Positions 1 to 64,000 of a stretch of 64,000 nt of DNA are shown one piece after another. The DNA comes from Cupriavidus sp. AU9028. GTDB taxonomy: Bacteria > Pseudomonadota > Gammaproteobacteria > Burkholderiales > Burkholderiaceae. Location of the stretch: NCBI RefSeq assembly GCF_019795295.1, contig NZ_JAIMCG010000001.1, forward strand, positions 186,001 through 250,000. The letters run 5' to 3'. The position numbers and the translations under genes were made by a program. The notes below the pieces were generated by a model. That model was not told the origin of the DNA. It saw nothing but the letters and a program-made list of their open reading frames with translations, and ran no database searches. Each line of letters begins with the position of its first letter. Position 1 is the first letter of the stretch.

Positions 1-334
1 CCTCGCCAGTCTCGTCGGGCCGGCGCTGCAGCGCCTGGAAGTACGACTCCACCGCGGCCCACTCCCCGTGCAGCGCGATCGACAGGTTGGAGATCATGTG
101 GATGGATCGTTCGCTGGTCCTGAGCCGCTCCAGCACCCAGTCGATGAAGCCGCTGGCGCTGCCCGAGTACGGTCCGTGCCGGTCAGTGCCGTCCTCCCAG
201 TAGGCGCTGCGCAGCGCCGCCTCGTCGCAGCGGTCCACGCCGCGGCAATACCGGTACAGGCATTCGCGGATCGCTTCCCGGTCCAGCAACTGCGTCAGAA
301 CGCTCTGCGGCTCCGCTTCGTATGTCATCGTCAT
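1..334 (-). CDS. NTF2/SnoaL-like domain protein (5' part only)
   Basis: The reading frame starts at the ATG ending at 334, preceded by AGGGGAAATC as a ribosome site, and runs off the left edge of the window. About 111 residues are visible. The segment DREAIRECLYRYCRGVDRCD followed by YWEDGTDRHG matches the N-terminal helix and first strand of the nuclear-transport-factor-2-like fold (SnoaL-like, scytalone-dehydratase-like proteins). These are small cone-shaped barrels used as dehydratases, isomerases or subunits of ring-hydroxylating enzymes. The substrate cannot be inferred without the C-terminus and neighbours. No signal peptide is seen, so it is probably cytosolic. Confidence 0.7.
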   Translation of the reverse strand, partial: MTMTYEAEPQSVLTQLLDREAIRECLYRYCRGVDRCDEAALRSAYWEDGTDRHGPYSGSASGFIDWVLERLRTSERSIHMISNLSIALHGEWAAVESYFQALQRRPDETGE

Positions 335-632
335 GATTTCCCCTGTCATATGGCACGTCCATTCTGTGACAGGCGGCTCCGACCATTGCGGCGCAATCCG
401 GGATTGTGTTCTGCAAGCCATCGATGCGCTCCCGCTTGAAACGAAGCAAGGCGCGCGTAGCCGGTACGGCCAGAGACCTTCGGGGGGATTGCAAGACTCG
501 CCCTCTTGCTGTGAGAAGATCGCTGCATTATTGGGCAGAGACATCGACGTGCCATCGACATTGCCAAAGACTCTGGCGGCCGTGGGCGCGCCGGATCGCG
601 ACTTTTCGGCATCGGGGGACGGGGCCTGCGGA

Positions 633-701
633 TTTTCCTGGGACGACCTGCGCATCATCAGGACGCTGAGCGAATGCGGCAGCCGGTCGGTGGCGGCGCG
701 C
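633..701 (+). pseudogene. possible scrap of a LysR-family regulator N-terminus
   Basis: One frame reads FSWDDLRIIRTLSECGSRSV, which resembles the first helix and start of the helix-turn-helix of LysR regulators (pattern W-D-D-L-R...G-S...A-A-R). After 'AAR' the similarity stops and no LysR effector domain follows. The rest of 335-810 has no gene I can support on either strand. This is either a decayed LysR start or a chance match. It is short, so confidence is low. Confidence 0.3.
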
Positions 702-809
702 TTCGACGGTGCAAGGTTGCGCGGTGGGGCGGCGGCCCCGGCGGCAGCCCGTGCCTGGCCCGCATCCGGCTGCGTCTCTACCTAGGGTTTCTACCTATTC
801 AGCCGTCGT

Positions 810-839
810 CTTGAAAACCGGGGTGCCCGTCCCTATAAT
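810..839 (+). promoter_or_regulatory. groESL promoter, vegetative and heat-shock-like
   Basis: A near-perfect sigma-70 promoter is visible: TTGAAA at 811-816, a 17-bp spacer, and TATAAT at 834-839. The same stretch reads CTTGAAA, 14 bp, then CCCTATAAT, close to the proteobacterial heat-shock sigma (RpoH) pattern. The -10 box abuts and overlaps the CIRCE operator by one base, so a bound repressor would block RNA polymerase directly. Confidence 0.8.
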
Positions 840-865
840 TAGCACTCGTCGGGTGCGAGTGCTAA
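839..865 (+). promoter_or_regulatory. CIRCE operator for HrcA
   Basis: A perfect inverted repeat, TTAGCACTC (839-847), nine bases, GAGTGCTAA (857-865), matches the CIRCE consensus exactly. HrcA repressor binds CIRCE and releases it when GroEL is titrated by unfolded protein. Its position just downstream of the -10 box gives groESL feedback control on top of the heat-shock-like promoter. Confidence 0.95.
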
Positions 866-962
866 CAGTGAGCTGTGGGCGCCACCCGACGTCGAATTTC
901 GATGGCTGCCGGCTGGCGGCCGATCTCCGAATCAATGCTCACACTTGTACCAAGGAGTCCGT

Positions 963-1253
963 ATGAATCTGCGTCCTTTGCACGACCGCGTGATCGTCAA
1001 GCGTCTGGACAATGAAACCAAGACCGCTTCCGGCATCGTGATTCCCGACAATGCTGCCGAGAAGCCCGATCAGGGCGAAGTGCTGGCCGTTGGTCCCGGC
1101 AAGAAGGATGACAAGGGCGCCAGCATCGCCCTCGACGTGAAGGTGGGTGACCGCGTGCTGTTCGGCAAGTATGCCGGCCAGGCCGTCAAGGTCGATGGCC
1201 AGGAACTGCTGGTCATGCGCGAAGAAGACATCATGGCCGTCGTCGCCAAGTGA
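963..1253 (+). CDS. groES: co-chaperonin GroES
   Basis: A 96-residue protein starting [16 protein letters not shown], full length for GroES. The mobile loop region ([12 protein letters not shown]) and the conserved tail [14 protein letters not shown] are present. GroES caps the GroEL ring and closes the folding chamber in the cytoplasm. The ATG at 963 is chosen because AAGGAG lies at 952-957, five bases upstream; an in-frame start at 945 lacks such a site. It is the first gene of the groESL operon, transcribed from the promoter/CIRCE region at 810-865. Confidence 0.98.
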
Positions 1254-1357
1254 TGACGCACCGGGCGCGCCGCGCCCGGGTCCCGCGCATCGCTGCCCGC
1301 CCCGGCGGCGGGCCAAGGCTTCATCAGGCAATTCCTGTACAGAATCTGGAGAGATAG

Positions 1358-3004
<1,647 letters not shown>

Positions 3005-3066
3005 ATCGGCTGTCGCGCCGGTCCGCGGGCCGCGAGCAATCGCGGCACCGCTGGGCAATTGCGAAG

Positions 3067-3100
3067 AAAAACCCCACGGGCTTCGGCTCGTGGGGTTTTT
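3067..3100 (+). terminator. groESL Rho-independent terminator
   Basis: A 12-bp stem (3067-3078 with 3089-3100), loop GGCTTCGGCT, ending in a run of T. It sits 62 bp after groEL. The A-run on the left arm makes it potentially bidirectional. Confidence 0.93.
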
Positions 3101-3234
3101 TGTTTTCTGGCGGCGCAATCGCCGCCCGGAATTGATGAGTAGGGTTCACTACCGTATGCCGATTTGACCGTCTTCTCAACGCGCGAGGGCGGCCATACAG
3201 TTTCCTTCTATGTGAACCTCGCCAAAGGAAACCC

Positions 3235-3741
3235 ATGTCCCTGTTACTCAGACTCGCACTGTGCGCGACGACCATGCATGCCACTTCGGCTCTCGCCGCC
3301 GAGCCGCAAGGCAACGCCTCGGCCGCTGCACAGCAGGGCGAACAACAGATCGCCCGTGCAGGCGAGCAGGCGTCCGTCGCTGGCCCGGCGCAGTACTTCA
3401 CCGGCAGCGTACGGGTCGATCCGGTCTGGCCCGCTGACCAGCACATCAACGCTTCAGGCAGCCTGGTCACCTTCGAGCCGGGTGCGCGTTCGGCCTGGCA
3501 TACCCATCCTGCCGGTCAGCGGCTGGTTGTCACCGCCGGCGTGGGCCTCACGCAGCAGTGGGGCAAGTCGGTCCAGGTCATCCGGCCCGGCGACACGGTC
3601 TGGTGCCCGCCGGGCGTCAAGCACTGGCACGGTGCCGCGCCGAACACGACGATGACTCATCTGGCTGTCACCGGCACGGTCGATGGCAAGAACGTGAACT
3701 GGATGGAGAAAGTCACCGATGCGCAATACAACGCCCGCTGA
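3235..3741 (+). CDS. secreted cupin, manganese hydroxynitrile-lyase type
   Basis: 168 residues with an N-terminal signal peptide (hydrophobic run then SALAAEP, cleavage near residue 22) and one cupin barrel. The first cupin motif reads HTHPAGQ and the second KHWHGAAP, giving the H-x-H-x3-Q plus distal H metal-ligand set. This set, and the segments SGSLVTFEPGAR and WMEKVTDAQY, match the bacterial cupin (R)-mandelonitrile lyases, which use manganese. A physiological role in cyanogen metabolism is not established for this family; it could be another small periplasmic cupin enzyme. AAAGGA precedes the ATG. The 3' end overlaps the next gene by 23 bp, so the two are translationally coupled. Confidence 0.85.
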   Translation: MSLLLRLALCATTMHATSALAAEPQGNASAAAQQGEQQIARAGEQASVAGPAQYFTGSVRVDPVWPADQHINASGSLVTFEPGARSAWHTHPAGQRLVVTAGVGLTQQWGKSVQVIRPGDTVWCPPGVKHWHGAAPNTTMTHLAVTGTVDGKNVNWMEKVTDAQYNAR

Positions 3742-4534
3742 GCGGGGCAAACCGCGTCAGCCGGGCAAAGTGCGTCTGCGCGCTGGTACGTTGGCCGTGG
3801 CGCTGGGGCTGGTAGCGGCATGGAGCCACTCCGCCCATGGACAGGAGGGCCCCCAGATGACGCAACGCCCGGCCAGCGCAGCCAGCGCTTCCGACACCCT
3901 CGACGCGCGCCAGCAGGCCATCGTGCCCATTGCGGCCTTCGCCGCCGCAGGCGACCTCGCCCGGCTGAACGCGTCGCTCAATCAGGGTCTGGATGCGGGC
4001 CTGACGGTCAGCGACGCCAAGGAAATCCTGTTGCAGCTCTATGCGTATGCGGGATTTCCGCGCAGCCTCAATGCGCTGGGCGAATTGATGAAGGTGGTCA
4101 AGACGCGCGAGCAGCAGGGCAGGCGGGATGCTCCCGGCAGCGCGCCGAGCTGTCCCATTCCGAAGGGCGATGCGCTGCTGGCCGCCGGGACCGCCAACCA
4201 GACGCGACTGTCCGGAGCACCCGTCGCCGGGCCCTTGTTCGCCTTCGCGCCCGAGGCGAACGAATATCTGCGCACCCATCTGTTCGGCGATATCTTCGAG
4301 CGCGACAACCTCGACTGGCGAAGCCGCGAGCTTGCGACGGTCGGCATGCTGTCGGCGCTTCAGGGTGTCGAGTCGCAATTGCAGGCGCACATGCGCATCA
4401 GCATGAACGTGGGGCTGACGCCAGGCCAGTTGCATCAGCTCGCCGACGTGCTGGCCGAGCGCGCGGACGCCGATATGGCGCGGCGCGCGCGCGGGGCGCT
4501 GCAGCGGCAGCTGGCGGCGAGCAAAGGCCACTGA
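3719..4534 (+). CDS. carboxymuconolactone-decarboxylase-like protein, two CMD domains
   Basis: 271 residues. After a signal-like segment (LAVALGLVAAWSHSAHGQ, residues ~27-45) come two CMD-type helical repeats. The first is around residues 60-125 (GLDAGLTVSDAKEILLQLYAY). The second is around 175-265, with the family pattern SRELATVGMLSALQGVESQL followed by HMRISMNVGLTPGQL. The CxxC redox pair of AhpD relatives is absent, so a peroxidase-partner role is unlikely. Such two-domain proteins are often found with secreted cupins and in oxidoreductive detoxification clusters. The start overlaps the cupin gene by 23 bp, implying coupled expression. The substrate is unknown. Confidence 0.85.
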   Translation: MRNTTPAERGKPRQPGKVRLRAGTLAVALGLVAAWSHSAHGQEGPQMTQRPASAASASDTLDARQQAIVPIAAFAAAGDLARLNASLNQGLDAGLTVSDAKEILLQLYAYAGFPRSLNALGELMKVVKTREQQGRRDAPGSAPSCPIPKGDALLAAGTANQTRLSGAPVAGPLFAFAPEANEYLRTHLFGDIFERDNLDWRSRELATVGMLSALQGVESQLQAHMRISMNVGLTPGQLHQLADVLAERADADMARRARGALQRQLAASKGH

Positions 4535-4560
4535 AGCGACAGATCCGCGCTTGCCGCGGC

Positions 4561-5346
4561 CTAGACCTGCACCACGCAGTTCCAGTCGAAGCGCGTGTTC
4601 TCCAGCGTGCCGTCGCGCCGGCGCACGTAGCCGCGCGGGTTGCAGATGACGCGGCATTGGCCAACGCGGTAGTCGAAGCTGGTGTGGGTGTGGCCGTGGA
4701 TCCAGAGGTCGGCCTGCTCGACCAGGTCGGGACGGCGGGAGATGAAACCGGCCGAGGCGACATCGCTGGCATAGCGCTCGTCCAGGCTTCCGATGTCGGG
4801 GGCGTGGTGGGTCACCACCACGGTCTTGCCCGCGAACGGGCGCGACAGTTCCTGAGCGAGCCACGCGGTTTCGGCCCGGTGCCTTGCCAGCGCGTCGGCC
4901 GGGGTGAAGGGGCGGGTGCCGCCGTCCTCGTCCACCTCGATGCGCCGATGGTCCAGCAGGGTGGCGGCGCAGACCTCCATCGCGTGGCTACGGCGGTCCA
5001 CCCCGAACAATTCATAGTCGGCCCACCACGTCACCCCCAGCACGCGCACCGGCTGGGCCGTCTCGGTCGCGAACACCGCCACCTGGCCGTCGAGAAGATC
5101 GACATTGGCGACGCTCGCCGCCGCCTCTCGCATCTGCGCAGCGGCGCGCGAAAGGGTGCGCTCGTAGTATTCGTGGTTTCCCGGGACATAGACCACCGGG
5201 CCGGCAAAGGTGCGAGCGGCCCAGGCGATGCCGTCGCCGCCGTTGCCGATATCGCCGGCCAGTATCACCAGATCGGCGTCGCAGGCGGGTACCTCGGCCG
5301 GGGTATGGTGCTCCAGATGCAGGTCGCTGAGGATGCGCAGTTTCAT
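4561..5346 (-). CDS. calcineurin-like metallophosphoesterase
   Basis: 261 residues carrying the full set of binuclear-metal motifs: DLHLEHH near residue 7, GDIGNGG near 31, GNHEYYE near 55, VVTHHAPD near 170, and GHTHTSFDY near 210. These proteins hydrolyse phosphomono- or diesters in the cytosol; the substrate here is not evident. The ATG ending at 5346 (MKLRILSDLHLE) is chosen because the family begins at this strand and GGAG lies five bases upstream. Longer upstream frames run into the intergenic repeats. Confidence 0.9.
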   Translation of the reverse strand: MKLRILSDLHLEHHTPAEVPACDADLVILAGDIGNGGDGIAWAARTFAGPVVYVPGNHEYYERTLSRAAAQMREAAASVANVDLLDGQVAVFATETAQPVRVLGVTWWADYELFGVDRRSHAMEVCAATLLDHRRIEVDEDGGTRPFTPADALARHRAETAWLAQELSRPFAGKTVVVTHHAPDIGSLDERYASDVASAGFISRRPDLVEQADLWIHGHTHTSFDYRVGQCRVICNPRGYVRRRDGTLENTRFDWNCVVQV

Positions 5347-5423
5347 GGGGGCTCCGGCGTGGGGTGGAAGTGCCAGTGTCGGCTGCGCTGCGGCACCGGT
5401 CAATCCGCTGTTGAAGCGACGGT

Positions 5424-5561
5424 GGTTTGCTCCCCTCGCCCGCTTGCGGGAGAGGGGCCGGGGGAGAGGGAAACAGGCGCTCGATTGGCGATGTCGCCAT
5501 AGCAAGTGCTCGATGCCCTCTCCCCCGCCCCTCTCCCACTCGTGGGAGAGGGGAGCAAACC
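5424..5561. repeat. inverted pair of REP-like palindromic elements (locus 1)
   Basis: Two ~46-bp copies, 5424-5470 and 5516-5561, in opposite orientation with a 45-bp spacer. Each has a hairpin core (CTCTCCC, short loop, GGGAGAGG) flanked on one side by GGAGCAAACC or its complement, and on the other by a run of CCCTCTCC type. They lie between the metallophosphoesterase start and the end of the TPM-protein gene, outside coding sequence. The same element recurs at four other loci in this window. Confidence 0.85.
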
Positions 5562-5629
5562 GCGCGCGCCTCCCATGCATTCAGGTTGCTGTTTCCCTTC
5601 GCCGGGCCGCGCCAGGGCAGAGCAAAACC

Positions 5630-6145
5630 TCAACGCAGCACCGGCCGGTCGTCCAGCTGATTCGCGTCCGGCTCGCCGTGATGCGGGAAATGCTGGGCGA
5701 GCAGTTCATGGATCTGCGCCACCGCCGCCAGCACCGGTTCCACCGACAGCGCGTGCGCAAGCCCGCGCGCGAGGGACTGGCACAGCGCCGCCCATGTTTC
5801 ATGGCCGACCCTGGCATCGATGCCACGGTCGGCCAGCAACTCCACCGCATGATCGGCCAGATTGACATAGAGCAGCACGCCGGTGTGATCGGTGGTGTCC
5901 CAGACGTCGAGCGCCGCAAACAGCGAGCGCGCGCGCTCGCGCGGCGAGACGCCGGACAGTGCCTGCAGGAAGGGCAGGCTGGACTCGATCACGACGCGGA
6001 CCTCACCTCGGTGCCGCAGCTCGCCGTCGGCGATCGCCTGCTGCAGCCGGGACAAGGCGTCGGGCGGGAAATGCCGGCGGGCGTATCCCGCGGTGGTGGC
6101 GGTGTGCCGCAGCGCGCGGCGCCATCCTGTCTGCTGTGTGGCCAT
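5630..6145 (-). CDS. TPM-domain protein without signal peptide
   Basis: 171 residues related to the TPM (DUF477/YgcG) domain, with the pattern RGEVRVVIES...SPRERARSLFAALDVWDT...GVLLYVNLADHAVELLADRGID. It lacks the signal peptide, membrane helix and glycine-rich tail of its upstream neighbour, and is probably a cytosolic or peripheral partner of it. The ATG ending at 6145 lies 10 bp after the neighbouring stop and has GGGAG upstream. It is the third gene of a lemA-TPM-TPM operon, an arrangement seen repeatedly in proteobacteria. The molecular function is unknown. Confidence 0.85.
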   Translation of the reverse strand: MATQQTGWRRALRHTATTAGYARRHFPPDALSRLQQAIADGELRHRGEVRVVIESSLPFLQALSGVSPRERARSLFAALDVWDTTDHTGVLLYVNLADHAVELLADRGIDARVGHETWAALCQSLARGLAHALSVEPVLAAVAQIHELLAQHFPHHGEPDANQLDDRPVLR

Positions 6146-6155
6146 GCGCGCTCCC

Positions 6156-7034
6156 TTACCAGTTGCCCGAGGCGCCGCCGCCATCGAATCCGCCACCGCC
6201 TCCGCCGCCGAAGCCTCCGCCGCCGAAGCCGCCACCCCCGAATCCACCGCCATGGTGACGGCCCCAGCCGCCCATGCCGCCCAGCCCGCCAAGTCCGCCC
6301 ACCGTGCCGGCGGCATTGTCCCAGCCGCGGCGGCCGACCACGATGCCGCGCTTGCGCTGGCGCGATGCACCGATCAGGAAGAACACGATGATGGCCAGCG
6401 GAAACAGCACCGGCAGCCAGTCGGACAGCAGGCCGGCGTCCTGCGCGCGGCCGCGCGGCTGCGGCCCAGGCAGTGCTTCCTTGTCGATGGTGGCCTGGAT
6501 CGCCGAGATGCCGGCCGCCAGTCCGCCATAGAAGTCGTTCTGGCGGAAGTGCGGCGCCATGATGTCCTGCAGGATGCGCTTGGACATGGCGTCGGTCAGC
6601 GAGCCCTGCACGCCGCGACCCACTTCGAGCCGCATCTTGCGCAGCCCGGTTGGATTGTCCTTGGCGATCAGCACGATCACCCCGTCATCGATGCCCTTGC
6701 GTCCGGCGCGCCAGGCATCGGCGACGCGAATGCCGTACGCCTCGATGGTCTCGGGTGCGGTGGTGGGCAGCATCAGCACGAAGATCTGGCTGCCACGCTG
6801 GCGCTCGTAGTCGGCCAGCACGTTCTCCAGGGCGCTGCGCTGCGCGGCGCTCAGCGTGCCAGTCTGGTCGGTGACGCGCTGGGTCAGCGGCGGCACCGCG
6901 ACGAAGCCCTGCTGCGCCTGCGCAGGGGCCGGCGCCAGCCAGACCAGGGCCAGCAGCAGCGCGACAAAGGGCGCTGCCAGGCGCCCCAGCCCGGCTGCGC
7001 GCCAGCAAGCGGAGAGGGAAAGGGGCGCGGTCAT
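6156..7034 (-). CDS. membrane-anchored TPM-domain protein (YgcG family)
   Basis: 292 residues: a signal peptide ending near AQAQQ (~residue 41), a TPM domain at ~45-185 (RVTDQTGTLS...GIDDGVIVLIAKDN...GRGVQGSLTD), one transmembrane helix (~232-250, LFPLAIIVFFLIGAS), then a low-complexity tail of GGGFGGGGFGG type. The TPM domain is probably periplasmic. Family members are named phosphatase-like or linked to photosystem repair in plants, but the bacterial role is unresolved. It lies 14 bp downstream of the LemA gene, in an operon with it. Confidence 0.9.
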   Translation of the reverse strand: MTAPLSLSACWRAAGLGRLAAPFVALLLALVWLAPAPAQAQQGFVAVPPLTQRVTDQTGTLSAAQRSALENVLADYERQRGSQIFVLMLPTTAPETIEAYGIRVADAWRAGRKGIDDGVIVLIAKDNPTGLRKMRLEVGRGVQGSLTDAMSKRILQDIMAPHFRQNDFYGGLAAGISAIQATIDKEALPGPQPRGRAQDAGLLSDWLPVLFPLAIIVFFLIGASRQRKRGIVVGRRGWDNAAGTVGGLGGLGGMGGWGRHHGGGFGGGGFGGGGFGGGGGGGFDGGGASGNW

Positions 7035-7048
7035 CGCCGTGCCCCGGT

Positions 7049-7696
7049 TCAGAATTGCACCTTGGGCGGCGTGGAAATGGCCTTCTCGTTCTCCACGGTG
7101 AAGGAAGGCCGCACGTCATAACCGAACATCTTCGCGGTCAGGTTGGTCGGAAAGCTGCGCGCCAGCACGTTGTAGTCCTGTACCGCGGCGATATAGCGCT
7201 GGCGCGCCACCGTGATGCGGTTCTCGGTCCCTTCGAGCTGCGATTGCAGGTCGCGGAACGACGCGTCGGCCTTCAGGTTCGGATAGTTCTCGGCCACCGC
7301 CAGCAGCCGCGACAGCGCGCCGCTCAATTGCCCCTGTGCCTGCTGGAAGCGGGCGAAGGCTTCCGGGTCGTTCAGCGTCTCCGGGGTGATCTGCACCTGC
7401 GTGGCGCTGGCGCGCGCCTGCGTCACCGCTTCCAGCGTCTCGCGCTCATGGGAGGCATAGCCCTTGACCGTGTTGACCAGATTCGGAATCAGGTCGGCGC
7501 GGCGCTGGTACTGGTTCACCACCTCGCCCCATGCCGCCTTCACCGCCTCGTCCTTCGACTGGAAATCGTTGTAGCCGCAGGCGCTCAGCACGCTGGCCAG
7601 GCAGGCCAGCAGCAGCCAGCGCAACGGCTGCAGCAAGCGGGAGATTGCATCCGGCTGGCTGGACGGTCGCATCGAACGGGTCGCGAAGGCTCGCAT
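7049..7696 (-). CDS. LemA-family lipoprotein
   Basis: 215 residues. An N-terminal hydrophobic segment ends in the lipobox LSACGYND (Cys ~40), predicting a lipid-anchored periplasmic protein. The LemA core follows: VKAAWGEVVNQYQRRADLIP, NLVNTVKGYASHE, ENRITVARQRYI and NVLARSFPTN are the conserved helical stretches of this four-helix family. LemA proteins are regularly encoded with TPM proteins as here; their function is not known. GGAG lies eight bases before the start. It is the first gene of the three-gene operon. Confidence 0.9.
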   Translation of the reverse strand: MRAFATRSMRPSSQPDAISRLLQPLRWLLLACLASVLSACGYNDFQSKDEAVKAAWGEVVNQYQRRADLIPNLVNTVKGYASHERETLEAVTQARASATQVQITPETLNDPEAFARFQQAQGQLSGALSRLLAVAENYPNLKADASFRDLQSQLEGTENRITVARQRYIAAVQDYNVLARSFPTNLTAKMFGYDVRPSFTVENEKAISTPPKVQF

Positions 7697-7770
7697 GTAG
7701 TGACTCCATCGTTATCGAAAAGGAGGTCCGGCACGGCCACAGGCCGGCTGCCGGGCGGGACGCGGGGCGC

Positions 7771-9063
7771 TTACCCCTTGGCGAACGCGCGCCGGGCGGC
7801 GTCGAAGGTGGCATCCAGAATCGCATCGTCGTGGCACGCACTGACAAAGCCCGCTTCGAACGCGGACGGCGCCAGGTAGACGCCGGCCTCCAGCATCGCG
7901 TGGAAGAAGCGGTTGAAGCGCGCAGTGTCGCATTGCGTGACCTCGGCGAAGCTGCCCGGCACCGTGTCGCGGAAGTAGAGGCCGAACATGCCGCCGACCG
8001 CATCTGCGCAGAACGGCACCCCGGCCTCCCGCGCCGCCGCGGTCAGGCCGTCGGCCAGCTTGCGGGTCTGCGCGCCGAGGCGGTCATGAAAGCCCGGCGC
8101 CTGGATCAGCTTCAGCGTCGCCATGCCGGCCGCGACCGCCAGCGGGTTGCCCGACAGCGTACCGGCCTGATAGACATTGCCCAGCGGCGCGAGTTTCCCC
8201 ATGATGTCGCGGCGGCCGCCGAACGCCGCTGCCGGCATGCCGCCGCCGATCACCTTGCCCAGGCATGTCATGTCGGGCTTGATGCCGTAATGGGCCTGCG
8301 CGCCGCCCAATGCCACGCGAAAGCCGGTCATCACCTCGTCGAAGATCAGTACCGTGCCGTGCTCGGTGCACAGTTCGCGCATGCGCTGCAGGAAGGCCGC
8401 GCTGGCGCGCACCAGGTTCATGTTGCCGGCGATCGGCTCGACGATGACCGCGGCGATCTCGCCGGGATGCCGCGCGAAGGCCTGCTCCAGCTGCTCGACA
8501 TGGTTGTACTCCAGCACCATGGTGTGCTGGGCGACATCGGCGGGCACGCCGGCCGACGAGGGGGCGTTCTGCGTGGTATCGGCGAAGGTCAGCAGGCCGG
8601 AGCCGGCCTTGACCAGCAGGCTGTCGGCATGGCCGTGATAGCAGCCCTCGAACTTGACGATCAGGTCGCGCCCGGTGAAGCCGCGGGCCACGCGCAGCGC
8701 GCTCATGGTGGCTTCGGTGCCCGAGGAAACCAGCCGCACCTGCTCGATCGACGGCACCAGCTTGCAGATTTCCTCGGCCATGTCGATCTCGCCCTCGGTC
8801 GGCGCGCCGAACGAAAAGCTGCCGGCTGCGGTCTGCTGCACCGCGCGCACCACCTCCGGATGCGCGTGACCGACGATCATCGGCCCCCAGGAGCCGATGT
8901 AGTCGATGTAGCGCTGACCGTCCGCATCCCACATGTAGGCGCCTTCGGCGCGCGTGATGAAGCGCGGCGTGCCGCCCACCGAGCGGAAGGCCCGTACCGG
9001 GGAATTGACGCCGCCGGGAATGGTGGCCTGGGCGCGGTCGAAGAGTTGCTGGTTTCGGGACAT
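7771..9063 (-). CDS. hemL: glutamate-1-semialdehyde 2,1-aminomutase
   Basis: A 430-residue PLP enzyme that converts glutamate-1-semialdehyde to 5-aminolevulinate, the last step of the C5 route into tetrapyrroles. Seen: the N-terminus [20 protein letters not shown], the segment [23 protein letters not shown], and the PLP lysine in [11 protein letters not shown]. Length is normal for HemL. I chose the ATG at 9063 because family members start there; no good ribosome site is visible. An in-frame start 51 bp upstream (9114) is possible. It is divergent from the rubredoxin gene. Confidence 0.96.
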
Positions 9064-9207
9064 GGTCAAGGAGGAGAGTAAGGGGATGTTTGGCAGGGTG
9101 ACCGACGGGGTCACCGCGGGGCCGGGTCGGACGCGCTCGGCTGGCGCGTGTGGGGCCGATTCGGTACTATCTGCGCTGATTTTAATCTAGAGAACTGCAA
9201 CAACCTC

Positions 9208-9378
9208 ATGGAATACAAGACCTGGATGTGCCTGATCTGCGGATGGATCTACGACGAGGCCGCTGGCGCGCCCGAGGATGGCATTGCGCCGGGCACCAAG
9301 TGGGAGGACGTGCCCATCAACTGGACCTGCCCGGAATGCGGTGCCCGCAAGGAAGATTTCGAGATGGTCGCGATCTGA
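9208..9378 (+). CDS. rubredoxin
   Basis: 56 residues with the two knuckle motifs CLICGWIYDE and CPECGARKEDF, supplying the four cysteines for a single iron. It is a small cytosolic electron carrier. The start MEYKTWM at 9208 is the family start; a longer frame from 9148 adds residues unlike rubredoxins. It is divergent from hemL, with 144 bp between the two starts. Confidence 0.95.
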   Translation: MEYKTWMCLICGWIYDEAAGAPEDGIAPGTKWEDVPINWTCPECGARKEDFEMVAI

Positions 9379-9445
9379 CCCGCGGCCGGCCCGGCGCCGG
9401 GGGTCGGCCCGGCCCGGCCCGGCCACGGATGTCCCGGCGAGCCAT

Positions 9446-9688
9446 TCAGCCGGAGAACGGTCCCCGCCCCCGCAGCGCATTGGCCACCATCATCAAGGCC
9501 AGCAGGAACGGCAGCGCGACATAGAGAGCCCAGTGCACGCGATCGCCGATGGTATCGCCCCACTTGCGCTTGAAGACCTGCAGCCGGGGCATGCCGGACG
9601 GATTGGTGGCGCGCTTGTTCCGCACATGCCAGGCCATCCAGAAAAAGAAGATGGCGAAGGTGACGGACAGGAAATTGATGTTACCCAT
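9446..9688 (-). CDS. small two-helix membrane protein of unknown function
   Basis: 80 residues with hydrophobic segments at about 5-22 (FLSVTFAIFFFWMAWHV) and 53-70 (ALYVALPFLLALMMVANAL), joined by a basic loop (RNKRATNPSGMPRLQVFKRKW). I do not recognise a family. The start overlaps the stop region of the aldehyde dehydrogenase gene by 8 bp, so it is probably translated from the same message. Coding is supported by this coupling and by the clear membrane pattern. Confidence 0.65.
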   Translation of the reverse strand: MGNINFLSVTFAIFFFWMAWHVRNKRATNPSGMPRLQVFKRKWGDTIGDRVHWALYVALPFLLALMMVANALRGRGPFSG

Positions 9689-11117
9689 GCTGGATCGCGA
9701 TTGTTTTCAGAGTGGTAAAGCCGTATAGCGCCTCGAAGCCCTTCTCGCGGCCGTGGCCGGAGCGGCCGCTGCCGCCGAACGGCAGCTCCACGCCGCCGCC
9801 GGCGCCATAGTTGTTGATGAAGACCTGGCCCGCGCGCACCTTGCGCGCGATCCGCAGCTGGCGGGCGCCGTCGCGCGTCCACAGGCCGGCGACCAGGCCA
9901 TAAGGCGTGCCGTTGGCCAGCGCGATGGCCTCGTCCTCCGTGTCGAAGGGCATCGCCGCCAGCAGTGGACCGAACACTTCCTCCTGCGCCAGACGGTGCT
10001 GCGGCGGCACGTCGCGCAGCAGCATCGGCACCTGGTAGAAGCCGGTTTCCGGCGCCTCGGCGATGATTTGCCCCTGCGCCATCACCGCGATGCCGGCGTG
10101 CTGCGCGTCGGAGACGAAATCCCAGACGCGCTGCTGCTGCTTGCGGCTGATCAGCGGCCCGCAATCGACCTCCTGATCCCACGGCCCCACGCGCAACGCC
10201 TCGAACACGGTGGCAAGGCGGTCCAGCAGCGCGTCGTACAGCGGCCGCTCGACCAGCACCCGGCTGCCGGCCGAGCAGGTCTGGCCGGCGTTCTGCACGA
10301 TGCCATTGACGATCACCGGCACCAGCGCATCCAGGTCGGCGTCGGTGAAGACGATCTGCGGCGACTTGCCGCCCAGTTCCAGCGTCACCGGCACATGGTT
10401 CTCGGCGGCCAGCTGGGCCACCAGCTTGCCGGTTTCGGGCGAGCCGGTGAAGGACAGGTGATCGATGCCCGGATGGCGGGCGAGGGCGGCGCCAGCCTCA
10501 TGGCCGTATCCGGTCACCAGGTTCAGCGCCCCCGGCGGCAGCCCGGCTTCGGCGGCCAGTTCCGCCACGCGCAGCAGCGACAGGCAGGCGTCCTCGGCCG
10601 GCTTGACCACGCACGCGTTGCCGGCGGCCAGCGCCGCCGCGACGCTGCGGCCGAAGATCTGCAGCGGATAGTTCCAAGGAATGATGTGACCGGTCACGCC
10701 ATGCGGCTCGCGCAGGGTCAGCACCGTATAGCCGTTCTGGTAGGGCAGGGTTTCGCCGTGCAGCTTGTCGGCCGCGCCTGCATAGAACTCGAAGTAACGG
10801 GCGACGGCGCGGGCATCGGCATGCGCCTGGCGCAGCGGCTTGCCGGTGTCGCGCGCCTCCAGCTTGGCCAGCGCGTCTTCCTGTTCGGCGAGCAGGTTGG
10901 CAAGCCGCATCAGGACACGGCCGCGTTCCATCGGCGAGGTCTCGCCCCAGGGGCCGCCAAGCGCCTGGCGCGCCGCGTGGACCCCGGCGTTGACATCGGT
11001 GGCATTGCCGCGCGCGACTTCGGCAAAGGGCGCGCCGGTGGAGGGGTCGAACACCTTGATGCGCAGGCCGGAATCCGGCGCCATCAGGCGGTTGGCAATG
11101 AAGTGCTGGGCATGCAT
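9681..11117 (-). CDS. aldehyde dehydrogenase (NAD(P)+)
   Basis: 478 residues, full length for the ALDH superfamily. Seen: the PWNYPLQIF active-site Asn segment, cofactor motif FTGSPETGK, catalytic Glu in LELGGKSPQ, catalytic Cys in [18 protein letters not shown], and the C-terminal [15 protein letters not shown]. It oxidises an aldehyde to the acid in the cytosol. The [10 protein letters not shown] tail is typical of the broad ALDH group including betaine- and gamma-aminobutyraldehyde-like enzymes; the substrate cannot be fixed. The start [10 protein letters not shown] has no strong ribosome site. It overlaps the following small membrane protein gene. Confidence 0.9.
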
Positions 11118-11213
11118 GGCGAAACTGCTCCCGCGAGAAATCGACAGCCGGCATTATCGCCCAGCAAGGCGCCAATCCGTGCGCCGCGCCGCTTTGCGGC
11201 AGCAGCGAGCCGC

Positions 11214-11219
11214 TATAAT
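11214..11219 (+). promoter_or_regulatory. -10 box upstream of ppa
   Basis: A perfect TATAAT lies 55 bp before the ppa start. The best -35 candidates nearby (GCTTTG at 11191) are weak, so only the -10 element is claimed. Confidence 0.5.
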
Positions 11220-11274
11220 GCCCGCCATCCGACAACCGCAACATCAACGGCAACTTCAGGCCCTGGAGAATCCC

Positions 11275-11802
11275 ATGAGCTTCAACCTCGTCCCGCCGGG
11301 CAAGGATATCCCCAACGATTTCAACGTCATCATCGAGATCTCGGCGCAGAGCGACCCGGTCAAGTACGAGGCCGACAAGGAAACCGGCCTGCTGTTCGTC
11401 GACCGTTTCATCGGCACCGGCATGCGCTATCCGGCCAACTACGGCTTTATTCCGCAAACGCTGTCGGGTGACGGCGACCCGGTCGACGTGCTGGTGCTGT
11501 CCCCGTTCCCGATCCTGGCCGGCGCCGTGGTGCGCTGCCGCGCGCTGGGCATGCTGAAGATGACCGACGAGTCCGGCGTCGACGCCAAGCTGATCGCCGT
11601 GCCGGTGGACAAGCTGTCGCCCGCGACGGCCTTCATGAAGGGCCTGTCCGACGTGCCGCAGAACCTGCTGGATCAGATCAAGCACTTCTTCGAGAACTAC
11701 AAGGCGCTGGAAGCCGGCAAGTGGGTCAAGGTAGAAGGCTGGGCCGGCATCGAAGAGGCGCACAAGGAAATCAGCGACGGCGTCGCGAACTACAAGAAGT
11801 AA
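11275..11802 (+). CDS. ppa: inorganic pyrophosphatase
   Basis: 175 residues, a family I soluble pyrophosphatase that hydrolyses PPi to two phosphates and pulls biosynthetic reactions forward. Motifs: [16 protein letters not shown] near residue 20, the NYGFIPQT segment, the metal-binding signature [11 protein letters not shown] near residue 65, and [10 protein letters not shown] near the C-terminus. The ATG at 11275 follows CTGGAGAATCCC, and the family starts at MSFN. It ends convergently with the FemAB/GNAT-type gene; the gap holds REP-like repeats. Confidence 0.97.
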
Positions 11803-11826
11803 GCTCGGCCATCGCCTTCTGCGATG

Positions 11827-11957
11827 GTTTTCCCCTCTCCCACTTGTGGGAGAGGGGTAGGGGAGAGGGTTGCTGCACTGGCAGACCGCGCTGGTTCGCA
11901 GGTGCCCCTTGCCCTCTCCCCCGGCCCCTCTCCCGCAAGCGGGCAAGGGGAGCACAC
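11827..11957. repeat. inverted pair of REP-like palindromic elements (locus 2)
   Basis: Copies at 11827-11869 and 11912-11957, in opposite orientation with a 42-bp spacer. This is the same arrangement as locus 1, where the spacer is 45 bp. Cores read CTCTCCCACTTGTGGGAGAG and CTCTCCCGCAAGCGGGCAAG. They lie between the convergent ppa and FemAB/GNAT-type genes, where they may also help terminate transcription. Confidence 0.85.
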
Positions 11958-11967
11958 CCCGCGCCTC

Positions 11968-13251
11968 CTACCTTTCTTCCTCCCGATACGGCGTCCTGTC
12001 GTTCAACTCGTCCAGGTACGCGTCGATTCCCTGCCGCTCCCGCGCCAGGAACCGCTCCACCGCATCCGCGAAGGCCGGATGCGCCAGCCAGTGCGCCGAG
12101 CGCGTGGAGACTGGCATGAAGCCGCGCGCCATCTTGTGCTCGCCTTGCGCTCCCCCTTCGAACGTGCGAATGCCGCGTTCGATGCAGAACTGCTGCGGCT
12201 GGTAGTAAGCCGTCTCGAAGTGCAGGCAGGGGTGATGCTCCAGCGCGCCCCAATACCGTCCGTATAGCGTGCTGATGCGGGGATCGTCGTCATAGACCAG
12301 CAGCGACGCCGCGATCGGTCGGCCTTCGCGCTCGGCGATCACCATCAGCAGATGCTGCGGCATCGCCGCGCCGATCCGCTGGAAGAAATCCAGGTTCAGG
12401 TACGGCGTCGAATGATGCTCCCGGTAAGTCTGCCGGTAGCAGCGATGAAAGAAGCGCCATTCCTGCTCGCCGATATCGTGGCCCGCGACATGGCGGAAGG
12501 CGATGCCGGCTTCCGCCACACGGCGCCGCTCGGCGCGGATGTTCTTGCGCTTCTTCTGCGACAGCGTGGCAAGGAACGCCTCGAAATCCGCATAGCCAGG
12601 GTTGGTCCAGTGAAACTGCACGCCATGGCGCAGCAGCATGCCCGCCTCGCGCATCGACTCCGCCTCGCTGGCTTCGGGAAACAGCACATGCAGCGACGAC
12701 AGCCCGCTTTGCCGCGCCAGCTCCAGCGCCAGATGCAGCAGCACCGTACGGACCTCGTCGTCGTCGGCCAGCAGCCGGTTGCCCTGCACCGGCGTGAACG
12801 GGACCGCCGAGAGCCACTTTGGGTAATAGGGCAGGCCGTGCTCTGCGTAGGCATTGGCCCAGGCCCAGTCGAAGACGTACTCCCCGTACGAGTGGTCCTT
12901 GGCGTAGAGCGGCATGGCCGCGGCCAGCCGCTCCCCTTCGTGGTGCACCTTGCCGCCCGCGCCAGGATCGGTCGGATCCCATTCGACCCTGTATTTTTTA
13001 CCATCGGCGAGGTGAATCTCCAGTCGCGTTCCCGCGGTATCGGCATCCGGGTGCGCCGTACCGTCGCCACCGGCGCCTTGCCATAGCGTCAGGAAGCGAG
13101 GCTGCCAGCCGGTTGCCGCACTGGCGCTGCCGCTGGCGTGCAGGGCGTGGAGAAAGGCATGGCGCAGGAACGGGGTCGGGTGGGACTGGCGCGCCAGCAG
13201 CGCATCCCAATCTGCGGCCGGGATGGCGTGCAAGTCGTCCACAAGGCGCAT
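11968..13251 (-). CDS. FemAB/GNAT-type protein (peptidogalycan biosynthesis family)
   Basis: 427 residues of the DUF482 group, tandem GNAT-fold proteins resembling FemAB aminoacyl transferases. Seen: an N-terminal IPAADWDALLARQSHPTPFLRHAF, a central DHSYGEYVFDWAWANAY and FHWTNPGYADFEAFLATL, SQKKRKNIRAERRRV, then EHHSTPYLNLDFF and FEGGAQGEHKMARGF. The last two are hallmarks of the family. The substrate is unknown; the family is often annotated as a predicted N-acyltransferase. The ATG at 13251 (MRLVDD) is used; a GTG 15 bp upstream with AAGG before it is equally possible. A frame extended to 13374 starts at TTG and adds non-family residues. Confidence 0.85.
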   Translation of the reverse strand: MRLVDDLHAIPAADWDALLARQSHPTPFLRHAFLHALHASGSASAATGWQPRFLTLWQGAGGDGTAHPDADTAGTRLEIHLADGKKYRVEWDPTDPGAGGKVHHEGERLAAAMPLYAKDHSYGEYVFDWAWANAYAEHGLPYYPKWLSAVPFTPVQGNRLLADDDEVRTVLLHLALELARQSGLSSLHVLFPEASEAESMREAGMLLRHGVQFHWTNPGYADFEAFLATLSQKKRKNIRAERRRVAEAGIAFRHVAGHDIGEQEWRFFHRCYRQTYREHHSTPYLNLDFFQRIGAAMPQHLLMVIAEREGRPIAASLLVYDDDPRISTLYGRYWGALEHHPCLHFETAYYQPQQFCIERGIRTFEGGAQGEHKMARGFMPVSTRSAHWLAHPAFADAVERFLARERQGIDAYLDELNDRTPYREEER

Positions 13252-13460
13252 GCGATAATGGGCCACGCCAGGCGCCTTGCCCGTTGCGGAATGCCCGCGC
13301 TGCGGCGGGAGTCGGCTGTCTTTGGTCTGAGTCACGCTGAATCGGGCTGGGTCAGGGGTTTGCCCCCGGAACAATTATTGCCGGAATCGCGGCAAGGGGT
13401 CTTCCCTGCGCACCGCCCGAGGTTCGGGGCAGACGCCCGCCATCCATCAAAGGTCCGACG

Positions 13461-15581
<2,121 letters not shown>

Positions 15582-15624
15582 CCCGCGCCGGGCTAGAATT
15601 GCACCATTACCAATGACGACATAA

Positions 15625-15975
<351 letters not shown>

Positions 15976-16020
15976 TCCATTGCAGTCCCCGCCAGATCCA
16001 GGCGGACAAGGACAACGCCA

Positions 16021-16062
16021 GGTTCGCTCCCCTCTCCCGCAAGCGGGCGAGGGGAGCAAACC
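16021..16062. repeat. solitary REP-like palindromic element (locus 3)
   Basis: A single copy with core CTCTCCCGCAAGCGGGCGAG, ending GGAGCAAACC, and flanked on the left by GGTTCGCTCC. The element is therefore nearly symmetric as a whole. It lies between the convergent glnB and TRIC-type genes. Confidence 0.8.
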
Positions 16063-16083
16063 GGTGGCGTCGTCAGGCGCCTC

Positions 16084-16725
16084 TCAATTCGGCAGCTTCC
16101 ACCCGTAATGCCATGACAACAGCCGCGCGACGATGATCGTCAGCGCGCCGGTCAGCAAAGACAGCTCCTGCGGCAGCCCCGCGTACGACATTCCGATATA
16201 GACGCAGCACCCGCCGAACGCGCAGCTCGCATATGGCGAGCGGTCGCGCAGGATCATCGGCACCTCGTTGCACAGCACGTCGCGCACCACGCCGCCGAAC
16301 ACCGACGAGATGATGCCCATCATCACCGCGACCGTCGGCGACATCTGCGCCACCAGCGCCAGCGAGGCGCCGGTCACCGAGAACATCCCCAGTCCGATCG
16401 CATCGGCCACCACCAGCGCCCGTTCCGATGCGACCTTGCTGACCACGCGGAAGACCAGGGCCGCGCCGATCGACATCACGAAGATCGCCAGCACCCAGCT
16501 TTCGTGCTCGACCCAGTAGAACGGACGGCGATCCAGCAGCACGTCGCGCAGCGTGCCGCCGCCAAAGGCGGTGGCGAACGCGACCACGAACGTGCCCACC
16601 GCGTCGAAGCGGTGCTTGCGCGCATCGACCACCCCCGACACCGCGAAGGCGATGACACCGATCACCTCCAGGACCTGCAGCACCACCGGCAGCGGGCCCA
16701 TCAGCAATTCCAGCGGGGGCGTCAT
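16084..16725 (-). CDS. TRIC/UPF0126-family inner-membrane protein
   Basis: 213 residues with about seven hydrophobic helices and two pseudo-repeats of the UPF0126 domain. The glycine-rich turns GGGTLRDVLLDRRPF (~residue 55) and GGVVRDVLCNEVPM (~145) are the family hallmark. Relatives form trimeric cation channels in structural work, and some are linked to glycine uptake; which applies here is unknown. Its ATG overlaps the stop of the Smr gene (ATGA, 4 bp), so the two are co-translated. Confidence 0.9.
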   Translation of the reverse strand: MTPPLELLMGPLPVVLQVLEVIGVIAFAVSGVVDARKHRFDAVGTFVVAFATAFGGGTLRDVLLDRRPFYWVEHESWVLAIFVMSIGAALVFRVVSKVASERALVVADAIGLGMFSVTGASLALVAQMSPTVAVMMGIISSVFGGVVRDVLCNEVPMILRDRSPYASCAFGGCCVYIGMSYAGLPQELSLLTGALTIIVARLLSWHYGWKLPN

Positions 16726-17423
16726 GCGGTATGCGGTTGGCGCAGCAGCACCATCAGGGCGCCGGAGCCGCCTTCGGCATTGCGGGCCTCGACGAAGGCC
16801 AGCACCTCCTCCTTCTGCACCAGCCAGCTGCGCACCTTGCCCTTGAGCACCGGTTGCTTGTCAGGCGAGCCGTTGCCCTTGCCGTGGATCACGCGCACGC
16901 AGCGCACCCCCCGGCGCACGCAGCGGCGCAGGAATTCGGCCAGCGCCTCGCGTGCCTCGTCGCGGCGCAGCCCGTGCAGGTCGATGCGGTCCTGCGGCAC
17001 CCATTCGCCGCGGCGCAGCTTGCGCAGCACATCGGGGCCGATGCCGGGGCGGCGGAACGACAGGGTGTCATCGGTTTCCAGCAGGTTCTCGACGTCGAAC
17101 TGATCCGACAGCGAGGCGCGCAGCACCGCCTGGTCGTCGAGCTGGCTCTGCACTGGAATCGGCTCGGGGCGGCTGGGCGGCGGCTGGACCCGGTCGCGCT
17201 GGCGCAGCGACTGCACATTGCCGACGCTGGTGCGGAAAATCTCGGCCTCCTCGCGCGCCTGGCGCTCGGCGGCTTCAGCCGCGACGCGCTGCGCCTCGCG
17301 GCGCTCGGCGTCAGCCTTCATCGCCTCGCGCAGTTTGCCGAGGTCGCCCAGGCCGAGCCGTTTCGGGCCGGTCTGCGAGGAGGTGCCGGGCCCCTGGCCG
17401 GGCTTGCGGGCAGCGTGCTTCAT
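16722..17423 (-). CDS. Smr (small MutS-related) domain protein
   Basis: 233 residues. A charged, coiled-coil-prone N-terminus (~20-75, LGKLREAMKADAERREAQRV) leads to a C-terminal Smr domain (~145-230) with DLHGLRRDEAREALAEFL and the signature HGKGNGSP. Smr domains of this stand-alone type act as nicking or RNA endonucleases; YdaK/SmrB homologues cut mRNA at collided ribosomes. The last motif HGKGxG is intact, so activity is plausible. The start MKHAARK at 17423 is chosen because longer frames enter the space after trxB. It is co-translated with the TRIC-type gene. Confidence 0.9.
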   Translation of the reverse strand: MKHAARKPGQGPGTSSQTGPKRLGLGDLGKLREAMKADAERREAQRVAAEAAERQAREEAEIFRTSVGNVQSLRQRDRVQPPPSRPEPIPVQSQLDDQAVLRASLSDQFDVENLLETDDTLSFRRPGIGPDVLRKLRRGEWVPQDRIDLHGLRRDEAREALAEFLRRCVRRGVRCVRVIHGKGNGSPDKQPVLKGKVRSWLVQKEEVLAFVEARNAEGGSGALMVLLRQPHTA

Positions 17424-17524
17424 TTGCGGCGGAGAAAGTCGGAAGGGAAGTGTCCCTGTCCCTGAAAGGACAACAGGCAAGGCCCGTGCCGGCGCCTTGC
17501 CTGCTTGCCCGTGAAAGCAGACGC

Positions 17525-18610
<1,086 letters not shown>

Positions 18611-18659
18611 TCAATCCCTGCGCGGTGCAGTTCCCGGCGCCGCGACCGTAATACGACGC

Positions 18660-21008
18660 ATGGCCAGAACCACCACCACCACCCGCACCGACCCCTCCGT
18701 ATTGCCCTCTCGCATCGGCAAGCTGCTCGGAGAAGTGCGCTGGTTCCTGCTGCTCGGGGCGACGCTCGCCTTTGTCGGCATCCTGGCCAGCTACAGCAAG
18801 GCCGACCCGGGCTGGTCGCATGCCAGCGAAGTCGCGCAGATCCACAATCTGGGCGGGCGCGTCGGCGCCTGGATCGCCGACATCCTGTTTTTCGTCTTCG
18901 GTTTCTCCGCCTACTGGTGGGGCGTGCTGCTGGTGCGGCGCTGCTGGCGCGGCTGGCGTTACCTGACCGAGGAGCTGCCCGAGCGGCGCGCCGCCCAGAC
19001 GCCGCCGCCGCCACAGGGCAACGTCGTCAGCTGGATCGGCTTTGGCCTGACGCTGGTCTCCAGCATGGGGCTGGAAGCGATTCGCATGTATCCGCTGCGC
19101 GAGTCGCTGCCGCGCGCGCCGGGCGGCGTGCTGGGCGACCTGCTGGGCGCGTGGCTGCAGCTGGCGCTGGGCTTTACCGGGGCGACGCTGCTGCTGCTGA
19201 TGATGTTCGCCATCGGGCTGTCGCTGTTCTTCCACTTCTCGTGGCTGTCGGTGGCCGAGCGGGTCGGCGCCTTCGTCGAGACCGCCTTCCTGGGCTTCAA
19301 GGCGCGCCGCGAGAGCAAGCAGGACCGCCGCATCGGCGAGGCCGCCAAGGTCGAGCGCACGGAAACCGTCGAGGTGCAGCGCGTGCGCAACGAGGAGGCC
19401 CGTCCGGTGCAGATCGTGCGGCCGCAGGCGGTGCCCAAGCATGAGCGGGTCGAGCGCGAGAAGCAGCAACCGCTGTTCGCCGACCTGCAGGACGCCAACC
19501 TGCCGCCGCTGTCGCTGCTGGACCCGATCCCCACGGCGCAGGAGACGGTCAGCGCCGAGACGCTGGAATTCACCTCGCGCCTGATCGAGAAGAAGCTCAA
19601 GGACTTCGGCGTCGAGGTCAAGGTGGTGGCCGCCTATCCGGGCCCGGTCATCACCCGCTACGAGATCGAACCGGCCACCGGCGTCAAGGGCAGCCAGGTG
19701 GTCAACCTCGCCAAGGACCTGGCGCGTTCGCTGTCGCTGGTGTCGATCCGCGTGGTCGAGACCATCCCTGGCAAGAACTACATGGGGCTGGAGCTACCCA
19801 ATCCGAAGCGCCAGGCGGTGCGCCTGTCGGAAATCCTCGGCTCGCAGGTCTACAACGAGAGCACCTCGCAGCTGACGCTGGCGCTGGGCAAGGACATCGC
19901 CGGCAAGCCGGTGGTGGCGGATCTGGCGCGGATGCCGCACTGCATGGTGGCCGGTACCACCGGCTCGGGCAAGTCGGTCGGCATCAACGCGATGATCCTG
20001 TCGCTGCTGTACAAGGCCAAGGCCGACAGCGTGCGGCTGATCCTGATCGACCCGAAGATGCTCGAAATGAGCGTCTACGAGGGCATTCCGCATCTGCTGT
20101 GCCCGGTCGTCACCGACATGCGGCAGGCCGGCAACGCCCTGAACTGGGCGGTCGGCGAGATGGAGCGCCGCTACAAGCTGATGAGCAAGATGGGCGTGCG
20201 CAATCTGGCCGGCTTCAACAAGAAGATCGAGGAAGCGGCCGCGCGCGAGGAGAAGATTCCCAATCCGTTCAGCCTGACCCCGGATGCGCCGGAGCCGCTG
20301 GACAAGCTGCCGATGATCGTCATCGTCATCGACGAACTGGCCGACCTGATGATGGTGGTCGGCAAGAAGGTCGAAGAGCTGATCGCCCGCATCGCGCAGA
20401 AGGCGCGCGCCGCCGGCATCCACCTGGTGCTGGCGACGCAGCGCCCCTCCGTGGACGTCATCACCGGCCTGATCAAGGCCAACGTGCCGACCCGGATTGC
20501 CTTCCAGGTCAGCAGCAAGATCGACTCGCGTACGATCCTGGACCAGCAGGGCGCCGAGGCGCTGCTGGGCATGGGCGACATGCTGTATCTCGCGCCGGGC
20601 ACCGGCCTGCCGGTGCGCGTGCACGGCGCCTTCGTCTCCGATGACGAAGTGCACCGCGTGGTCGAGCAGCTGAAGGAGGCCGGCGAGCCCAACTATATCG
20701 AGGGCATCCTCGAGGGTGGGCTGGTCGATGGCGACCCGGCCGGCGACGGCTTCGGCGGGGGCGCCGGCATCGGCGGCGGCGGTGGCGAAGCCGATCCGCT
20801 GTACGACCAGGCGGTCGATGTCGTGCTGAAGAACCGCCGGGCGTCGATCTCGCTGGTGCAGCGCCATCTGCGCATCGGCTACAACCGTGCCGCGCGCCTG
20901 CTGGAGGACATGGAGAAGGCAGGGCTGGTGTCCGCCATGTCGGGCAACGGCAATCGCGACATCCTCGCCCCTGCCGGCGCCGGCCGCGACGAGGCGCCGG
21001 CCGACTGA
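18660..21008 (+). CDS. ftsK: DNA translocase FtsK
   Basis: 782 residues. Four transmembrane helices lie in the first ~200 residues, followed by a short linker. The motor domain has the Walker A motif [10 protein letters not shown] (~residue 435) and Walker [12 protein letters not shown] (~555). A C-terminal gamma winged helix has [15 protein letters not shown] and [14 protein letters not shown]. It sits at the division septum, pumps chromosome termini apart and activates XerCD at dif through the gamma domain. The linker is much shorter than that of E. coli FtsK. The start at 18660 (MARTT) is chosen from the membrane topology; an ATG at 18600 with GGGGG upstream is a fair alternative. Confidence 0.95.
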
Positions 21009-21257
21009 GCCGCTGCCCGCCCTGCCGGCTGGCGGCTGCCGATGGGCCCGGGGCGCGCGTAATACACCGTTACCGCTGTCACCGACCCGGCGCAAAGCAC
21101 CGGGAATCCCTGCGGCGGGCCGCGCTCCAATCAGACACAGGGCGACAGCACCGGCAACGGCCGCCGCTCTAGAATGTCCGGGTTCCTGACGGCAACCCTG
21201 ATCCATCCCGAACGATCCCCGAGGATCCTGACGATCCCGACAGAGAGGACCGACTGC

Positions 21258-21905
21258 ATGCAAATCCGCGTTATGGCTTCGGCCATTGCCGGCGCCACCG
21301 TTCTGACGCTCGCCGCACTCCTTCCCGCGCCTGCGATGGCCGCCGCCACCGACCAGCTCAAGACCTTCGTCACCACCGTCAAAAGCGCTCGTGGCGAGTT
21401 CGTGCAGCGCCAGGTCAAGGGCAGCGGCGAGGCGACCCGCGTCACCGGCACGTCCAGCGGCACCTTCGTGTTTTCCCGACCGGGCAAGTTCGCCTGGCGC
21501 TATACCAAGCCCTACGAGCAGCTGCTGCAGGCCGACGGCGAGACGCTGTACATCTACGACAAGGATCTGAACCAGGTCACCCAGCGCAAGCTCGACGGCG
21601 CGATCGGCTCCAGCCCGGCGGCGATCCTGTTCGGCAGCAACGACCTGCAGAAGGACTTCGTCGTGCGCGACGGCCCGGTGCGCGACGGCATCGAGTGGCT
21701 GGAACTGACGCCGAAATCGAGCGATACGCAGTTCGAGCGCATCGGCATCGGCTTTCGCGGCGGCAGCCTGGAAGCGATGGAATTGCGCGATGCGTTCGGC
21801 AACACCACGCTGCTGACCTTCTCGGCGCTGCAGAAGAATCCGCAGCTGCCCGCCGATACCTTCCGCTTCACGGTGCCCAAGGGCGCCGACGTGATCCGTC
21901 AATGA
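21258..21905 (+). CDS. lolA: outer-membrane lipoprotein carrier protein LolA
   Basis: 215 residues: a signal peptide ending at AMAAAT (~residue 27), then the LolA half-barrel with [32 protein letters not shown] and [16 protein letters not shown]. Periplasmic LolA takes lipoproteins from LolCDE at the inner membrane to LolB. AGAGGA eight bases before 21258 fixes the start; a TAGAAT at 21170-21175 is a plausible -10 box. Its place between ftsK and rarA/serS is common in related genomes, apart from the two genes discussed below. Confidence 0.96.
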
Positions 21906-21912
21906 GGGCGCC

Positions 21913-22380
21913 ATGCCTTGCAACCCGCCGAGTTCCGACCGTTTCCCGTCCATGCCGCTACACCGCACCTCGGGCGCCGGCAACCGGCGGCGCCTGGGCG
22001 CGCTGACCGGTGTCTCCGCCCTGGCCGCCGCCCTGATGGTCGGCGGCTGCGCCGTCAACCGGGGCGCGAGCCGGCAGTTCGATGTCGACGCCTTCCTGCG
22101 CGCGCCCGACACGACGCTGCCGGAAGTGCTGACCAATCCCGACTTTCTCGCCGCGACCCGGGCGTCCACGGCCGATTGCGCCGCGATGCTGCAATCGGAG
22201 CGCAATGGCGTGCTGGAAGAGCTGCCCGGCATGGCACGGGGCGACGGCTGGCTGTGGCGGCCGGCTGCCCAGTCGGGGCAAGTGTGGCTGGTGGCCAGCC
22301 GGCGTGGCGGCGAGCGGACCTGTCACGGCCCGCTGCCGGCCGAAGGGGTGCAGGCGCTGGTCGGACGCGCCGGCGGTTGA
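21913..22380 (+). CDS. small putative lipoprotein of unknown function
   Basis: 155 residues. A basic N-terminus and hydrophobic segment lead to the lipobox MVGGCAVN (Cys ~46), predicting lipid anchoring, fitting its place 7 bp after lolA. The mature part has FDVDAFLRAPDTTLPEVL and two cysteines (DCAAML, RTCHGPL) that might form a disulphide. I do not recognise a family. GAGGG lies just before the first ATG; an internal ATG at 21952 is also possible. The stop codon falls in a tandem repeat (22377-22432). Confidence 0.6.
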   Translation: MPCNPPSSDRFPSMPLHRTSGAGNRRRLGALTGVSALAAALMVGGCAVNRGASRQFDVDAFLRAPDTTLPEVLTNPDFLAATRASTADCAAMLQSERNGVLEELPGMARGDGWLWRPAAQSGQVWLVASRRGGERTCHGPLPAEGVQALVGRAGG

Positions 22381-22432
22381 GCCAGCGCTTGAGCCGGCGC
22401 TTGAGCGATTGAGCCGGCGCTTGAGCTGGCGG
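22377..22432 (+). repeat. 12-bp tandem repeat at the end of the lipoprotein gene
   Basis: Units of TTGAGCCGGCGC type are at 22377-22388, 22389-22400, 22409-22420 and 22421-22432 (diverged). An 8-bp partial unit, TTGAGCGA, interrupts them at 22401-22408. The first unit contains the TGA stop of the upstream gene, so gain or loss of units would leave the protein unchanged. Confidence 0.85.
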
Positions 22433-22484
22433 TCGATGCCGAAGGGCGGGGCGAATGCCGCTGCCCCCGGCCCGATGCTGGCGC

Positions 22485-23204
22485 TCAGGCCGGCTCGCCC
22501 TCGGCGCGCTTGCGTGCCGCCGCGGCGACCGGCGAAAACACCGGTTTCCCGTCCGGGCCCTCGACCCGCTTGAAGGTCAGCCGGGTGCTGCTCGACAGCG
22601 CCCGCGCGGCGATCCGCCGCTGCAACTGGCGGCGCTCCTGGTTGAGCTTGCCCACGGTGCCGTTGCTGTACGGGTCCTTCTGCAGCCCCGACAGCGCCGC
22701 CATCGCCGCGCGCAACGCCGCCAGCGCGGCCTCCGCGTCCTTCTTCAGCATCGCATCGAGGATCTGGCGTGCCCGCACCTGGGCCTGCAGCAGGCCGTCG
22801 GTCGGATTCTCCTTGGCGCGCACCGCGTCCTGCGGCAACTGCACCGAACCGGCCAGCCGGCGCAAGCCGGCACGCAGCAGGCCGCCGTCCATCTTCGCTT
22901 CCTGGATCACCCAGGCCGCGTCGTGCCGCACCCACGGCTCAGGGTCGGAAAGCCGGCGCAGCAGCGCGCCCTGCAGCCCGTTCACCTCGAACTGGCCGGT
23001 ACGGCGAATGGCATTGACGGCGATGCGGCGAATCTGGGGGTGGGCGTCGTCGAACAGCTCCTGCACCACGCGCTCGGCCAGGCCCTCCTTCTGCACCAGC
23101 TCGGCGAGCTCGGTGGCGAAGCCGATCTCCTGTACGGCGGTGAGCTTGTCCTGGCCGGCGAGCCGGGACATCTTGAACATCAGCATCCGGTAGCGCAACT
23201 GCAT
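22485..23204 (-). CDS. HEAT-repeat protein of unknown function
   Basis: 239 residues, all helical. HEAT-like repeats are visible at ~45-95: DDAHPQIRRIAVNAIRRTGQ and DPEPWVRHDAAWVIQEAKMD share the P-x-V/I-R pattern. The rest is charged helix with a proline-poor C-terminus. HEAT repeats bind partner proteins; no catalytic motif is present. The ATG at 23204 (MQLRYRMLMFKM) is used, as the extension to 23264 lacks supporting features. It lies opposite to lolA and rarA and divides them. Confidence 0.75.
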   Translation of the reverse strand: MQLRYRMLMFKMSRLAGQDKLTAVQEIGFATELAELVQKEGLAERVVQELFDDAHPQIRRIAVNAIRRTGQFEVNGLQGALLRRLSDPEPWVRHDAAWVIQEAKMDGGLLRAGLRRLAGSVQLPQDAVRAKENPTDGLLQAQVRARQILDAMLKKDAEAALAALRAAMAALSGLQKDPYSNGTVGKLNQERRQLQRRIAARALSSSTRLTFKRVEGPDGKPVFSPVAAAARKRAEGEPA

Positions 23205-23441
23205 GGGGTTTCCGCGGTAGTTATCGGTTCTTGGTGCCGGGCATGACAGGGGCGCTGACAGCAAAGCCGGCCTCCGGCGTTGACGCAGCTTCCCACCTAC
23301 GGGGTATCGGCATTCCGGTGCCAGACTTTAGCCCGCCGGGCGAGGGGTGGCCGGTCCCCTGGCGCCGATGCACTACACTGGCACCTTTGCCGCCCCGGCG
23401 CCGCCGGGGCGGCGCGAGCAAGCAATCAAGGCAGGACCATC

Positions 23442-24794
23442 GTGGCGGACTCGCTGTTTTCCGAACCCTCCGACGCATCCCGACAGCCGCTGGCGGAGCG
23501 GCTGCGGCCGCGCCATATCGACGACGTCATCGGCCAGCAGCACCTGCTCGGGCCGGGCAAGCCGCTGCGCGTCGCCTTCGAATCGGGCGAGCCGCATTCG
23601 ATGATCCTGTGGGGCCCGCCCGGGGTCGGCAAGACCACGCTGGCGCGGCTCACCGCGCAGGCGTTCGACGCCGAGTTCATCGCGCTGTCGGCGGTGCTGT
23701 CCGGTGTCAAGGACATCCGCGAGGCGGTCGAGCGGGCCGAGCAGTTCCGCGCCCACGGCCGCCGCACGCTGGTGTTCGTCGACGAGGTGCACCGCTTCAA
23801 CAAGAGCCAGCAGGACGCCTTCCTGCCGCATGTGGAAAGCGGCCTGTTCACCTTCATCGGCGCGACCACCGAGAACCCGTCGTTCGAGGTCAACGGCGCG
23901 CTGCTCTCGCGCGCCGCCGTCTATGTGCTCAAGAGCCTGTCCGACGACGAACTGCGCCAGCTCGCACTGCGCGCCAGCGAGGCGCTGGGCGGCCTGCAGT
24001 GGCAGGACGAGGCGCTCGGGCTGGTGGTGGCCTCGGCCGACGGCGACGGGCGCAAGCTGCTGAACAACATCGAGATCGTCGCGCGCGCCGCGCGCAATGC
24101 CGGTGCCCACACCATCGACACGGCGCTGCTGGGCAGCGCGCTGTCCGAGAACCTGCGCCGCTTCGACAAGGGCGGCGACGCCTTCTACGACCAGATCAGC
24201 GCGCTGCACAAGTCGGTGCGCGGCTCGGACCCCGACGCGGCGCTGTACTGGTTCTGCCGGATGATCGATGGCGGCGCCGATCCGCGCTATCTGGCCCGCC
24301 GCATCGTGCGGATGGCGTGGGAGGACATCGGCCTTGCCGACCCGCGCGCGGCGCGCATGACGCTGGACGCCGCCGAGACCTACGAACGGCTCGGCTCGCC
24401 CGAAGGCGAACTGGCGCTGGCACAGGCGCTGATCTACCTGGCCGTGGCGCCCAAGTCGAATGCCGGCTACAACGCCTACAACGCCGCGCGCGCCTTCGTC
24501 GCCAAGGACAAGTCGCGTGGCGTGCCGGTGCACCTGCGCAATGCGCCGACGCGATTGATGAAGGAGCTTGGCTACGGCCACGCCTACCGCTACGCACACG
24601 ACGAGCCCGAGGCATACGCCGCCGGCGAAACGTATTTCCCCGACGACCTGAAGGCGCAGGGCTGGTACAAGCCGACCCCGCGCGGCCTGGAAGGCAAGAT
24701 CGGCGAGAAGCTGCGGCATCTGCGCGAACTGGACGCGGCGTGGCACCGGCAGCGCAAGGACGGGCAGGGCGGCAGCGGCGGCACGCAGGGGTGA
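23442..24794 (+). CDS. rarA: replication-associated recombination protein A (MgsA/RarA AAA+ ATPase)
   Basis: 450 residues. The N-terminal motif PLAERLRPRHIDDVIGQQHL precedes the AAA+ core with Walker A GPPGVGKTT (~residue 60), Walker B VFVDEVHRFNKSQQDAF (~108) and sensor GATTENPSFEV. The C-terminal tetramerisation domain has APKSNAGYNAYNAA. RarA acts at stalled forks with SSB. The GTG at 23442 is chosen: AGGA precedes it, it gives the normal family length, and the upstream extension is not family-like. serS follows after 90 bp. Confidence 0.95.
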   Translation: MADSLFSEPSDASRQPLAERLRPRHIDDVIGQQHLLGPGKPLRVAFESGEPHSMILWGPPGVGKTTLARLTAQAFDAEFIALSAVLSGVKDIREAVERAEQFRAHGRRTLVFVDEVHRFNKSQQDAFLPHVESGLFTFIGATTENPSFEVNGALLSRAAVYVLKSLSDDELRQLALRASEALGGLQWQDEALGLVVASADGDGRKLLNNIEIVARAARNAGAHTIDTALLGSALSENLRRFDKGGDAFYDQISALHKSVRGSDPDAALYWFCRMIDGGADPRYLARRIVRMAWEDIGLADPRAARMTLDAAETYERLGSPEGELALAQALIYLAVAPKSNAGYNAYNAARAFVAKDKSRGVPVHLRNAPTRLMKELGYGHAYRYAHDEPEAYAAGETYFPDDLKAQGWYKPTPRGLEGKIGEKLRHLRELDAAWHRQRKDGQGGSGGTQG

Positions 24795-24821
24795 CCGTCC
24801 GCGGTGGACCGCGTGCAGTAA

Positions 24822-26198
<1,377 letters not shown>

Positions 26199-26232
26199 GG
26201 CGCAGCGCCGGCTGTTGCGGACGCCGCGGCTA

Positions 26233-26346
26233 CCCTCACCCCCGACCCTTCTCCCGCAAGCGCGAGGGGAGCAAACCGCAGGCATATCAAGACGCTGCCG
26301 GTTCGCTCCCCTCTTCCACTAGTGGGAGAGGGACCGGGGGAGAGGG
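26233..26346. repeat. inverted pair of REP-like palindromic elements (locus 4)
   Basis: Copies at 26233-26278 and 26300-26346, in opposite orientation with a 21-bp spacer. The pair faces the other way compared with loci 1 and 2: the GGAGCAAACC ends point towards each other. Both copies carry small mismatches in their cores. They lie between serS and the tRNA-Ser promoter. Confidence 0.82.
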
Positions 26347-26407
26347 CCTCCGGCGCTCGCCATCGCAACACCCGTGTCCGGCCCCACAAAATTCCGCCGC
26401 CAACCCC

Positions 26408-26436
26408 TTGCATCCCCCATTAGACCTCTCTATAAT
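26408..26436 (+). promoter_or_regulatory. tRNA-Ser promoter
   Basis: TTGCAT (26408-26413), a 17-bp spacer and a perfect TATAAT (26431-26436), placed 29 bp before the mature tRNA 5' end. Confidence 0.85.
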
Positions 26437-26465
26437 CTCGGTTTCGCCGCAACGCGACCGATCAA

Positions 26466-26556
<91 letters not shown>

Positions 26557-26565
26557 CAGTAACGC

Positions 26566-26598
26566 AAAGCCCCCGGAAACCTCGTTTCCGGGGGCTTT
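26566..26598 (+). terminator. terminator after tRNA-Ser
   Basis: A 15-bp perfect stem (26566-26580 with 26584-26598), 3-nt loop, followed by GTCTTTT. It begins 11 bases after the tRNA. Because both arms end in A/T runs it could also serve the binding-protein gene arriving on the other strand. Confidence 0.92.
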
Positions 26599-26627
26599 GT
26601 CTTTTGCAGGCTCGTCGTGCGTAGCCG

Positions 26628-27551
26628 TTACTGGAACGCCTTGTCGTTCGGGTTCGCGAACAGCTCCTTCATCTCCGCCGACAGCGGGTAGTTCATGTTC
26701 ACGCCGCGCGGCGGGATCGGCGACAGGAACCACTTCTTGTACAGCTGCTCGGCCTTGCCCGACTTCATCATGTCGGCGATGACGCCATCGGCCAGTGCCT
26801 TGAACTGCGGATCGTCCTTGCGCAGCATGCAGGCATAGTTCTCGGTCTGCAGCGGCTTGCCGGCGACGGTCCACTGCCCCGGCTGCTTGGCCTTGGTCAG
26901 TTCCCCATACAACAGCGGCTCGTCCATCACGAAGGCCGCTGCCCGGCCGCTCTCGAGGATCAGGAAGGCCTGACCGTGGTCCTTGGCGCTGGTCAGGTTC
27001 ATGTTCATCGCCTGTTCGCCGTTCATCTTGACCAGCAGGCGCTCGCCAGTGGTCCCGGCCGTGGTCACGACATTGCGTCCCTTCAGATCGGGGAAGTCAT
27101 TCACTCCCGAGTCCTTGCGCACCAGCATGCGGATGCCATAGACGAAGATGCTGTTGGTGAAGCCGACCTGCTTCTGCCGCTCCAGGTTGTTGGTGGTCGA
27201 GCCGCACTCCAGGTCGATGGTGCCGTTCTGCATCAGCGAGATGCGGTTCTGCGAGGTGATCGGCATCAGCCGGACCTGCAGGTTGGGCATCTGCAGCTGC
27301 GTCTTCACCTTGTCGACGATCGCCAGCATGATCTCGTGCGAGTAGCCCATCACCTCGCGGCCATTGTTGTACGAGAACGGGATCGACGATTCGCGGTGCC
27401 CCAGCGAAATCACGCCGCTTTCCTTGATCTTGGCCAGCGTGTCGTTCTGCTGCGCCTGGGCGGCGCCGCTGCCCGCCAGCACCGCCGCCAGTGCCAGCGG
27501 GGCGGCGAGCAGGGACGCCAGCTTGCGTGCGGATATCGTGTTCGACTTCAT
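26628..27551 (-). CDS. glutamate/aspartate-type ABC transporter binding protein
   Basis: 307 residues: a signal peptide (LASLLAAPLALAAVLAGSGAAQAQ, cleavage ~residue 33) and a periplasmic binding fold of solute-binding family 3. Seen: GVISLGHRESSIPFSY, LMPITSQNRISLMQNGTIDL, ECGSTTNNLERQKQVGFTNS and VMDEPLLYG, the pattern of GltI-like glutamate/aspartate receptors. AAGGAG nine bases before the ATG at 27551 sets the start. No permease or ATPase adjoins it. It follows a D-amino-acid dehydrogenase-like gene in the same direction, 84 bp apart, suggesting joint use in amino acid uptake and oxidation. Confidence 0.9.
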   Translation of the reverse strand: MKSNTISARKLASLLAAPLALAAVLAGSGAAQAQQNDTLAKIKESGVISLGHRESSIPFSYNNGREVMGYSHEIMLAIVDKVKTQLQMPNLQVRLMPITSQNRISLMQNGTIDLECGSTTNNLERQKQVGFTNSIFVYGIRMLVRKDSGVNDFPDLKGRNVVTTAGTTGERLLVKMNGEQAMNMNLTSAKDHGQAFLILESGRAAAFVMDEPLLYGELTKAKQPGQWTVAGKPLQTENYACMLRKDDPQFKALADGVIADMMKSGKAEQLYKKWFLSPIPPRGVNMNYPLSAEMKELFANPNDKAFQ

Positions 27552-27635
27552 GGTGAGGCTCTCCTTGGTTGTGGAACGGCTCGTTGTGGTCTTCGACATC
27601 TCGTGGTTCCAGGCGGCGGCCCTCCGGTACGGCCC

Positions 27636-28910
27636 TCAGGCCAGCGTCGCCGCATAGTCGGTCGCATGGACAGCCGGCCGGCGTCCCGCCATCGTATCCG
27701 CCAACAGGCTGGCGCTGCCCATGGCCAGCGTAAACCCCAAGCCCCCGTGCCCGATATTGAGCCAGAGCCCGGGCATGCGTGACTCGCCGATCAGCGGCAG
27801 GCCGCTCGGCGTCGCCGGCCGCAATCCTGCCCAGGGTTGCAGGTCGTGCAGCGCGTGGCCGTCCGCCAGCCCGGGGAACACCTGCCGCGTTTCCGTCAGC
27901 AGCGTGCCGGCACGCTCGGGGTCCGGCCGCGGGTCCGGACGGGTGGGCGAGCCGGTCAGGTCCGCCATCCCCGCTACGCGCACGGTGTGGCCGATGCGCG
28001 CATAGACGATCTTGCGGGCGAAGTCCGTCACGCTGATATGCGGTGCGCCCGCGCCCGACGTCACCGGCACCGTGATGCTGTATCCCTTCAACGGCCATAG
28101 CGGCGGGCGCAGGCCCAATGGGCGCAGCAGGGCGGCGCTGCCGATGCCGCCGGCGACCACTACCGCGTCGGCCTCGACGAAGTCATCGCCGGTCTCGACG
28201 CCACGCACCCGGCCACCGGCATGGGCGATGCCGCGTACCGTGGCGCCGAAGCGAAGGGTTACGTCGGGATGGGCGGCAAGCAGCCCGGCCAGTGCGCGGC
28301 AGAAGCGGTGGCAGTCGCCGACTTCCTCGCTGGGGGTATGGACCGCGCCGGCGATGCGCTCGCCCAGCGCCGCCAGCGCCGGCTCCAGCGCGATGCAGGC
28401 GTCGCGGTCCAGCGCCTGCTGCTCGCTGCCCAGCTGCGCCTGATAGTCGAGCAGGCGGCGGGCGGCATCGAAACTGGCGGCATCGCGATGCACGATCAGC
28501 TTGCCGCGGCGGGCGAAATCGAAGTCGATCGAGCGCTGCGCCAGCAGGGCCTGCATGCGGTCGCGCGAATGAAACGCCAGGCGCAGCAGCTTGCGCGTGG
28601 TGTCGTCGCTGGCGGTTCCGTTGCAGGCCCGCATGAAGCCGGCCAGCCAGCGCCATTGGGCCGGGTCCAGCCGCGGATGCCAGCGCAGCGGGGCGTCGCG
28701 CCGCAGCAGCCAGCCCGGCACCTTGCCCAGCACGCCGGGGCCGGCCAGCGGCGCGACGTAGCTATAGCTGAGCTGCCCGCCATTGGCGAAGCTGGTTTCC
28801 AGCCCCGGGCCCTCGCGCCGCTCCAGCACCGTCACGCGATGTCCGTCGCTGGCCAGCTGCCATGCCGTCGCCAGCCCCACCACGCCCGCGCCCGTGATTA
28901 CTACCCGCAT
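27636..28910 (-). CDS. D-amino acid dehydrogenase-like FAD oxidoreductase
   Basis: 424 residues of the DAO superfamily. The N-terminal dinucleotide motif VVITGAGVVGLATAWQLA is followed by FANGGQLSYSYVAPLAGPGV, the DadA hallmark. The C-terminal WAGLRPATPSGLPLIG and GHGGLGFTLAMGSA complete the flavin site. Such membrane-peripheral enzymes oxidise D-amino acids to keto acids and pass electrons to quinones. GAGG before the ATG at 28910 supports the start. A LysR regulator diverges from it with 115 bp between the starts and is its probable controller. Confidence 0.88.
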   Translation of the reverse strand: MRVVITGAGVVGLATAWQLASDGHRVTVLERREGPGLETSFANGGQLSYSYVAPLAGPGVLGKVPGWLLRRDAPLRWHPRLDPAQWRWLAGFMRACNGTASDDTTRKLLRLAFHSRDRMQALLAQRSIDFDFARRGKLIVHRDAASFDAARRLLDYQAQLGSEQQALDRDACIALEPALAALGERIAGAVHTPSEEVGDCHRFCRALAGLLAAHPDVTLRFGATVRGIAHAGGRVRGVETGDDFVEADAVVVAGGIGSAALLRPLGLRPPLWPLKGYSITVPVTSGAGAPHISVTDFARKIVYARIGHTVRVAGMADLTGSPTRPDPRPDPERAGTLLTETRQVFPGLADGHALHDLQPWAGLRPATPSGLPLIGESRMPGLWLNIGHGGLGFTLAMGSASLLADTMAGRRPAVHATDYAATLA

Positions 28911-29025
28911 CGTTGCCTCGTTCCATTGCAATGGCAGCAACAGTAAAGGAGATCGGCGACGCTGCCCAATGCGAAGACGTGCCAGAATATGTCTTCAGGC
29001 TATACCCTGCTCGAGACCTTCCGCC

Positions 29026-29991
29026 ATGCGACTGCGCCAGATCGAAGTCTTTCGCGCCGTGATGCTGACCGGCACCGTCAGCGAGGCCGCGCGCCTGCTG
29101 CATGTCTCGCAGCCAGTGGTGACCCGCGTGCTGCAGCACGCTGAAGCGTCGCTGGGCTTCCGCCTGTTCGACCGCAGCGGCGGCCGCCTGCGCCCGACGC
29201 CGGAAGCCAATGCGCTGTATGGCGATGTCGAGCGCCTCTACGGCGAGATCGACCGCGTCCGCCGCGTGTCGGAGAGCCTGCGGCACAAGGGCGCGGGCCG
29301 CTTGCGGGTGGCAGCGACGCCAAGTCTTGCGGAACCGTTGCTGGTGCCCGCGCTGCAGCGCTTCTGCGCGCGCCATCCCGACACGCAGGTCCAGGTGCTG
29401 ACGCACCATACCGAAGAGATCGTGCAGGGGCTGCTGCGCAACCAGATCGATATCGGCTTTGCGTTCGCGCCGCCGCCGCACGAGGCGATCGCCGCGGTGC
29501 CGGTCGCGCAGGGCAGGATGCTGCTGGCGGTACCGGCAGGCCGGCCGCTGGCCGGACAGGCCCGGCGCAGCGCGCTGCCGATCGCCCGGCTGATGGACCG
29601 CGCCTTCATCGGCTACGACGACCAGAGCTCGCTCGGACTGATGGTGCGCCAGGTGCTGGCGCGCAACGGACTGGAGCCGCGCTCCACGCTCGAGGTGCAG
29701 ACCTACTCGCTGGCTCGCCGGCTGGTGCAGGGCGGGCTCGGCATGGCATTGCTGGACCAGTACACGGCGCTGGGCGACCAAGCCGGGGCCGGCGCGCGCG
29801 ACGTATCGCTGCACGAGATCCGCCCCGCGCTGCCGTTCGAGATCCAGATGCTGCGCGCCAGCCATCGCGGCATTCCCAGTCTCGCCGCCCAATTGCGCGA
29901 GGAGTTCGTCCGCGTGGCCGCGATGCTCGATGCCCAGGTCGAAAGCCGGCTCAGTGCCCCCGCGGTCGTCTTCGAACACGGACTGAAGTAG
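29026..29991 (+). CDS. LysR-family transcriptional regulator
   Basis: 321 residues. The N-terminal helix-turn-helix (MRLRQIEVFRAVMLTGTVSE, then VSQPVVTRVLQHAE) and two-lobed effector domain (~90-300) are complete. It is divergent from the D-amino-acid dehydrogenase-like gene, the classic LysR arrangement, so it probably controls that gene, and perhaps the binding protein behind it, in response to an amino acid. The start at 29026 is the family start. Its end lies 11 bp from the convergent end of the MBL-like gene. Confidence 0.92.
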   Translation: MRLRQIEVFRAVMLTGTVSEAARLLHVSQPVVTRVLQHAEASLGFRLFDRSGGRLRPTPEANALYGDVERLYGEIDRVRRVSESLRHKGAGRLRVAATPSLAEPLLVPALQRFCARHPDTQVQVLTHHTEEIVQGLLRNQIDIGFAFAPPPHEAIAAVPVAQGRMLLAVPAGRPLAGQARRSALPIARLMDRAFIGYDDQSSLGLMVRQVLARNGLEPRSTLEVQTYSLARRLVQGGLGMALLDQYTALGDQAGAGARDVSLHEIRPALPFEIQMLRASHRGIPSLAAQLREEFVRVAAMLDAQVESRLSAPAVVFEHGLK

Positions 29992-30002
29992 ACCGCGACA
30001 CG

Positions 30003-31241
30003 CTACGCACGGACAGGCAACAGGGTAGGGGACTGGCGCAATGGCCGTACCGAGCAGCCCGGCGCGCCATCCTTGCCGACTGCTGGCAGAAGGGCGGCCA
30101 GCGCGTCGGCATCGGCATCGGGGTTCCCCATCATCCAGCAGGTGAACGGCCGCCGCACCGTCCGCTGGCTGCGTGCGGCCTTGAGTTGCTCCAGCCAGTC
30201 CCGCGCGGACAGGCTGTCCGTACCGTCTCCCCAGATCAGGTAGTGATCCGCCGATACCGCCTGCAACATGGCCAGCGAGGCATCGGCGCTGCCCGAGCCC
30301 GTCCATACCGTCATGGCATGCAGATGGAGTCCCTCGTCGCCGAGGCGTCCGGACGCGCGCAAGGTGCGCAGGACCTGGGCGCCATCGGCATCGCCCGATA
30401 GCAGCACGGTGCGCCCGTCCTCCTCGGCCAGCAGCATCAGCGGCGCCAGCGACGGCGTGCGCGTCGCCAGGCAGGCGCTGGTCCCCTCCCAGTCGCGCAG
30501 GTCCAGTGGATTGACGAGCCGGCCTTCAGCCATCCCTTGCACCGCCCGCAGATAGTGCTCGCGGATCGCCCGCGTGCCCATGCGCACCACCGGCTCGCAG
30601 GGCCAGCGGCGCCACGCGGCCTGCGCGTTGGCAATCGTGTCCTCGGCGGGGCCTAGCAGCGTCAACGTCAGGGAGCCGAGGGCGAGCGTGCTGGTGCCGG
30701 TGGAGCCAGCGCCCGGCGCGTGCAAGGCGATGTCGAGCATGTCCGGCGCGCACAGCCGCGACAGCCTGGCCGCGCGCGGCAGCGCCAGCGCGATGCGGGC
30801 ATCGTCGCGGCCGAGCGCCTCCAGTGCGGGCACACCGCTGGCACGCAGCGCGCGTGCCCGTGCCGACAGCAGCGGCTGGGCCGCGGCGCGAGCCTCGCCG
30901 ATCTGCGCATCGATGCCGTTGTGCCAGAGCGCGCCAATGCGGGGGACCGGGGGCGAGGGCGGCAGCGCGGGCGGGTCGCCCAGTTGCGCATGGAAGTCAT
31001 GCACGCGCCAGGCCAGCGCCGTTTCCAGCAGGGCGGATACGCCCGCCAGCGCGTCGGCGCCGGCGTGGGTCACGGCCAGCAGATGCAGCCCGTCGCCGCG
31101 GCGGCCGAGCTTGTGCAACCAGGGCGCGACGCTGGTGGCCATCGACGCGCCGCTGCCGCCGTCGCACAGCAGCCGATGTCCGGAGCGCGCTTCGATCGCC
31201 ACGCAGCCGCCGTCGCGGGACGGAAAGAGCAGGACCTTCAT
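30003..31241 (-). CDS. metallo-beta-lactamase-fold-like protein with lost metal motifs, partner of the subtilase
   Basis: 412 residues. The N-terminus (VLLFPSRDGGCVAIEA, then RLLCDGG at ~24-29) and C-terminal part (APLMLLAEEDGRTVLLSGDA, ~266-285) follow the layout of ComEC-like MBL proteins. However, the first metal motif, expected as T-H-x-D-x-D-H, reads THAGADA (58-64). The HHGS expected after the LLSGDA strand reads WTGS (313-316). Most metal ligands are therefore gone and it is probably not a hydrolase. No signal peptide is seen. Its ATG overlaps the TGA of the subtilase gene (ATGA, 31238-31241), so the two proteins are made together. The role is unknown; a regulator, sensor or substrate adaptor of the protease is the simplest inference. 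Confidence 0.7.
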   Translation of the reverse strand: MKVLLFPSRDGGCVAIEARSGHRLLCDGGSGASMATSVAPWLHKLGRRGDGLHLLAVTHAGADALAGVSALLETALAWRVHDFHAQLGDPPALPPSPPVPRIGALWHNGIDAQIGEARAAAQPLLSARARALRASGVPALEALGRDDARIALALPRAARLSRLCAPDMLDIALHAPGAGSTGTSTLALGSLTLTLLGPAEDTIANAQAAWRRWPCEPVVRMGTRAIREHYLRAVQGMAEGRLVNPLDLRDWEGTSACLATRTPSLAPLMLLAEEDGRTVLLSGDADGAQVLRTLRASGRLGDEGLHLHAMTVWTGSGSADASLAMLQAVSADHYLIWGDGTDSLSARDWLEQLKAARSQRTVRRPFTCWMMGNPDADADALAALLPAVGKDGAPGCSVRPLRQSPTLLPVRA

Positions 31242-33430
31242 GCTCGCCTCCGCCGTGGCTCGGCCGCCGCGCGCAGCGTCTCGCGCCGCTCGCTGCGCTG
31301 ATCGAAGCCGATCGCTTCCTCGATCGCCGCGACTGGATCGATCAGGCCGTAGCCGGCGTCGTTGCGCCAGGCATAGTCGTGCGAGGGCAGCGGCCGCGCG
31401 GTACGGCGCAGGATGCCCTGGCATTGCGCCGCGCTCAATGTCGGCCGCGCGGAGAGCATCAGGCCCATCGCGCCGCAGACATAGGGGCTGGCCATGCTGG
31501 TGCCGGTCATCTCGACCCAGCTGCCGGGTTCGGCAAAGCCGTTGGCGGCGACGATGCGCGTGCCCGGTGCGCAGACGTCGGGCTTGAAGCGTCCATCGCG
31601 CGTCGGCCCCTGGCTGCTGGTGATATGCACGCGCGCCCGTTCCACGTCCGCGTTGGCCACGCCGATGACCCAGCGCGCGCAGGCCAGCGAATTGATCGAG
31701 TGCGAGTCGACGTTGCTGGCTTCCGTGAAGAACGACGGAAAGCGGTACGCCGCCAGCTCGCGCCGCCGCTGCAGCTCCATCGGATCGTCGCGTTCGATCC
31801 AGGCATGGAAGCCGCCATCGCGCACCTCGTCGCCATGCAACCGGATGCGCCACGTGCCAGCCGCCACCGGCGAGTACGCCTGGGGGTCCAGATAGGGCGA
31901 CAGATAGATGCCAATGTAGTTGTCGCCGTTGGAGGGGTGGTACAGCTCGTTGTAGACCGACAGCACGGTGCCGTCTGGCAGCCGCCGGTTCTCGATGTAC
32001 TCGCGGGGCGCCACCTCGTACCATTGCGCCGACCCTGGCGGCTGCACCGCCACCGAGAAGCGGTCCTGCGCGCCGTACCAGATTTCCAGCTCGTTCTCGG
32101 AGAAGTCGGCAATGCCGTCGCCGACCACGGTCCATTCGATCTCCACCGTCAGGCCGCGCGAGGCGATGCGGCCGCTGGTGTGGATGCGGCCCATGATCCA
32201 GCCGAAGCGGTCCTCGTCGGTGGGCCGCTCCTGGCCGGCATTGCCGGCCGCGATGGCGATGGCGCGGCCCGGCATGGCGAGGAAGGCGTCGAGCCAGCGA
32301 CAGGTGCCATTGGCGCCATCGTGCGGTCCGCCATTGGTGCCCAGGCTGATATTGATCGACAGCGCCAGTCCCTCGCGTTCCGCGACCCGAAGCAGGTATT
32401 CGACCGCATGCAGGATGCGCGAAGCATCGCTGAAGGTCCAGCGCCGTGCCGCATAGTCGCCAGCCGGCGGATCGACGCTGATCAGCACGCCGGCGATGCG
32501 CGCACCCGGGCAAAGCCCGCTGTTGCCGGCGGCGATGCTGGTCACGTGGGTGGCATGCGAGCCCGGTTCCCGCTGCGACTGGCGCTCCAGTTCCGTGGCC
32601 GGCGGCCCGCCGCCGCGCGCGACCTGCAGGGCGGCGTCCAGCCGCTCGCGCGTCAGCTCCGAGCCGTAGCCGAAGCCCTCGGGCGGTGGCCGGAAGTCGC
32701 CGCCCTGGTCCCAGATCGACACGAAGCGGGTGCCGCCGTTGGCGTCGAGGAAGTCCGGGTGCGAGAAATCGAAGCCGCCGACGTCGATGATGCCGATCAG
32801 CACGCCCTCGCCACGCTGCGGCTGGCCCTGCACGGTCACCTGCCGGACGGGCGGCTCCAGCGCCGCCGCCCCGGCAAGCGGCAACCGCATCGACAGGCTT
32901 TCGCTGTGGTGCACGTAGCGGACCCCGGGCAGCGCCGCCAGTGCACGCAACGAGGCGACCGGCACGGTCGCGGCGATATAGTTGCCGCGGTGCAGGAGCG
33001 GCCCGGCCGCAATGGCCCCCATCCGCTGGCCTGTCGCTTTCCCCGAGGCCCTGCTGCCCAGCGTGCCGGTCATGCGCGCGATGGCCTGGACGATCGAGTC
33101 GGCCACCGCCGCGTCGCCATCGCCGGGCTCGATCTCCACCACCACGTTCAAATAGACGTCGTCCGCGGCCGGCATCGCGGCCTGCCCGGGGCGCGCCACC
33201 TCGCGCGGCGGCTGCGGCAGCGTGCCGGCCCCGGCCAGTCCCGCGGCAAAGCGCGCGGCCCCCGGCAGCGCGGGCGGGGGAGGGGCCTTGCCCGCGGCCG
33301 GGCGCCGCCGCTCGAGCGCGGCGGTGGCCAGGCACTGCGAAAACTCGGCGCGCATGCGGTTGACGGACGCGCTGCCATTGCTCACCAGGCGCAGGCGCGG
33401 ATGCAACTGCTGGATGATGTCGTCGCTCAT
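31238..33430 (-). CDS. subtilisin-family (S8) serine peptidase, no signal peptide
   Basis: 730 residues. The catalytic triad is Asp216 (LIGIIDVGGFDFSHPDF), His292 (GSHATHVTSIAAG) and Ser645 (GTSMASPYVCG), with the oxyanion Asn near 397 (IAAGNAGQ). The first ~200 residues include a proline/alanine linker (~43-90) and a small alpha/beta unit (~92-180, VYLNVVVEIEPGD) that may be an inhibitor-like prodomain. Residues ~425-555 form a beta-rich insert between Asn and Ser, placed like the jelly-roll insert of Csp-type subtilases. No signal peptide is visible, so it should be cytoplasmic, which is unusual for S8 proteases. It is the first gene of a coupled pair with the MBL-like protein. Confidence 0.9.
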   Translation of the reverse strand: MSDDIIQQLHPRLRLVSNGSASVNRMRAEFSQCLATAALERRRPAAGKAPPPPALPGAARFAAGLAGAGTLPQPPREVARPGQAAMPAADDVYLNVVVEIEPGDGDAAVADSIVQAIARMTGTLGSRASGKATGQRMGAIAAGPLLHRGNYIAATVPVASLRALAALPGVRYVHHSESLSMRLPLAGAAALEPPVRQVTVQGQPQRGEGVLIGIIDVGGFDFSHPDFLDANGGTRFVSIWDQGGDFRPPPEGFGYGSELTRERLDAALQVARGGGPPATELERQSQREPGSHATHVTSIAAGNSGLCPGARIAGVLISVDPPAGDYAARRWTFSDASRILHAVEYLLRVAEREGLALSINISLGTNGGPHDGANGTCRWLDAFLAMPGRAIAIAAGNAGQERPTDEDRFGWIMGRIHTSGRIASRGLTVEIEWTVVGDGIADFSENELEIWYGAQDRFSVAVQPPGSAQWYEVAPREYIENRRLPDGTVLSVYNELYHPSNGDNYIGIYLSPYLDPQAYSPVAAGTWRIRLHGDEVRDGGFHAWIERDDPMELQRRRELAAYRFPSFFTEASNVDSHSINSLACARWVIGVANADVERARVHITSSQGPTRDGRFKPDVCAPGTRIVAANGFAEPGSWVEMTGTSMASPYVCGAMGLMLSARPTLSAAQCQGILRRTARPLPSHDYAWRNDAGYGLIDPVAAIEEAIGFDQRSERRETLRAAAEPRRRRA

Positions 33431-33609
33431 TGCGGCTCCTCGATTCGGTCAGCGGGTGCCATGGATAGCGTAGTTGCTGGCGCGCGCGAGGGCCACTGCA
33501 ATGTGTTGATCGCTGTCCTGCCGGTCTTTGTGCGCCGGCCAACGCCGTCTATGATGACGGACCAACGCGCGTCCACCAACGCGCATCGCCTGCCAACGCC
33601 CTCCGACCG

Positions 33610-34722
33610 ATGCTCGACGACCTGCCAACGCTGCCCGACTGGCTGATGCCGGACCAGCCCACGCCCGCGCTGCTGCTGACGGCGCTGCTGGTCTTCGTGC
33701 TGCTCAGCGTGCTGACCCTTTGCCTGGTGCGCGCCGTGCTGGTGCTGCTGCGGCCGGTGCTTGCCGGCATGGACGCCCTCCGGCTGTATCTGCACGCCGC
33801 TTTCGGCGACCGGCTGCGCGAGCGCTGGCCGCGCTCGATCGGCCTGCTGGAGCGGGAGGCGGCGGAACTGCTGTTGCTTGCCGCCGCGCTGGCAGCCCTG
33901 GCCGCCAGCGCCAGCGGGCTGGTGGTGCTGGCATTCGCGGTGGTCCAGGACGCGCCGCTGGTGCGGCTGGACGCGGCGGTATTCGAATGGCTGCAGCGTG
34001 GCCGGGACGCGGGCCTGGACCGGGTGATGGTGGCGATCACCGAAATGGGCGGCGCGCGCGTGACCGTGACGCTGGGCCTTGCGGTATTCGCCTGGCTGGC
34101 CTGGCGCCGCGCGTGGGCACCCGCGTTGTACTGGGCGGTGGCGCTGCTGGGGGCGCGCGCCTGCGTGGTGGCGCTCAAGCTCGGTTTCGAGCGGGCGCGG
34201 CCTGCCAGCATCTACGGCGGGGTGGAGTCGTTCTCCTTCCCCAGCGGGCACGCGACCAGCAGCATGGTCACCTTCGGCTTCCTGGCGTTCCTGCTCTGCG
34301 TGCGCCAGCGCTGGCGCCTGCGGATTCCGGTGCTGGTGCTGGCCAGCACGCTGATCGCCGCAATCGGCGTGTCGCGGCTCTACCTCGGCATGCACTGGCT
34401 CTCGGACGTGCTGGCGGGCTACGCCCTCGGCCTTGCCTGGATCGTGCTGCTCGCCGCCCTCTACCTGGCGCTGCACCGTCCGGGCCGGCTGCCTGCCGCG
34501 CCTCTGGGTACGGTGGCGGCCGCGGCGCTGGTGATTGCCGGAGGATGGGTGATGCTGTTTCGCCTTCCCGACGCGGTGGAGCGCTACCGGGAAGTGCGGC
34601 CGGTCAGCGCGCTGTCCCTCGTCCCTTGCACGGCAGGCGCCGTGGCCGCGGCCGCCGGTTCTCGCGTGACCACCGCCACCGCCTTCTGCCGCTCGGGTGA
34701 CAGCCGCGAGACCAGCAGCTGA
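33610..34722 (+). CDS. PAP2-family membrane phosphatase
   Basis: 370 residues with several transmembrane helices and the three PAP2 motifs: KLGFERARP (motif 1), FPSGHAT (motif 2) and SRLYLGMHWLSDV (motif 3, with the nucleophilic His). The motifs face the periplasm in relatives that dephosphorylate undecaprenyl pyrophosphate, phosphatidic acid or phosphatidylglycerol phosphate. The N-terminal ~115 residues hold two extra helices. The last ~45 residues (after LVPCTAG) look non-family and overlap the CorC-type gene on the other strand by 139 bp; the true end may once have been earlier. It is divergent from the subtilase operon. Confidence 0.88.
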   Translation: MLDDLPTLPDWLMPDQPTPALLLTALLVFVLLSVLTLCLVRAVLVLLRPVLAGMDALRLYLHAAFGDRLRERWPRSIGLLEREAAELLLLAAALAALAASASGLVVLAFAVVQDAPLVRLDAAVFEWLQRGRDAGLDRVMVAITEMGGARVTVTLGLAVFAWLAWRRAWAPALYWAVALLGARACVVALKLGFERARPASIYGGVESFSFPSGHATSSMVTFGFLAFLLCVRQRWRLRIPVLVLASTLIAAIGVSRLYLGMHWLSDVLAGYALGLAWIVLLAALYLALHRPGRLPAAPLGTVAAAALVIAGGWVMLFRLPDAVERYREVRPVSALSLVPCTAGAVAAAAGSRVTTATAFCRSGDSRETSS

Positions 34723-35978
34723 TCGACCCGATGGTGGTCGATGTCCAGCACCTCGAAGCGGAAGCCGCCGACCTCGATGCTCTCGGACTTCTTCGGGATG
34801 CGCTTGAGCGTGTAGATCACCATGCCGGCCACGGTATCCACGTGGTCCTCGGCGGGCAGGGCGTCCAGCTCCAGCGCCTTCTTCAGATCCACCAGCGGCG
34901 TCAGGCCGTCGACCAGCCAGGAGTCGTCGTCGCGACGCACGATCTGCTCGTCCTCGGGCGAATAGAGGATGTTGCCCATCAGCGCGCCGACGATATCGTC
35001 CAGCGTGACCACGCCGACGACCAGCCCGTACTCGTTCATCACGATGGCAAAGTTCTGGTGCGCCTCGCGAAAGCGCGTGGTCGCCTCGGACAGGGTGAGC
35101 GTGTCCGGAATCACCAGCACGTTGCGATCATGGTGACGGGCGATCTCGCCGATCACCCGGCCCGATTCGTCGGCCAGCAGCAGCTGCAGGATGTCCTGCG
35201 ATTCGATCACGCCCTGCACGTCATCCAGGTCGTGCCCGCAGACCGGGTACTGACCATGCGGATGCTCGACCAGCTTGCGCCGCACGCTGTCGGCCGATTC
35301 GTCCAGCGCGAGGAATACCACGTCGTCGCGCGGGGTCATGATCGCGGTGACGCTTTTCGAATCGAGCTCGAACACGTTCTCGATCAGATGGATCTCATGC
35401 TTGAGCAGCACGCCGGCTTCCGCGCCCGCATCGACCATCGCCGCGATGTCCTCGGAGGTAATCTGCTCGACCGCCTTGGTGGGCAGGCCCAACAGCTTCA
35501 GCACGCCGTCGGCGAAGGCGTTGAACAGCCACACCAGCGGCTTGAGCAGCGCCAGCAGCGACAGCATCGGTCCGATCACCGCCATGGCGCAGCGTTCGGG
35601 AAAGCTCATCGCGATGCGTTTGGGAATCAGGTCGGCGAACTGGATGAACAGGATGGTGACCAGCAGGAAGGAGCCGATCTCGGCCACGCGCTGCGCCATG
35701 GGCGGGGAAAGGTAAGGCTCCAGCCCGGCCTGGACCAGATCCGATACATGCTTTTCGCCCAGCACCCCGGCGAGGATCGCCACCGTGTTGACGCCGATCT
35801 GCACGATGGTGAAGAAGTTGCCGGGCTCTTCCTTCAGCAGCATGACCTTGGTGGCACGACGGTCGCCGCGCTCGGACAGGGTTTGCAGCTTGGTGCGGCG
35901 CGCGGCGGTCAGCGCGATTTCCGAGATGGAGAAGAAGGCGCTGACGAGCACCAGCAGGATCAGGATGAGAACGAACAT
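34584..35978 (-). CDS. CNNM/CorC-HlyC family membrane protein with CBS pair
   Basis: 464 residues. An N-terminal DUF21 membrane domain (1-~185) has three to four helices and FFSISEIALTAARRTKL. Two CBS domains (~205-330, VTAIMTPRDDVVFLAL and DVQGVIESQDILQLL) and a C-terminal transporter-associated CorC/HlyC domain (~350-435, WLVDGLTPLVDLKKALE) follow. Family members handle magnesium or cobalt efflux, or sodium-coupled magnesium transport. The ATG at 35978 (MFVLILILL) places the first helix at the start; the frame extends upstream but without family features. The final ~25 residues overlap the PAP2 gene. Confidence 0.9.
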   Translation of the reverse strand: MFVLILILLVLVSAFFSISEIALTAARRTKLQTLSERGDRRATKVMLLKEEPGNFFTIVQIGVNTVAILAGVLGEKHVSDLVQAGLEPYLSPPMAQRVAEIGSFLLVTILFIQFADLIPKRIAMSFPERCAMAVIGPMLSLLALLKPLVWLFNAFADGVLKLLGLPTKAVEQITSEDIAAMVDAGAEAGVLLKHEIHLIENVFELDSKSVTAIMTPRDDVVFLALDESADSVRRKLVEHPHGQYPVCGHDLDDVQGVIESQDILQLLLADESGRVIGEIARHHDRNVLVIPDTLTLSEATTRFREAHQNFAIVMNEYGLVVGVVTLDDIVGALMGNILYSPEDEQIVRRDDDSWLVDGLTPLVDLKKALELDALPAEDHVDTVAGMVIYTLKRIPKKSESIEVGGFRFEVLDIDHHRVDQLLVSRLSPERQKAVAVVTREPAAAATAPAVQGTRDSALTGRTSR

Positions 35979-36329
35979 GAAAAGTGAATCCAGTCGGCAC
36001 GGCGACGCGGGGCAAGGCGCCGCGTTGGGTGCCGGAGCAGGGGGCCTTCCGATCATCCCCGGCGCCATCAGGGCTGTCAATCCGCCCCGCCGGCACCCGA
36101 CGTCGCCGGAAAGGAGACGTACAAGCTACATGTGACCTGCGGTAATATAGCCATTATGAATTGATATTTATGCTTCAATAGCCGAATGCTTTAGTCTTTG
36201 TCGCACGACTTGTGGCGGACAATGCGCATCCGCGGAAACGGGGTGGCAACGCGCGTCGTCTATCATCGTTTGTGCAAGGCCGCATCCTGCGGTCGGTCTC
36301 AACAGGCAGGACAATCCGGGAGAGTTTCG
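35979..36329. other. intergenic region with an AT-rich segment, probable divergent promoters
   Basis: No gene is supported here. The stretch 36130-36200 is distinctly AT-rich against the surroundings (for example AATATAGCC, ATGAATTGATATTTATGC) and lies upstream of the cystine-type binding protein. TTGATA at 36161-36166 is a candidate -35 box, but I could not find a matching -10 at the right distance. The left part (35979-36120) shows nothing I can name. Confidence 0.45.
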
Positions 36330-37136
36330 ATGACATGGTTTCAGGCGGGCTGGGCCCGTACGCTGATTGCCGCACCGCTGCTGGCGCTGACGATGGCCGG
36401 CGCCCACGCGGCCGATCTGCTCGATTCGGTCAAGTCGGCTGGTGTGCTGAAGATCGGGCTGGAAGGCACCTACCCGCCCTTCGGGTATCGCGGTCCCAGC
36501 AACCAGCTCGAAGGGTTCGACGTCGACGTCGCGCGTGCCGTCGCGGGCAAGCTCGGGGTCAAGCCCGAGTTCGTCACCACCGAATGGAGCGGCATCATCG
36601 CCGGGCTGCAGGCGGGCAAGTTCGACGTCATCGTCAATCAGGTTTCGGTCACGCCGCAGCGCCGGCAGGTGCTGGACTTCTCCAGGCCGTACGTCTACTC
36701 GGCAGCGCAGCTGATCCAGCGCAAGGACGACAAGCGCGAATTCCGTTCGCTGGAGGATCTGAAGGGCAAGAAGCTGGGCGTGAGCCTGGGCAGCAACTAC
36801 AACGACCTGGCCAAGTCCGTGCCCGGCATCGACGTGCGCACCTATCCGGGCGCGCCGGAATACCTGCGCGACCTGGCCGCGCAGCGGGTCGATGCGGCGC
36901 TGAACGACCGGCTGATGGTCAATTACCTGATCAAGACCTCCAATCTGCCGCTGCGCCCGGGCGGCGTGGTGCGCGGCGGCGAAGTCGAGGTTGCGATTCC
37001 GTTCCGCAAGGACAACCCGAAGTTCGCCCAGGCCATCGACGGCGCGCTCGATTCGCTGCGCAAGGACGGCACGCTGTCCAGACTGGCCGTCAAGTGGTTC
37101 GGCAGCGACGTAACCAAGCCGGCCAGCGGGACGTGA
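36330..37136 (+). CDS. polar amino acid (cystine-type) ABC binding protein
   Basis: 268 residues: a signal peptide ending GAHAADLL (~residue 24), then a solute-binding family 3 domain. GVLKIGLEGTYPPFGYRG, LEGFDVDVARAVAGKLGV and WSGIIAGLQAGKFDVIVNQV resemble TcyJ/FliY cystine receptors. PEYLRDLAAQRVDAALNDRL fits ligand-binding lobe 2. GGGAG lies upstream of the ATG at 36330. A terminator follows, then the matching permease gene, so the receptor can be made in excess. No ATPase gene is adjacent. Confidence 0.92.
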   Translation: MTWFQAGWARTLIAAPLLALTMAGAHAADLLDSVKSAGVLKIGLEGTYPPFGYRGPSNQLEGFDVDVARAVAGKLGVKPEFVTTEWSGIIAGLQAGKFDVIVNQVSVTPQRRQVLDFSRPYVYSAAQLIQRKDDKREFRSLEDLKGKKLGVSLGSNYNDLAKSVPGIDVRTYPGAPEYLRDLAAQRVDAALNDRLMVNYLIKTSNLPLRPGGVVRGGEVEVAIPFRKDNPKFAQAIDGALDSLRKDGTLSRLAVKWFGSDVTKPASGT

Positions 37137-37175
37137 AGGCGGGTCGGGAGGCCGTTCTCCCGGCACCCAGATAGA

Positions 37176-37216
37176 GACAAGGCGGTAGCACGGTAGCGGC
37201 TACCGCTTTGTCTTTT
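37176..37216 (+). terminator. terminator or attenuator between binding protein and permease
   Basis: A 14-bp stem (37176-37189 with 37199-37212, one G-T pair), short loop and TTTT. Sited 40 bp after the binding-protein gene and 90 bp before the permease, it would let only part of transcription pass, giving more receptor than permease. Confidence 0.8.
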
Positions 37217-37305
37217 ATGAGTCAGAACTTATGATTCCCACTTCGCTTGTGGCGGCCACCGGTCACGCCACGCCTTCCGCCGCCGCCTGACACCCATCTC
37301 CACCC

Positions 37306-37965
37306 ATGCCTGCCCTGCAACTCGTCCTCGATTCGCTGCCCGTGCTGCTGCAGGGCATGGTGCTGACCGTGAAGTTCGCCCTCTGGTCGATGGCGTTCGG
37401 GCTGGTGATCGGCCTGGTCGTCGCGCTGATGGGGATCGGCAAGAACCGGCTGCTGGGCGCGATTGCCCGCTGCTACGTCAGCGTGATGCGGGGCACGCCG
37501 CTGCTGGTGCAGATCTTCGTGGTCTATTACGGCCTGCCGGGCATCGGCATTGCGCTGGAGCCGACGCCGGCGGGGGTGCTGACGCTGAGCCTGAATGTGG
37601 GGGCCTACCTGTCGGAAAGCATGCGCGGCGCGATTCTCGGGATTCCGCGCGGGCAGTGGATGGCGGCCTATAGTCTCGGCCTGACGCCGGCGCAGACCCT
37701 GCGCTACGTGGTCGGGCCGCAGGCCCTTCGGCTGGCGGTACCGTCGCTGTCGAACAGCCTGATCAGCCTGATCAAGGACACCTCGCTGGTGTCCGTCATC
37801 ACCGTCACCGAACTGCTGCGCACCACCCAGGAGGTGATCGCCGCCACCTACCAGCCGCTGCCGCTCTACCTGGCCGCGGCCGCGCTGTACTGGGTGCTGA
37901 GCACGTTGTTGTCGGTGGGACAGCGGCTGCTGGAACGCAGGCTGGCGCTGCCGGGGCGGCATTGA
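37306..37965 (+). CDS. polar amino acid ABC transporter permease
   Basis: 219 residues, a HisM/TcyB-type inner-membrane permease with about five helices. The conserved start LVLDSLPVLLQGMVLTVKFA, the segment RGTPLLVQIFVVYYGLP, and the cytoplasmic EAA-type loop (LGLTPAQTLRYVVGPQALRL) that contacts the ATPase are present. It pairs with the binding protein upstream; the ATP-binding subunit must be encoded elsewhere. It ends convergently with the cyanophycin synthetase operon. Confidence 0.92.
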   Translation: MPALQLVLDSLPVLLQGMVLTVKFALWSMAFGLVIGLVVALMGIGKNRLLGAIARCYVSVMRGTPLLVQIFVVYYGLPGIGIALEPTPAGVLTLSLNVGAYLSESMRGAILGIPRGQWMAAYSLGLTPAQTLRYVVGPQALRLAVPSLSNSLISLIKDTSLVSVITVTELLRTTQEVIAATYQPLPLYLAAAALYWVLSTLLSVGQRLLERRLALPGRH

Positions 37966-38019
37966 GGGCCCGGGCAGCCGCGCGTTGCACAGCCATTCGC
38001 TCCTGCCGGCGCCCGTTAG

Positions 38020-38134
38020 CCCTCTCCCCCGGCCCCTCTCCCACAAGTGGGAGAGGGGAGCAAACCCCTGCCAGTTGGAGTGCTGCCGGTTTTCTCCCCT
38101 CGCCCCCATGCGGGAGAGGGGCCGGGGGAGAGGG
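38020..38134. repeat. inverted pair of REP-like palindromic elements (locus 5)
   Basis: Copies at 38020-38066 and 38088-38134, in opposite orientation with a 21-bp spacer, exactly the spacing and orientation of locus 4. They lie between the convergent permease and cyanophycin synthetase genes. Confidence 0.85.
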
Positions 38135-38164
38135 CCAGCGAGCGCACGAGCCCACCCGCAAGCG

Positions 38165-40738
38165 CTACCCTGCCTCCCCAATTCGCTGCGCGATATGCCC
38201 CAGCGCCTCCTCCACCTGATCTACCAGAATCAGGCACAGGTCGCCCGGCTGCAAACGCTGCAGCGCCGTATCGATCGCCAGGAACTCCCCGCGGATCTCG
38301 TCGACCTTCTCCGTGCGCGACGCCTGCGCCAGTCCTTCGCGCAGTAGCGCCAGCACTTCGCCATCCTCGCGCCCGCGCTGGCACTGGTCCTGATACAGCA
38401 GCACGTCGTCGAACACTTCGCCCAGGATGCGGGTCTGCTGGCGGATATCCTCGTCGCGCCGGTCGCCGGCGCCGCTGATCACCACCGCGCGGCGGCGCGC
38501 CGGCATGGTCTCGATCGCGTCGCACAGCGCCTGGATCGCGTCGGGGTTGTGCCCGTAGTCGGCGATCAGCGTGGCGCCGCGATAGTCGAACACATTGAAG
38601 CGCCCTGGCGCGCTGCCGGCGTCGCTGACGAAGGTCGCGAGCCCACGCCGCACGATGCCCCAGTCGATGCCCAGCGCCCAGACCGCGGCGATGGCCGCCA
38701 TCGCGTTCTCGACCTGGAAGCCGATGGTGCCGCGGCGGGTCAGCGGAATCTCCGCGAGCGCGATGCGCACCTCGGTGTCGCCTTCGGCCGCGACGATGCT
38801 GTCGCGGTCGACGAACACCACCCGCTTGCCCTGCGCGCGGTGCGTTGCCATCAGCGGATGATCCGGGTCGCGGGCAAAGAAGGTGACCGCTCCCGGGCAG
38901 GCATCGGCCATGCGCGCGACCATCGGATCGGCGGCGTTGAGCACCGCCATGCCGTGCGGCGCGACGTTCTGCACGATCACGCTCTTGAGCACCGCCAGAT
39001 CCTCGACCGTGCTGATATACGACAGGCCAAGGTGATCGCCGGCGCCGACATTGGTGACCACCGCGACATCGCAACGGTCGAAGGCAAGGCCCTCGCGCAG
39101 CAGGCCGCCGCGCGCGGTCTCGAACACGGCGGCATCCACGTCGGGATGCAGCAGCACGTTGCGCGCGCTGCGCGGGCCGCTGCAGTCGCCAGTGTCGATC
39201 CGCTCGCCATTGACATAGACGCCGTCGGTGCCGGTCATGCCCATGCGCAGGCCGCTGCCGGCCATCAGATGGGCGATCAGCCGGACCGTGGTGGTCTTGC
39301 CGTTGGTGCCCGATACCGCCACCACTGGAATGCGGCCGTCGTCGCCATCGGCAAACATGGTGGAGATGATCGCCTCGCCGACCGCGCGGCCCTTGCCGTA
39401 GGACGGCTGCAGATGCATGCGCAGGCCCGGCGCGGCGTTGACTTCGACGATGCCGCCGGCCTGGTCCTCGAAGGGCTTGAGCACGGTTTCGCACACCGCA
39501 TCGACGCCGCAGATGTCCAGGCCCACCATGCGCGCCGCCGCCACGGCCTGCGCCGCCAGCTCCGGGTGCACGTCGTCGGTGACGTCGGTGGCGCTGCCAC
39601 CGGTGGACAGGTTGGCGTTGTTGCGCAGGATCACCCGCATGCCCTTGGCCGGCACGGAGTCCGCCTCCAGCCCCTGCTTGGCCAGCGTGGCCAGCGCGAT
39701 TTCGTCGAAACGGATCTTGGTCAGCGAGGTGGCATGGCCCTCGCCGCGGCGGGGGTCGCGGTTGACCTCGTCGACCAGCTGGCGCACGGTATGCACGCCG
39801 TCGCCGGTCACCTGCGGCGGATCGCGGCGCGCGGCGGCGACCAGCTGGTTGCCCACCACCAGCAGACGGAAGTCGTGGCCGGGGATATAGCGCTCGACGA
39901 TGACGTCGCTGCTGATGTCCGACGCCACTTCATAGGCCGCCAGCACTTCCTCGCGAGTGCGGATGCGGACCGCCACGCCCTTGCCCTGGTTGCCGTCGCG
40001 CGGCTTGATCACCACCGGGCCATCGATCTTCTGCGCGACCTCCCAGGCCTCTTCGGCGCTGTTCACCGTGCGGCCCAGCGGCACCGGCACGCCGGCCGCA
40101 TGCAGCAGCGCCTTGGTCAATTCCTTGTCCTGCGCGATCGATTCCGCGACGGCACTGGTCATGTCCGTCTCCGCGGCCTGGATGCGGCGCTGCCGGCTGC
40201 CCCAGCCGAACTGGACCATGCTGCCCTGGGTCAGGCGGCGGTAGGGAATGCCGCGCGCGACGGCGGCATGGACGATCGAGCCGGTACTCGGGCCCAGGCG
40301 CACATCCTCGTCCAGCTCGCGCAGGCGCGCCAGCGCGTCGTCCAGATCGAACGGTGTATCGTTGCGCGCGGCCGCGCACAGCTGCTCGGCCAGCTCCAGC
40401 GCCAGCCGGCCGACTTCCTCCTCGCTGTACTGCACCACCACCTGGTAGATGCCCGGCTCGATGGTCTGCGCGGTGCGGCTGAACGTCACGGGGCACCCTG
40501 CGGCGGCCTGCAGGCGCAGGGCCGCGCATTCCAGTGCGTGCGCCAGCGACACCTCGGTGGGCTGGTCGTCGGGATGCAGCGGTCCGATATCGGGAAAGCG
40601 GGCGCGCAGCCGCTCCTCGAAGCCCGGGAGGTTGGCGATCGAACAGGCGTCGTCCGGACACGCCACGATCGCCTCGATGGCGGTATGACGGCACCACAGG
40701 TTGGGACCGCGCAGCGCGCGGATGCGAGAGACTTGCAT
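38165..40738 (-). CDS. cyanophycin synthetase paralogue (CphA')
   Basis: 857 residues with the three-part cyanophycin synthetase layout. An N-terminal domain (MQVSRIRALRGPNLW) is followed by an ATP-grasp domain (~220-470, VVIKPRDGNQGKGV, VIVERYIPGHDFRLLVV, EVNAAPGLRMH) and a Mur-ligase-like domain (~490-770). The last has P-loop VSGTNGKTTT and the complete FETARGGLLREGL motif. Cyanophycin synthetase builds the Asp-Arg polymer stored as cytoplasmic granules. It is second in a two-gene operon, 76 bp after its paralogue. Both nucleotide-binding sites look intact here. Confidence 0.93.
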   Translation of the reverse strand: MQVSRIRALRGPNLWCRHTAIEAIVACPDDACSIANLPGFEERLRARFPDIGPLHPDDQPTEVSLAHALECAALRLQAAAGCPVTFSRTAQTIEPGIYQVVVQYSEEEVGRLALELAEQLCAAARNDTPFDLDDALARLRELDEDVRLGPSTGSIVHAAVARGIPYRRLTQGSMVQFGWGSRQRRIQAAETDMTSAVAESIAQDKELTKALLHAAGVPVPLGRTVNSAEEAWEVAQKIDGPVVIKPRDGNQGKGVAVRIRTREEVLAAYEVASDISSDVIVERYIPGHDFRLLVVGNQLVAAARRDPPQVTGDGVHTVRQLVDEVNRDPRRGEGHATSLTKIRFDEIALATLAKQGLEADSVPAKGMRVILRNNANLSTGGSATDVTDDVHPELAAQAVAAARMVGLDICGVDAVCETVLKPFEDQAGGIVEVNAAPGLRMHLQPSYGKGRAVGEAIISTMFADGDDGRIPVVAVSGTNGKTTTVRLIAHLMAGSGLRMGMTGTDGVYVNGERIDTGDCSGPRSARNVLLHPDVDAAVFETARGGLLREGLAFDRCDVAVVTNVGAGDHLGLSYISTVEDLAVLKSVIVQNVAPHGMAVLNAADPMVARMADACPGAVTFFARDPDHPLMATHRAQGKRVVFVDRDSIVAAEGDTEVRIALAEIPLTRRGTIGFQVENAMAAIAAVWALGIDWGIVRRGLATFVSDAGSAPGRFNVFDYRGATLIADYGHNPDAIQALCDAIETMPARRRAVVISGAGDRRDEDIRQQTRILGEVFDDVLLYQDQCQRGREDGEVLALLREGLAQASRTEKVDEIRGEFLAIDTALQRLQPGDLCLILVDQVEEALGHIAQRIGEAG

Positions 40739-40814
40739 CAGTCAGTTTCCTATTGCGCCGGCCGGCTTCCTGCGCGGAGGCCGGCCTGGCGCCATGTCGT
40801 GTTGCGGCGCGACC

Positions 40815-43463
40815 TCAAGCCTGCCGGGCAGGGCGGCCCATCCATTGATGAACCTGCTCCAGCGTGGCGGCGGGATCGGCCTCGTCGCACTGCAGGACCA
40901 GCAGGTCGCCGCTGCTCAGCTGCGACAGCGCGGTGGCGATCGCCTGCCGGCGTTCGCCTTCGTCGATGATCTTGGTGACGCGCCGGCCTTCGTAAAGGCC
41001 GGTCTTGATCTGTGCCCGCGCTTCGCTGTCGCCGACCTTGCGCGCCACCGAGCGGTCCTCGCACAGGAAGATGCGGTCGAACGCGGCGCCAAGCACCTTG
41101 CCCTGCGCGACGAGATCCTGCTCGCGCCGGTCCACGCCCGCGCCGTACACCGCCATGCGGCGCTCGGCCGGGAAGCGGTCCAGCGCGCGCACCAGCGCCT
41201 CCAGCGCCGGGGCGTTGTGCGCGTCGTCGACGATCACCGTGGTGCCGTTGCGCTCGAACAGCGTGAAGCGGCCCGGTGCGTCCAGGTGGCCCACATCGAA
41301 GGTCACCACGCCCGCGCGGATCAGCTCGTGCGAGATGCCCAGCGCCCACGCCGCCGCCACCGCGGCCAGTACGTTCTCGACCTGGAAGCCGACACGGCCC
41401 GCGTAGGTCAGCGGAATCGCCGCGACCTCGGCCAGCGGCACTTCGTTCGTCCCGGTGGCCAGCACGATGCGGCCATCGCGGACATACACGGCGCGCTTGC
41501 CGGCGGCGCGATGCTGCACGATCGCCGGCAGGTCCGGGCTGGTGCCAAAGAAGATCACGTCGCCGTCGCACAGCTCGGCCATCTCCACGACCAGCGGGTC
41601 GCGCGCATTGAGCACGGCGGCGCCATGCTTGAGCACCACGTCGACCTGCGTACGCAGCACGCTATACATCTTGTCGGCGTCTTCGACGTAGTACTGGCCC
41701 AGGTGGTCCGGCGTATCGATGTTCGTCACCACGCCGACCAGGCAGCGGTCGTAGGCCAGCCCCTCGGACAGCATGGTGCCGCTGTCGTTCTCGAACACCG
41801 CCGCCTCGACCGCGCGGTTCTTCAGCACGCGCGTCGCGGCGTCCCAGTTGGCCTGGTCGCCGCCTTCCACCAGCCGGCGGTCCAGATAGAGCCCGTCGCT
41901 GCAGGCCAGCCCGGTATGGCGGCCCGACAACTGCAGCAGGCGGGCCACCAGCCGGGCGACCACGGTCTTGCCGTTGGTGCCGGTGATGCCGACCACCGGA
42001 ATGCGGCCGTCGGCGGCCAGCGGGTCGCCATCCGGGGCCGGCGGGAACAGATGATCGATGATGGCCCGGCCCACCGGGCGCGGCTCGCCGTCGGCCGGCT
42101 TCAGGTGCATCAGGAGGCCCGGGCCAGCGTTGACCTCGACGATCGCGCCGCCTTGCTCGGCCAGCGGCCGCGAGATGTCCTCGGCGACCAGATCGATGCC
42201 GGCGATGTCCAGGCCCACCACGCGGGCCGCCAGCGCGGCATGCGCGGCGACGCTCGGGTGAACCCGGTCGGTGACGTCAAAGGCCACATTGCCGTTGCGC
42301 TGGATCAGCACACGGCGGCCTTCGGGAGGCACGGATTCGGCGGTGAACCCCTGGCGCTTGAGCTCCAGGCGTGCGGCCGAATCCAGCCGTACGCGGTTCA
42401 GCGGGTGGTCCTCGGTATTGCCGCGGCGCGGGTCGCAATTGATCTGCAGGTCGATCAGCTCGTCGACGGTCGACTTGCCATCGCCCACCACGCTCGCGGT
42501 CTCGCCCATCGCCGCCGCCACCAGCCGGCCGCCGACCACCAGCAGCCGGTGCTCGTTGCCGGGCACGAAGCGCTCGACGATCACGCCGCTGCCTTCCTCC
42601 ATCGCCACCCCATAGGCGGTTTCCACTTCCTCGCGGGTCAGCAGGTTGGTGAAGACGCCGCGGCCATGGTTGCCATCGTAGGGCTTGACCACCACCGGCA
42701 CGCCGATCTCCTCGGCGGCCTCCCAGGCGTCCGCGGCGCTGTCCACCAGGCGCCCCTCGGGGACCGGCACGCCGCACGATTGCAGCAGCGACTTGGTCAG
42801 GTCCTTGTCGCGCGAGATGCTTTCCGCGATGGCGCTGGTGCGGTCGGTTTCCGCGGTCCAGATGCGGCGCTGGCGCGCGCCATGGCCGAGCTGGACCAGG
42901 TTGGCGTCCGAGAGCCGCAGCGCGGGAATGCGGCGGTCGTCGGCGGCGTAGACGATGCAGGCGGTGCTCGGTCCGAGCCAGTGACGGTCGATCAGCCGGC
43001 GCAGTTCGTCCACGGCCGCATCGACGTCGAAGGGGCGGTCCTCGATCGCGGCCATCACCAGGTCGCGCGCCAGGAACAGGGCGGCCTTGGCGACCCGCTC
43101 TTCCCATGCCGTCACGATGACCTTGTAGACGCCGCGCACCGGGGTTTCGCGGGCCTTGCCAAAGCCGCCGGGCAGGCCCGCCAGGCTTTGCAGCTCCAGC
43201 GTAACGTGCTCCATGATGTGGCCAGGCCAGGTGCCTTCCTTCAGCCGTTGCAGGAAGCCGCCCCGTTCGCCGATGCTGCAGCGGTGCTCGATCAGGGACG
43301 GGAGCCAGGTCGAGAGCCGCTCGTAGAAGCCCGGGATCAGGTTGGAGGGGTATTCCTCCAGCTCACCGATATCGACCCACGCCTCCAGCACCGGCCCATA
43401 TGTCCACATATTGGGGCCGCGCAGCGACATGACATGGAAAATCTCAATGTCCTTTTTCTTCAT
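40815..43463 (-). CDS. cphA: cyanophycin synthetase
   Basis: 882 residues, same three-domain layout as the next gene: MSLRGPNMWTYGPVLEAWVD at the start, ATP-grasp (VVVKPYDGNHGRGV, VIVERFVPGNEHRLLVV, EVNAGPGLLMH) and Mur-ligase-like domain with P-loop ITGTNGKTVV. Unlike its partner, the ARGG motif of the Mur-type domain reads FENDSGTMLSEGL, so this domain may have altered function. The ATG at 43463 (MKKKDIEI) matches the family start; another ATG lies at 43481, and neither has a good ribosome site. It is divergent from the ABC transporter gene. Confidence 0.92.
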   Translation of the reverse strand: MKKKDIEIFHVMSLRGPNMWTYGPVLEAWVDIGELEEYPSNLIPGFYERLSTWLPSLIEHRCSIGERGGFLQRLKEGTWPGHIMEHVTLELQSLAGLPGGFGKARETPVRGVYKVIVTAWEERVAKAALFLARDLVMAAIEDRPFDVDAAVDELRRLIDRHWLGPSTACIVYAADDRRIPALRLSDANLVQLGHGARQRRIWTAETDRTSAIAESISRDKDLTKSLLQSCGVPVPEGRLVDSAADAWEAAEEIGVPVVVKPYDGNHGRGVFTNLLTREEVETAYGVAMEEGSGVIVERFVPGNEHRLLVVGGRLVAAAMGETASVVGDGKSTVDELIDLQINCDPRRGNTEDHPLNRVRLDSAARLELKRQGFTAESVPPEGRRVLIQRNGNVAFDVTDRVHPSVAAHAALAARVVGLDIAGIDLVAEDISRPLAEQGGAIVEVNAGPGLLMHLKPADGEPRPVGRAIIDHLFPPAPDGDPLAADGRIPVVGITGTNGKTVVARLVARLLQLSGRHTGLACSDGLYLDRRLVEGGDQANWDAATRVLKNRAVEAAVFENDSGTMLSEGLAYDRCLVGVVTNIDTPDHLGQYYVEDADKMYSVLRTQVDVVLKHGAAVLNARDPLVVEMAELCDGDVIFFGTSPDLPAIVQHRAAGKRAVYVRDGRIVLATGTNEVPLAEVAAIPLTYAGRVGFQVENVLAAVAAAWALGISHELIRAGVVTFDVGHLDAPGRFTLFERNGTTVIVDDAHNAPALEALVRALDRFPAERRMAVYGAGVDRREQDLVAQGKVLGAAFDRIFLCEDRSVARKVGDSEARAQIKTGLYEGRRVTKIIDEGERRQAIATALSQLSSGDLLVLQCDEADPAATLEQVHQWMGRPARQA

Positions 43464-43756
43464 CGAATTGGCTTGAAGCATGGGCGAAGCGCCCGTGGGG
43501 CGGAAGTCTAACCTTTCAATAACGTTACGGCGACAACCCGGTTGACTGCGATACGAAAAAGCGTTTGTGCGCCGCCACAGCGCCTGCCGGCAAGGGTCGG
43601 CTTATGTATACTTGCGCCGCGCTTGCATCCGGCCTTGCATATGACATGCCGGCCTCTGGGGGCGTTGCCCTTCCTTTGTATCAAGACATGTCGTTTCGTG
43701 CCCACCTGCAGGGCCGTGTTCACCGCATCCGCCGAAACGACGCCTGCCGTCCTGCC

Positions 43757-46135
43757 ATGACCCTTGCCGCTGCATCCGCTTCGTCGTCCGCCACGTCGTC
43801 CGCCACGACGTCCGTCACGCTGCCCGAACCCTGGCGCGCCTCGCTGGAAGCCCGGCTGGCCGCAGGCGGGGGCATGCCGGGCGAGACCGTGCTGGCGTGG
43901 CTGGAGACGGACCTCGATCGGCGGCTGCATTTCAGCGAGGGCCTGGTGGTGGTCACGGACCGCCGCGTGCTGGCGCGCCAGCCGGGGCAGGAAGCGGGCG
44001 ACGGCTGGCAGCAGTGGCCGCTGGGTCCTACCTTGACGCTGCATCATGGCGACCATGCCGGCGTCGGCATGCTGGAACTGACCGACGGCGAACGCCGACT
44101 CGCCACCTGGCGTTACACGCTGGGGCGCAATCCCGCCGCACTGCGCCTGCACGACCTGTTCAACGCGCAGCGCGCCCGGCTTGCCGCCGGCGGCGCCGTG
44201 CCGGAGGAGGCCGACGAGGAAGGCGTGTGCCCGACTTGCCAGGCCAAGCTTCCCGCAGGCGAGGACGAGTGCCCACAGTGCGACCGCGACGTGGACGCGC
44301 CGCCCTCCACGTGGTCTTTGCTGCGCCTGTGGCGTTTCGCCCGCCCGTACCGGATGCAGCTGCTGGCCGGCTTCGTGCTGACCCTGCTGTCCACCGGTGC
44401 GACGCTGATCCCGCCGTACCTGACCATGCCGCTGATGGACAAGGTGCTGATTCCCTACCAGAACGGCGTGCCGATCGACTATGGACTGGTACGGCTGTAC
44501 CTGGGCGGCCTGCTTGCCGCCGCGCTGGTCGCGTGGAGCCTGGGCTGGGCGCGCACCTATCTGCTGGCGCGCGTCTCCGAGCGCATCGGCGCGGACCTGC
44601 GCAACACGACTTACCAGCACCTGCTGACGCTGTCGCTGGAGTACTTCGGCGGCAAGCGCACCGGCGACCTGATGGCGCGGATCGGCAACGAGAGCGACCG
44701 CATCTGCGTCTTCCTGTCGCTGCATCTGCTCGATTTCGCCACCGACGTGCTGATGATCCTGATGACCTCGGTCATCCTGTTCTCGATCAATCCATGGCTG
44801 GCGCTGGTCACCCTGGTGCCGTTGCCCTTCATCGCATGGATGATCCACCAGGTGCGCGACCGGCTGCGCCATGGCTTCGAGAAGATCGACCGCAACTGGT
44901 CCGAGATCACCAACGTGCTCGCCGACACCATCCCGGGCGTACGGGTGGTCAAGGCGTTCGCGCAGGAGCGCCGCGAGGTGGAGCGCTTCCGCGAGGCCAA
45001 CCGCCACAACCTGGCCATCAACGATCGGGTCAATGCGGTGTGGTCGCTGTTTACGCCGACCGTTACGCTGCTGACCGAGGTGGGCCTGCTGGTGGTGTGG
45101 ATGTTCGGCATCTGGCAGGTCTCCAACGATGCCATCACGGTCGGCGTGCTGGTGGCGTTCCTGACCTATATCAGCCGCTTCTATACCCGGCTCGATTCGA
45201 TGAGCCGGATCGTCTCGGTGACGCAGAAGGCCGCGGCCGGCGCCAAGCGGATCTTCGACATTCTCGACCATGTGTCCAGCGTGCCGGAGCCGACGCGGCC
45301 TGCCCATCTGCCGCAGGTCAGCGGCGCGATCACGCTGCGCGACATCGGCTTTCGCTACGGCAGCCGCGCGGTGATCCGCGGCCTGGACCTGCAGATCCGT
45401 CCCGGCGAGATGATCGGGCTGGTAGGCCATAGCGGCTCGGGCAAAAGCACGCTGGTCAATCTGATCTGCCGCTTCTACGACGTCTCCGAGGGCGCGATCC
45501 TGGTCGACGGCGTCGACATTCGCTCGCTGCCCGTCGCCGAATATCGCCGCCATATCGGCCTGGTGCTGCAGGAGCCGTTCCTGTTCTTCGGCACCATCGC
45601 CGAGAACATCGCCTACGGCCGCCCCGACGCGACGCGCGAGCAGATCATTGCCGCCGCCCGCGCCGCGCATGCGCACGAGTTCATCCTGCGGCTGCCGCAC
45701 GGCTACGATTCGCTGGTGGGCGAGCGCGGGCAGGCCCTGTCCGGCGGCGAGCGGCAGCGCATCTCGATTGCGCGCGCGCTGCTGATCGATCCGCGCATCC
45801 TGATCCTTGACGAGGCGACTTCGTCGGTGGATACCACCACCGAGAAGGAAATCCAGAAGGCGCTGGACAACCTGGTGCAGGGCCGCACCACCATCGCCAT
45901 CGCCCACCGGCTCTCGACGCTGCGCAAGGCCGACCGCCTCGTGGTGATGGACCGCGGCCGCATCGTCGAAGTGGGCGGCCACGATGCGCTGATGGAGCGG
46001 CAGGGCGCCTATTACAAGCTGTACCAGGCGCAGGCGCGCAATGTCGATACCGACCCGGACGATCTGGTCGAGGACGCCGAAGAGACGCTGGCACAGGCGC
46101 ACCCGCCGGTGCACCCGGCCAGCATGAAGCAATGA
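43757..46135 (+). CDS. cyanophycin-locus ABC exporter with N-terminal PH-like region and zinc ribbon
   Basis: 792 residues. The N-terminal ~135 residues form a soluble domain (LVVVTDRRVLARQPG, then WRYTLGRNPAALRLHDLFNA). A zinc ribbon follows (CPTCQAKLPAGEDECPQCD, ~155-175). Next come a six-helix exporter domain (~190-490) and an ATPase (~530-750) with Walker A GHSGSGKST, signature LSGGERQRIS, Walker B ILILDEAT and switch AHRL. This is a half-transporter expected to homodimerise. Its divergence from cphA and coupling to a DUF1854 gene match known cyanophycin-associated loci; the cargo is unknown. The start is uncertain (43688 is an alternative), as neither has a ribosome site. Confidence 0.88.
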   Translation: MTLAAASASSSATSSATTSVTLPEPWRASLEARLAAGGGMPGETVLAWLETDLDRRLHFSEGLVVVTDRRVLARQPGQEAGDGWQQWPLGPTLTLHHGDHAGVGMLELTDGERRLATWRYTLGRNPAALRLHDLFNAQRARLAAGGAVPEEADEEGVCPTCQAKLPAGEDECPQCDRDVDAPPSTWSLLRLWRFARPYRMQLLAGFVLTLLSTGATLIPPYLTMPLMDKVLIPYQNGVPIDYGLVRLYLGGLLAAALVAWSLGWARTYLLARVSERIGADLRNTTYQHLLTLSLEYFGGKRTGDLMARIGNESDRICVFLSLHLLDFATDVLMILMTSVILFSINPWLALVTLVPLPFIAWMIHQVRDRLRHGFEKIDRNWSEITNVLADTIPGVRVVKAFAQERREVERFREANRHNLAINDRVNAVWSLFTPTVTLLTEVGLLVVWMFGIWQVSNDAITVGVLVAFLTYISRFYTRLDSMSRIVSVTQKAAAGAKRIFDILDHVSSVPEPTRPAHLPQVSGAITLRDIGFRYGSRAVIRGLDLQIRPGEMIGLVGHSGSGKSTLVNLICRFYDVSEGAILVDGVDIRSLPVAEYRRHIGLVLQEPFLFFGTIAENIAYGRPDATREQIIAAARAAHAHEFILRLPHGYDSLVGERGQALSGGERQRISIARALLIDPRILILDEATSSVDTTTEKEIQKALDNLVQGRTTIAIAHRLSTLRKADRLVVMDRGRIVEVGGHDALMERQGAYYKLYQAQARNVDTDPDDLVEDAEETLAQAHPPVHPASMKQ

Positions 46136-46629
46136 GCCGCGCAGCCGGAACGATCAAGATGGCCCAGACCGAAATCCAATTGACGCGCAACGCCGCCGGC
46201 CGGCTGGTGCTGCGCGATGCCGAAGGGCAGGTGCATGACGGCGTGGTGCCGGTACGCGCCTTTCCCATCTCCGCCGCCGACGAGGGCGTCGCCATCGTCA
46301 GCGCCGAGGGGCGCGAGGTGTGCTGGTTCCCGACGCTGGCCGACGTGCCGGACGCGGTGCGGCACCTGGTCGAGGAGGAACTGGGCGCGCGCGACTTCAT
46401 GCCGCAGATCCTGCGCATCGTCGCCGTCTCCACCTTCGCCACGCCGAGCACCTGGGAGGTCGAGACCGACCGCGGGCCGACCCGCTTCGTGCTGCGCGGC
46501 GAGGAGGATATCCGGCGCCTGGCCGGCGGCACGCTGCTGATCTCCGACAGCCACGGCATCCACTATCTGATCCGCGGCACGCAGTCGCTGGACAAGGCCA
46601 GCCGCAAGCTGCTGGACCGCTTCCTCTAA
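46132..46629 (+). CDS. DUF1854 protein of the cyanophycin locus
   Basis: 165 residues with GVVPVRAFPISAADEGVAIV, EVCWFPTLADVPDAVRHLVE, FMPQILRIVAVSTFATPSTW and GTLLISDSHGIHYLI, the pattern of DUF1854. No signal peptide or helix is seen; it looks like a small beta-rich cytosolic protein. Its ATG overlaps the exporter stop (ATGA), so it is probably a partner of the transporter. Biochemical function is unknown. Its end overlaps the convergent mmsB end by 4 bp. Confidence 0.85.
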   Translation: MSRAAGTIKMAQTEIQLTRNAAGRLVLRDAEGQVHDGVVPVRAFPISAADEGVAIVSAEGREVCWFPTLADVPDAVRHLVEEELGARDFMPQILRIVAVSTFATPSTWEVETDRGPTRFVLRGEEDIRRLAGGTLLISDSHGIHYLIRGTQSLDKASRKLLDRFL

Positions 46630-47531
46630 CCCTGCCTGTCGCCGGTGTAGAGCTGGATCACGCTGGAGAAGTCCAGCGCGCCGCGGCCGGCGCGGCGATT
46701 GAGCGAATACAGGTTGCGCGCCAGCTCCCCCAGCGGCACGGTCGCACCGACCGACATCGCCGCCTCGACCGCGAGGCCCAGGTCCTTCAGCATCAGGTCG
46801 TTGCCGAAGCCGCCGCTGTAGCCCCGCGACGCCGGAGCGTTCTCGAGCACGCCCGGCCACGGGTTGCATACCTCCGTCGCCCAGCTGCGGCCGGTACTGA
46901 CGGCCATCATCCGCGACAGCGTCGCCGGATCGAGCCCGTGCGCGGCACCCAGCGCAAGCGCCTCGCCGGTCACCGCCATGATGGCGCCCAGTGCCATGTT
47001 GTTGCACAGCTTGGCGACCTGGCCGGCGCCCGAAGCGCCCATGTGGAAGATGTTCTTGCCCATTGCCTCCAGCGCCGGGCGCGCCCGGGCCAGCGCCTCC
47101 TCCTTGCCGCCGACGATGAAGGTCAGCGTGCCGGCCGCCGCGCCGGCGGTGCCGCCGGACACGGGCGCGTCGATCATGTCGATGCCTCGCCCCTGCGCCG
47201 CTTCCGCGACCTTCTTCGCGGAAGCCGGCGCGATCGTGCTGCAATCGACGATCAGCGTGCCTTGCGCCAGCGCCGGCAGCAGCCCGTCGTCGTCCAGGTA
47301 GAGCGATTCCACGTGGCGGCTGTTCGGCAGCATCGAGATCACGATCTGCGCGCCGTCCACCGCTTCGCGGCCGGAGGCGGCAACCGGCACGCCTTCCGCC
47401 TTCGCGTGGGCGAGGGCGGATTCGCTCAGGTCGAAGGCGGTGACGGCAAAGCCGGCGCGGTGCAGGTTCAGCGCCATCGGCGCGCCCATGTTGCCAAGTC
47501 CGATAAAGCCAATGCGAGTGTTGCTTGTCAT
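46626..47531 (-). CDS. mmsB: 3-hydroxyisobutyrate dehydrogenase
   Basis: 301 residues. The N-terminal NAD motif GFIGLGNMGAPMALNL, DAPVSGGTAGAAAGTLTFIV in the linker, and GASGAGQVAKLCNNMALG with the catalytic Lys are all present. It oxidises 3-hydroxyisobutyrate to methylmalonate semialdehyde in valine breakdown. GAGGAGA precedes the ATG at 47531. It is last in the operon mmsA - acyl-CoA dehydrogenase - HIBYL-CoA hydrolase type - mmsB. Confidence 0.95.
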   Translation of the reverse strand: MTSNTRIGFIGLGNMGAPMALNLHRAGFAVTAFDLSESALAHAKAEGVPVAASGREAVDGAQIVISMLPNSRHVESLYLDDDGLLPALAQGTLIVDCSTIAPASAKKVAEAAQGRGIDMIDAPVSGGTAGAAAGTLTFIVGGKEEALARARPALEAMGKNIFHMGASGAGQVAKLCNNMALGAIMAVTGEALALGAAHGLDPATLSRMMAVSTGRSWATEVCNPWPGVLENAPASRGYSGGFGNDLMLKDLGLAVEAAMSVGATVPLGELARNLYSLNRRAGRGALDFSSVIQLYTGDRQG

Positions 47532-47545
47532 CGATGTCTCCTCGA

Positions 47546-48694
47546 TCAGGCCAGGTCCGCCAGCGGATGGGCGCCGTCGCGGGGCGGCGCCAGATGGTCT
47601 TCGAGATGGCGCGCGGTGACGGCGTCCAGCGTCGCCGGATTCCACCTCGGTTGCTTGTCCTTGTCGATCAGCAGCGCACGCACGCCCTCCGGGAAGTCGT
47701 GGTGCAGGCAGCAGCCCACCGACGCCAGCCATTCCAGACGGAACACGTCCGCGAGCGGCAGGTCGCGCGCACGCTGCTGCATGGCGAAGGCCAGCGCCAG
47801 CGAGGTCGGGCTGGCCGCGGCGACCGCCTTGCCCGCCTTCGCCAGCCAGGGGTCGGCGTCTTCCTGCAGCGCCCGCAGTCGCGACACGATGGCCGGCAGA
47901 TCGTCGCCGCTGCCGATCGATGCGGCGATGCGATGCGCGTGCTCGCGCAGCGGCGAGTCGGGCAATGCCAGTCCCTGGCCCAGGTCGGCGAGCAGGGCAT
48001 CGAGCCGCTGTCGGTCGGCGTCGGCATCGCCGCTCCAGGCGCTGCGGGCGATCGCCTCCAGCAGCGCGCCGCGCTGTCCAGCATCGACGGCGTGAGTCGC
48101 CAGGCCGACGAACAGCGCGTCGGCCGCGTTCAACGACGCGCCGGTCAGGCCAAGATACAGCCCGAGACGTTGCGGCATCCGCGCCAGGATCGCGCTGCCG
48201 CCCACGTCCGGATAGAGCCCGATGCCGGTCTCGGGCATCGCCAGCCGCGAGGTCGGCGTCACGACCCGATGCGATGCGCCCGCCAGCAGCCCGATGCCGC
48301 CGCCCATCACGATGCCGGTGCCCCAGCACAGCACGGGTTTGGGGTAGCGGTGGATGCGGTAATCCAGCCGGTACTCCCGCGCGAAGAAGTGCGCCGCCTC
48401 GCGCGGGACCTCCCCGCGCGGCGTCGAGCGGATCGACTGGTACAGGCCGACGATGTCGCCGCCGGCGCAGAACGCCTTCTCGCCGGTGGCATCGATCACC
48501 ACGCCCGCAATGCCGGCGTCGCCAGTCCACGCTTCCAATTGCGCATCGATCGCCTCTACCATCGCCAGCGACAGTGCATTCAGGCTTGCCGGCGCGTTCA
48601 GCGTGATACGGCCAAAGCGATGCGCGCCGGCCGTCTGCAGCGTGCCGAGCAGCACGGCGCCGGCCGCGGCGCCTGTCTCCTTGTCAGCGCTCAT
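47546..48694 (-). CDS. 3-hydroxyisobutyryl-CoA hydrolase-type crotonase
   Basis: 382 residues of the crotonase fold: LNALSLAMVEAIDAQLEAW, FCAGGDIVGLY, GIVMGGGIGLLAGASHRVV, then the hydrolase-group hallmark AMPETGIGLYPDVGG. The C-terminal ~150 residues match 3-hydroxyisobutyryl-CoA hydrolases rather than simple enoyl-CoA hydratases. It would free 3-hydroxyisobutyrate for MmsB. Its ATG overlaps the acyl-CoA dehydrogenase stop (ATGA), so it is co-translated. A separate methacrylyl-CoA hydratase is not encoded nearby. Confidence 0.9.
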   Translation of the reverse strand: MSADKETGAAAGAVLLGTLQTAGAHRFGRITLNAPASLNALSLAMVEAIDAQLEAWTGDAGIAGVVIDATGEKAFCAGGDIVGLYQSIRSTPRGEVPREAAHFFAREYRLDYRIHRYPKPVLCWGTGIVMGGGIGLLAGASHRVVTPTSRLAMPETGIGLYPDVGGSAILARMPQRLGLYLGLTGASLNAADALFVGLATHAVDAGQRGALLEAIARSAWSGDADADRQRLDALLADLGQGLALPDSPLREHAHRIAASIGSGDDLPAIVSRLRALQEDADPWLAKAGKAVAAASPTSLALAFAMQQRARDLPLADVFRLEWLASVGCCLHHDFPEGVRALLIDKDKQPRWNPATLDAVTARHLEDHLAPPRDGAHPLADLA

Positions 48695-49851
48695 CGGATC
48701 GCCTCCGGCGCGTCCTGCTGCAACATGCGACGGGCGACGATCACGCGCATGATCTCGTTGGTGCCCTCCAGGATCTGGTGCACCCGCGCGTCGCGCAGCA
48801 GGCGCTCCAGCGGATACTCGCGCAGATAACCATAGCCGCCGTGGATCTGCAGCGCCTCGTTGCAGACCTGGAAGCCGATGTCCGTGGCCAGGCGCTTGGC
48901 CATTGCGCAGTAGACCGGCGCTTCCTTATCGTTGGCGTCCAGCTTCGCCGCGGCCAGCCGCACCATCTGCCGCGCCGCCACCAGTTCGGTCGCCATGTCG
49001 GCCAGCTTGAACTGCAGCGCCTGGAAGTCGGCCAGCGGACGGCCGAACTGGTGGCGCTCCTGCATGTAGCGCTGCGCGGCGGTCAACGCCCCCTGCGCGG
49101 CGCCCACCGAGCAGCTGGCGATATTGATGCGCCCGCCGTCGAGCCCCTTCATCGCGATGCGAAAGCCGCTGCCCGCTTCGCCGAGCAGGTTGCCCGCCGG
49201 CACGCGTACATTGTCGAAGCTGATGATGCGAGTGGGCTGGCTGTTCCAGCCCATCTTGACCTCCTTCTTGCCGTAACCGATGCCGGCGCTGTCGGCCGGC
49301 ACCAGCAGCGCCGAAATGCCACCGGCACCGGCGTCGCCGGTGCGGGCCATCACCACCAGGACGTCGGTCGAACCGGCCCCGGAGATGAACGCCTTGCTGC
49401 CGTTCAGCACGAAGGCATCGCCCTCCAGGCGTGCGGAAGTGCGCAGCGAGGCCGCATCCGAACCGGCGCCCGGCTCGGTCAGGCAGTACGAGGCCAGCGC
49501 CTTGCCGCTGGCCAGCAGCGGCCCCCACAGCGACGCCAGCTCCGGCGAGCCGAAGGCCGTCACCATCCACGTCGCCATGTTGTGGATCGTCAGGAAGGCG
49601 GTGGTGGACGGGCATGCGTTGGCCAGCTCCTCGAACACGAGGGTCGCGTCCAGCCGTGACAGACCCACGCCGCCGTATTCCGCCGTGGTGTAGAGCCCGC
49701 AGAACCCCAGCTCGCCGGCCCTCGCGATGGTCTCGCGCGGAAAATGCCGGGTCTCGTCCCATTGCGCCGCGTGCGGCGCCAGCTCGTGCAGCGCGAACTC
49801 GCGCGCCGTACGCTGGAACGCGCGCTGATCCTCGCTCAGGTCGAAATCCAT
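48691..49851 (-). CDS. acyl-CoA dehydrogenase, probably isobutyryl-CoA
   Basis: 386 residues, full acyl-CoA dehydrogenase layout: YCLTEPGAGSDAASLRTSA (substrate/FAD signature 1), MGWNSQPTRIISFDNVRVP, QFGRPLADFQALQFKLADM, and the second signature QIHGGYGYLREYPLERLLRD with the catalytic Glu in LEGTNEIMR. Its place between mmsA and the HIBYL-CoA hydrolase-type gene suggests isobutyryl-CoA as substrate (valine pathway). FAD enzyme, cytosolic, passing electrons to ETF. It lies 12 bp after mmsA. Confidence 0.92.
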   Translation of the reverse strand: MDFDLSEDQRAFQRTAREFALHELAPHAAQWDETRHFPRETIARAGELGFCGLYTTAEYGGVGLSRLDATLVFEELANACPSTTAFLTIHNMATWMVTAFGSPELASLWGPLLASGKALASYCLTEPGAGSDAASLRTSARLEGDAFVLNGSKAFISGAGSTDVLVVMARTGDAGAGGISALLVPADSAGIGYGKKEVKMGWNSQPTRIISFDNVRVPAGNLLGEAGSGFRIAMKGLDGGRINIASCSVGAAQGALTAAQRYMQERHQFGRPLADFQALQFKLADMATELVAARQMVRLAAAKLDANDKEAPVYCAMAKRLATDIGFQVCNEALQIHGGYGYLREYPLERLLRDARVHQILEGTNEIMRVIVARRMLQQDAPEAIR

Positions 49852-49863
49852 CGCCGGTCCCCT

Positions 49864-51378
49864 TCAGTGCAGCCGGATGGTGGTATTCACTCCCGAGGAA
49901 ACGTCGTCCTCGAACCAGCGCGAGGTGATCGTCTTGGTCTGCGTGTAGAACAGCACCACCTGCTTGCCATAGGGGCCGAGGTCGCCCAGCTTCGACGCGC
50001 GCGAGCCGGTGAAGGAGAACAAGGGCACCGGCACCGGGATCGGTACATTGATGCCGACCTGTCCCACGTCGATCTCCTCCTCGAACTTGCGCGCCGCGGC
50101 GCCCGATTGCGTGAACACCGCCGTGCCGTTGCCGTGCGGATTGGCATTGATCACCGCGATGGCCTCGTCCAGCGTGTCGGCGCTGACCACCGACAGCACC
50201 GGGCCGAACACCTCCTCGTCGTAGATCGCCATGCCGGGCCGCACGTTGGAGAACACCGTCGGTCCGATGTAATTCCCCTCGGCCATGTCGGGCGGCAGCT
50301 CGGGATTGCGGCCATCCAGCTCCAGCCGGGCGCCTTGCTGCACGCCCTGGGCGATCAGCGCTTCGATGCGCGCCTTGGCGTTGCGCGAGATCACCGGCCC
50401 CAGGTCCAGATTGTCCTGCCCCGGGCCGAGCTTCAGCGATCGCGCCTTCTCCACAAGGTCCGGCAGCCACTGGTTGGCCTCGCCGACCAGCACCACGACC
50501 GAGACCGCCATGCAGCGCTGGCCGGCCGCGCCGAACGACGCCCCCACCAGCGCGTTCAGCGTCTGCTCCTTGTGCGCGTCGGGCAGCACGATGGCGTGGT
50601 TCTTCGCGCCCATCATGCACTGCACGCGCTTGCCGGCCTGCGATGCGCGGTGGTACACGTGCGTGCCGACCTTGGTCGAGCCGACGAAGGAAATCGCCTT
50701 GATGTCCGGGTGATCGCACAGCGCATTGACGACATCGGCGGCGCCATGCACCACGTTCAGCACGCCCTTCGGGATGCCGGCCTGCAGCGCCAGCTCGACC
50801 AGCTGCATCGTCACCATCGGATCCTGCTCCGACGGTTTGAGCACGAAGGTATTGCCACAGGCAATCGCCATCGGGAACATCCACAGCGGAATCATCGCCG
50901 GGAAGTTGAACGGCGTGATGCCCGCGCAGACGCCCAGCGGCTGCAGCCGCGTATAGGTATCGACGCCGTTCGCTACGTTGTGCGCCAGCTCGCCCAGCTG
51001 GAGATTGCCGATGGCGGCGGCATGCTCCACCACCTCCAGTCCACGGAACACATCGCCCTCCGCGTCGGCGAGCGTCTTGCCCTGCTCGGCGGTCAGCGTG
51101 GCCGCCAGCGACTTCATGTTGGCGCGGATCAGCTCCTGGTACTTCAGGAAGATGCGCGCCCGCGTGCCGATCGGCGTCTTGCGCCAGGCAGGAAAGGCGG
51201 CCTGTGCTGCCGCCACCGCGGCCGACACTTCCTCGGGCGTGGCCATGGGAACGCGGGCCAGCACCTGCTGGTTCGCAGGATTCACAATATCGCGCCACTC
51301 GCTGGTGCGCGACTGCACGAACTCACCCCCGATCAGCAGAGGGATGGTCGGGATGCTGCTGATGTCATTGGACGGCAT
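49864..51378 (-). CDS. mmsA: CoA-acylating methylmalonate-semialdehyde dehydrogenase
   Basis: 504 residues. ALDH-family motifs: [31 protein letters not shown], and catalytic Cys in [25 protein letters not shown] replaces the usual LELGGK Glu motif, and [17 protein letters not shown] is present; both are diagnostic of MmsA. It converts methylmalonate semialdehyde to propionyl-CoA. GGGAGGAGA lies before the ATG at 51378. It is first in the valine operon and divergent from its probable regulator. Confidence 0.96.
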
Positions 51379-51486
51379 GGGTGTCTCCTCCCTTGTCTCG
51401 ACACGACTGGTCAACTCGGTGAAAATCTACCGGGAAACTTCACAGATGCACACAAACCTTTGAAGAAAAAGGGGAAAGCTGTGAAG

Positions 51487-51519
51487 TCCTTCGCATTCCT
51501 TCGTATCCTTTAGTAAAGG
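51487..51519. promoter_or_regulatory. candidate operator in the mmsA-regulator gap
   Basis: Within the 148-bp divergent gap, TCCTTCG (51487), TCCTTCG (51497) and TCCTTTA (51506) are spaced 10 and 9 bp, about one helical turn. They run into the perfect palindrome CCTTTAGTAAAGG (51507-51519), which overlaps the regulator's ribosome site. A related inverted half, ACAAACCTTT, lies at 51452-51461. This fits an operator where the regulator controls both itself and mmsA; binding is inferred, not shown. Confidence 0.5.
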
Positions 51520-51526
51520 TTGTGAA

Positions 51527-52978
51527 ATGGCGAAGTCCAGGAAGATCTTTGTCGGGGCCCGCGTCCGGAGACTGCGCGAGCAACGCGAGCTGAGCCAGCT
51601 GGCCCTGGCGGGGCGCCTGTCGCTGTCGCTCAGCTACGTCAGCCAGATCGAGAACAACCAGCGGCCGGTGACGGCAGCGGTGCTGCTCAAGCTGGCGGAG
51701 GTGTTCGGTGGCGACGTCGGCCAGTTCTCGGAAGACCAGGATCAGCGCCATCTCGCGGAGCTGGATGCGGCGCTCAAGGACCGCACCGTCTGGGCGGGGA
51801 GCGTCCCGCCGGCGACGCTGCAGCGCATGATCGAGCAGGCCCCCGACCTGGTCGAGGCATTCCTCAGCCTCTATACCCGCTATGGCCGGCTGCAGGACGA
51901 ATATGCGCAGGCCATCGATCGGCTGTATGCGGACGGCGCAGGCACTGGCGCAGGCGGCGCCCCGCGCGGCATCGGCTTCTCCCAGCCGCACGAGGAAGTG
52001 CGCGACCATTTCAACCGGCAGAACAACTATCTGGACACGCTCGACGTGCTCGCCGAACAGCTGGCGGGCAGCAAGGGACTGCTGCCCGGTGCACGCAGCG
52101 AGCCGCTGCGCCGGCTGCTGCTCGGCGGCTTCGGCATCAGCGTGACGGAGGCCAGCGGCGCCGATGGCTGGCTCCGGCGCTACGATCCCGGCCGCCGGCA
52201 GATCGAACTGCGCGTCGGCCTCACCGATGCGCAGCGCGCCTTTCAGCTGGCGACGCAGCTTGCGCTGCTGATGCATCGCGACGTCATCGACGCGGAAATC
52301 CGCGCCGCAGGGTTCACCGATCCGCCGACGCAGGAGCTCGCGCGCCAGGGCCTTGCCCACTATTTCGCCGGCGCGGTGCTGTTGCCGTACCGGAGCTTTC
52401 TCGACGCCGCCACCCGGCTGCGCTATGACATCGAACTGCTGCAGCAGCAGTTCCAGGTCAGCATCGAAACCGTCTGCCATCGGCTCTCCACCCTGCAGCG
52501 GCCCAATGCGCGCGGTGTGCCGTTCTATTTCGTCCGCCTCGATCAGGCCGGCAATATCTCGAAGCGCCAGAGCGCGACGTCGTTCCATTTCGCCCGGCAT
52601 GGCGGCGCCTGTCCGCTGTGGCACGTGCACGAAGCCTTCGCCCAGCCTGGCCGCATCCTGGCGCAGGTCGCCGAGATGCCCGACGGTATCCGCTACTTCG
52701 GCATTGCGCGCACCATCGAGCGTGGGGGAGGGGGCTTTCGCGCCCGCCGCAAGCTGTTCGCCATCGGGCTCGGCTGCGAACTCGCCCATGCCCGCGATCT
52801 GGTCTACGCCGACCACATCGATGTCGACCATCCGTCCAACGTCGTGCCGATCGGACCGGGATGCCGGGTCTGCCCGCGGCAGGATTGCGTGCAGCGCGCT
52901 TTCCCGCCGGCCGGCAAGGAGATTCTGATCGACAGCAATGCGGAGTCGCTGGTGTCGTATCGGTTTGGGCGCGAATAG
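51527..52978 (+). CDS. XRE-type regulator of the short-chain fatty-acyl (RamB-like) family
   Basis: 483 residues. An N-terminal XRE helix-turn-helix (~10-65, RLREQRELSQLALAGRLSLS, SYVSQIENNQRPVTAAVL) is followed by a long ligand-binding part. It includes a degenerate IrrE-like stretch (~285-320, TQELARQGLAHYFAGAVLLP, lacking HExxH) and a C-terminal DUF2083-type domain with GPGCRVCPRQDCVQRAFPPA. Relatives control acetate, propionate or methylcitrate genes by sensing acyl-CoA-linked signals. Divergence from mmsA suggests it controls valine/propionyl-CoA metabolism. AAAGG lies seven bases before the ATG. Confidence 0.88.
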   Translation: MAKSRKIFVGARVRRLREQRELSQLALAGRLSLSLSYVSQIENNQRPVTAAVLLKLAEVFGGDVGQFSEDQDQRHLAELDAALKDRTVWAGSVPPATLQRMIEQAPDLVEAFLSLYTRYGRLQDEYAQAIDRLYADGAGTGAGGAPRGIGFSQPHEEVRDHFNRQNNYLDTLDVLAEQLAGSKGLLPGARSEPLRRLLLGGFGISVTEASGADGWLRRYDPGRRQIELRVGLTDAQRAFQLATQLALLMHRDVIDAEIRAAGFTDPPTQELARQGLAHYFAGAVLLPYRSFLDAATRLRYDIELLQQQFQVSIETVCHRLSTLQRPNARGVPFYFVRLDQAGNISKRQSATSFHFARHGGACPLWHVHEAFAQPGRILAQVAEMPDGIRYFGIARTIERGGGGFRARRKLFAIGLGCELAHARDLVYADHIDVDHPSNVVPIGPGCRVCPRQDCVQRAFPPAGKEILIDSNAESLVSYRFGRE

Positions 52979-52997
52979 ACGCGGCGCGGCGGAGCGC

Positions 52998-53231
52998 GTG
53001 ACGCGTTACACTCGCCGTACCGCGGTGACTGAAGGAAACTGGGGCGCGCGCGGAAAGCCGATCAGCGTGGCGACCATTGCCGACGCCGTCGGGCTTCCGA
53101 AGGACGGCGAACGCTATGCCTGGGTGAGAGCGTATTTCGCCGCGAAGGCACGGCAGTACGCTGGTGCCGGCTATCCTGAAGATGCTGGGGGGTTGCTCCC
53201 GACGGAGTCATCGCGCAAGGCGACCTGTTGA
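52998..53231 (+). CDS. short unidentified reading frame, possibly a fragment
   Basis: A frame from a GTG encodes 77 residues, including GNWGARGKPISVATIADAVG and YAWVRAYFAAKARQYAGAGY. The composition looks protein-like and not like a shadow, since no gene lies opposite. No family is recognised, and no good ribosome site is seen. It sits between the regulator and a Fic remnant, in a stretch of broken genes, so it may itself be a remnant. Confidence 0.35.
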   Translation: MTRYTRRTAVTEGNWGARGKPISVATIADAVGLPKDGERYAWVRAYFAAKARQYAGAGYPEDAGGLLPTESSRKATC

Positions 53232-53284
53232 ACCTCTATCAGACGCTTGTTGGATGCCACCGAAGCGAAGCGCCACCAGAAGGA

Positions 53285-53446
53285 CTGCTCGATGGGTTCC
53301 AAGGGGCGCTGACCAGCAGCAAGTGGGCCGCCATGGCCAAGTGTTCGCCCAATAGAGCGCTGCGCGATATCAATAATCTGATGTCGCGAGGTGCGTTGAC
53401 GAAGATGGAAGGGGGCGGACAAGTACGGCTTATGAGCTGAAGGTCG
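53285..53446 (+). pseudogene. C-terminal remnant of a Fic-family protein
   Basis: One frame reads LLDGFQGALTSSKWAAMAKC followed by SPNRALRDINNLMSRGAL. This is the C-terminal winged-helix tail of DUF4172-type Fic proteins (AMP-transferases). The ending GGGRTSTAYELK, expected for this tail, appears only after a one-base frame change near 53418. The Fic catalytic core (HPFxxGNGR) is absent from the window. This is a truncated and frameshifted scrap, not a working gene. Confidence 0.65.
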
Positions 53447-53485
53447 GGTGCCTGGCCGGTATGTGCAAAGGTTGGGGTTGCACTG

Positions 53486-53875
53486 TCATTCCTCGTCCTG
53501 CGGTGTGGTGGGCGAAGACCCTGCAATTGCTTCGTACAACTGCTTTACCTGAGTGAACAGTGCCGGAAGGTCGCGCTTGATCGTCAGCCAGACGATTCTC
53601 AGATCCACCTTGTGATAGGCATGGCAGAGGCGGTTACGCATGGCATACATGACTTGCCACGGAATATCGGCATGCTCCGCAACGAATGCCGGCGCCATGC
53701 GCTGGACATTATTGGCTGCTTCCCCAATGATCTCGATGTTGCGAACTACGGCATCCTGAACCATTGGCGTGCGAAGAAAGGACGCCTCGTCCATCCCCGC
53801 GGTATAGCCGTCGATACGCTCCAGGGCGTCCAGAATGTGGCCGAGGTAGTCCGGAACCCGCAAGGACTTGTTCAT
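53486..53875 (-). CDS. hepT: HepT-type HEPN ribonuclease toxin
   Basis: 129 residues, an all-helical HEPN (DUF86) protein. The active motif is RNRLCHAY, exactly R-x4-H-x-Y. In characterised pairs the Arg and His form the RNase site, and the Tyr is adenylylated by the MntA antitoxin to silence it. The start overlaps the stop of mntA (ATGA, 53872-53875), giving coupled synthesis. It lies next to the tmRNA island, within accessory DNA. Confidence 0.93.
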   Translation of the reverse strand: MNKSLRVPDYLGHILDALERIDGYTAGMDEASFLRTPMVQDAVVRNIEIIGEAANNVQRMAPAFVAEHADIPWQVMYAMRNRLCHAYHKVDLRIVWLTIKRDLPALFTQVKQLYEAIAGSSPTTPQDEE

Positions 53876-54162
53876 ACGGGCACAGTCTCGGCGAGTACGG
53901 TGTCGAGGATCTTGTCAGGCAGGGCACCGGGCGTCAGCACGTCGACGGCCACGCCGAGAAGTTGCTCAAGCTCCACCTGAATCCTTGCGATATCCATAAG
54001 TGAAGTTTCCGGAGTCGGGTCGATCAGCAGGTCGAGGTCGCTGCCGTCGACGTCAGCGCCATGGACCACCGAGCCGAATACCCGCACATTCGTTGCACGG
54101 TGCGCAGCCACGATGCGGCGAATCTCGTTGCGATGAACGTCCAGAGCTGTGGATGGTTTCAT
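53872..54162 (-). CDS. mntA: MntA-type minimal nucleotidyltransferase antitoxin
   Basis: 96 residues with the nucleotidyltransferase signature GSVVHGADVDGSDLDLLID, fitting G-S-x10-D-x-D. In the HepT/MntA system it neutralises the HEPN toxin by transferring AMP groups to its conserved tyrosine. It is first in the pair, with hepT directly coupled. The upstream region (54163-54292) should hold its promoter, though I could not pick clear boxes. Confidence 0.92.
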   Translation of the reverse strand: MKPSTALDVHRNEIRRIVAAHRATNVRVFGSVVHGADVDGSDLDLLIDPTPETSLMDIARIQVELEQLLGVAVDVLTPGALPDKILDTVLAETVPV

Positions 54163-54292
54163 GCCGTGGTCCTCGTGGAGGGCAGGAAGCGGTCTGCGTG
54201 TCGAGCCATTCTACCCGGCATCATGAGCGTCCGATCACGGGATCTATCGATTGATTTTCCGAGAATCGGTCGTTTTCCAAGCAGGGACGAGA

Positions 54293-54328
54293 AAAATCCC
54301 CGGGGCACGGGGGTAACCCGGGGATTTT
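54293..54328 (-). terminator. strong terminator, probably the original tmRNA terminator displaced by island insertion
   Basis: A perfect 12-bp stem (54293-54304 with 54317-54328), loop GGCACGGGGGTA and flanking A/T runs. Read on the minus strand it ends in TTTTT. It lies 32 bp beyond the truncated tmRNA-end repeat at 54360-54377, the distance expected of the terminator that followed tmRNA before the island entered. It could also shield mntA from read-through. Confidence 0.8.
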
Positions 54329-54359
54329 CGAGTTCAGCAAAGAATGGCGGACGTGAATG

Positions 54360-54377
54360 TGGTGAAGCCGGCGGGAA
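54360..54377 (-). repeat. att-like repeat, far border of the tmRNA island
   Basis: An 18-bp sequence matching the last bases of tmRNA (57200-57217) at 17 of 18 positions, in the same orientation (TGGTG, one change, AGCCGGCGGGAA). This fits a displaced tmRNA 3' end, the standard outcome of integrase-mediated insertion. Confidence 0.7.
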
Positions 54378-54776
54378 AAGGAGCGGCTCCACCATATTAC
54401 TCTAACCCCTTGACTCTCTTGGTCGCACTGGTGAGGTGCTGCGTCCTGCTGTGTCCCATGTGGGATACCTGTTCGGGGTCAAGTTCAACAGCATGGCGGG
54501 ACATGGGGCCGTGTGAGGTTGGTGTGGATTCGATTGATCGATAGGGAATCGAACCGAGTCCCTCTTCCCTCTAAGCGGCTACGTATAAGGAATCCCGTTT
54601 GAAAGCCGGCCCCACTACACAAGCATGGGGTAAAGGTTTTCGTTTTATCTCTAAGGGGTAGCCTCTTTTCTGTGGTGCGGTCGAGGAATTGAACCGACTT
54701 GGGGCGAAGACGCCCAAGGGCGGGGAGTGGTACCGTGGGCAGAGCGGATGATGGCGCGGCTGACTCCGCGTTTAGA
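54378..54776. other. left end of the island, no gene found
   Basis: About 400 bp with no supported gene on either strand. It contains a candidate integrase arm site: TGTCCCATGTGGGATACCT at 54452-54470, itself an inverted repeat around TG, whose right half recurs at the other border. Two stretches resemble tRNA T-arm text (AATCGAACC near 54547, AATTGAACC near 54689), but no tRNA folds around them. Confidence 0.5.
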
Positions 54777-55235
54777 CTAGCCGCGTGGGTCAGCGATCAA
54801 GCGTGCCTGCTGCCCGTATAGCACCAGCACCCGCTGACCCACAGTCAGGGGTGGAGAAGCACCTTGCACGACTGTCATCAGATTGCCGTTCTCGGTCTGC
54901 ACTACGTATTCTGCGCCCGTTTGCTGGGTTACCCCCTGCTCAATGGCTGCAGCGGCAAGGCCACCGATAAGCGCTCCACCGACGGCACCGATCACATTAG
55001 CCCGTGCACCGCCGCCGATTGCGGAACCAGCCGCGCCGCCAGCGATTACCCCGGCGGCGGTGCCTGGACCAGATGCGCCTTGGATATTCACTTGGCGGGC
55101 ACTGATGATGATTCCTGCGATTGACCGATTAACTTGGCCGACTGCACCAACTGAGTAGCTGTCCGGGGAAACGTTATATGCGCAGCCGCCCACTAAGACA
55201 GAGAGCATGAATGTTAATACAATGATGCGTCTCAT
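54777..55235 (-). CDS. glycine-zipper outer-membrane lipoprotein (SlyB-like)
   Basis: 152 residues. A signal peptide ends in lipobox LVGGCAYN (Cys ~18). The middle (~55-110) is a glycine-zipper run (AGGAAGSAIGGGARANVIGA, GALIGGLAAAAIEQG), as in SlyB/Pcp lipoproteins. The C-terminus has YVVQTENGNLMTVVQ and GQRVLVLYGQQARLI. Such proteins reside in the outer membrane, and SlyB-type ones guard it under stress. It is the second gene of a pair in the island; its start overlaps the upstream gene stop by 4 bp. Confidence 0.85.
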   Translation of the reverse strand: MRRIIVLTFMLSVLVGGCAYNVSPDSYSVGAVGQVNRSIAGIIISARQVNIQGASGPGTAAGVIAGGAAGSAIGGGARANVIGAVGGALIGGLAAAAIEQGVTQQTGAEYVVQTENGNLMTVVQGASPPLTVGQRVLVLYGQQARLIADPRG

Positions 55236-55810
55236 TTTGATGCCGTTTTAGTGGGGAACATCGGTCTGCTTGCGTCGACGGTATCGAGCGATTGAAGGAA
55301 CTGTGAAATGTTGTTTTGCACAGCCCGATTAATCGATTCACGAGCACGAGTGACTCCCATGAACGCATAGTCCCAAGGCACTGTCCCACTGGAGTCAATG
55401 GTCTGGGTATAAAGAATGTCACCGTTCTTTCGGTTAATCAGTTCATACTTGGCGGCGGTTGTTGTGGTCATAGACGCGCCGGCGGCTGGAGGCTCCATCT
55501 TGAGAATCTTGACCGACAAGTTGACCTTGGTGCTGCTGTCATCCTGGAAGATGGACATTCTGTTCAAGGCATCTTGAAGGGCCGTCTGCCATAGCTGCGG
55601 CACCAAGCCCTCCATACCGGCGGGCATGTCGCCCGTCTTTTCATCCGGCCGCGCCAGCGTCACGGTCATCGAGCGCACTTCCGCGTCAATCTTTTTCTGG
55701 CTGTATCCAACGTTTGGAGGAACAAAGTTCAAGGGAGGGGCCGACGCACATCCCACAAGGATTGCTGCGCTTACACCTACGATGGTGAGCTTCAGGATAC
55801 GAGCGTTCAT
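55232..55810 (-). CDS. putative lipoprotein of the tmRNA island
   Basis: 192 residues. The lipobox is ILVGCASA (Cys ~21). The mature part reads VRSMTVTLARPDEKTGDM, LWQTALQDALNRMSIFQDD, SVKILKMEPPAAGASMTTTT and KNGDILYTQTIDSSGTVPWD. It resembles a group of outer-membrane lipoproteins of unknown role, with a predicted mixed alpha/beta domain. Codon and base usage look less GC-biased than the core genes, fitting transfer. It is coupled to the SlyB-like gene (ATGA overlap). Together they are the only apparently intact island cargo. Confidence 0.8.
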   Translation of the reverse strand: MNARILKLTIVGVSAAILVGCASAPPLNFVPPNVGYSQKKIDAEVRSMTVTLARPDEKTGDMPAGMEGLVPQLWQTALQDALNRMSIFQDDSSTKVNLSVKILKMEPPAAGASMTTTTAAKYELINRKNGDILYTQTIDSSGTVPWDYAFMGVTRARESINRAVQNNISQFLQSLDTVDASRPMFPTKTASK

Positions 55811-55940
55811 GTTTGGTTAAGTGCTTGCTCAAAATCACTATCCTAAAGCTTCAATGGAGTCTCGGGATTCCCTCTTGTGTGGGGTTGCCCGGCCAATTGC
55901 TCCTGAGGACGCATCTTCGTGTTCACCGTTATGTCTTGAA

Positions 55941-57109
55941 TTAGGGGATGAGAGCAAGTATGTCTTTCGGCAAAGAAATACGATCGGCCGTCTCGTGCAA
56001 TACTGTGGCATTCGTGTCGTGAAAATAGACCTTGCTGACGATTCTAACAGTCTTGTGGCCCACGATCCTCGCCAGCGATGGTTTCTGTGGCTCCGGTATT
56101 CATTGCGTCGGTAATAAACCGGTGGCGAAATGAGTGGAGAACGGTTTCCGGATCAGTAACGCCACATCGGTCGCTGTAGCGGCCGAACCATTTTGAGGCG
56201 GCTGTTCCATATCCGTCCCTGCCGGGCTTAAGCTCCGGGAATAGTCGTGATTCTCCGGCGGAGCGCAAGCCCTCAACGTGCCGAAGCAAACCGGGGTCGA
56301 TTAACGTTCAAATGCAACGGCACCACGCACGGAGCATTGGCATTCTTGGTCCGCTGGCCTTCCTCTTCGTCCAGCATGCTGGTGCATGGCACGCCGTCGA
56401 TGGACGCTATGTCGTTCAGGGAGAGTTGGTAGAGCTAGCTGATGCGCGCCCCGGTCAGGAGCGCCATCGGCATCAGCCAGTAGGCGAAGGAGTGTTTGAA
56501 GCGCTTCTGCTGGTACTCCGGCGACGAAAAGGGGCGACTAACTCCTAGTGTCTTGTGTATGTGTCGCCGCTTGATCGTTTGCTCATCCTTGATGGTCAGG
56601 GCTTCAGAGGGATTGCGGTGATGCCGTATCTTTCCTGCTAGATGCGCCACTTGAACGTCGTGCTGACGCGCTCGACACTCGATTGATGGTCGCCGATGCT
56701 CTCGGCTCCTGTCCCAGTGCGGCGATCTCAGCCAGCCTCATCCCGGCGTATTGCTTGTGCTGGCGTGCGCGATGCCCTCCTGCGTGCGCTTGAAGAGCTC
56801 GTCATCGAGTCGGCTGTTGGCTTTTTCCTTCTGCTCCCGCCTGATGGCCTTGAGGTGCTCGATTTCGATCCGGTATGAGAGTGGGTGGTGCTGGCCATGT
56901 GTGGTCGGAGTGTGCCGAACACCTGCGCGAACATGGCCGCGAGCCGGCGAGGTGCGCGGCCGCTTCCCGGACGCTGGCGGTGTCCAGGCTGCGATAAGCC
57001 TCTTTGACCGGGAATAGTGACCGGAGGCCATCCGGTATGCGCTGGCGGAAGTAGAGGATACCGTATCGGTTTCCGTGCCGGCGCGCGGGTGGTTCGATGG
57101 ACGTGCCAA
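55941..57109 (-). pseudogene. tyrosine-recombinase (integrase) pseudogene
   Basis: Pieces of one integrase of ~390 codons can be followed across frames. The N-terminus ARPSNHPRAGT (57109 down) is joined after a frameshift by RYGILYFRQRIPDGLRSLFP. Then come RIEIEHLKAIRREQKEKANS, ALLTGARIS with the first catalytic Arg and an in-frame TAG two codons later, SLNDIASIDGVPCTSMLDEE, and LHSFRHRFITDAMNTGAT with the H-x-x-R box. After a second frameshift, IVGHKTVRIVSKVYFHDT carries the catalytic Tyr, and the frame ends at 55941. At least two frameshifts and one stop disable it. Its 5' end faces tmRNA, as in tmRNA-specific integrases. Confidence 0.88.
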
Positions 57110-57126
57110 GCCCGGTGTGAGGTAGT

Positions 57127-57140
57127 CATGTGGGACACCT
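57127..57140 (+). repeat. candidate integrase arm-type site, right border
   Basis: CATGTGGGACACCT, matching 54457-54470 (CATGTGGGATACCT) at 13 of 14 bases. One copy lies near each border of the island and both point the same way. Short arm-type repeats near attachment cores are typical of tyrosine integrases; the assignment is inferred. Confidence 0.45.
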
Positions 57141-57160
57141 CACCAAAAACTGGCACTCCA

Positions 57161-57190
57161 AATAGAAACCGCCTGACGAATCAGGCGGTT
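57161..57190 (-). terminator. present terminator of tmRNA, supplied by the island
   Basis: A 10-bp stem (57167-57176 with 57181-57190), 4-nt loop, followed on the minus strand by TTTCTATTT. It starts 10 bp after the tmRNA CCA end, inside the island border. Confidence 0.75.
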
Positions 57191-57199
57191 GAAGTGTGC

Positions 57200-57217
57200 T
57201 GGTGGAGCCGGCGGGAA
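57200..57217 (-). repeat. att-like repeat, tmRNA border of the island
   Basis: The last 18 bases of tmRNA, including the CCA end, repeated with one mismatch at 54360-54377. The 3' end of tmRNA is a known favourite integration target. Confidence 0.75.
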
Positions 57218-57560
57218 TCGAACCCGCGTCCGCAAGCCCTCCACAGAGAGTTCTACATACTTAGTTCAGTCATTTAATTTAACCGGCGCATCGCGGACGA
57301 ACACGCTCTACGACGGCGAGTCACTTTGGTTTTCGTCCCCGATGTCGTGACACCTTCGGGGCTTATCTGACGTAAATGACCTCGCTGGTTCTTGCGAACC
57401 CTAGCCCGTCAGCGAGCCAGTGCGAGGACGGCGGCCCTTAGGCTGCCAGTGCGTAACGTTCGTCGTTAGCAGTTATTGCGTTCCCATTGATTTACGAGGT
57501 GACGGGTCCTCGGTATGCCCTCTACTGCTTTGTAACCCACGTCGAAACCAGGTCGGCCCC
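57200..57560 (-). ncRNA. ssrA: transfer-messenger RNA (tmRNA)
   Basis: 361 nt. The 5' end GGGGCCG pairs with CGGCTCC before ACCA at the 3' end, forming the tRNA-Ala-like acceptor; the T-arm reads GGTTCGATTCC. The tag frame at 57438-57470 encodes ANDERYALAA and stops at TAA. tmRNA with SmpB frees stalled ribosomes and marks the product for proteolysis. The gene is intact although an element has inserted at its 3' end. Confidence 0.97.
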
Positions 57561-57643
57561 GGTACGAAGGAATCGTATTGTACTGGCTTTGATGCAAGGT
57601 GTGTGCCCGAGTTCCCGAATCTTTTCTCGTGCACGATACGGCA

Positions 57644-58327
57644 CTATTTCGCCGTGACAGGAGCGAGCAGCAACGGAAGCAGCTCCGATGCGTGACGCAC
57701 GAGATAGGTGCCCTCCCACGCCTCCGGCGGCGGCCCTTCGCCACAGTAGCCGTAGGCGGCGGTAATGGTGGTCATGCCCGCCGCCTTGCCCGCCTGGATA
57801 TCTCGCAGATCGTCGCCGACATAGGCGCAGCGCGCCGGATCGACGCCGCAGAGTTCGGCTGCATGAAGCAGCGGGGCCGGGTGCGGCTTGGGATGAGACG
57901 CGGTGTCGCCGCTGACCACGGCAGCCGCGCGCGGCGCCAGGCCGATCGCCTCGACCAGCGGTACCGTGAAGCGGGCGATCTTGTTGGTGACGATGCCCCA
58001 GGGCAGGCCAGCTTGCTCCAGGCCACGCAGCACCTCTTCCATGCCATCGAACAACCGGGTATGGGCTGCGATATCCGCTTCGTAGTAGTTGAGGAAGGCG
58101 TCACGCAGGGCAGGGAAGTCCGGATCGTCCGGCGTCTTGCCGAAGGCAGCCCCGATCAACCCGCGGGCGCCGTGCGACGCGACCGGGCGCAGCAGTTCGT
58201 AGGCGACCGGCGCCCGGCCATGGTCGGCCACCACCCGGTTGGCTGCCGCGGCCAGATCGGGGGCGGTGTCCGCCAGCGTGCCATCGAGGTCGAAGAAGAC
58301 GGCGTCGAAAGTCGGCATGTCAGGCAT
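57644..58327 (-). CDS. gph: phosphoglycolate phosphatase (HAD family)
   Basis: 227 residues of the HAD superfamily: nucleophile motif [36 protein letters not shown] (motif 2/3 region), [10 protein letters not shown], and acidic motif [17 protein letters not shown]. Gph removes 2-phosphoglycolate formed by DNA repair or oxygenation. It sits after ubiG and overlaps its stop by 8 bp when read from the ATG at 58327; the ATG at 58318 ([10 protein letters not shown]) is an alternative start. The ubiG-gph order is conserved in betaproteobacteria. Confidence 0.93.
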
Positions 58328-59051
58328 TGCGGCGGAAGGCCATCATGTAGTTGACGTCGGTGTCGTCGCTCAGCTCGTAGACCTGCGCGAGCGGGCGGTA
58401 GACCAGTCCCTTCATCTGCAGCAGGTCCAGGCCCGCCTGGCGGCCAAAGCGTGCCATCTCCGCCGGTTGCAGGAACTTCTCGTAGTCATGCGTGCCGCGC
58501 GGCAGCATGTTCATCACGTACTCCGCACCGATCACGGCCAGCAGGTAGGCCTTCAGGTTGCGGTTGATGGTGGAGAAGAACACGTGGCCACCGGGGCGGA
58601 CCAGCGTGGCACAGGCACGCACGACCGAAGCCGGGTCCGGCACGTGCTCCAGCATTTCCATGCAGGTGACCACGTCGACGCTGGCCGGCATGCGCTCGGC
58701 CAGCGTTTCGACCGGGATCTCCTCGTAGGTGACCACCACGCCGGAATCCAGGCTGTGCAGGTCCGCGACCTTCAGCGCCTTGCGCGACAGGTCGATGCCG
58801 CGCACCGTGGCGCCCAGCCTGGCCATGCTTTCGGACAGGATGCCACCGCCGCACCCGACATCGACGACCTGCTTGCCGCTCAGATGCGCGATGCCGTCGA
58901 TCCAGCCCAGACGCAGCGGATTGATGTCATGCAGCGGCTTGAATTCGCTGTTGGGGTCCCACCAGCGGTGCGCCATCTCGCTGAATTTGTCGATTTCCTT
59001 CAGATCGGCATTGCGGGGCAACTGGCGCGTCTCGACGGTAGGGTGAGCCAT
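58320..59051 (-). CDS. ubiG: ubiquinone biosynthesis O-methyltransferase
   Basis: 243 residues, a class I SAM methyltransferase: [19 protein letters not shown] near the N-terminus (UbiG-specific), motif [20 protein letters not shown], and [38 protein letters not shown] and the tail [11 protein letters not shown] complete the family pattern. It performs both O-methylations of ubiquinone synthesis. It lies between the OmpA-family gene and gph on the same strand. Confidence 0.97.
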
Positions 59052-59167
59052 ATGGAATCGGGAGAGGGAAGACGGAGAGGTTGGTATCCGGCGCCATGGC
59101 CGACGGCACGTTGGGCGGCGGAGTACGGGAATTGCCCAACTCTACCAAAAAAATGCAGGCGAAAAAA

Positions 59168-59189
59168 AAGCCCAGCTTGCGCTGGGCTT
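59168..59189 (-). terminator. terminator of the OmpA-family gene
   Basis: A 9-bp stem (59168-59176 with 59181-59189), loop TTGC, ending on the minus strand in a run of eight T. It separates the OmpA-family gene from ubiG. Confidence 0.92.
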
Positions 59190-59212
59190 CTTCCGCATCG
59201 GAACAGGTCCGA

Positions 59213-59875
59213 TTAGCGTGCGCTGCGGGTGCCGACGACTTCGACTTCCACGCGGCGGTTCGGCTGCTGGCAGGCGATCTGTGCCGAGCGGTTGCCCTTG
59301 CACGACTTCGGATCGACCTTCAGCTGACGCTCGCCCTTGCCTTCGGTGTAGACGCGGTTGGCTTCGACGCCCTTGCTCACCAGATAGGCCTTGACGGCTT
59401 CGGCGCGGCGGATCGACAGGCGATCGTTGTAGCGATCGGTGCCGAACGAGTCGGTGTGACCCACTGCGATGATGACTTCCAGAGTGATGCCCGACAGCTT
59501 CGACACCAGGTCGTCCAGCTTCGCGCGACCTTCCGGCTTCAGCACAGCCTTGTCGAAGTCGAACAGCGTGTCGGCGGCGAAGGTAACCTTCTCGCTCGAA
59601 ACGACCGGAGCAGCCGGCTTGGCCGGTGCGGGTGCCGGAGCGGCGGCCGGTGCCAGGGCGCCGTCGCACTGGGCGTTGGCGGTGGCCGGAGTCCAGGAGC
59701 TATCGCGCCAGCAGAGCTCGTTCGTGCCATTCTTCCACACGTACTCGCTCGTACCGTTACCCCAGTTATCGTTCACGGCCTTCTTTTCATAAGGAACCGA
59801 CGACGATTGGGCTTGAGCGGATGCGGCCATTACTGCGGTAGCTGCAACGAGCGCGAGCTTGGCAAATTTTTTCAT
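59213..59875 (-). CDS. OmpA-family outer-membrane/peptidoglycan-binding protein
   Basis: 220 residues. The signal peptide ends SAQAQSSS (~residue 22). A short N-terminal region with two cysteines (NELCWRDSSWTPATANAQCD) replaces the usual OmpA barrel. A proline/alanine linker follows (~75-92), then the OmpA C-terminal domain (~95-215) with VTFAADTLFDFDKAVLKPEG, VGHTDSFGTDRYNDRLS and RRVEVEVVG. The two Asp/Arg positions that bind diaminopimelate are present. It anchors the outer membrane to peptidoglycan. GAGGAGA precedes the start; a TATACT (minus strand, 59951-59956) may be its -10 box. Confidence 0.92.
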   Translation of the reverse strand: MKKFAKLALVAATAVMAASAQAQSSSVPYEKKAVNDNWGNGTSEYVWKNGTNELCWRDSSWTPATANAQCDGALAPAAAPAPAPAKPAAPVVSSEKVTFAADTLFDFDKAVLKPEGRAKLDDLVSKLSGITLEVIIAVGHTDSFGTDRYNDRLSIRRAEAVKAYLVSKGVEANRVYTEGKGERQLKVDPKSCKGNRSAQIACQQPNRRVEVEVVGTRSAR

Positions 59876-60297
59876 ATTTCTCCTCTCAGGATGAGATCAC
59901 CGCAGGGTTACTGCGAGCAAATGGACGAAAACAAGTCATACATTCTTCGGAGTATAACCTTCCTCGAGTGGAGAATGCTCCACTTCGAACAATGTCTGGC
60001 TCTTCGCTGGGGAATTGTGCCACAAGGCTCGTTTCCTAAGAAGTAAATATATTCGATTCAATCCATGGGTTTGGGGGCTGTGGTGTTTGTGCAACACGGA
60101 CCTTGCGGCGCCCGCAAACCCTTGTCGCAGCTTGGCTGGCGGGCTTCGCTCCGGGCCGGGCGGCTGCTTCCGGCGGCGGTCCGGACGCCGCGGGAAGGGG
60201 TTGCGGCGCGTGTTAGAATGCCATGTTGCCCGCTGCCCCGGCCGCCTCCCTGCGCCGGGTCAAACGCGGGCGTTTCAACCGCATACGCCACGCCGCA
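59876..60297. other. divergent promoter region between the OmpA-family gene and gyrA
   Basis: About 420 bp with no supported gene. Towards the OmpA-family gene, the minus strand has TATACT (59951-59956) and a hairpin of AGTGGA/TCCACT (59967-59984). Towards gyrA there is TAGAAT at 60214-60219, 79 bp before the start. -35 boxes are not convincing. The middle (60060-60200) shows nothing I can name. Confidence 0.5.
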
Positions 60298-62976
60298 ATG
60301 GATCAATTCGCAAAAGAAACCCTTCCGGTCTCCCTAGAAGAGGAAATGCGCCGCTCCTATCTCGATTACGCCATGAGCGTGATCGTCGGGCGCGCGCTTC
60401 CCGACGTGCGGGACGGCCTGAAGCCGGTTCACCGGCGTGTGCTGTTCGCAATGCACGAGCTGAACAACGACTGGAACCGGCCTTACAAGAAGTCGGCCCG
60501 TATTGTCGGCGACGTCATTGGTAAATATCACCCGCACGGCGACACCGCGGTGTACGACACCATTGTCCGCATGGCGCAGGACTTTTCGCTGCGCTACATG
60601 CTGGTGGACGGCCAGGGCAATTTCGGCTCGGTCGACGGCGACAACGCCGCGGCGATGCGTTATACGGAAATCCGGCTGTCCAAGATAGCGCATGAAATGC
60701 TGTTGGACATCGATAAGGAAACCGTCGATTTCATTCCGAACTACGACGGTTCCGAAAACGAGCCGCACATTCTGCCGGCGCGTATTCCGAATCTGCTGAT
60801 CAACGGCTCCTCGGGCATTGCGGTCGGCATGGCGACCAATATCCCGCCGCATAACCTGAATGAAGTCGTCGACGGCTGCCTGCACCTGCTGCGCAACCCG
60901 CAGGCGACCGTGGACGAGCTGATCGAGCTGATCCCGGCGCCCGATTTCCCCACCGCCGGCATTATCTATGGCATCCAGGGCGTGCGCGAAGGCTACCGCA
61001 CCGGGCGGGGGCGGGTGGTGATGCGAGCACGCACGCACTTCGAGGATATCGACCGCGGCCAGCGCCAGGCGATCATCATCGACGAGCTGCCGTACCAGGT
61101 GAACAAGCGCACCCTGCTGGAGCGGATCGCCGAGCTGGTGACGGAGAAGAAGGTCGAGGGCATTTCGGACATCCGCGACGAGTCCGACAAGTCGGGCATG
61201 CGCGTGGTGATCGAGCTCAAGCGCAACGAGGTGCCCGAGGTCGTCCTCAACAACCTATATAAGAACACCCAGCTGCAGGACACCTTCGGCATGAACATGG
61301 TGGCGCTGGTCGACGGCCAGCCGCGCCTGCTGAACCTGCGTCAGATGCTGGAGTGCTTCCTGTCGCACCGGCGCGAGGTGGTGACCCGTCGCACCGTGTA
61401 CGAACTGCGCAAGGCACGGGAGCGCGGCCATGTGCTGGAAGGCCTGGCGGTGGCGCTGGCCAACATCGACGAGTTCATCGCCATCATCAAGGCGGCGCCG
61501 ACGCCGCCGGTGGCCAAGCAGGAACTGATGGCCAAGGCGTGGGACTCCTCCGTGGTGCGCGAAATGCTGGCGCGGGCGGAAAGCGAAGCGCCGGGCGGCC
61601 GCGCCGCGTACCGGCCCGACGGCCTGCCGGCGGTGTTCGGCATGCAAGCGGACGGCCTGTACCGCCTGTCCGATTCGCAGGCGGGCGAAATCCTGCAGAT
61701 GCGCCTGCAGCGCCTGACCGGCCTGGAGCAGGACAAGATCGTCCAGGAGTATCGCGAGATCATGGACACGATCAGCGACCTGCTCGACATCCTCGCCCGT
61801 CCGGAGCGGATCACCTCCATCATCACCGACGAACTGACGGCGATTCGCGCCGAGTTCGGCGATGACCGCCGCTCGCAGATCGAGCTGAACGCGACCGAAC
61901 TCGATACCGAGGACCTGATTACCCCGCAGGACATGGTGGTGACGCTGTCGCACAGCGGCTATATGAAGAGCCAGCCGATCTCCGAATACCGGGCGCAGAA
62001 GCGCGGCGGCCGCGGCAAGCAGGCGATGGCGACCAAGGAAGACGACTGGATCGATACGCTGTTCGTCGCCAATACGCACGACTACATCCTGTGCTTCTCC
62101 AACCGCGGCCGGCTGTACTGGCTGAAGGTGTACGAGGTGCCGCAGGGCTCCCGTGCCTCGCGCGGACGCCCGATCGTCAATATGTTCCCGCTGCAGGACG
62201 GCGAGAAGATCACGGTGATCCTGCCGGTGCGCCAGTTCGACGCCGAGCACTATATCTTCATGGCGACCGCGCGCGGCACGGTCAAGAAGACCGCGCTGAC
62301 CGAGTTCTCGAACCCGCGCAAGGCCGGCATCATCGCGGTCGACCTCGACGAGGGCGACTACCTGATCGGTGCCGCGGTGACCGACGGCAAGCACGACGTG
62401 ATGCTGTTCTCCGACGCCGGCAAGGCGGTGCGCTTCGACGAGAACGATGTGCGGCCGATGGGCCGGCAGGCGCGCGGCGTGCGGGGCATGAACCTGGACG
62501 ACGGCCAGACCGTGATCGCCATGCTGGTGGCGCCGCCGGAGAACGCCGAGGAGGCGACGCCGGTGGGCAGCGTGCTGACGGCGACCGAGAACGGCTATGG
62601 CAAGCGCACGCCGATCTCCGAATACACTCGACATGGCCGTGGCACGAAGGGCATGATCGCGATCCAGACGACCGAGCGTAACGGCCGCGTGGTCGCCGCG
62701 GCGCTGGTGGCGCCCGAGCACGAGATCATGCTGATCACCACCGGCGGCGTGCTGATCCGCACCCGCGTATCCGAAATCCGCGAGATGGGTCGCGCCACCC
62801 AGGGCGTCACGCTGATCAGCGTCGGCGAGGGCACCAGGCTGTCGGGCCTGCAGCGCATCGTCGAAAGCGATGCGGACAACGGTGCCGACGTGCCGGCGGA
62901 CGAAGACGACGAGGCAGAGGACGGCGGTCCGGCCGACGGCAATGCAGCCGACGGTACGGCAGGCACGGAATCGTAA
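60298..62976 (+). CDS. gyrA: DNA gyrase subunit A
   Basis: 892 residues, breakage-reunion subunit of gyrase. The quinolone-determining region reads [19 protein letters not shown], with Thr83 and Asp87 in E. coli numbering. The catalytic Tyr is in [12 protein letters not shown], near residue 122. The GyrA box [11 protein letters not shown] starts the C-terminal DNA-wrapping propeller (~560-860), and the tail is acidic ([10 protein letters not shown]). The ATG at 60298 ([10 protein letters not shown]) is chosen from family alignment; a longer frame from 60223 adds non-family residues. Confidence 0.98.
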
Positions 62977-63057
62977 TCAGTTGCAACATTGGCTGGCGAA
63001 CCGGAACTAGGATTACGGCTGCCGGACTAAAAACGGACGAATTCATAGGGAGTCATA

Positions 63058-63618
63058 ATGCGTCAAACCCAACGTATCGCTGTTCTCGCTGCCTTTGTTC
63101 CGGCCATGATGGTCGCACATCACGCACAGGCGCAGGACGCGGACAAGACCGCTGCCATCAAGGAGCTGCTGACCGTGATGCAGGCGGAACAGGCCGTCAA
63201 GGGCCAGGCCGAGAACTGGCAGGCGGGCGCGAAGCAGGAAGCGCCGCTGGTGCTGGAGCAGGTGCTGGTCGAGAACAAGACGCTGAGCGACAAGCAGAAG
63301 CAGGATGCGGTCGAGAAGCTGAAGAAGAATGGTGCCGTGCAGCGTGTGGTCGACAACGCCGGCAAGCAGTTCGCCACCGATGCCTTCCGCAAGGACGCGC
63401 TGCAGGCGCACTACGACGCCTTCGGCAAGTACTACAGCGCGCAGGAAATCCGCGACCTGACCACCTTCCTGAAGTCGCCGACCGGCCAGAAGTTCATGGC
63501 CAACCAGGGCAAGGCCACGCAGGAAATCTGGGGCTCGATGATGCAGAAGTACGGCCCGCAGGTTGGCAAGTCGATGCGCGACGCCGCTGAAAAGGAAGTG
63601 ACCGCGGCAGCCAAGTAA
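63058..63618 (+). CDS. periplasmic DUF2059 protein
   Basis: 186 residues. The signal peptide ends HHAQAQDA (~residue 26). The mature, helical part matches DUF2059: KTAAIKELLTVMQAEQAV near its start, then DAFRKDALQAHYDAFGKYYS and TTFLKSPTGQKFMANQGKAT. It is probably periplasmic and its function is unknown. GGGAG lies upstream of the ATG. It lies 81 bp after gyrA and before serC, with a terminator following. Confidence 0.88.
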   Translation: MRQTQRIAVLAAFVPAMMVAHHAQAQDADKTAAIKELLTVMQAEQAVKGQAENWQAGAKQEAPLVLEQVLVENKTLSDKQKQDAVEKLKKNGAVQRVVDNAGKQFATDAFRKDALQAHYDAFGKYYSAQEIRDLTTFLKSPTGQKFMANQGKATQEIWGSMMQKYGPQVGKSMRDAAEKEVTAAAK

Positions 63619-63691
63619 CGGCTCCGCTGCAGGCCGGACGCGCCGACGGCGAGCCCGGCCTTGCGCGCAATCTCGCGCCGCTTTGAGTAAT

Positions 63692-63725
63692 AATGGCTGC
63701 CTGGTCCACCTGGCAGCCATTTTTC
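63692..63725 (+). terminator. terminator after the DUF2059 gene
   Basis: A 10-bp stem (63692-63701 with 63712-63721), 10-nt loop, and a T run. It lies just before the serC start, so serC probably has its own promoter or relies on read-through. Confidence 0.85.
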
Positions 63726-63735
63726 TTTGCCCTCC

Positions 63736-64000
63736 ATGAACGATCCCCAGCCCAACGCCCTTGCCGCCATGCTGCAGCGCAGTGCAGCCGAACGTGTCTT
63801 CAATTTCTCCGCCGGACCCGCGGCCTTGCCGACCGAGGTACTGCAGCAGGCTGCCGAGGAGATGCTGTCCTGGCGGGGCACCGGGGTGTCGGTGATGGAG
63901 ATGAGTCACCGCAGCAAGGAGTTCGAGAGCATCCACCAGCAGGCCCTGGCCGACTTGCGCGAATTGCTGGCGGTGCCGGACAACTACCGGATCCTGTTCC
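63736..64000 (+). CDS. serC: phosphoserine aminotransferase (5' part)
   Basis: The first 88 residues are visible before the window ends. [20 protein letters not shown], then [20 protein letters not shown] is the typical SerC start, including the substrate-contacting Arg and His. SerC transaminates 3-phosphohydroxypyruvate to phosphoserine and also acts in pyridoxal phosphate synthesis. The start [11 protein letters not shown] extends ~20 residues before the family core; no ribosome site stands out. An internal ATG (63769) is possible. Confidence 0.95.

Follow-up and report, generated by a model that had tools for sequence, protein, structure and literature searches.

The 64,000-nucleotide stretch of Cupriavidus DNA that we analyzed (the window) contains two overlapping genes on the reverse strand, as are all of the features described below. 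The upstream gene (31238..33430) encodes a Csp-like S8 subtilase of 730 amino acids that matches Pfam's Peptidase_S8 (E = 2e-25); we found no other Pfam domain in it and no fused defence protein. As originally predicted, its catalytic triad is intact: Asp216 lies within GIIDVGG (codon at 32783..32785), His292 within GSHATHV (32555..32557), and Ser645 within GTSMAS (31496..31498). The oxyanion Asn397 is present as well, and in relatives the triad is complete in every case where a continuous frame spans it. The original prediction also stated that the subtilase has no signal peptide. The N terminus does lack a hydrophobic stretch (the best 19-residue Kyte-Doolittle mean, for segments starting at residues 1–40, is 0.33), and going by its sequence the protein is apparently cytoplasmic.

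Three other parts of the subtilase are worth describing. The N-terminal motif LHPRLRLVSNGSASVNRMRA (residues 9–28; 33347..33406) is kept across phyla in relatives. Residues ~91–183 (32882..33160) are a putative prodomain, assigned by position and pattern only, with the CspB paper as the guide. Residues ~410–570 (31721..32203) form an insertion between Asn397 and Ser645, which is where Csp proteases have their jellyroll. Just upstream of the gene, we read GGAG (33436..33439) as the likely ribosome-binding site.

The downstream gene (30003..31241) encodes a ComEC-type metallo-beta-lactamase (MBL)-fold protein of 412 amino acids, a dead homologue of pro-nucleases. Its ATG (31241-31239) overlaps the TGA of the subtilase gene (31240-31238), so the coordinates agree with the proposed ATGA overlap (31238..31241), and six other Cupriavidus carriers have the same -4 spacing. 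For the MBL gene, GGAGG (31247..31251) is the likely ribosome-binding site; it falls within the final codons of the subtilase gene, with five bases between it and the ATG. We rejected a fused gene in the open frame 30003-33542 because the subtilase and MBL genes lie in different frames; it is instead a frame that stays open over a long distance in high-GC DNA.

In the MBL protein, four of the seven ligand positions that are conserved in the family have been lost. The alignment shows that THAGADA (residues 58–64; 31050..31070) replaces SHIDDDH, or MBL motif 2, and that WTGS (residues 313–316; 30294..30305) replaces the QHHGS motif, which removes Asp61, His64, and both histidines of HHGS. These are the two substitutions that led to the claim that the zinc motifs are lost. 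The claim is upheld, with the qualification that His59, Asp63 (the second Asp of HxDxDH), and the Asp of TGD survive.

To survey the pair, we searched 84,980 species genomes by pattern, using only the subtilase as the query. This identified 64 loci, and in 61 of them an MBL gene lies directly downstream. Among the other three, one (L083) has a fused MBL remnant, in another (L058) the sequence stops about 90 bases past the subtilase, and L084, whose subtilase is distant (34% identity), is the sole locus that lacks an MBL. The protease gene is upstream in the pair loci, and the spacing between the genes is -7 to +31 nucleotides in 55 of the 57 loci measured. The pairs have a patchy distribution across nine phyla. 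All five of the family copies that we opened on Rhizobium and Sinorhizobium plasmids have the pair, with intact motifs. Furthermore, the distances between subtilases are correlated with those between MBL proteins (r = 0.76 over 55 loci; none of 999 permutations reached this value). By chance, genes with no relation to each other could overlap in this way, but the recurrence of the pair in 61 of 64 loci across nine phyla and the correlated divergence argue against it, and we give that explanation almost no credence. The pair is real and old, and the partnership that was proposed from the window alone is upheld by the co-occurrence of the homologues as neighbors.

We did not find a third member. 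No third gene recurs in the 5-kb flanks, where, outside of groups that are confined to Cupriavidus, no neighbor family is present in more than five loci, and we therefore rejected a required third gene. This agrees with the original statement that no toxin, nucleotide cyclase, or STAND gene adjoins the pair; there was also no STAND gene among the eight locus proteins that we scanned.

The MBL family can be placed with more precision. Its profile matches the structures of ComEC nuclease domains (9ic4 and 30bt), which share its HxDxDH and HHGS blocks in identical order. Unlike those domains, the family has no membrane channel part and carries some 130 additional residues between its HxDxDH and TGD motifs, and in the window the ligands are lost. 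PADLOC's LmuA model matches all four of the family relatives that we scanned (E = 6e-41 to 4e-45), as do its Avs1a and DRT MBL models. The second protein is thus of the ComEC type, as had been proposed. A weaker match is to a phosphorylcholine esterase (1wra, E = 1e-5).

These matches lead to known pairs of proteases and nucleases. Tuck et al. 2025 (PMC12799240) showed that the MBL proteins of Hachiman and AVAST are pro-nucleases that a trypsin partner activates, and that in "canu" a caspase has this role. The Hachiman (HamM), AVAST (Avs1a), Lamassu, and DRT pairs likewise have a ComEC-like MBL, with insertions between the motif blocks, beside a serine protease. Their MBLs are homologous to those of our family. 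In contrast, the protease in those systems is a trypsin that forms part of a fusion with a second defence protein, whereas ours is a stand-alone subtilase; here the protease gene comes first, there is no sensor gene, and the window's metal site is lost. The window protein is not an Avs1a: it scores 37.2 bits against NCBIfam NF041809, whose cut-off is 420 bits, and none of the eight locus proteins that we scanned is a STAND partner. Canu, from the same paper, shares the layout of a protease gene that is upstream of the MBL pro-nuclease gene and carries no fusion to any known defence enzyme, but its protease is a caspase rather than a subtilase (Peptidase_S8), and its prototype has a third gene, CanB, while our pair has no recurrent third gene and no Ig-like domain that we could identify.

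The closest solved relatives of the subtilase are the Csp germination proteases (CspB, 4i0w; and 6mw4). They share with it the S8 triad and an inserted segment after the oxyanion Asn and before the catalytic Ser, at the jellyroll's place. The CspB paper reports that CspB is required for efficient cleavage of a zymogen. The partner of Csp proteases is a cortex hydrolase, and here it is an MBL protein. Also, the window's subtilase is far below the NCBIfam cut-offs for CspBA (121.6 of 1250 bits) and CspC (94.3 of 675 bits). The hosts of the pair are mostly not known to form spores.

By analogy, the pair probably works like the known antiviral protease–nuclease pairs, and its activation, trigger, and role in phage defence would follow from that likeness. 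At rest, both proteins would be held in check, the subtilase by a prodomain like that of CspB and the MBL nuclease by insertions like those of HamM and Avs1a. Some trigger, for example phage infection or DNA damage, would free the subtilase, which would then cut the loops of the nuclease; the released DNase would kill or arrest the cell. One caveat is that the first MBL insertion is longer and better conserved in the subtilase-linked family than in trypsin-linked relatives, so it may be a domain rather than a gate. Overall, our preferred reading, which we hold with some confidence, is that the locus is a conserved pair in which a Csp-like subtilase releases the DNase of a ComEC-like MBL pro-nuclease, and that the nuclease is dead in this strain. 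As the window's nuclease should no longer cut DNA, the window's copy would be a crippled or repurposed form, whose subtilase remains under constraint as its MBL partner drifts.

The original suggestion of a role in defence is supported in part. It gains from the homology to defence MBLs and from the mechanism that was tested in PMC12799240, but not from the gene neighborhoods, where most genes have no defence role. In Cupriavidus, the locus sits in a conserved gene order and not in a variable defence island. Across the loci, we scanned 145 of the 155 nearest genes, and no defence model matched more than one protein at E = 1e-10. Alternatively, the pair could be a zymogen cascade for housekeeping or stress. 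In that case, the subtilase would process a metal hydrolase into its mature form, and the substrate of this hydrolase would be not DNA but peptidoglycan, nucleotides, or phosphocholine. The neighbors are mostly metabolic among the families shown, the pair is kept in one Cupriavidus clade at one site, CspB acts in germination, and the match to the phosphorylcholine esterase would fit. However, by profile the MBL family is closest to ComEC nucleases and to defence MBLs, and the spread of the pair is patchy, across nine phyla and on plasmids. We consider such a cascade possible but rather unlikely. As for phages and viruses themselves, the subtilase query had five distant matches in phage records (26–27% identity), and none of 47 pattern hits to the MBL alignment in viral contigs was confirmed.

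If the protease-released nuclease is correct, then subtilases would join trypsins and caspases as a third family of proteases paired with gated nucleases of this kind. The system would also be a very small form, with two genes, no fused sensor, and a protease whose known relative CspB is held by its own prodomain, and it would be a clean model of a two-protein bacterial zymogen cascade that both senses and acts. Among the papers listed by our literature searches, none is on such a pair. In the main text of PMC12799240, "subtil" refers only to the ComEC domain of B. subtilis, although its Fig. 4A or fig. S2 may mark subtilases.

Why is the nuclease dead in the window? The question of whether other partners keep THxDxDH and HHGS has a clear answer: among the 58 scan loci in which both metal motifs are readable, 57 retain the two, and the exception is C. 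gilardii J11. Among the loci compared, only J11 and the window have lost them. A dead enzyme is therefore not the design of the system, and we rejected the original view of the system as a protease made with a dead enzyme. It is a local, late change, the derived state of two Cupriavidus lineages. This undercuts the idea of a sensor, inhibitor, or adaptor for the system in general, though not for the window's lineage.

In the lineage of the window and J11, the MBL protein might be a working pseudoenzyme, that is, an inhibitor, a substrate decoy, or an adaptor of a constrained subtilase. In J11, five of seven ligand positions have been lost, compared with four of the 36 conserved positions elsewhere (Fisher p = 0.002), and this concentration at the active site makes a retained non-enzymatic role possible. 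The frame and the start overlap are intact in both genomes. The subtilase tree groups the two as sisters (97/97), and a small MBL tree does so weakly (81/72). The dN/dS of the J11 MBL (0.35 and 0.38 by NG86) is about equal to that of an equally distant intact pair, USM5 and respiraculi (0.37), and for the subtilase it is 0.24 between the window and J11 versus 0.32 for USM5 and respiraculi, although dS is likely under-corrected for such divergent pairs. Two close intact pairs have far lower values (0.12–0.14 for the MBL and 0.05–0.09 for the subtilase), so the equality for J11 depends on comparing distant sequences, for which dS is poorly corrected. Also, the seven ligand positions were chosen after the alignment was seen, and just two genomes are involved. 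In the window, the erosion is broad, with 13 of the 36 other conserved positions lost (p = 0.27). Its MBL branch is 1.29–1.45 long, versus 0.01–0.45 in other Cupriavidus carriers, and its codon-position rates are fairly flat (0.30/0.29/0.44). On balance, we think that a working pseudoenzyme is unlikely.

The same acceleration and flattened codon pattern would be expected if the window's pair has been decaying since the loss of the nuclease, with an MBL protein that has no function and is heading for loss. Furthermore, the window has the largest excess over the regression of subtilase and MBL distances across 57 loci, and the last ~40 residues of its MBL protein can hardly be aligned to relatives. 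But up to that C-terminal stretch the protein is alignable, the frame is open in both lineages with no stop or frameshift seen, and the window's subtilase is not faster than that of C. respiraculi, whose partner is intact. (An open frame in high-GC DNA is weak evidence by itself, because here even an incorrect frame runs for 3.5 kb without a stop.) Decay is a real possibility that we hold tentatively. A more specific scenario, which we doubt, is that one Cupriavidus lineage has made a non-enzymatic partner out of a protease-activated nuclease, with the metal site erased and the fold preserved. The pseudo-nuclease would now be the subtilase's inhibitor, decoy, or sensor, or the subtilase would have another target, and the parent would be an unnamed antiviral or self-killing pair in nine phyla. 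If the protease-released mechanism holds, these loci would form a natural series (an active pair, a pair whose nuclease is dead at the active site, and an eroded pair) that shows what happens after an effector dies.

The subtype is rare. When we scored the best few candidates in each of 398 genomes from the phylum, only the window's genome showed it. For the list of phyla and for placing the window, we used a large MBL tree that was built quickly and has long branches among its trypsin-linked rows. The next-nearest MBLs in the phylum adjoin a trypsin-HamA, a long protein that bears a trypsin, a trypsin-LmuA, or other S8 proteases.

Gene 1 (31238–33430, minus strand) encodes an S8 subtilase of 730 residues in which Asp216, His292, Asn397, and Ser645 are present. 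Gene 2 (30003–31241, minus strand) encodes a protein of 412 residues that resembles metallo-beta-lactamases (MBLs) by profile matches; Pfam by itself yields no more than an MBL match below threshold. An ATGA overlap joins the two genes, and a separate GGAGG for gene 2 sits within the end of gene 1. When we examined the N-terminus of the subtilase, we found no hydrophobic stretch. A short N-terminal motif that is conserved across phyla, LHPKLRxxxNGSxxVNxxRA (33347–33406), precedes the presumed prodomain.

In a sample of 299 genomes from the family, searching with the subtilase alone or with the MBL protein alone identified the identical six genomes, and the subtilase was found in 7 of 60 genomes from the genus (only the best candidates per genome were scored in these searches). 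The ATGA overlap is present in the window and in five relatives, and the seventh carrier (L021) has the same spacing. We also scanned 84,980 species genomes and found at least 64 subtilase loci (34%–76% identity), which is an undercount because the scan started from a pair of short subtilase peptide motifs. The MBL gene lies directly 3' of the subtilase at 61 of these 64 loci, in line with the original suggestion that the two genes are partners. Among the three exceptions, the sequence of L058 stops about 90 bases past the subtilase, and L084, the most distant locus, lacks the MBL gene. In the third (L083:4998–6863, from Bradyrhizobium yuanmingense), a shortened subtilase continues in the same frame into an MBL fragment, and this is likely a deletion remnant of the pair.

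Spacing ranges from -7 to +31 bases in 55 of the 57 loci with near-complete copies of both genes; the outliers are L065 (208 bases) and L076 (whose subtilase is split over two frames). The hosts of both genes span nine phyla, and the distances for the two proteins are correlated (r = 0.76 across 55 loci, with the window and C. gilardii J11 left out; 0 of 999 permutations were as high). After clustering 1718 flanking open frames, and setting aside groups confined to Cupriavidus, we found no third family that recurs in more than five loci. At one locus from Flavivirga, a second, divergent S8 gene lies on the opposite strand just past the pair (L045:8914–11184). A search of 72,556 plasmid records gave 23 matches, of which we examined seven: the pair is present in all five family copies (H1, H3, H5, H9, and H10) and absent from two distant matches (H13 and H16).

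The MBL protein in the window was originally described as having lost its zinc motifs, with THAGADA and WTGS at the expected sites. Our reading of the sequence agrees with these motif calls, and Asp61, His64, and both histidines of HHGS are indeed missing, but His59, Asp63, and the aspartate of TGD survive. Judged from the fold, a protein that lacks these four ligands would not be expected to hold the usual pair of metals. The pairing of a protease with a dead enzyme is not the general design, however: HxDxDH, the TGD aspartate, and both histidines of HHG/HHA are intact in 57 of the 58 loci with both motifs readable. The sole exception is L024, from C. gilardii J11. The first motif is intact in three further loci where only that motif is readable, and the metal motifs are intact in the five family plasmid copies. 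The window and J11 are sisters in the subtilase tree (support 97/97), weakly so in a small MBL tree (81/72, with a long branch), and are grouped at 96 in a large, quick MBL tree, so the metal site was likely lost in a single event. In a tree of flanking genes, the branching order of the window and J11 is undecided. Among the papers listed in our searches of open-licence PubMed Central, this dead-nuclease lineage is apparently undescribed.

We compared changes at the seven ligands to changes at other conserved columns. At a 95% threshold, the J11 protein has 5 of 7 ligands changed versus 4 of 36 other columns (p = 0.002), and the window protein has 4 of 7 versus 13 of 36 (p = 0.27), so erosion in the window is broad. 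All four of the other columns changed in J11 at this threshold are changed in the window protein as well. A 90% threshold gave 5 of 7 versus 8 of 57 for J11 (p = 0.003) and 4 of 7 versus 25 of 57 for the window (p = 0.39). For the window lineage, rates at the three codon positions are 0.30/0.29/0.44 in the MBL gene versus 0.06/0.05/0.20 in the subtilase. By the NG86 method, MBL dN/dS is 0.51 for window–J11, 0.60 for window–USM5 (C. gilardii USM5), and 0.35 for J11–USM5; among intact pairs, it is 0.37 for USM5–respiraculi and 0.12–0.14 for two close pairs. The corresponding values for the subtilase are 0.24 for window–J11, 0.32 for USM5–respiraculi, and 0.05–0.09 for close pairs. These rates and ratios show that, in the window lineage, the protease is under constraint and its MBL partner is relaxed. 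For the J11 MBL protein, the estimate of constraint varies with the intact pair chosen for comparison.

The best solved matches of the MBL profile are the nuclease domain of ComEC (9ic4, E = 3e-12) and ComEC 30bt (E = 7e-11); relative to the ComEC nuclease domain, the family has about 130 extra residues between the two motif blocks. With PADLOC, four relatives match the LmuA, Avs1a, and DRT-associated MBL models (LmuA at E = 6e-41 to 4e-45, versus 2e-11 for the window). At E = 1e-12, the MBL search matches nine of 398 genomes from the phylum; one of these is the window's. The neighbors of these MBL relatives, which were scanned with PADLOC except for L104, include a trypsin-HamA (L100), a protein of 1554 residues that combines a trypsin domain with an AAA match below threshold (L104), a trypsin + CTD4 that PADLOC identifies as LmuA (L106), a protein that it labels NDT_II-A and that matches LmuA more weakly (L107), and, at L105, a protein without an assignment. 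At L101:2988–6442 and L102:4811–8263, a more distant S8 protease (E ~1e-11 to the family) is directly 5' of an MBL gene with intact motifs; by sequence, these are a deeper kind of S8–MBL pair. At L103:3837–6102, a patatin-like phospholipase gene is directly 5' of an intact-motif relative, and the patatin is perhaps another type of partner. C. gilardii USM5 also has a second MBL relative (L014:5591–6712; LmuA model E = 3e-48) with intact motifs, for which we did not identify a protease partner.

L100, L104, and L106 resemble the nuclease–protease pairs described by Tuck et al. 2025, in which a partner trypsin cleaves and activates an MBL pro-nuclease whose active site is covered by insertions; in canu, the pro-nuclease is switched on by a caspase complex (PMC12799240). 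This kind of system is already known; the main text of that paper does not name a subtilase form of it. Among the papers listed in our searches of open-licence PubMed Central, none is on a subtilase/MBL pair. The best solved relatives of the subtilase are the Csp germination proteases, and NCBIfam's Csp models match it far below their cut-offs, so the gene 1 protein is, at the level of sequence, Csp-like and not a Csp. As described in PMC3567191, CspB carries a jellyroll insertion, its prodomain remains in the active site, and SleC, whose pro-SleC form is a zymogen, is cleaved efficiently only with CspB activity.

From these two precedents, we infer every step beyond joint translation. The subtilase and the MBL nuclease would be translated together; the subtilase would hold itself off, as CspB does, and the nuclease would be held off by its own insertions, as in Tuck et al. 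A trigger would then release the protease, which would open the nuclease. The first MBL insertion is more conserved in the subtilase-linked family than in trypsin-linked relatives, a pattern that fits a domain or lid better than a floppy gate.

A role in defense is favored by the kinship to nucleases, the patchy spread, and the plasmid copies, one of which adjoins a Shedu gene (SduA, E = 5e-138). Just past another plasmid copy lie genes for an ATPase and for an additional S8 peptidase, which presumably resemble IetAS. On the other side, no pair was confirmed in viral contigs. Also, we scanned 145 of the 155 nearest genes around 46 loci (the ten longest, including one S8 gene, were dropped): the commonest Pfam families (best 25 of 175) are mostly metabolic, and 25 PADLOC models match at E = 1e-10 with one protein each; these are raw counts and not measures of enrichment or depletion.

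In all five non-carrier Cupriavidus that we examined, serS, tRNA-Ser(cga), and PAP2 are consecutive within about 1.4 kb, and the pair lies between tRNA-Ser(cga) and PAP2 in the window (26466–33610) and in four of five carriers compared (L009–L012). Thus, the pair probably arrived beside the tRNA gene and then remained. Three further genes also lie in this interval (L009 is without these); the extra genes beside the pair in most carriers encode a solute-binding protein, a DAO oxidoreductase, and LysR. None of the five genes between tRNA-Ser(cga) and PAP2 resembles an integrase. In J11 (L013), PAP2 is present, and serS and the tRNA were not found within the available stretch. Elsewhere in the window, 52900–57200 has low GC content (0.56 at 54–56 kb), contains a single open frame of at least 170 amino acids (55232–55810), and adjoins a tmRNA gene (57200–57560); this stretch may be an island.
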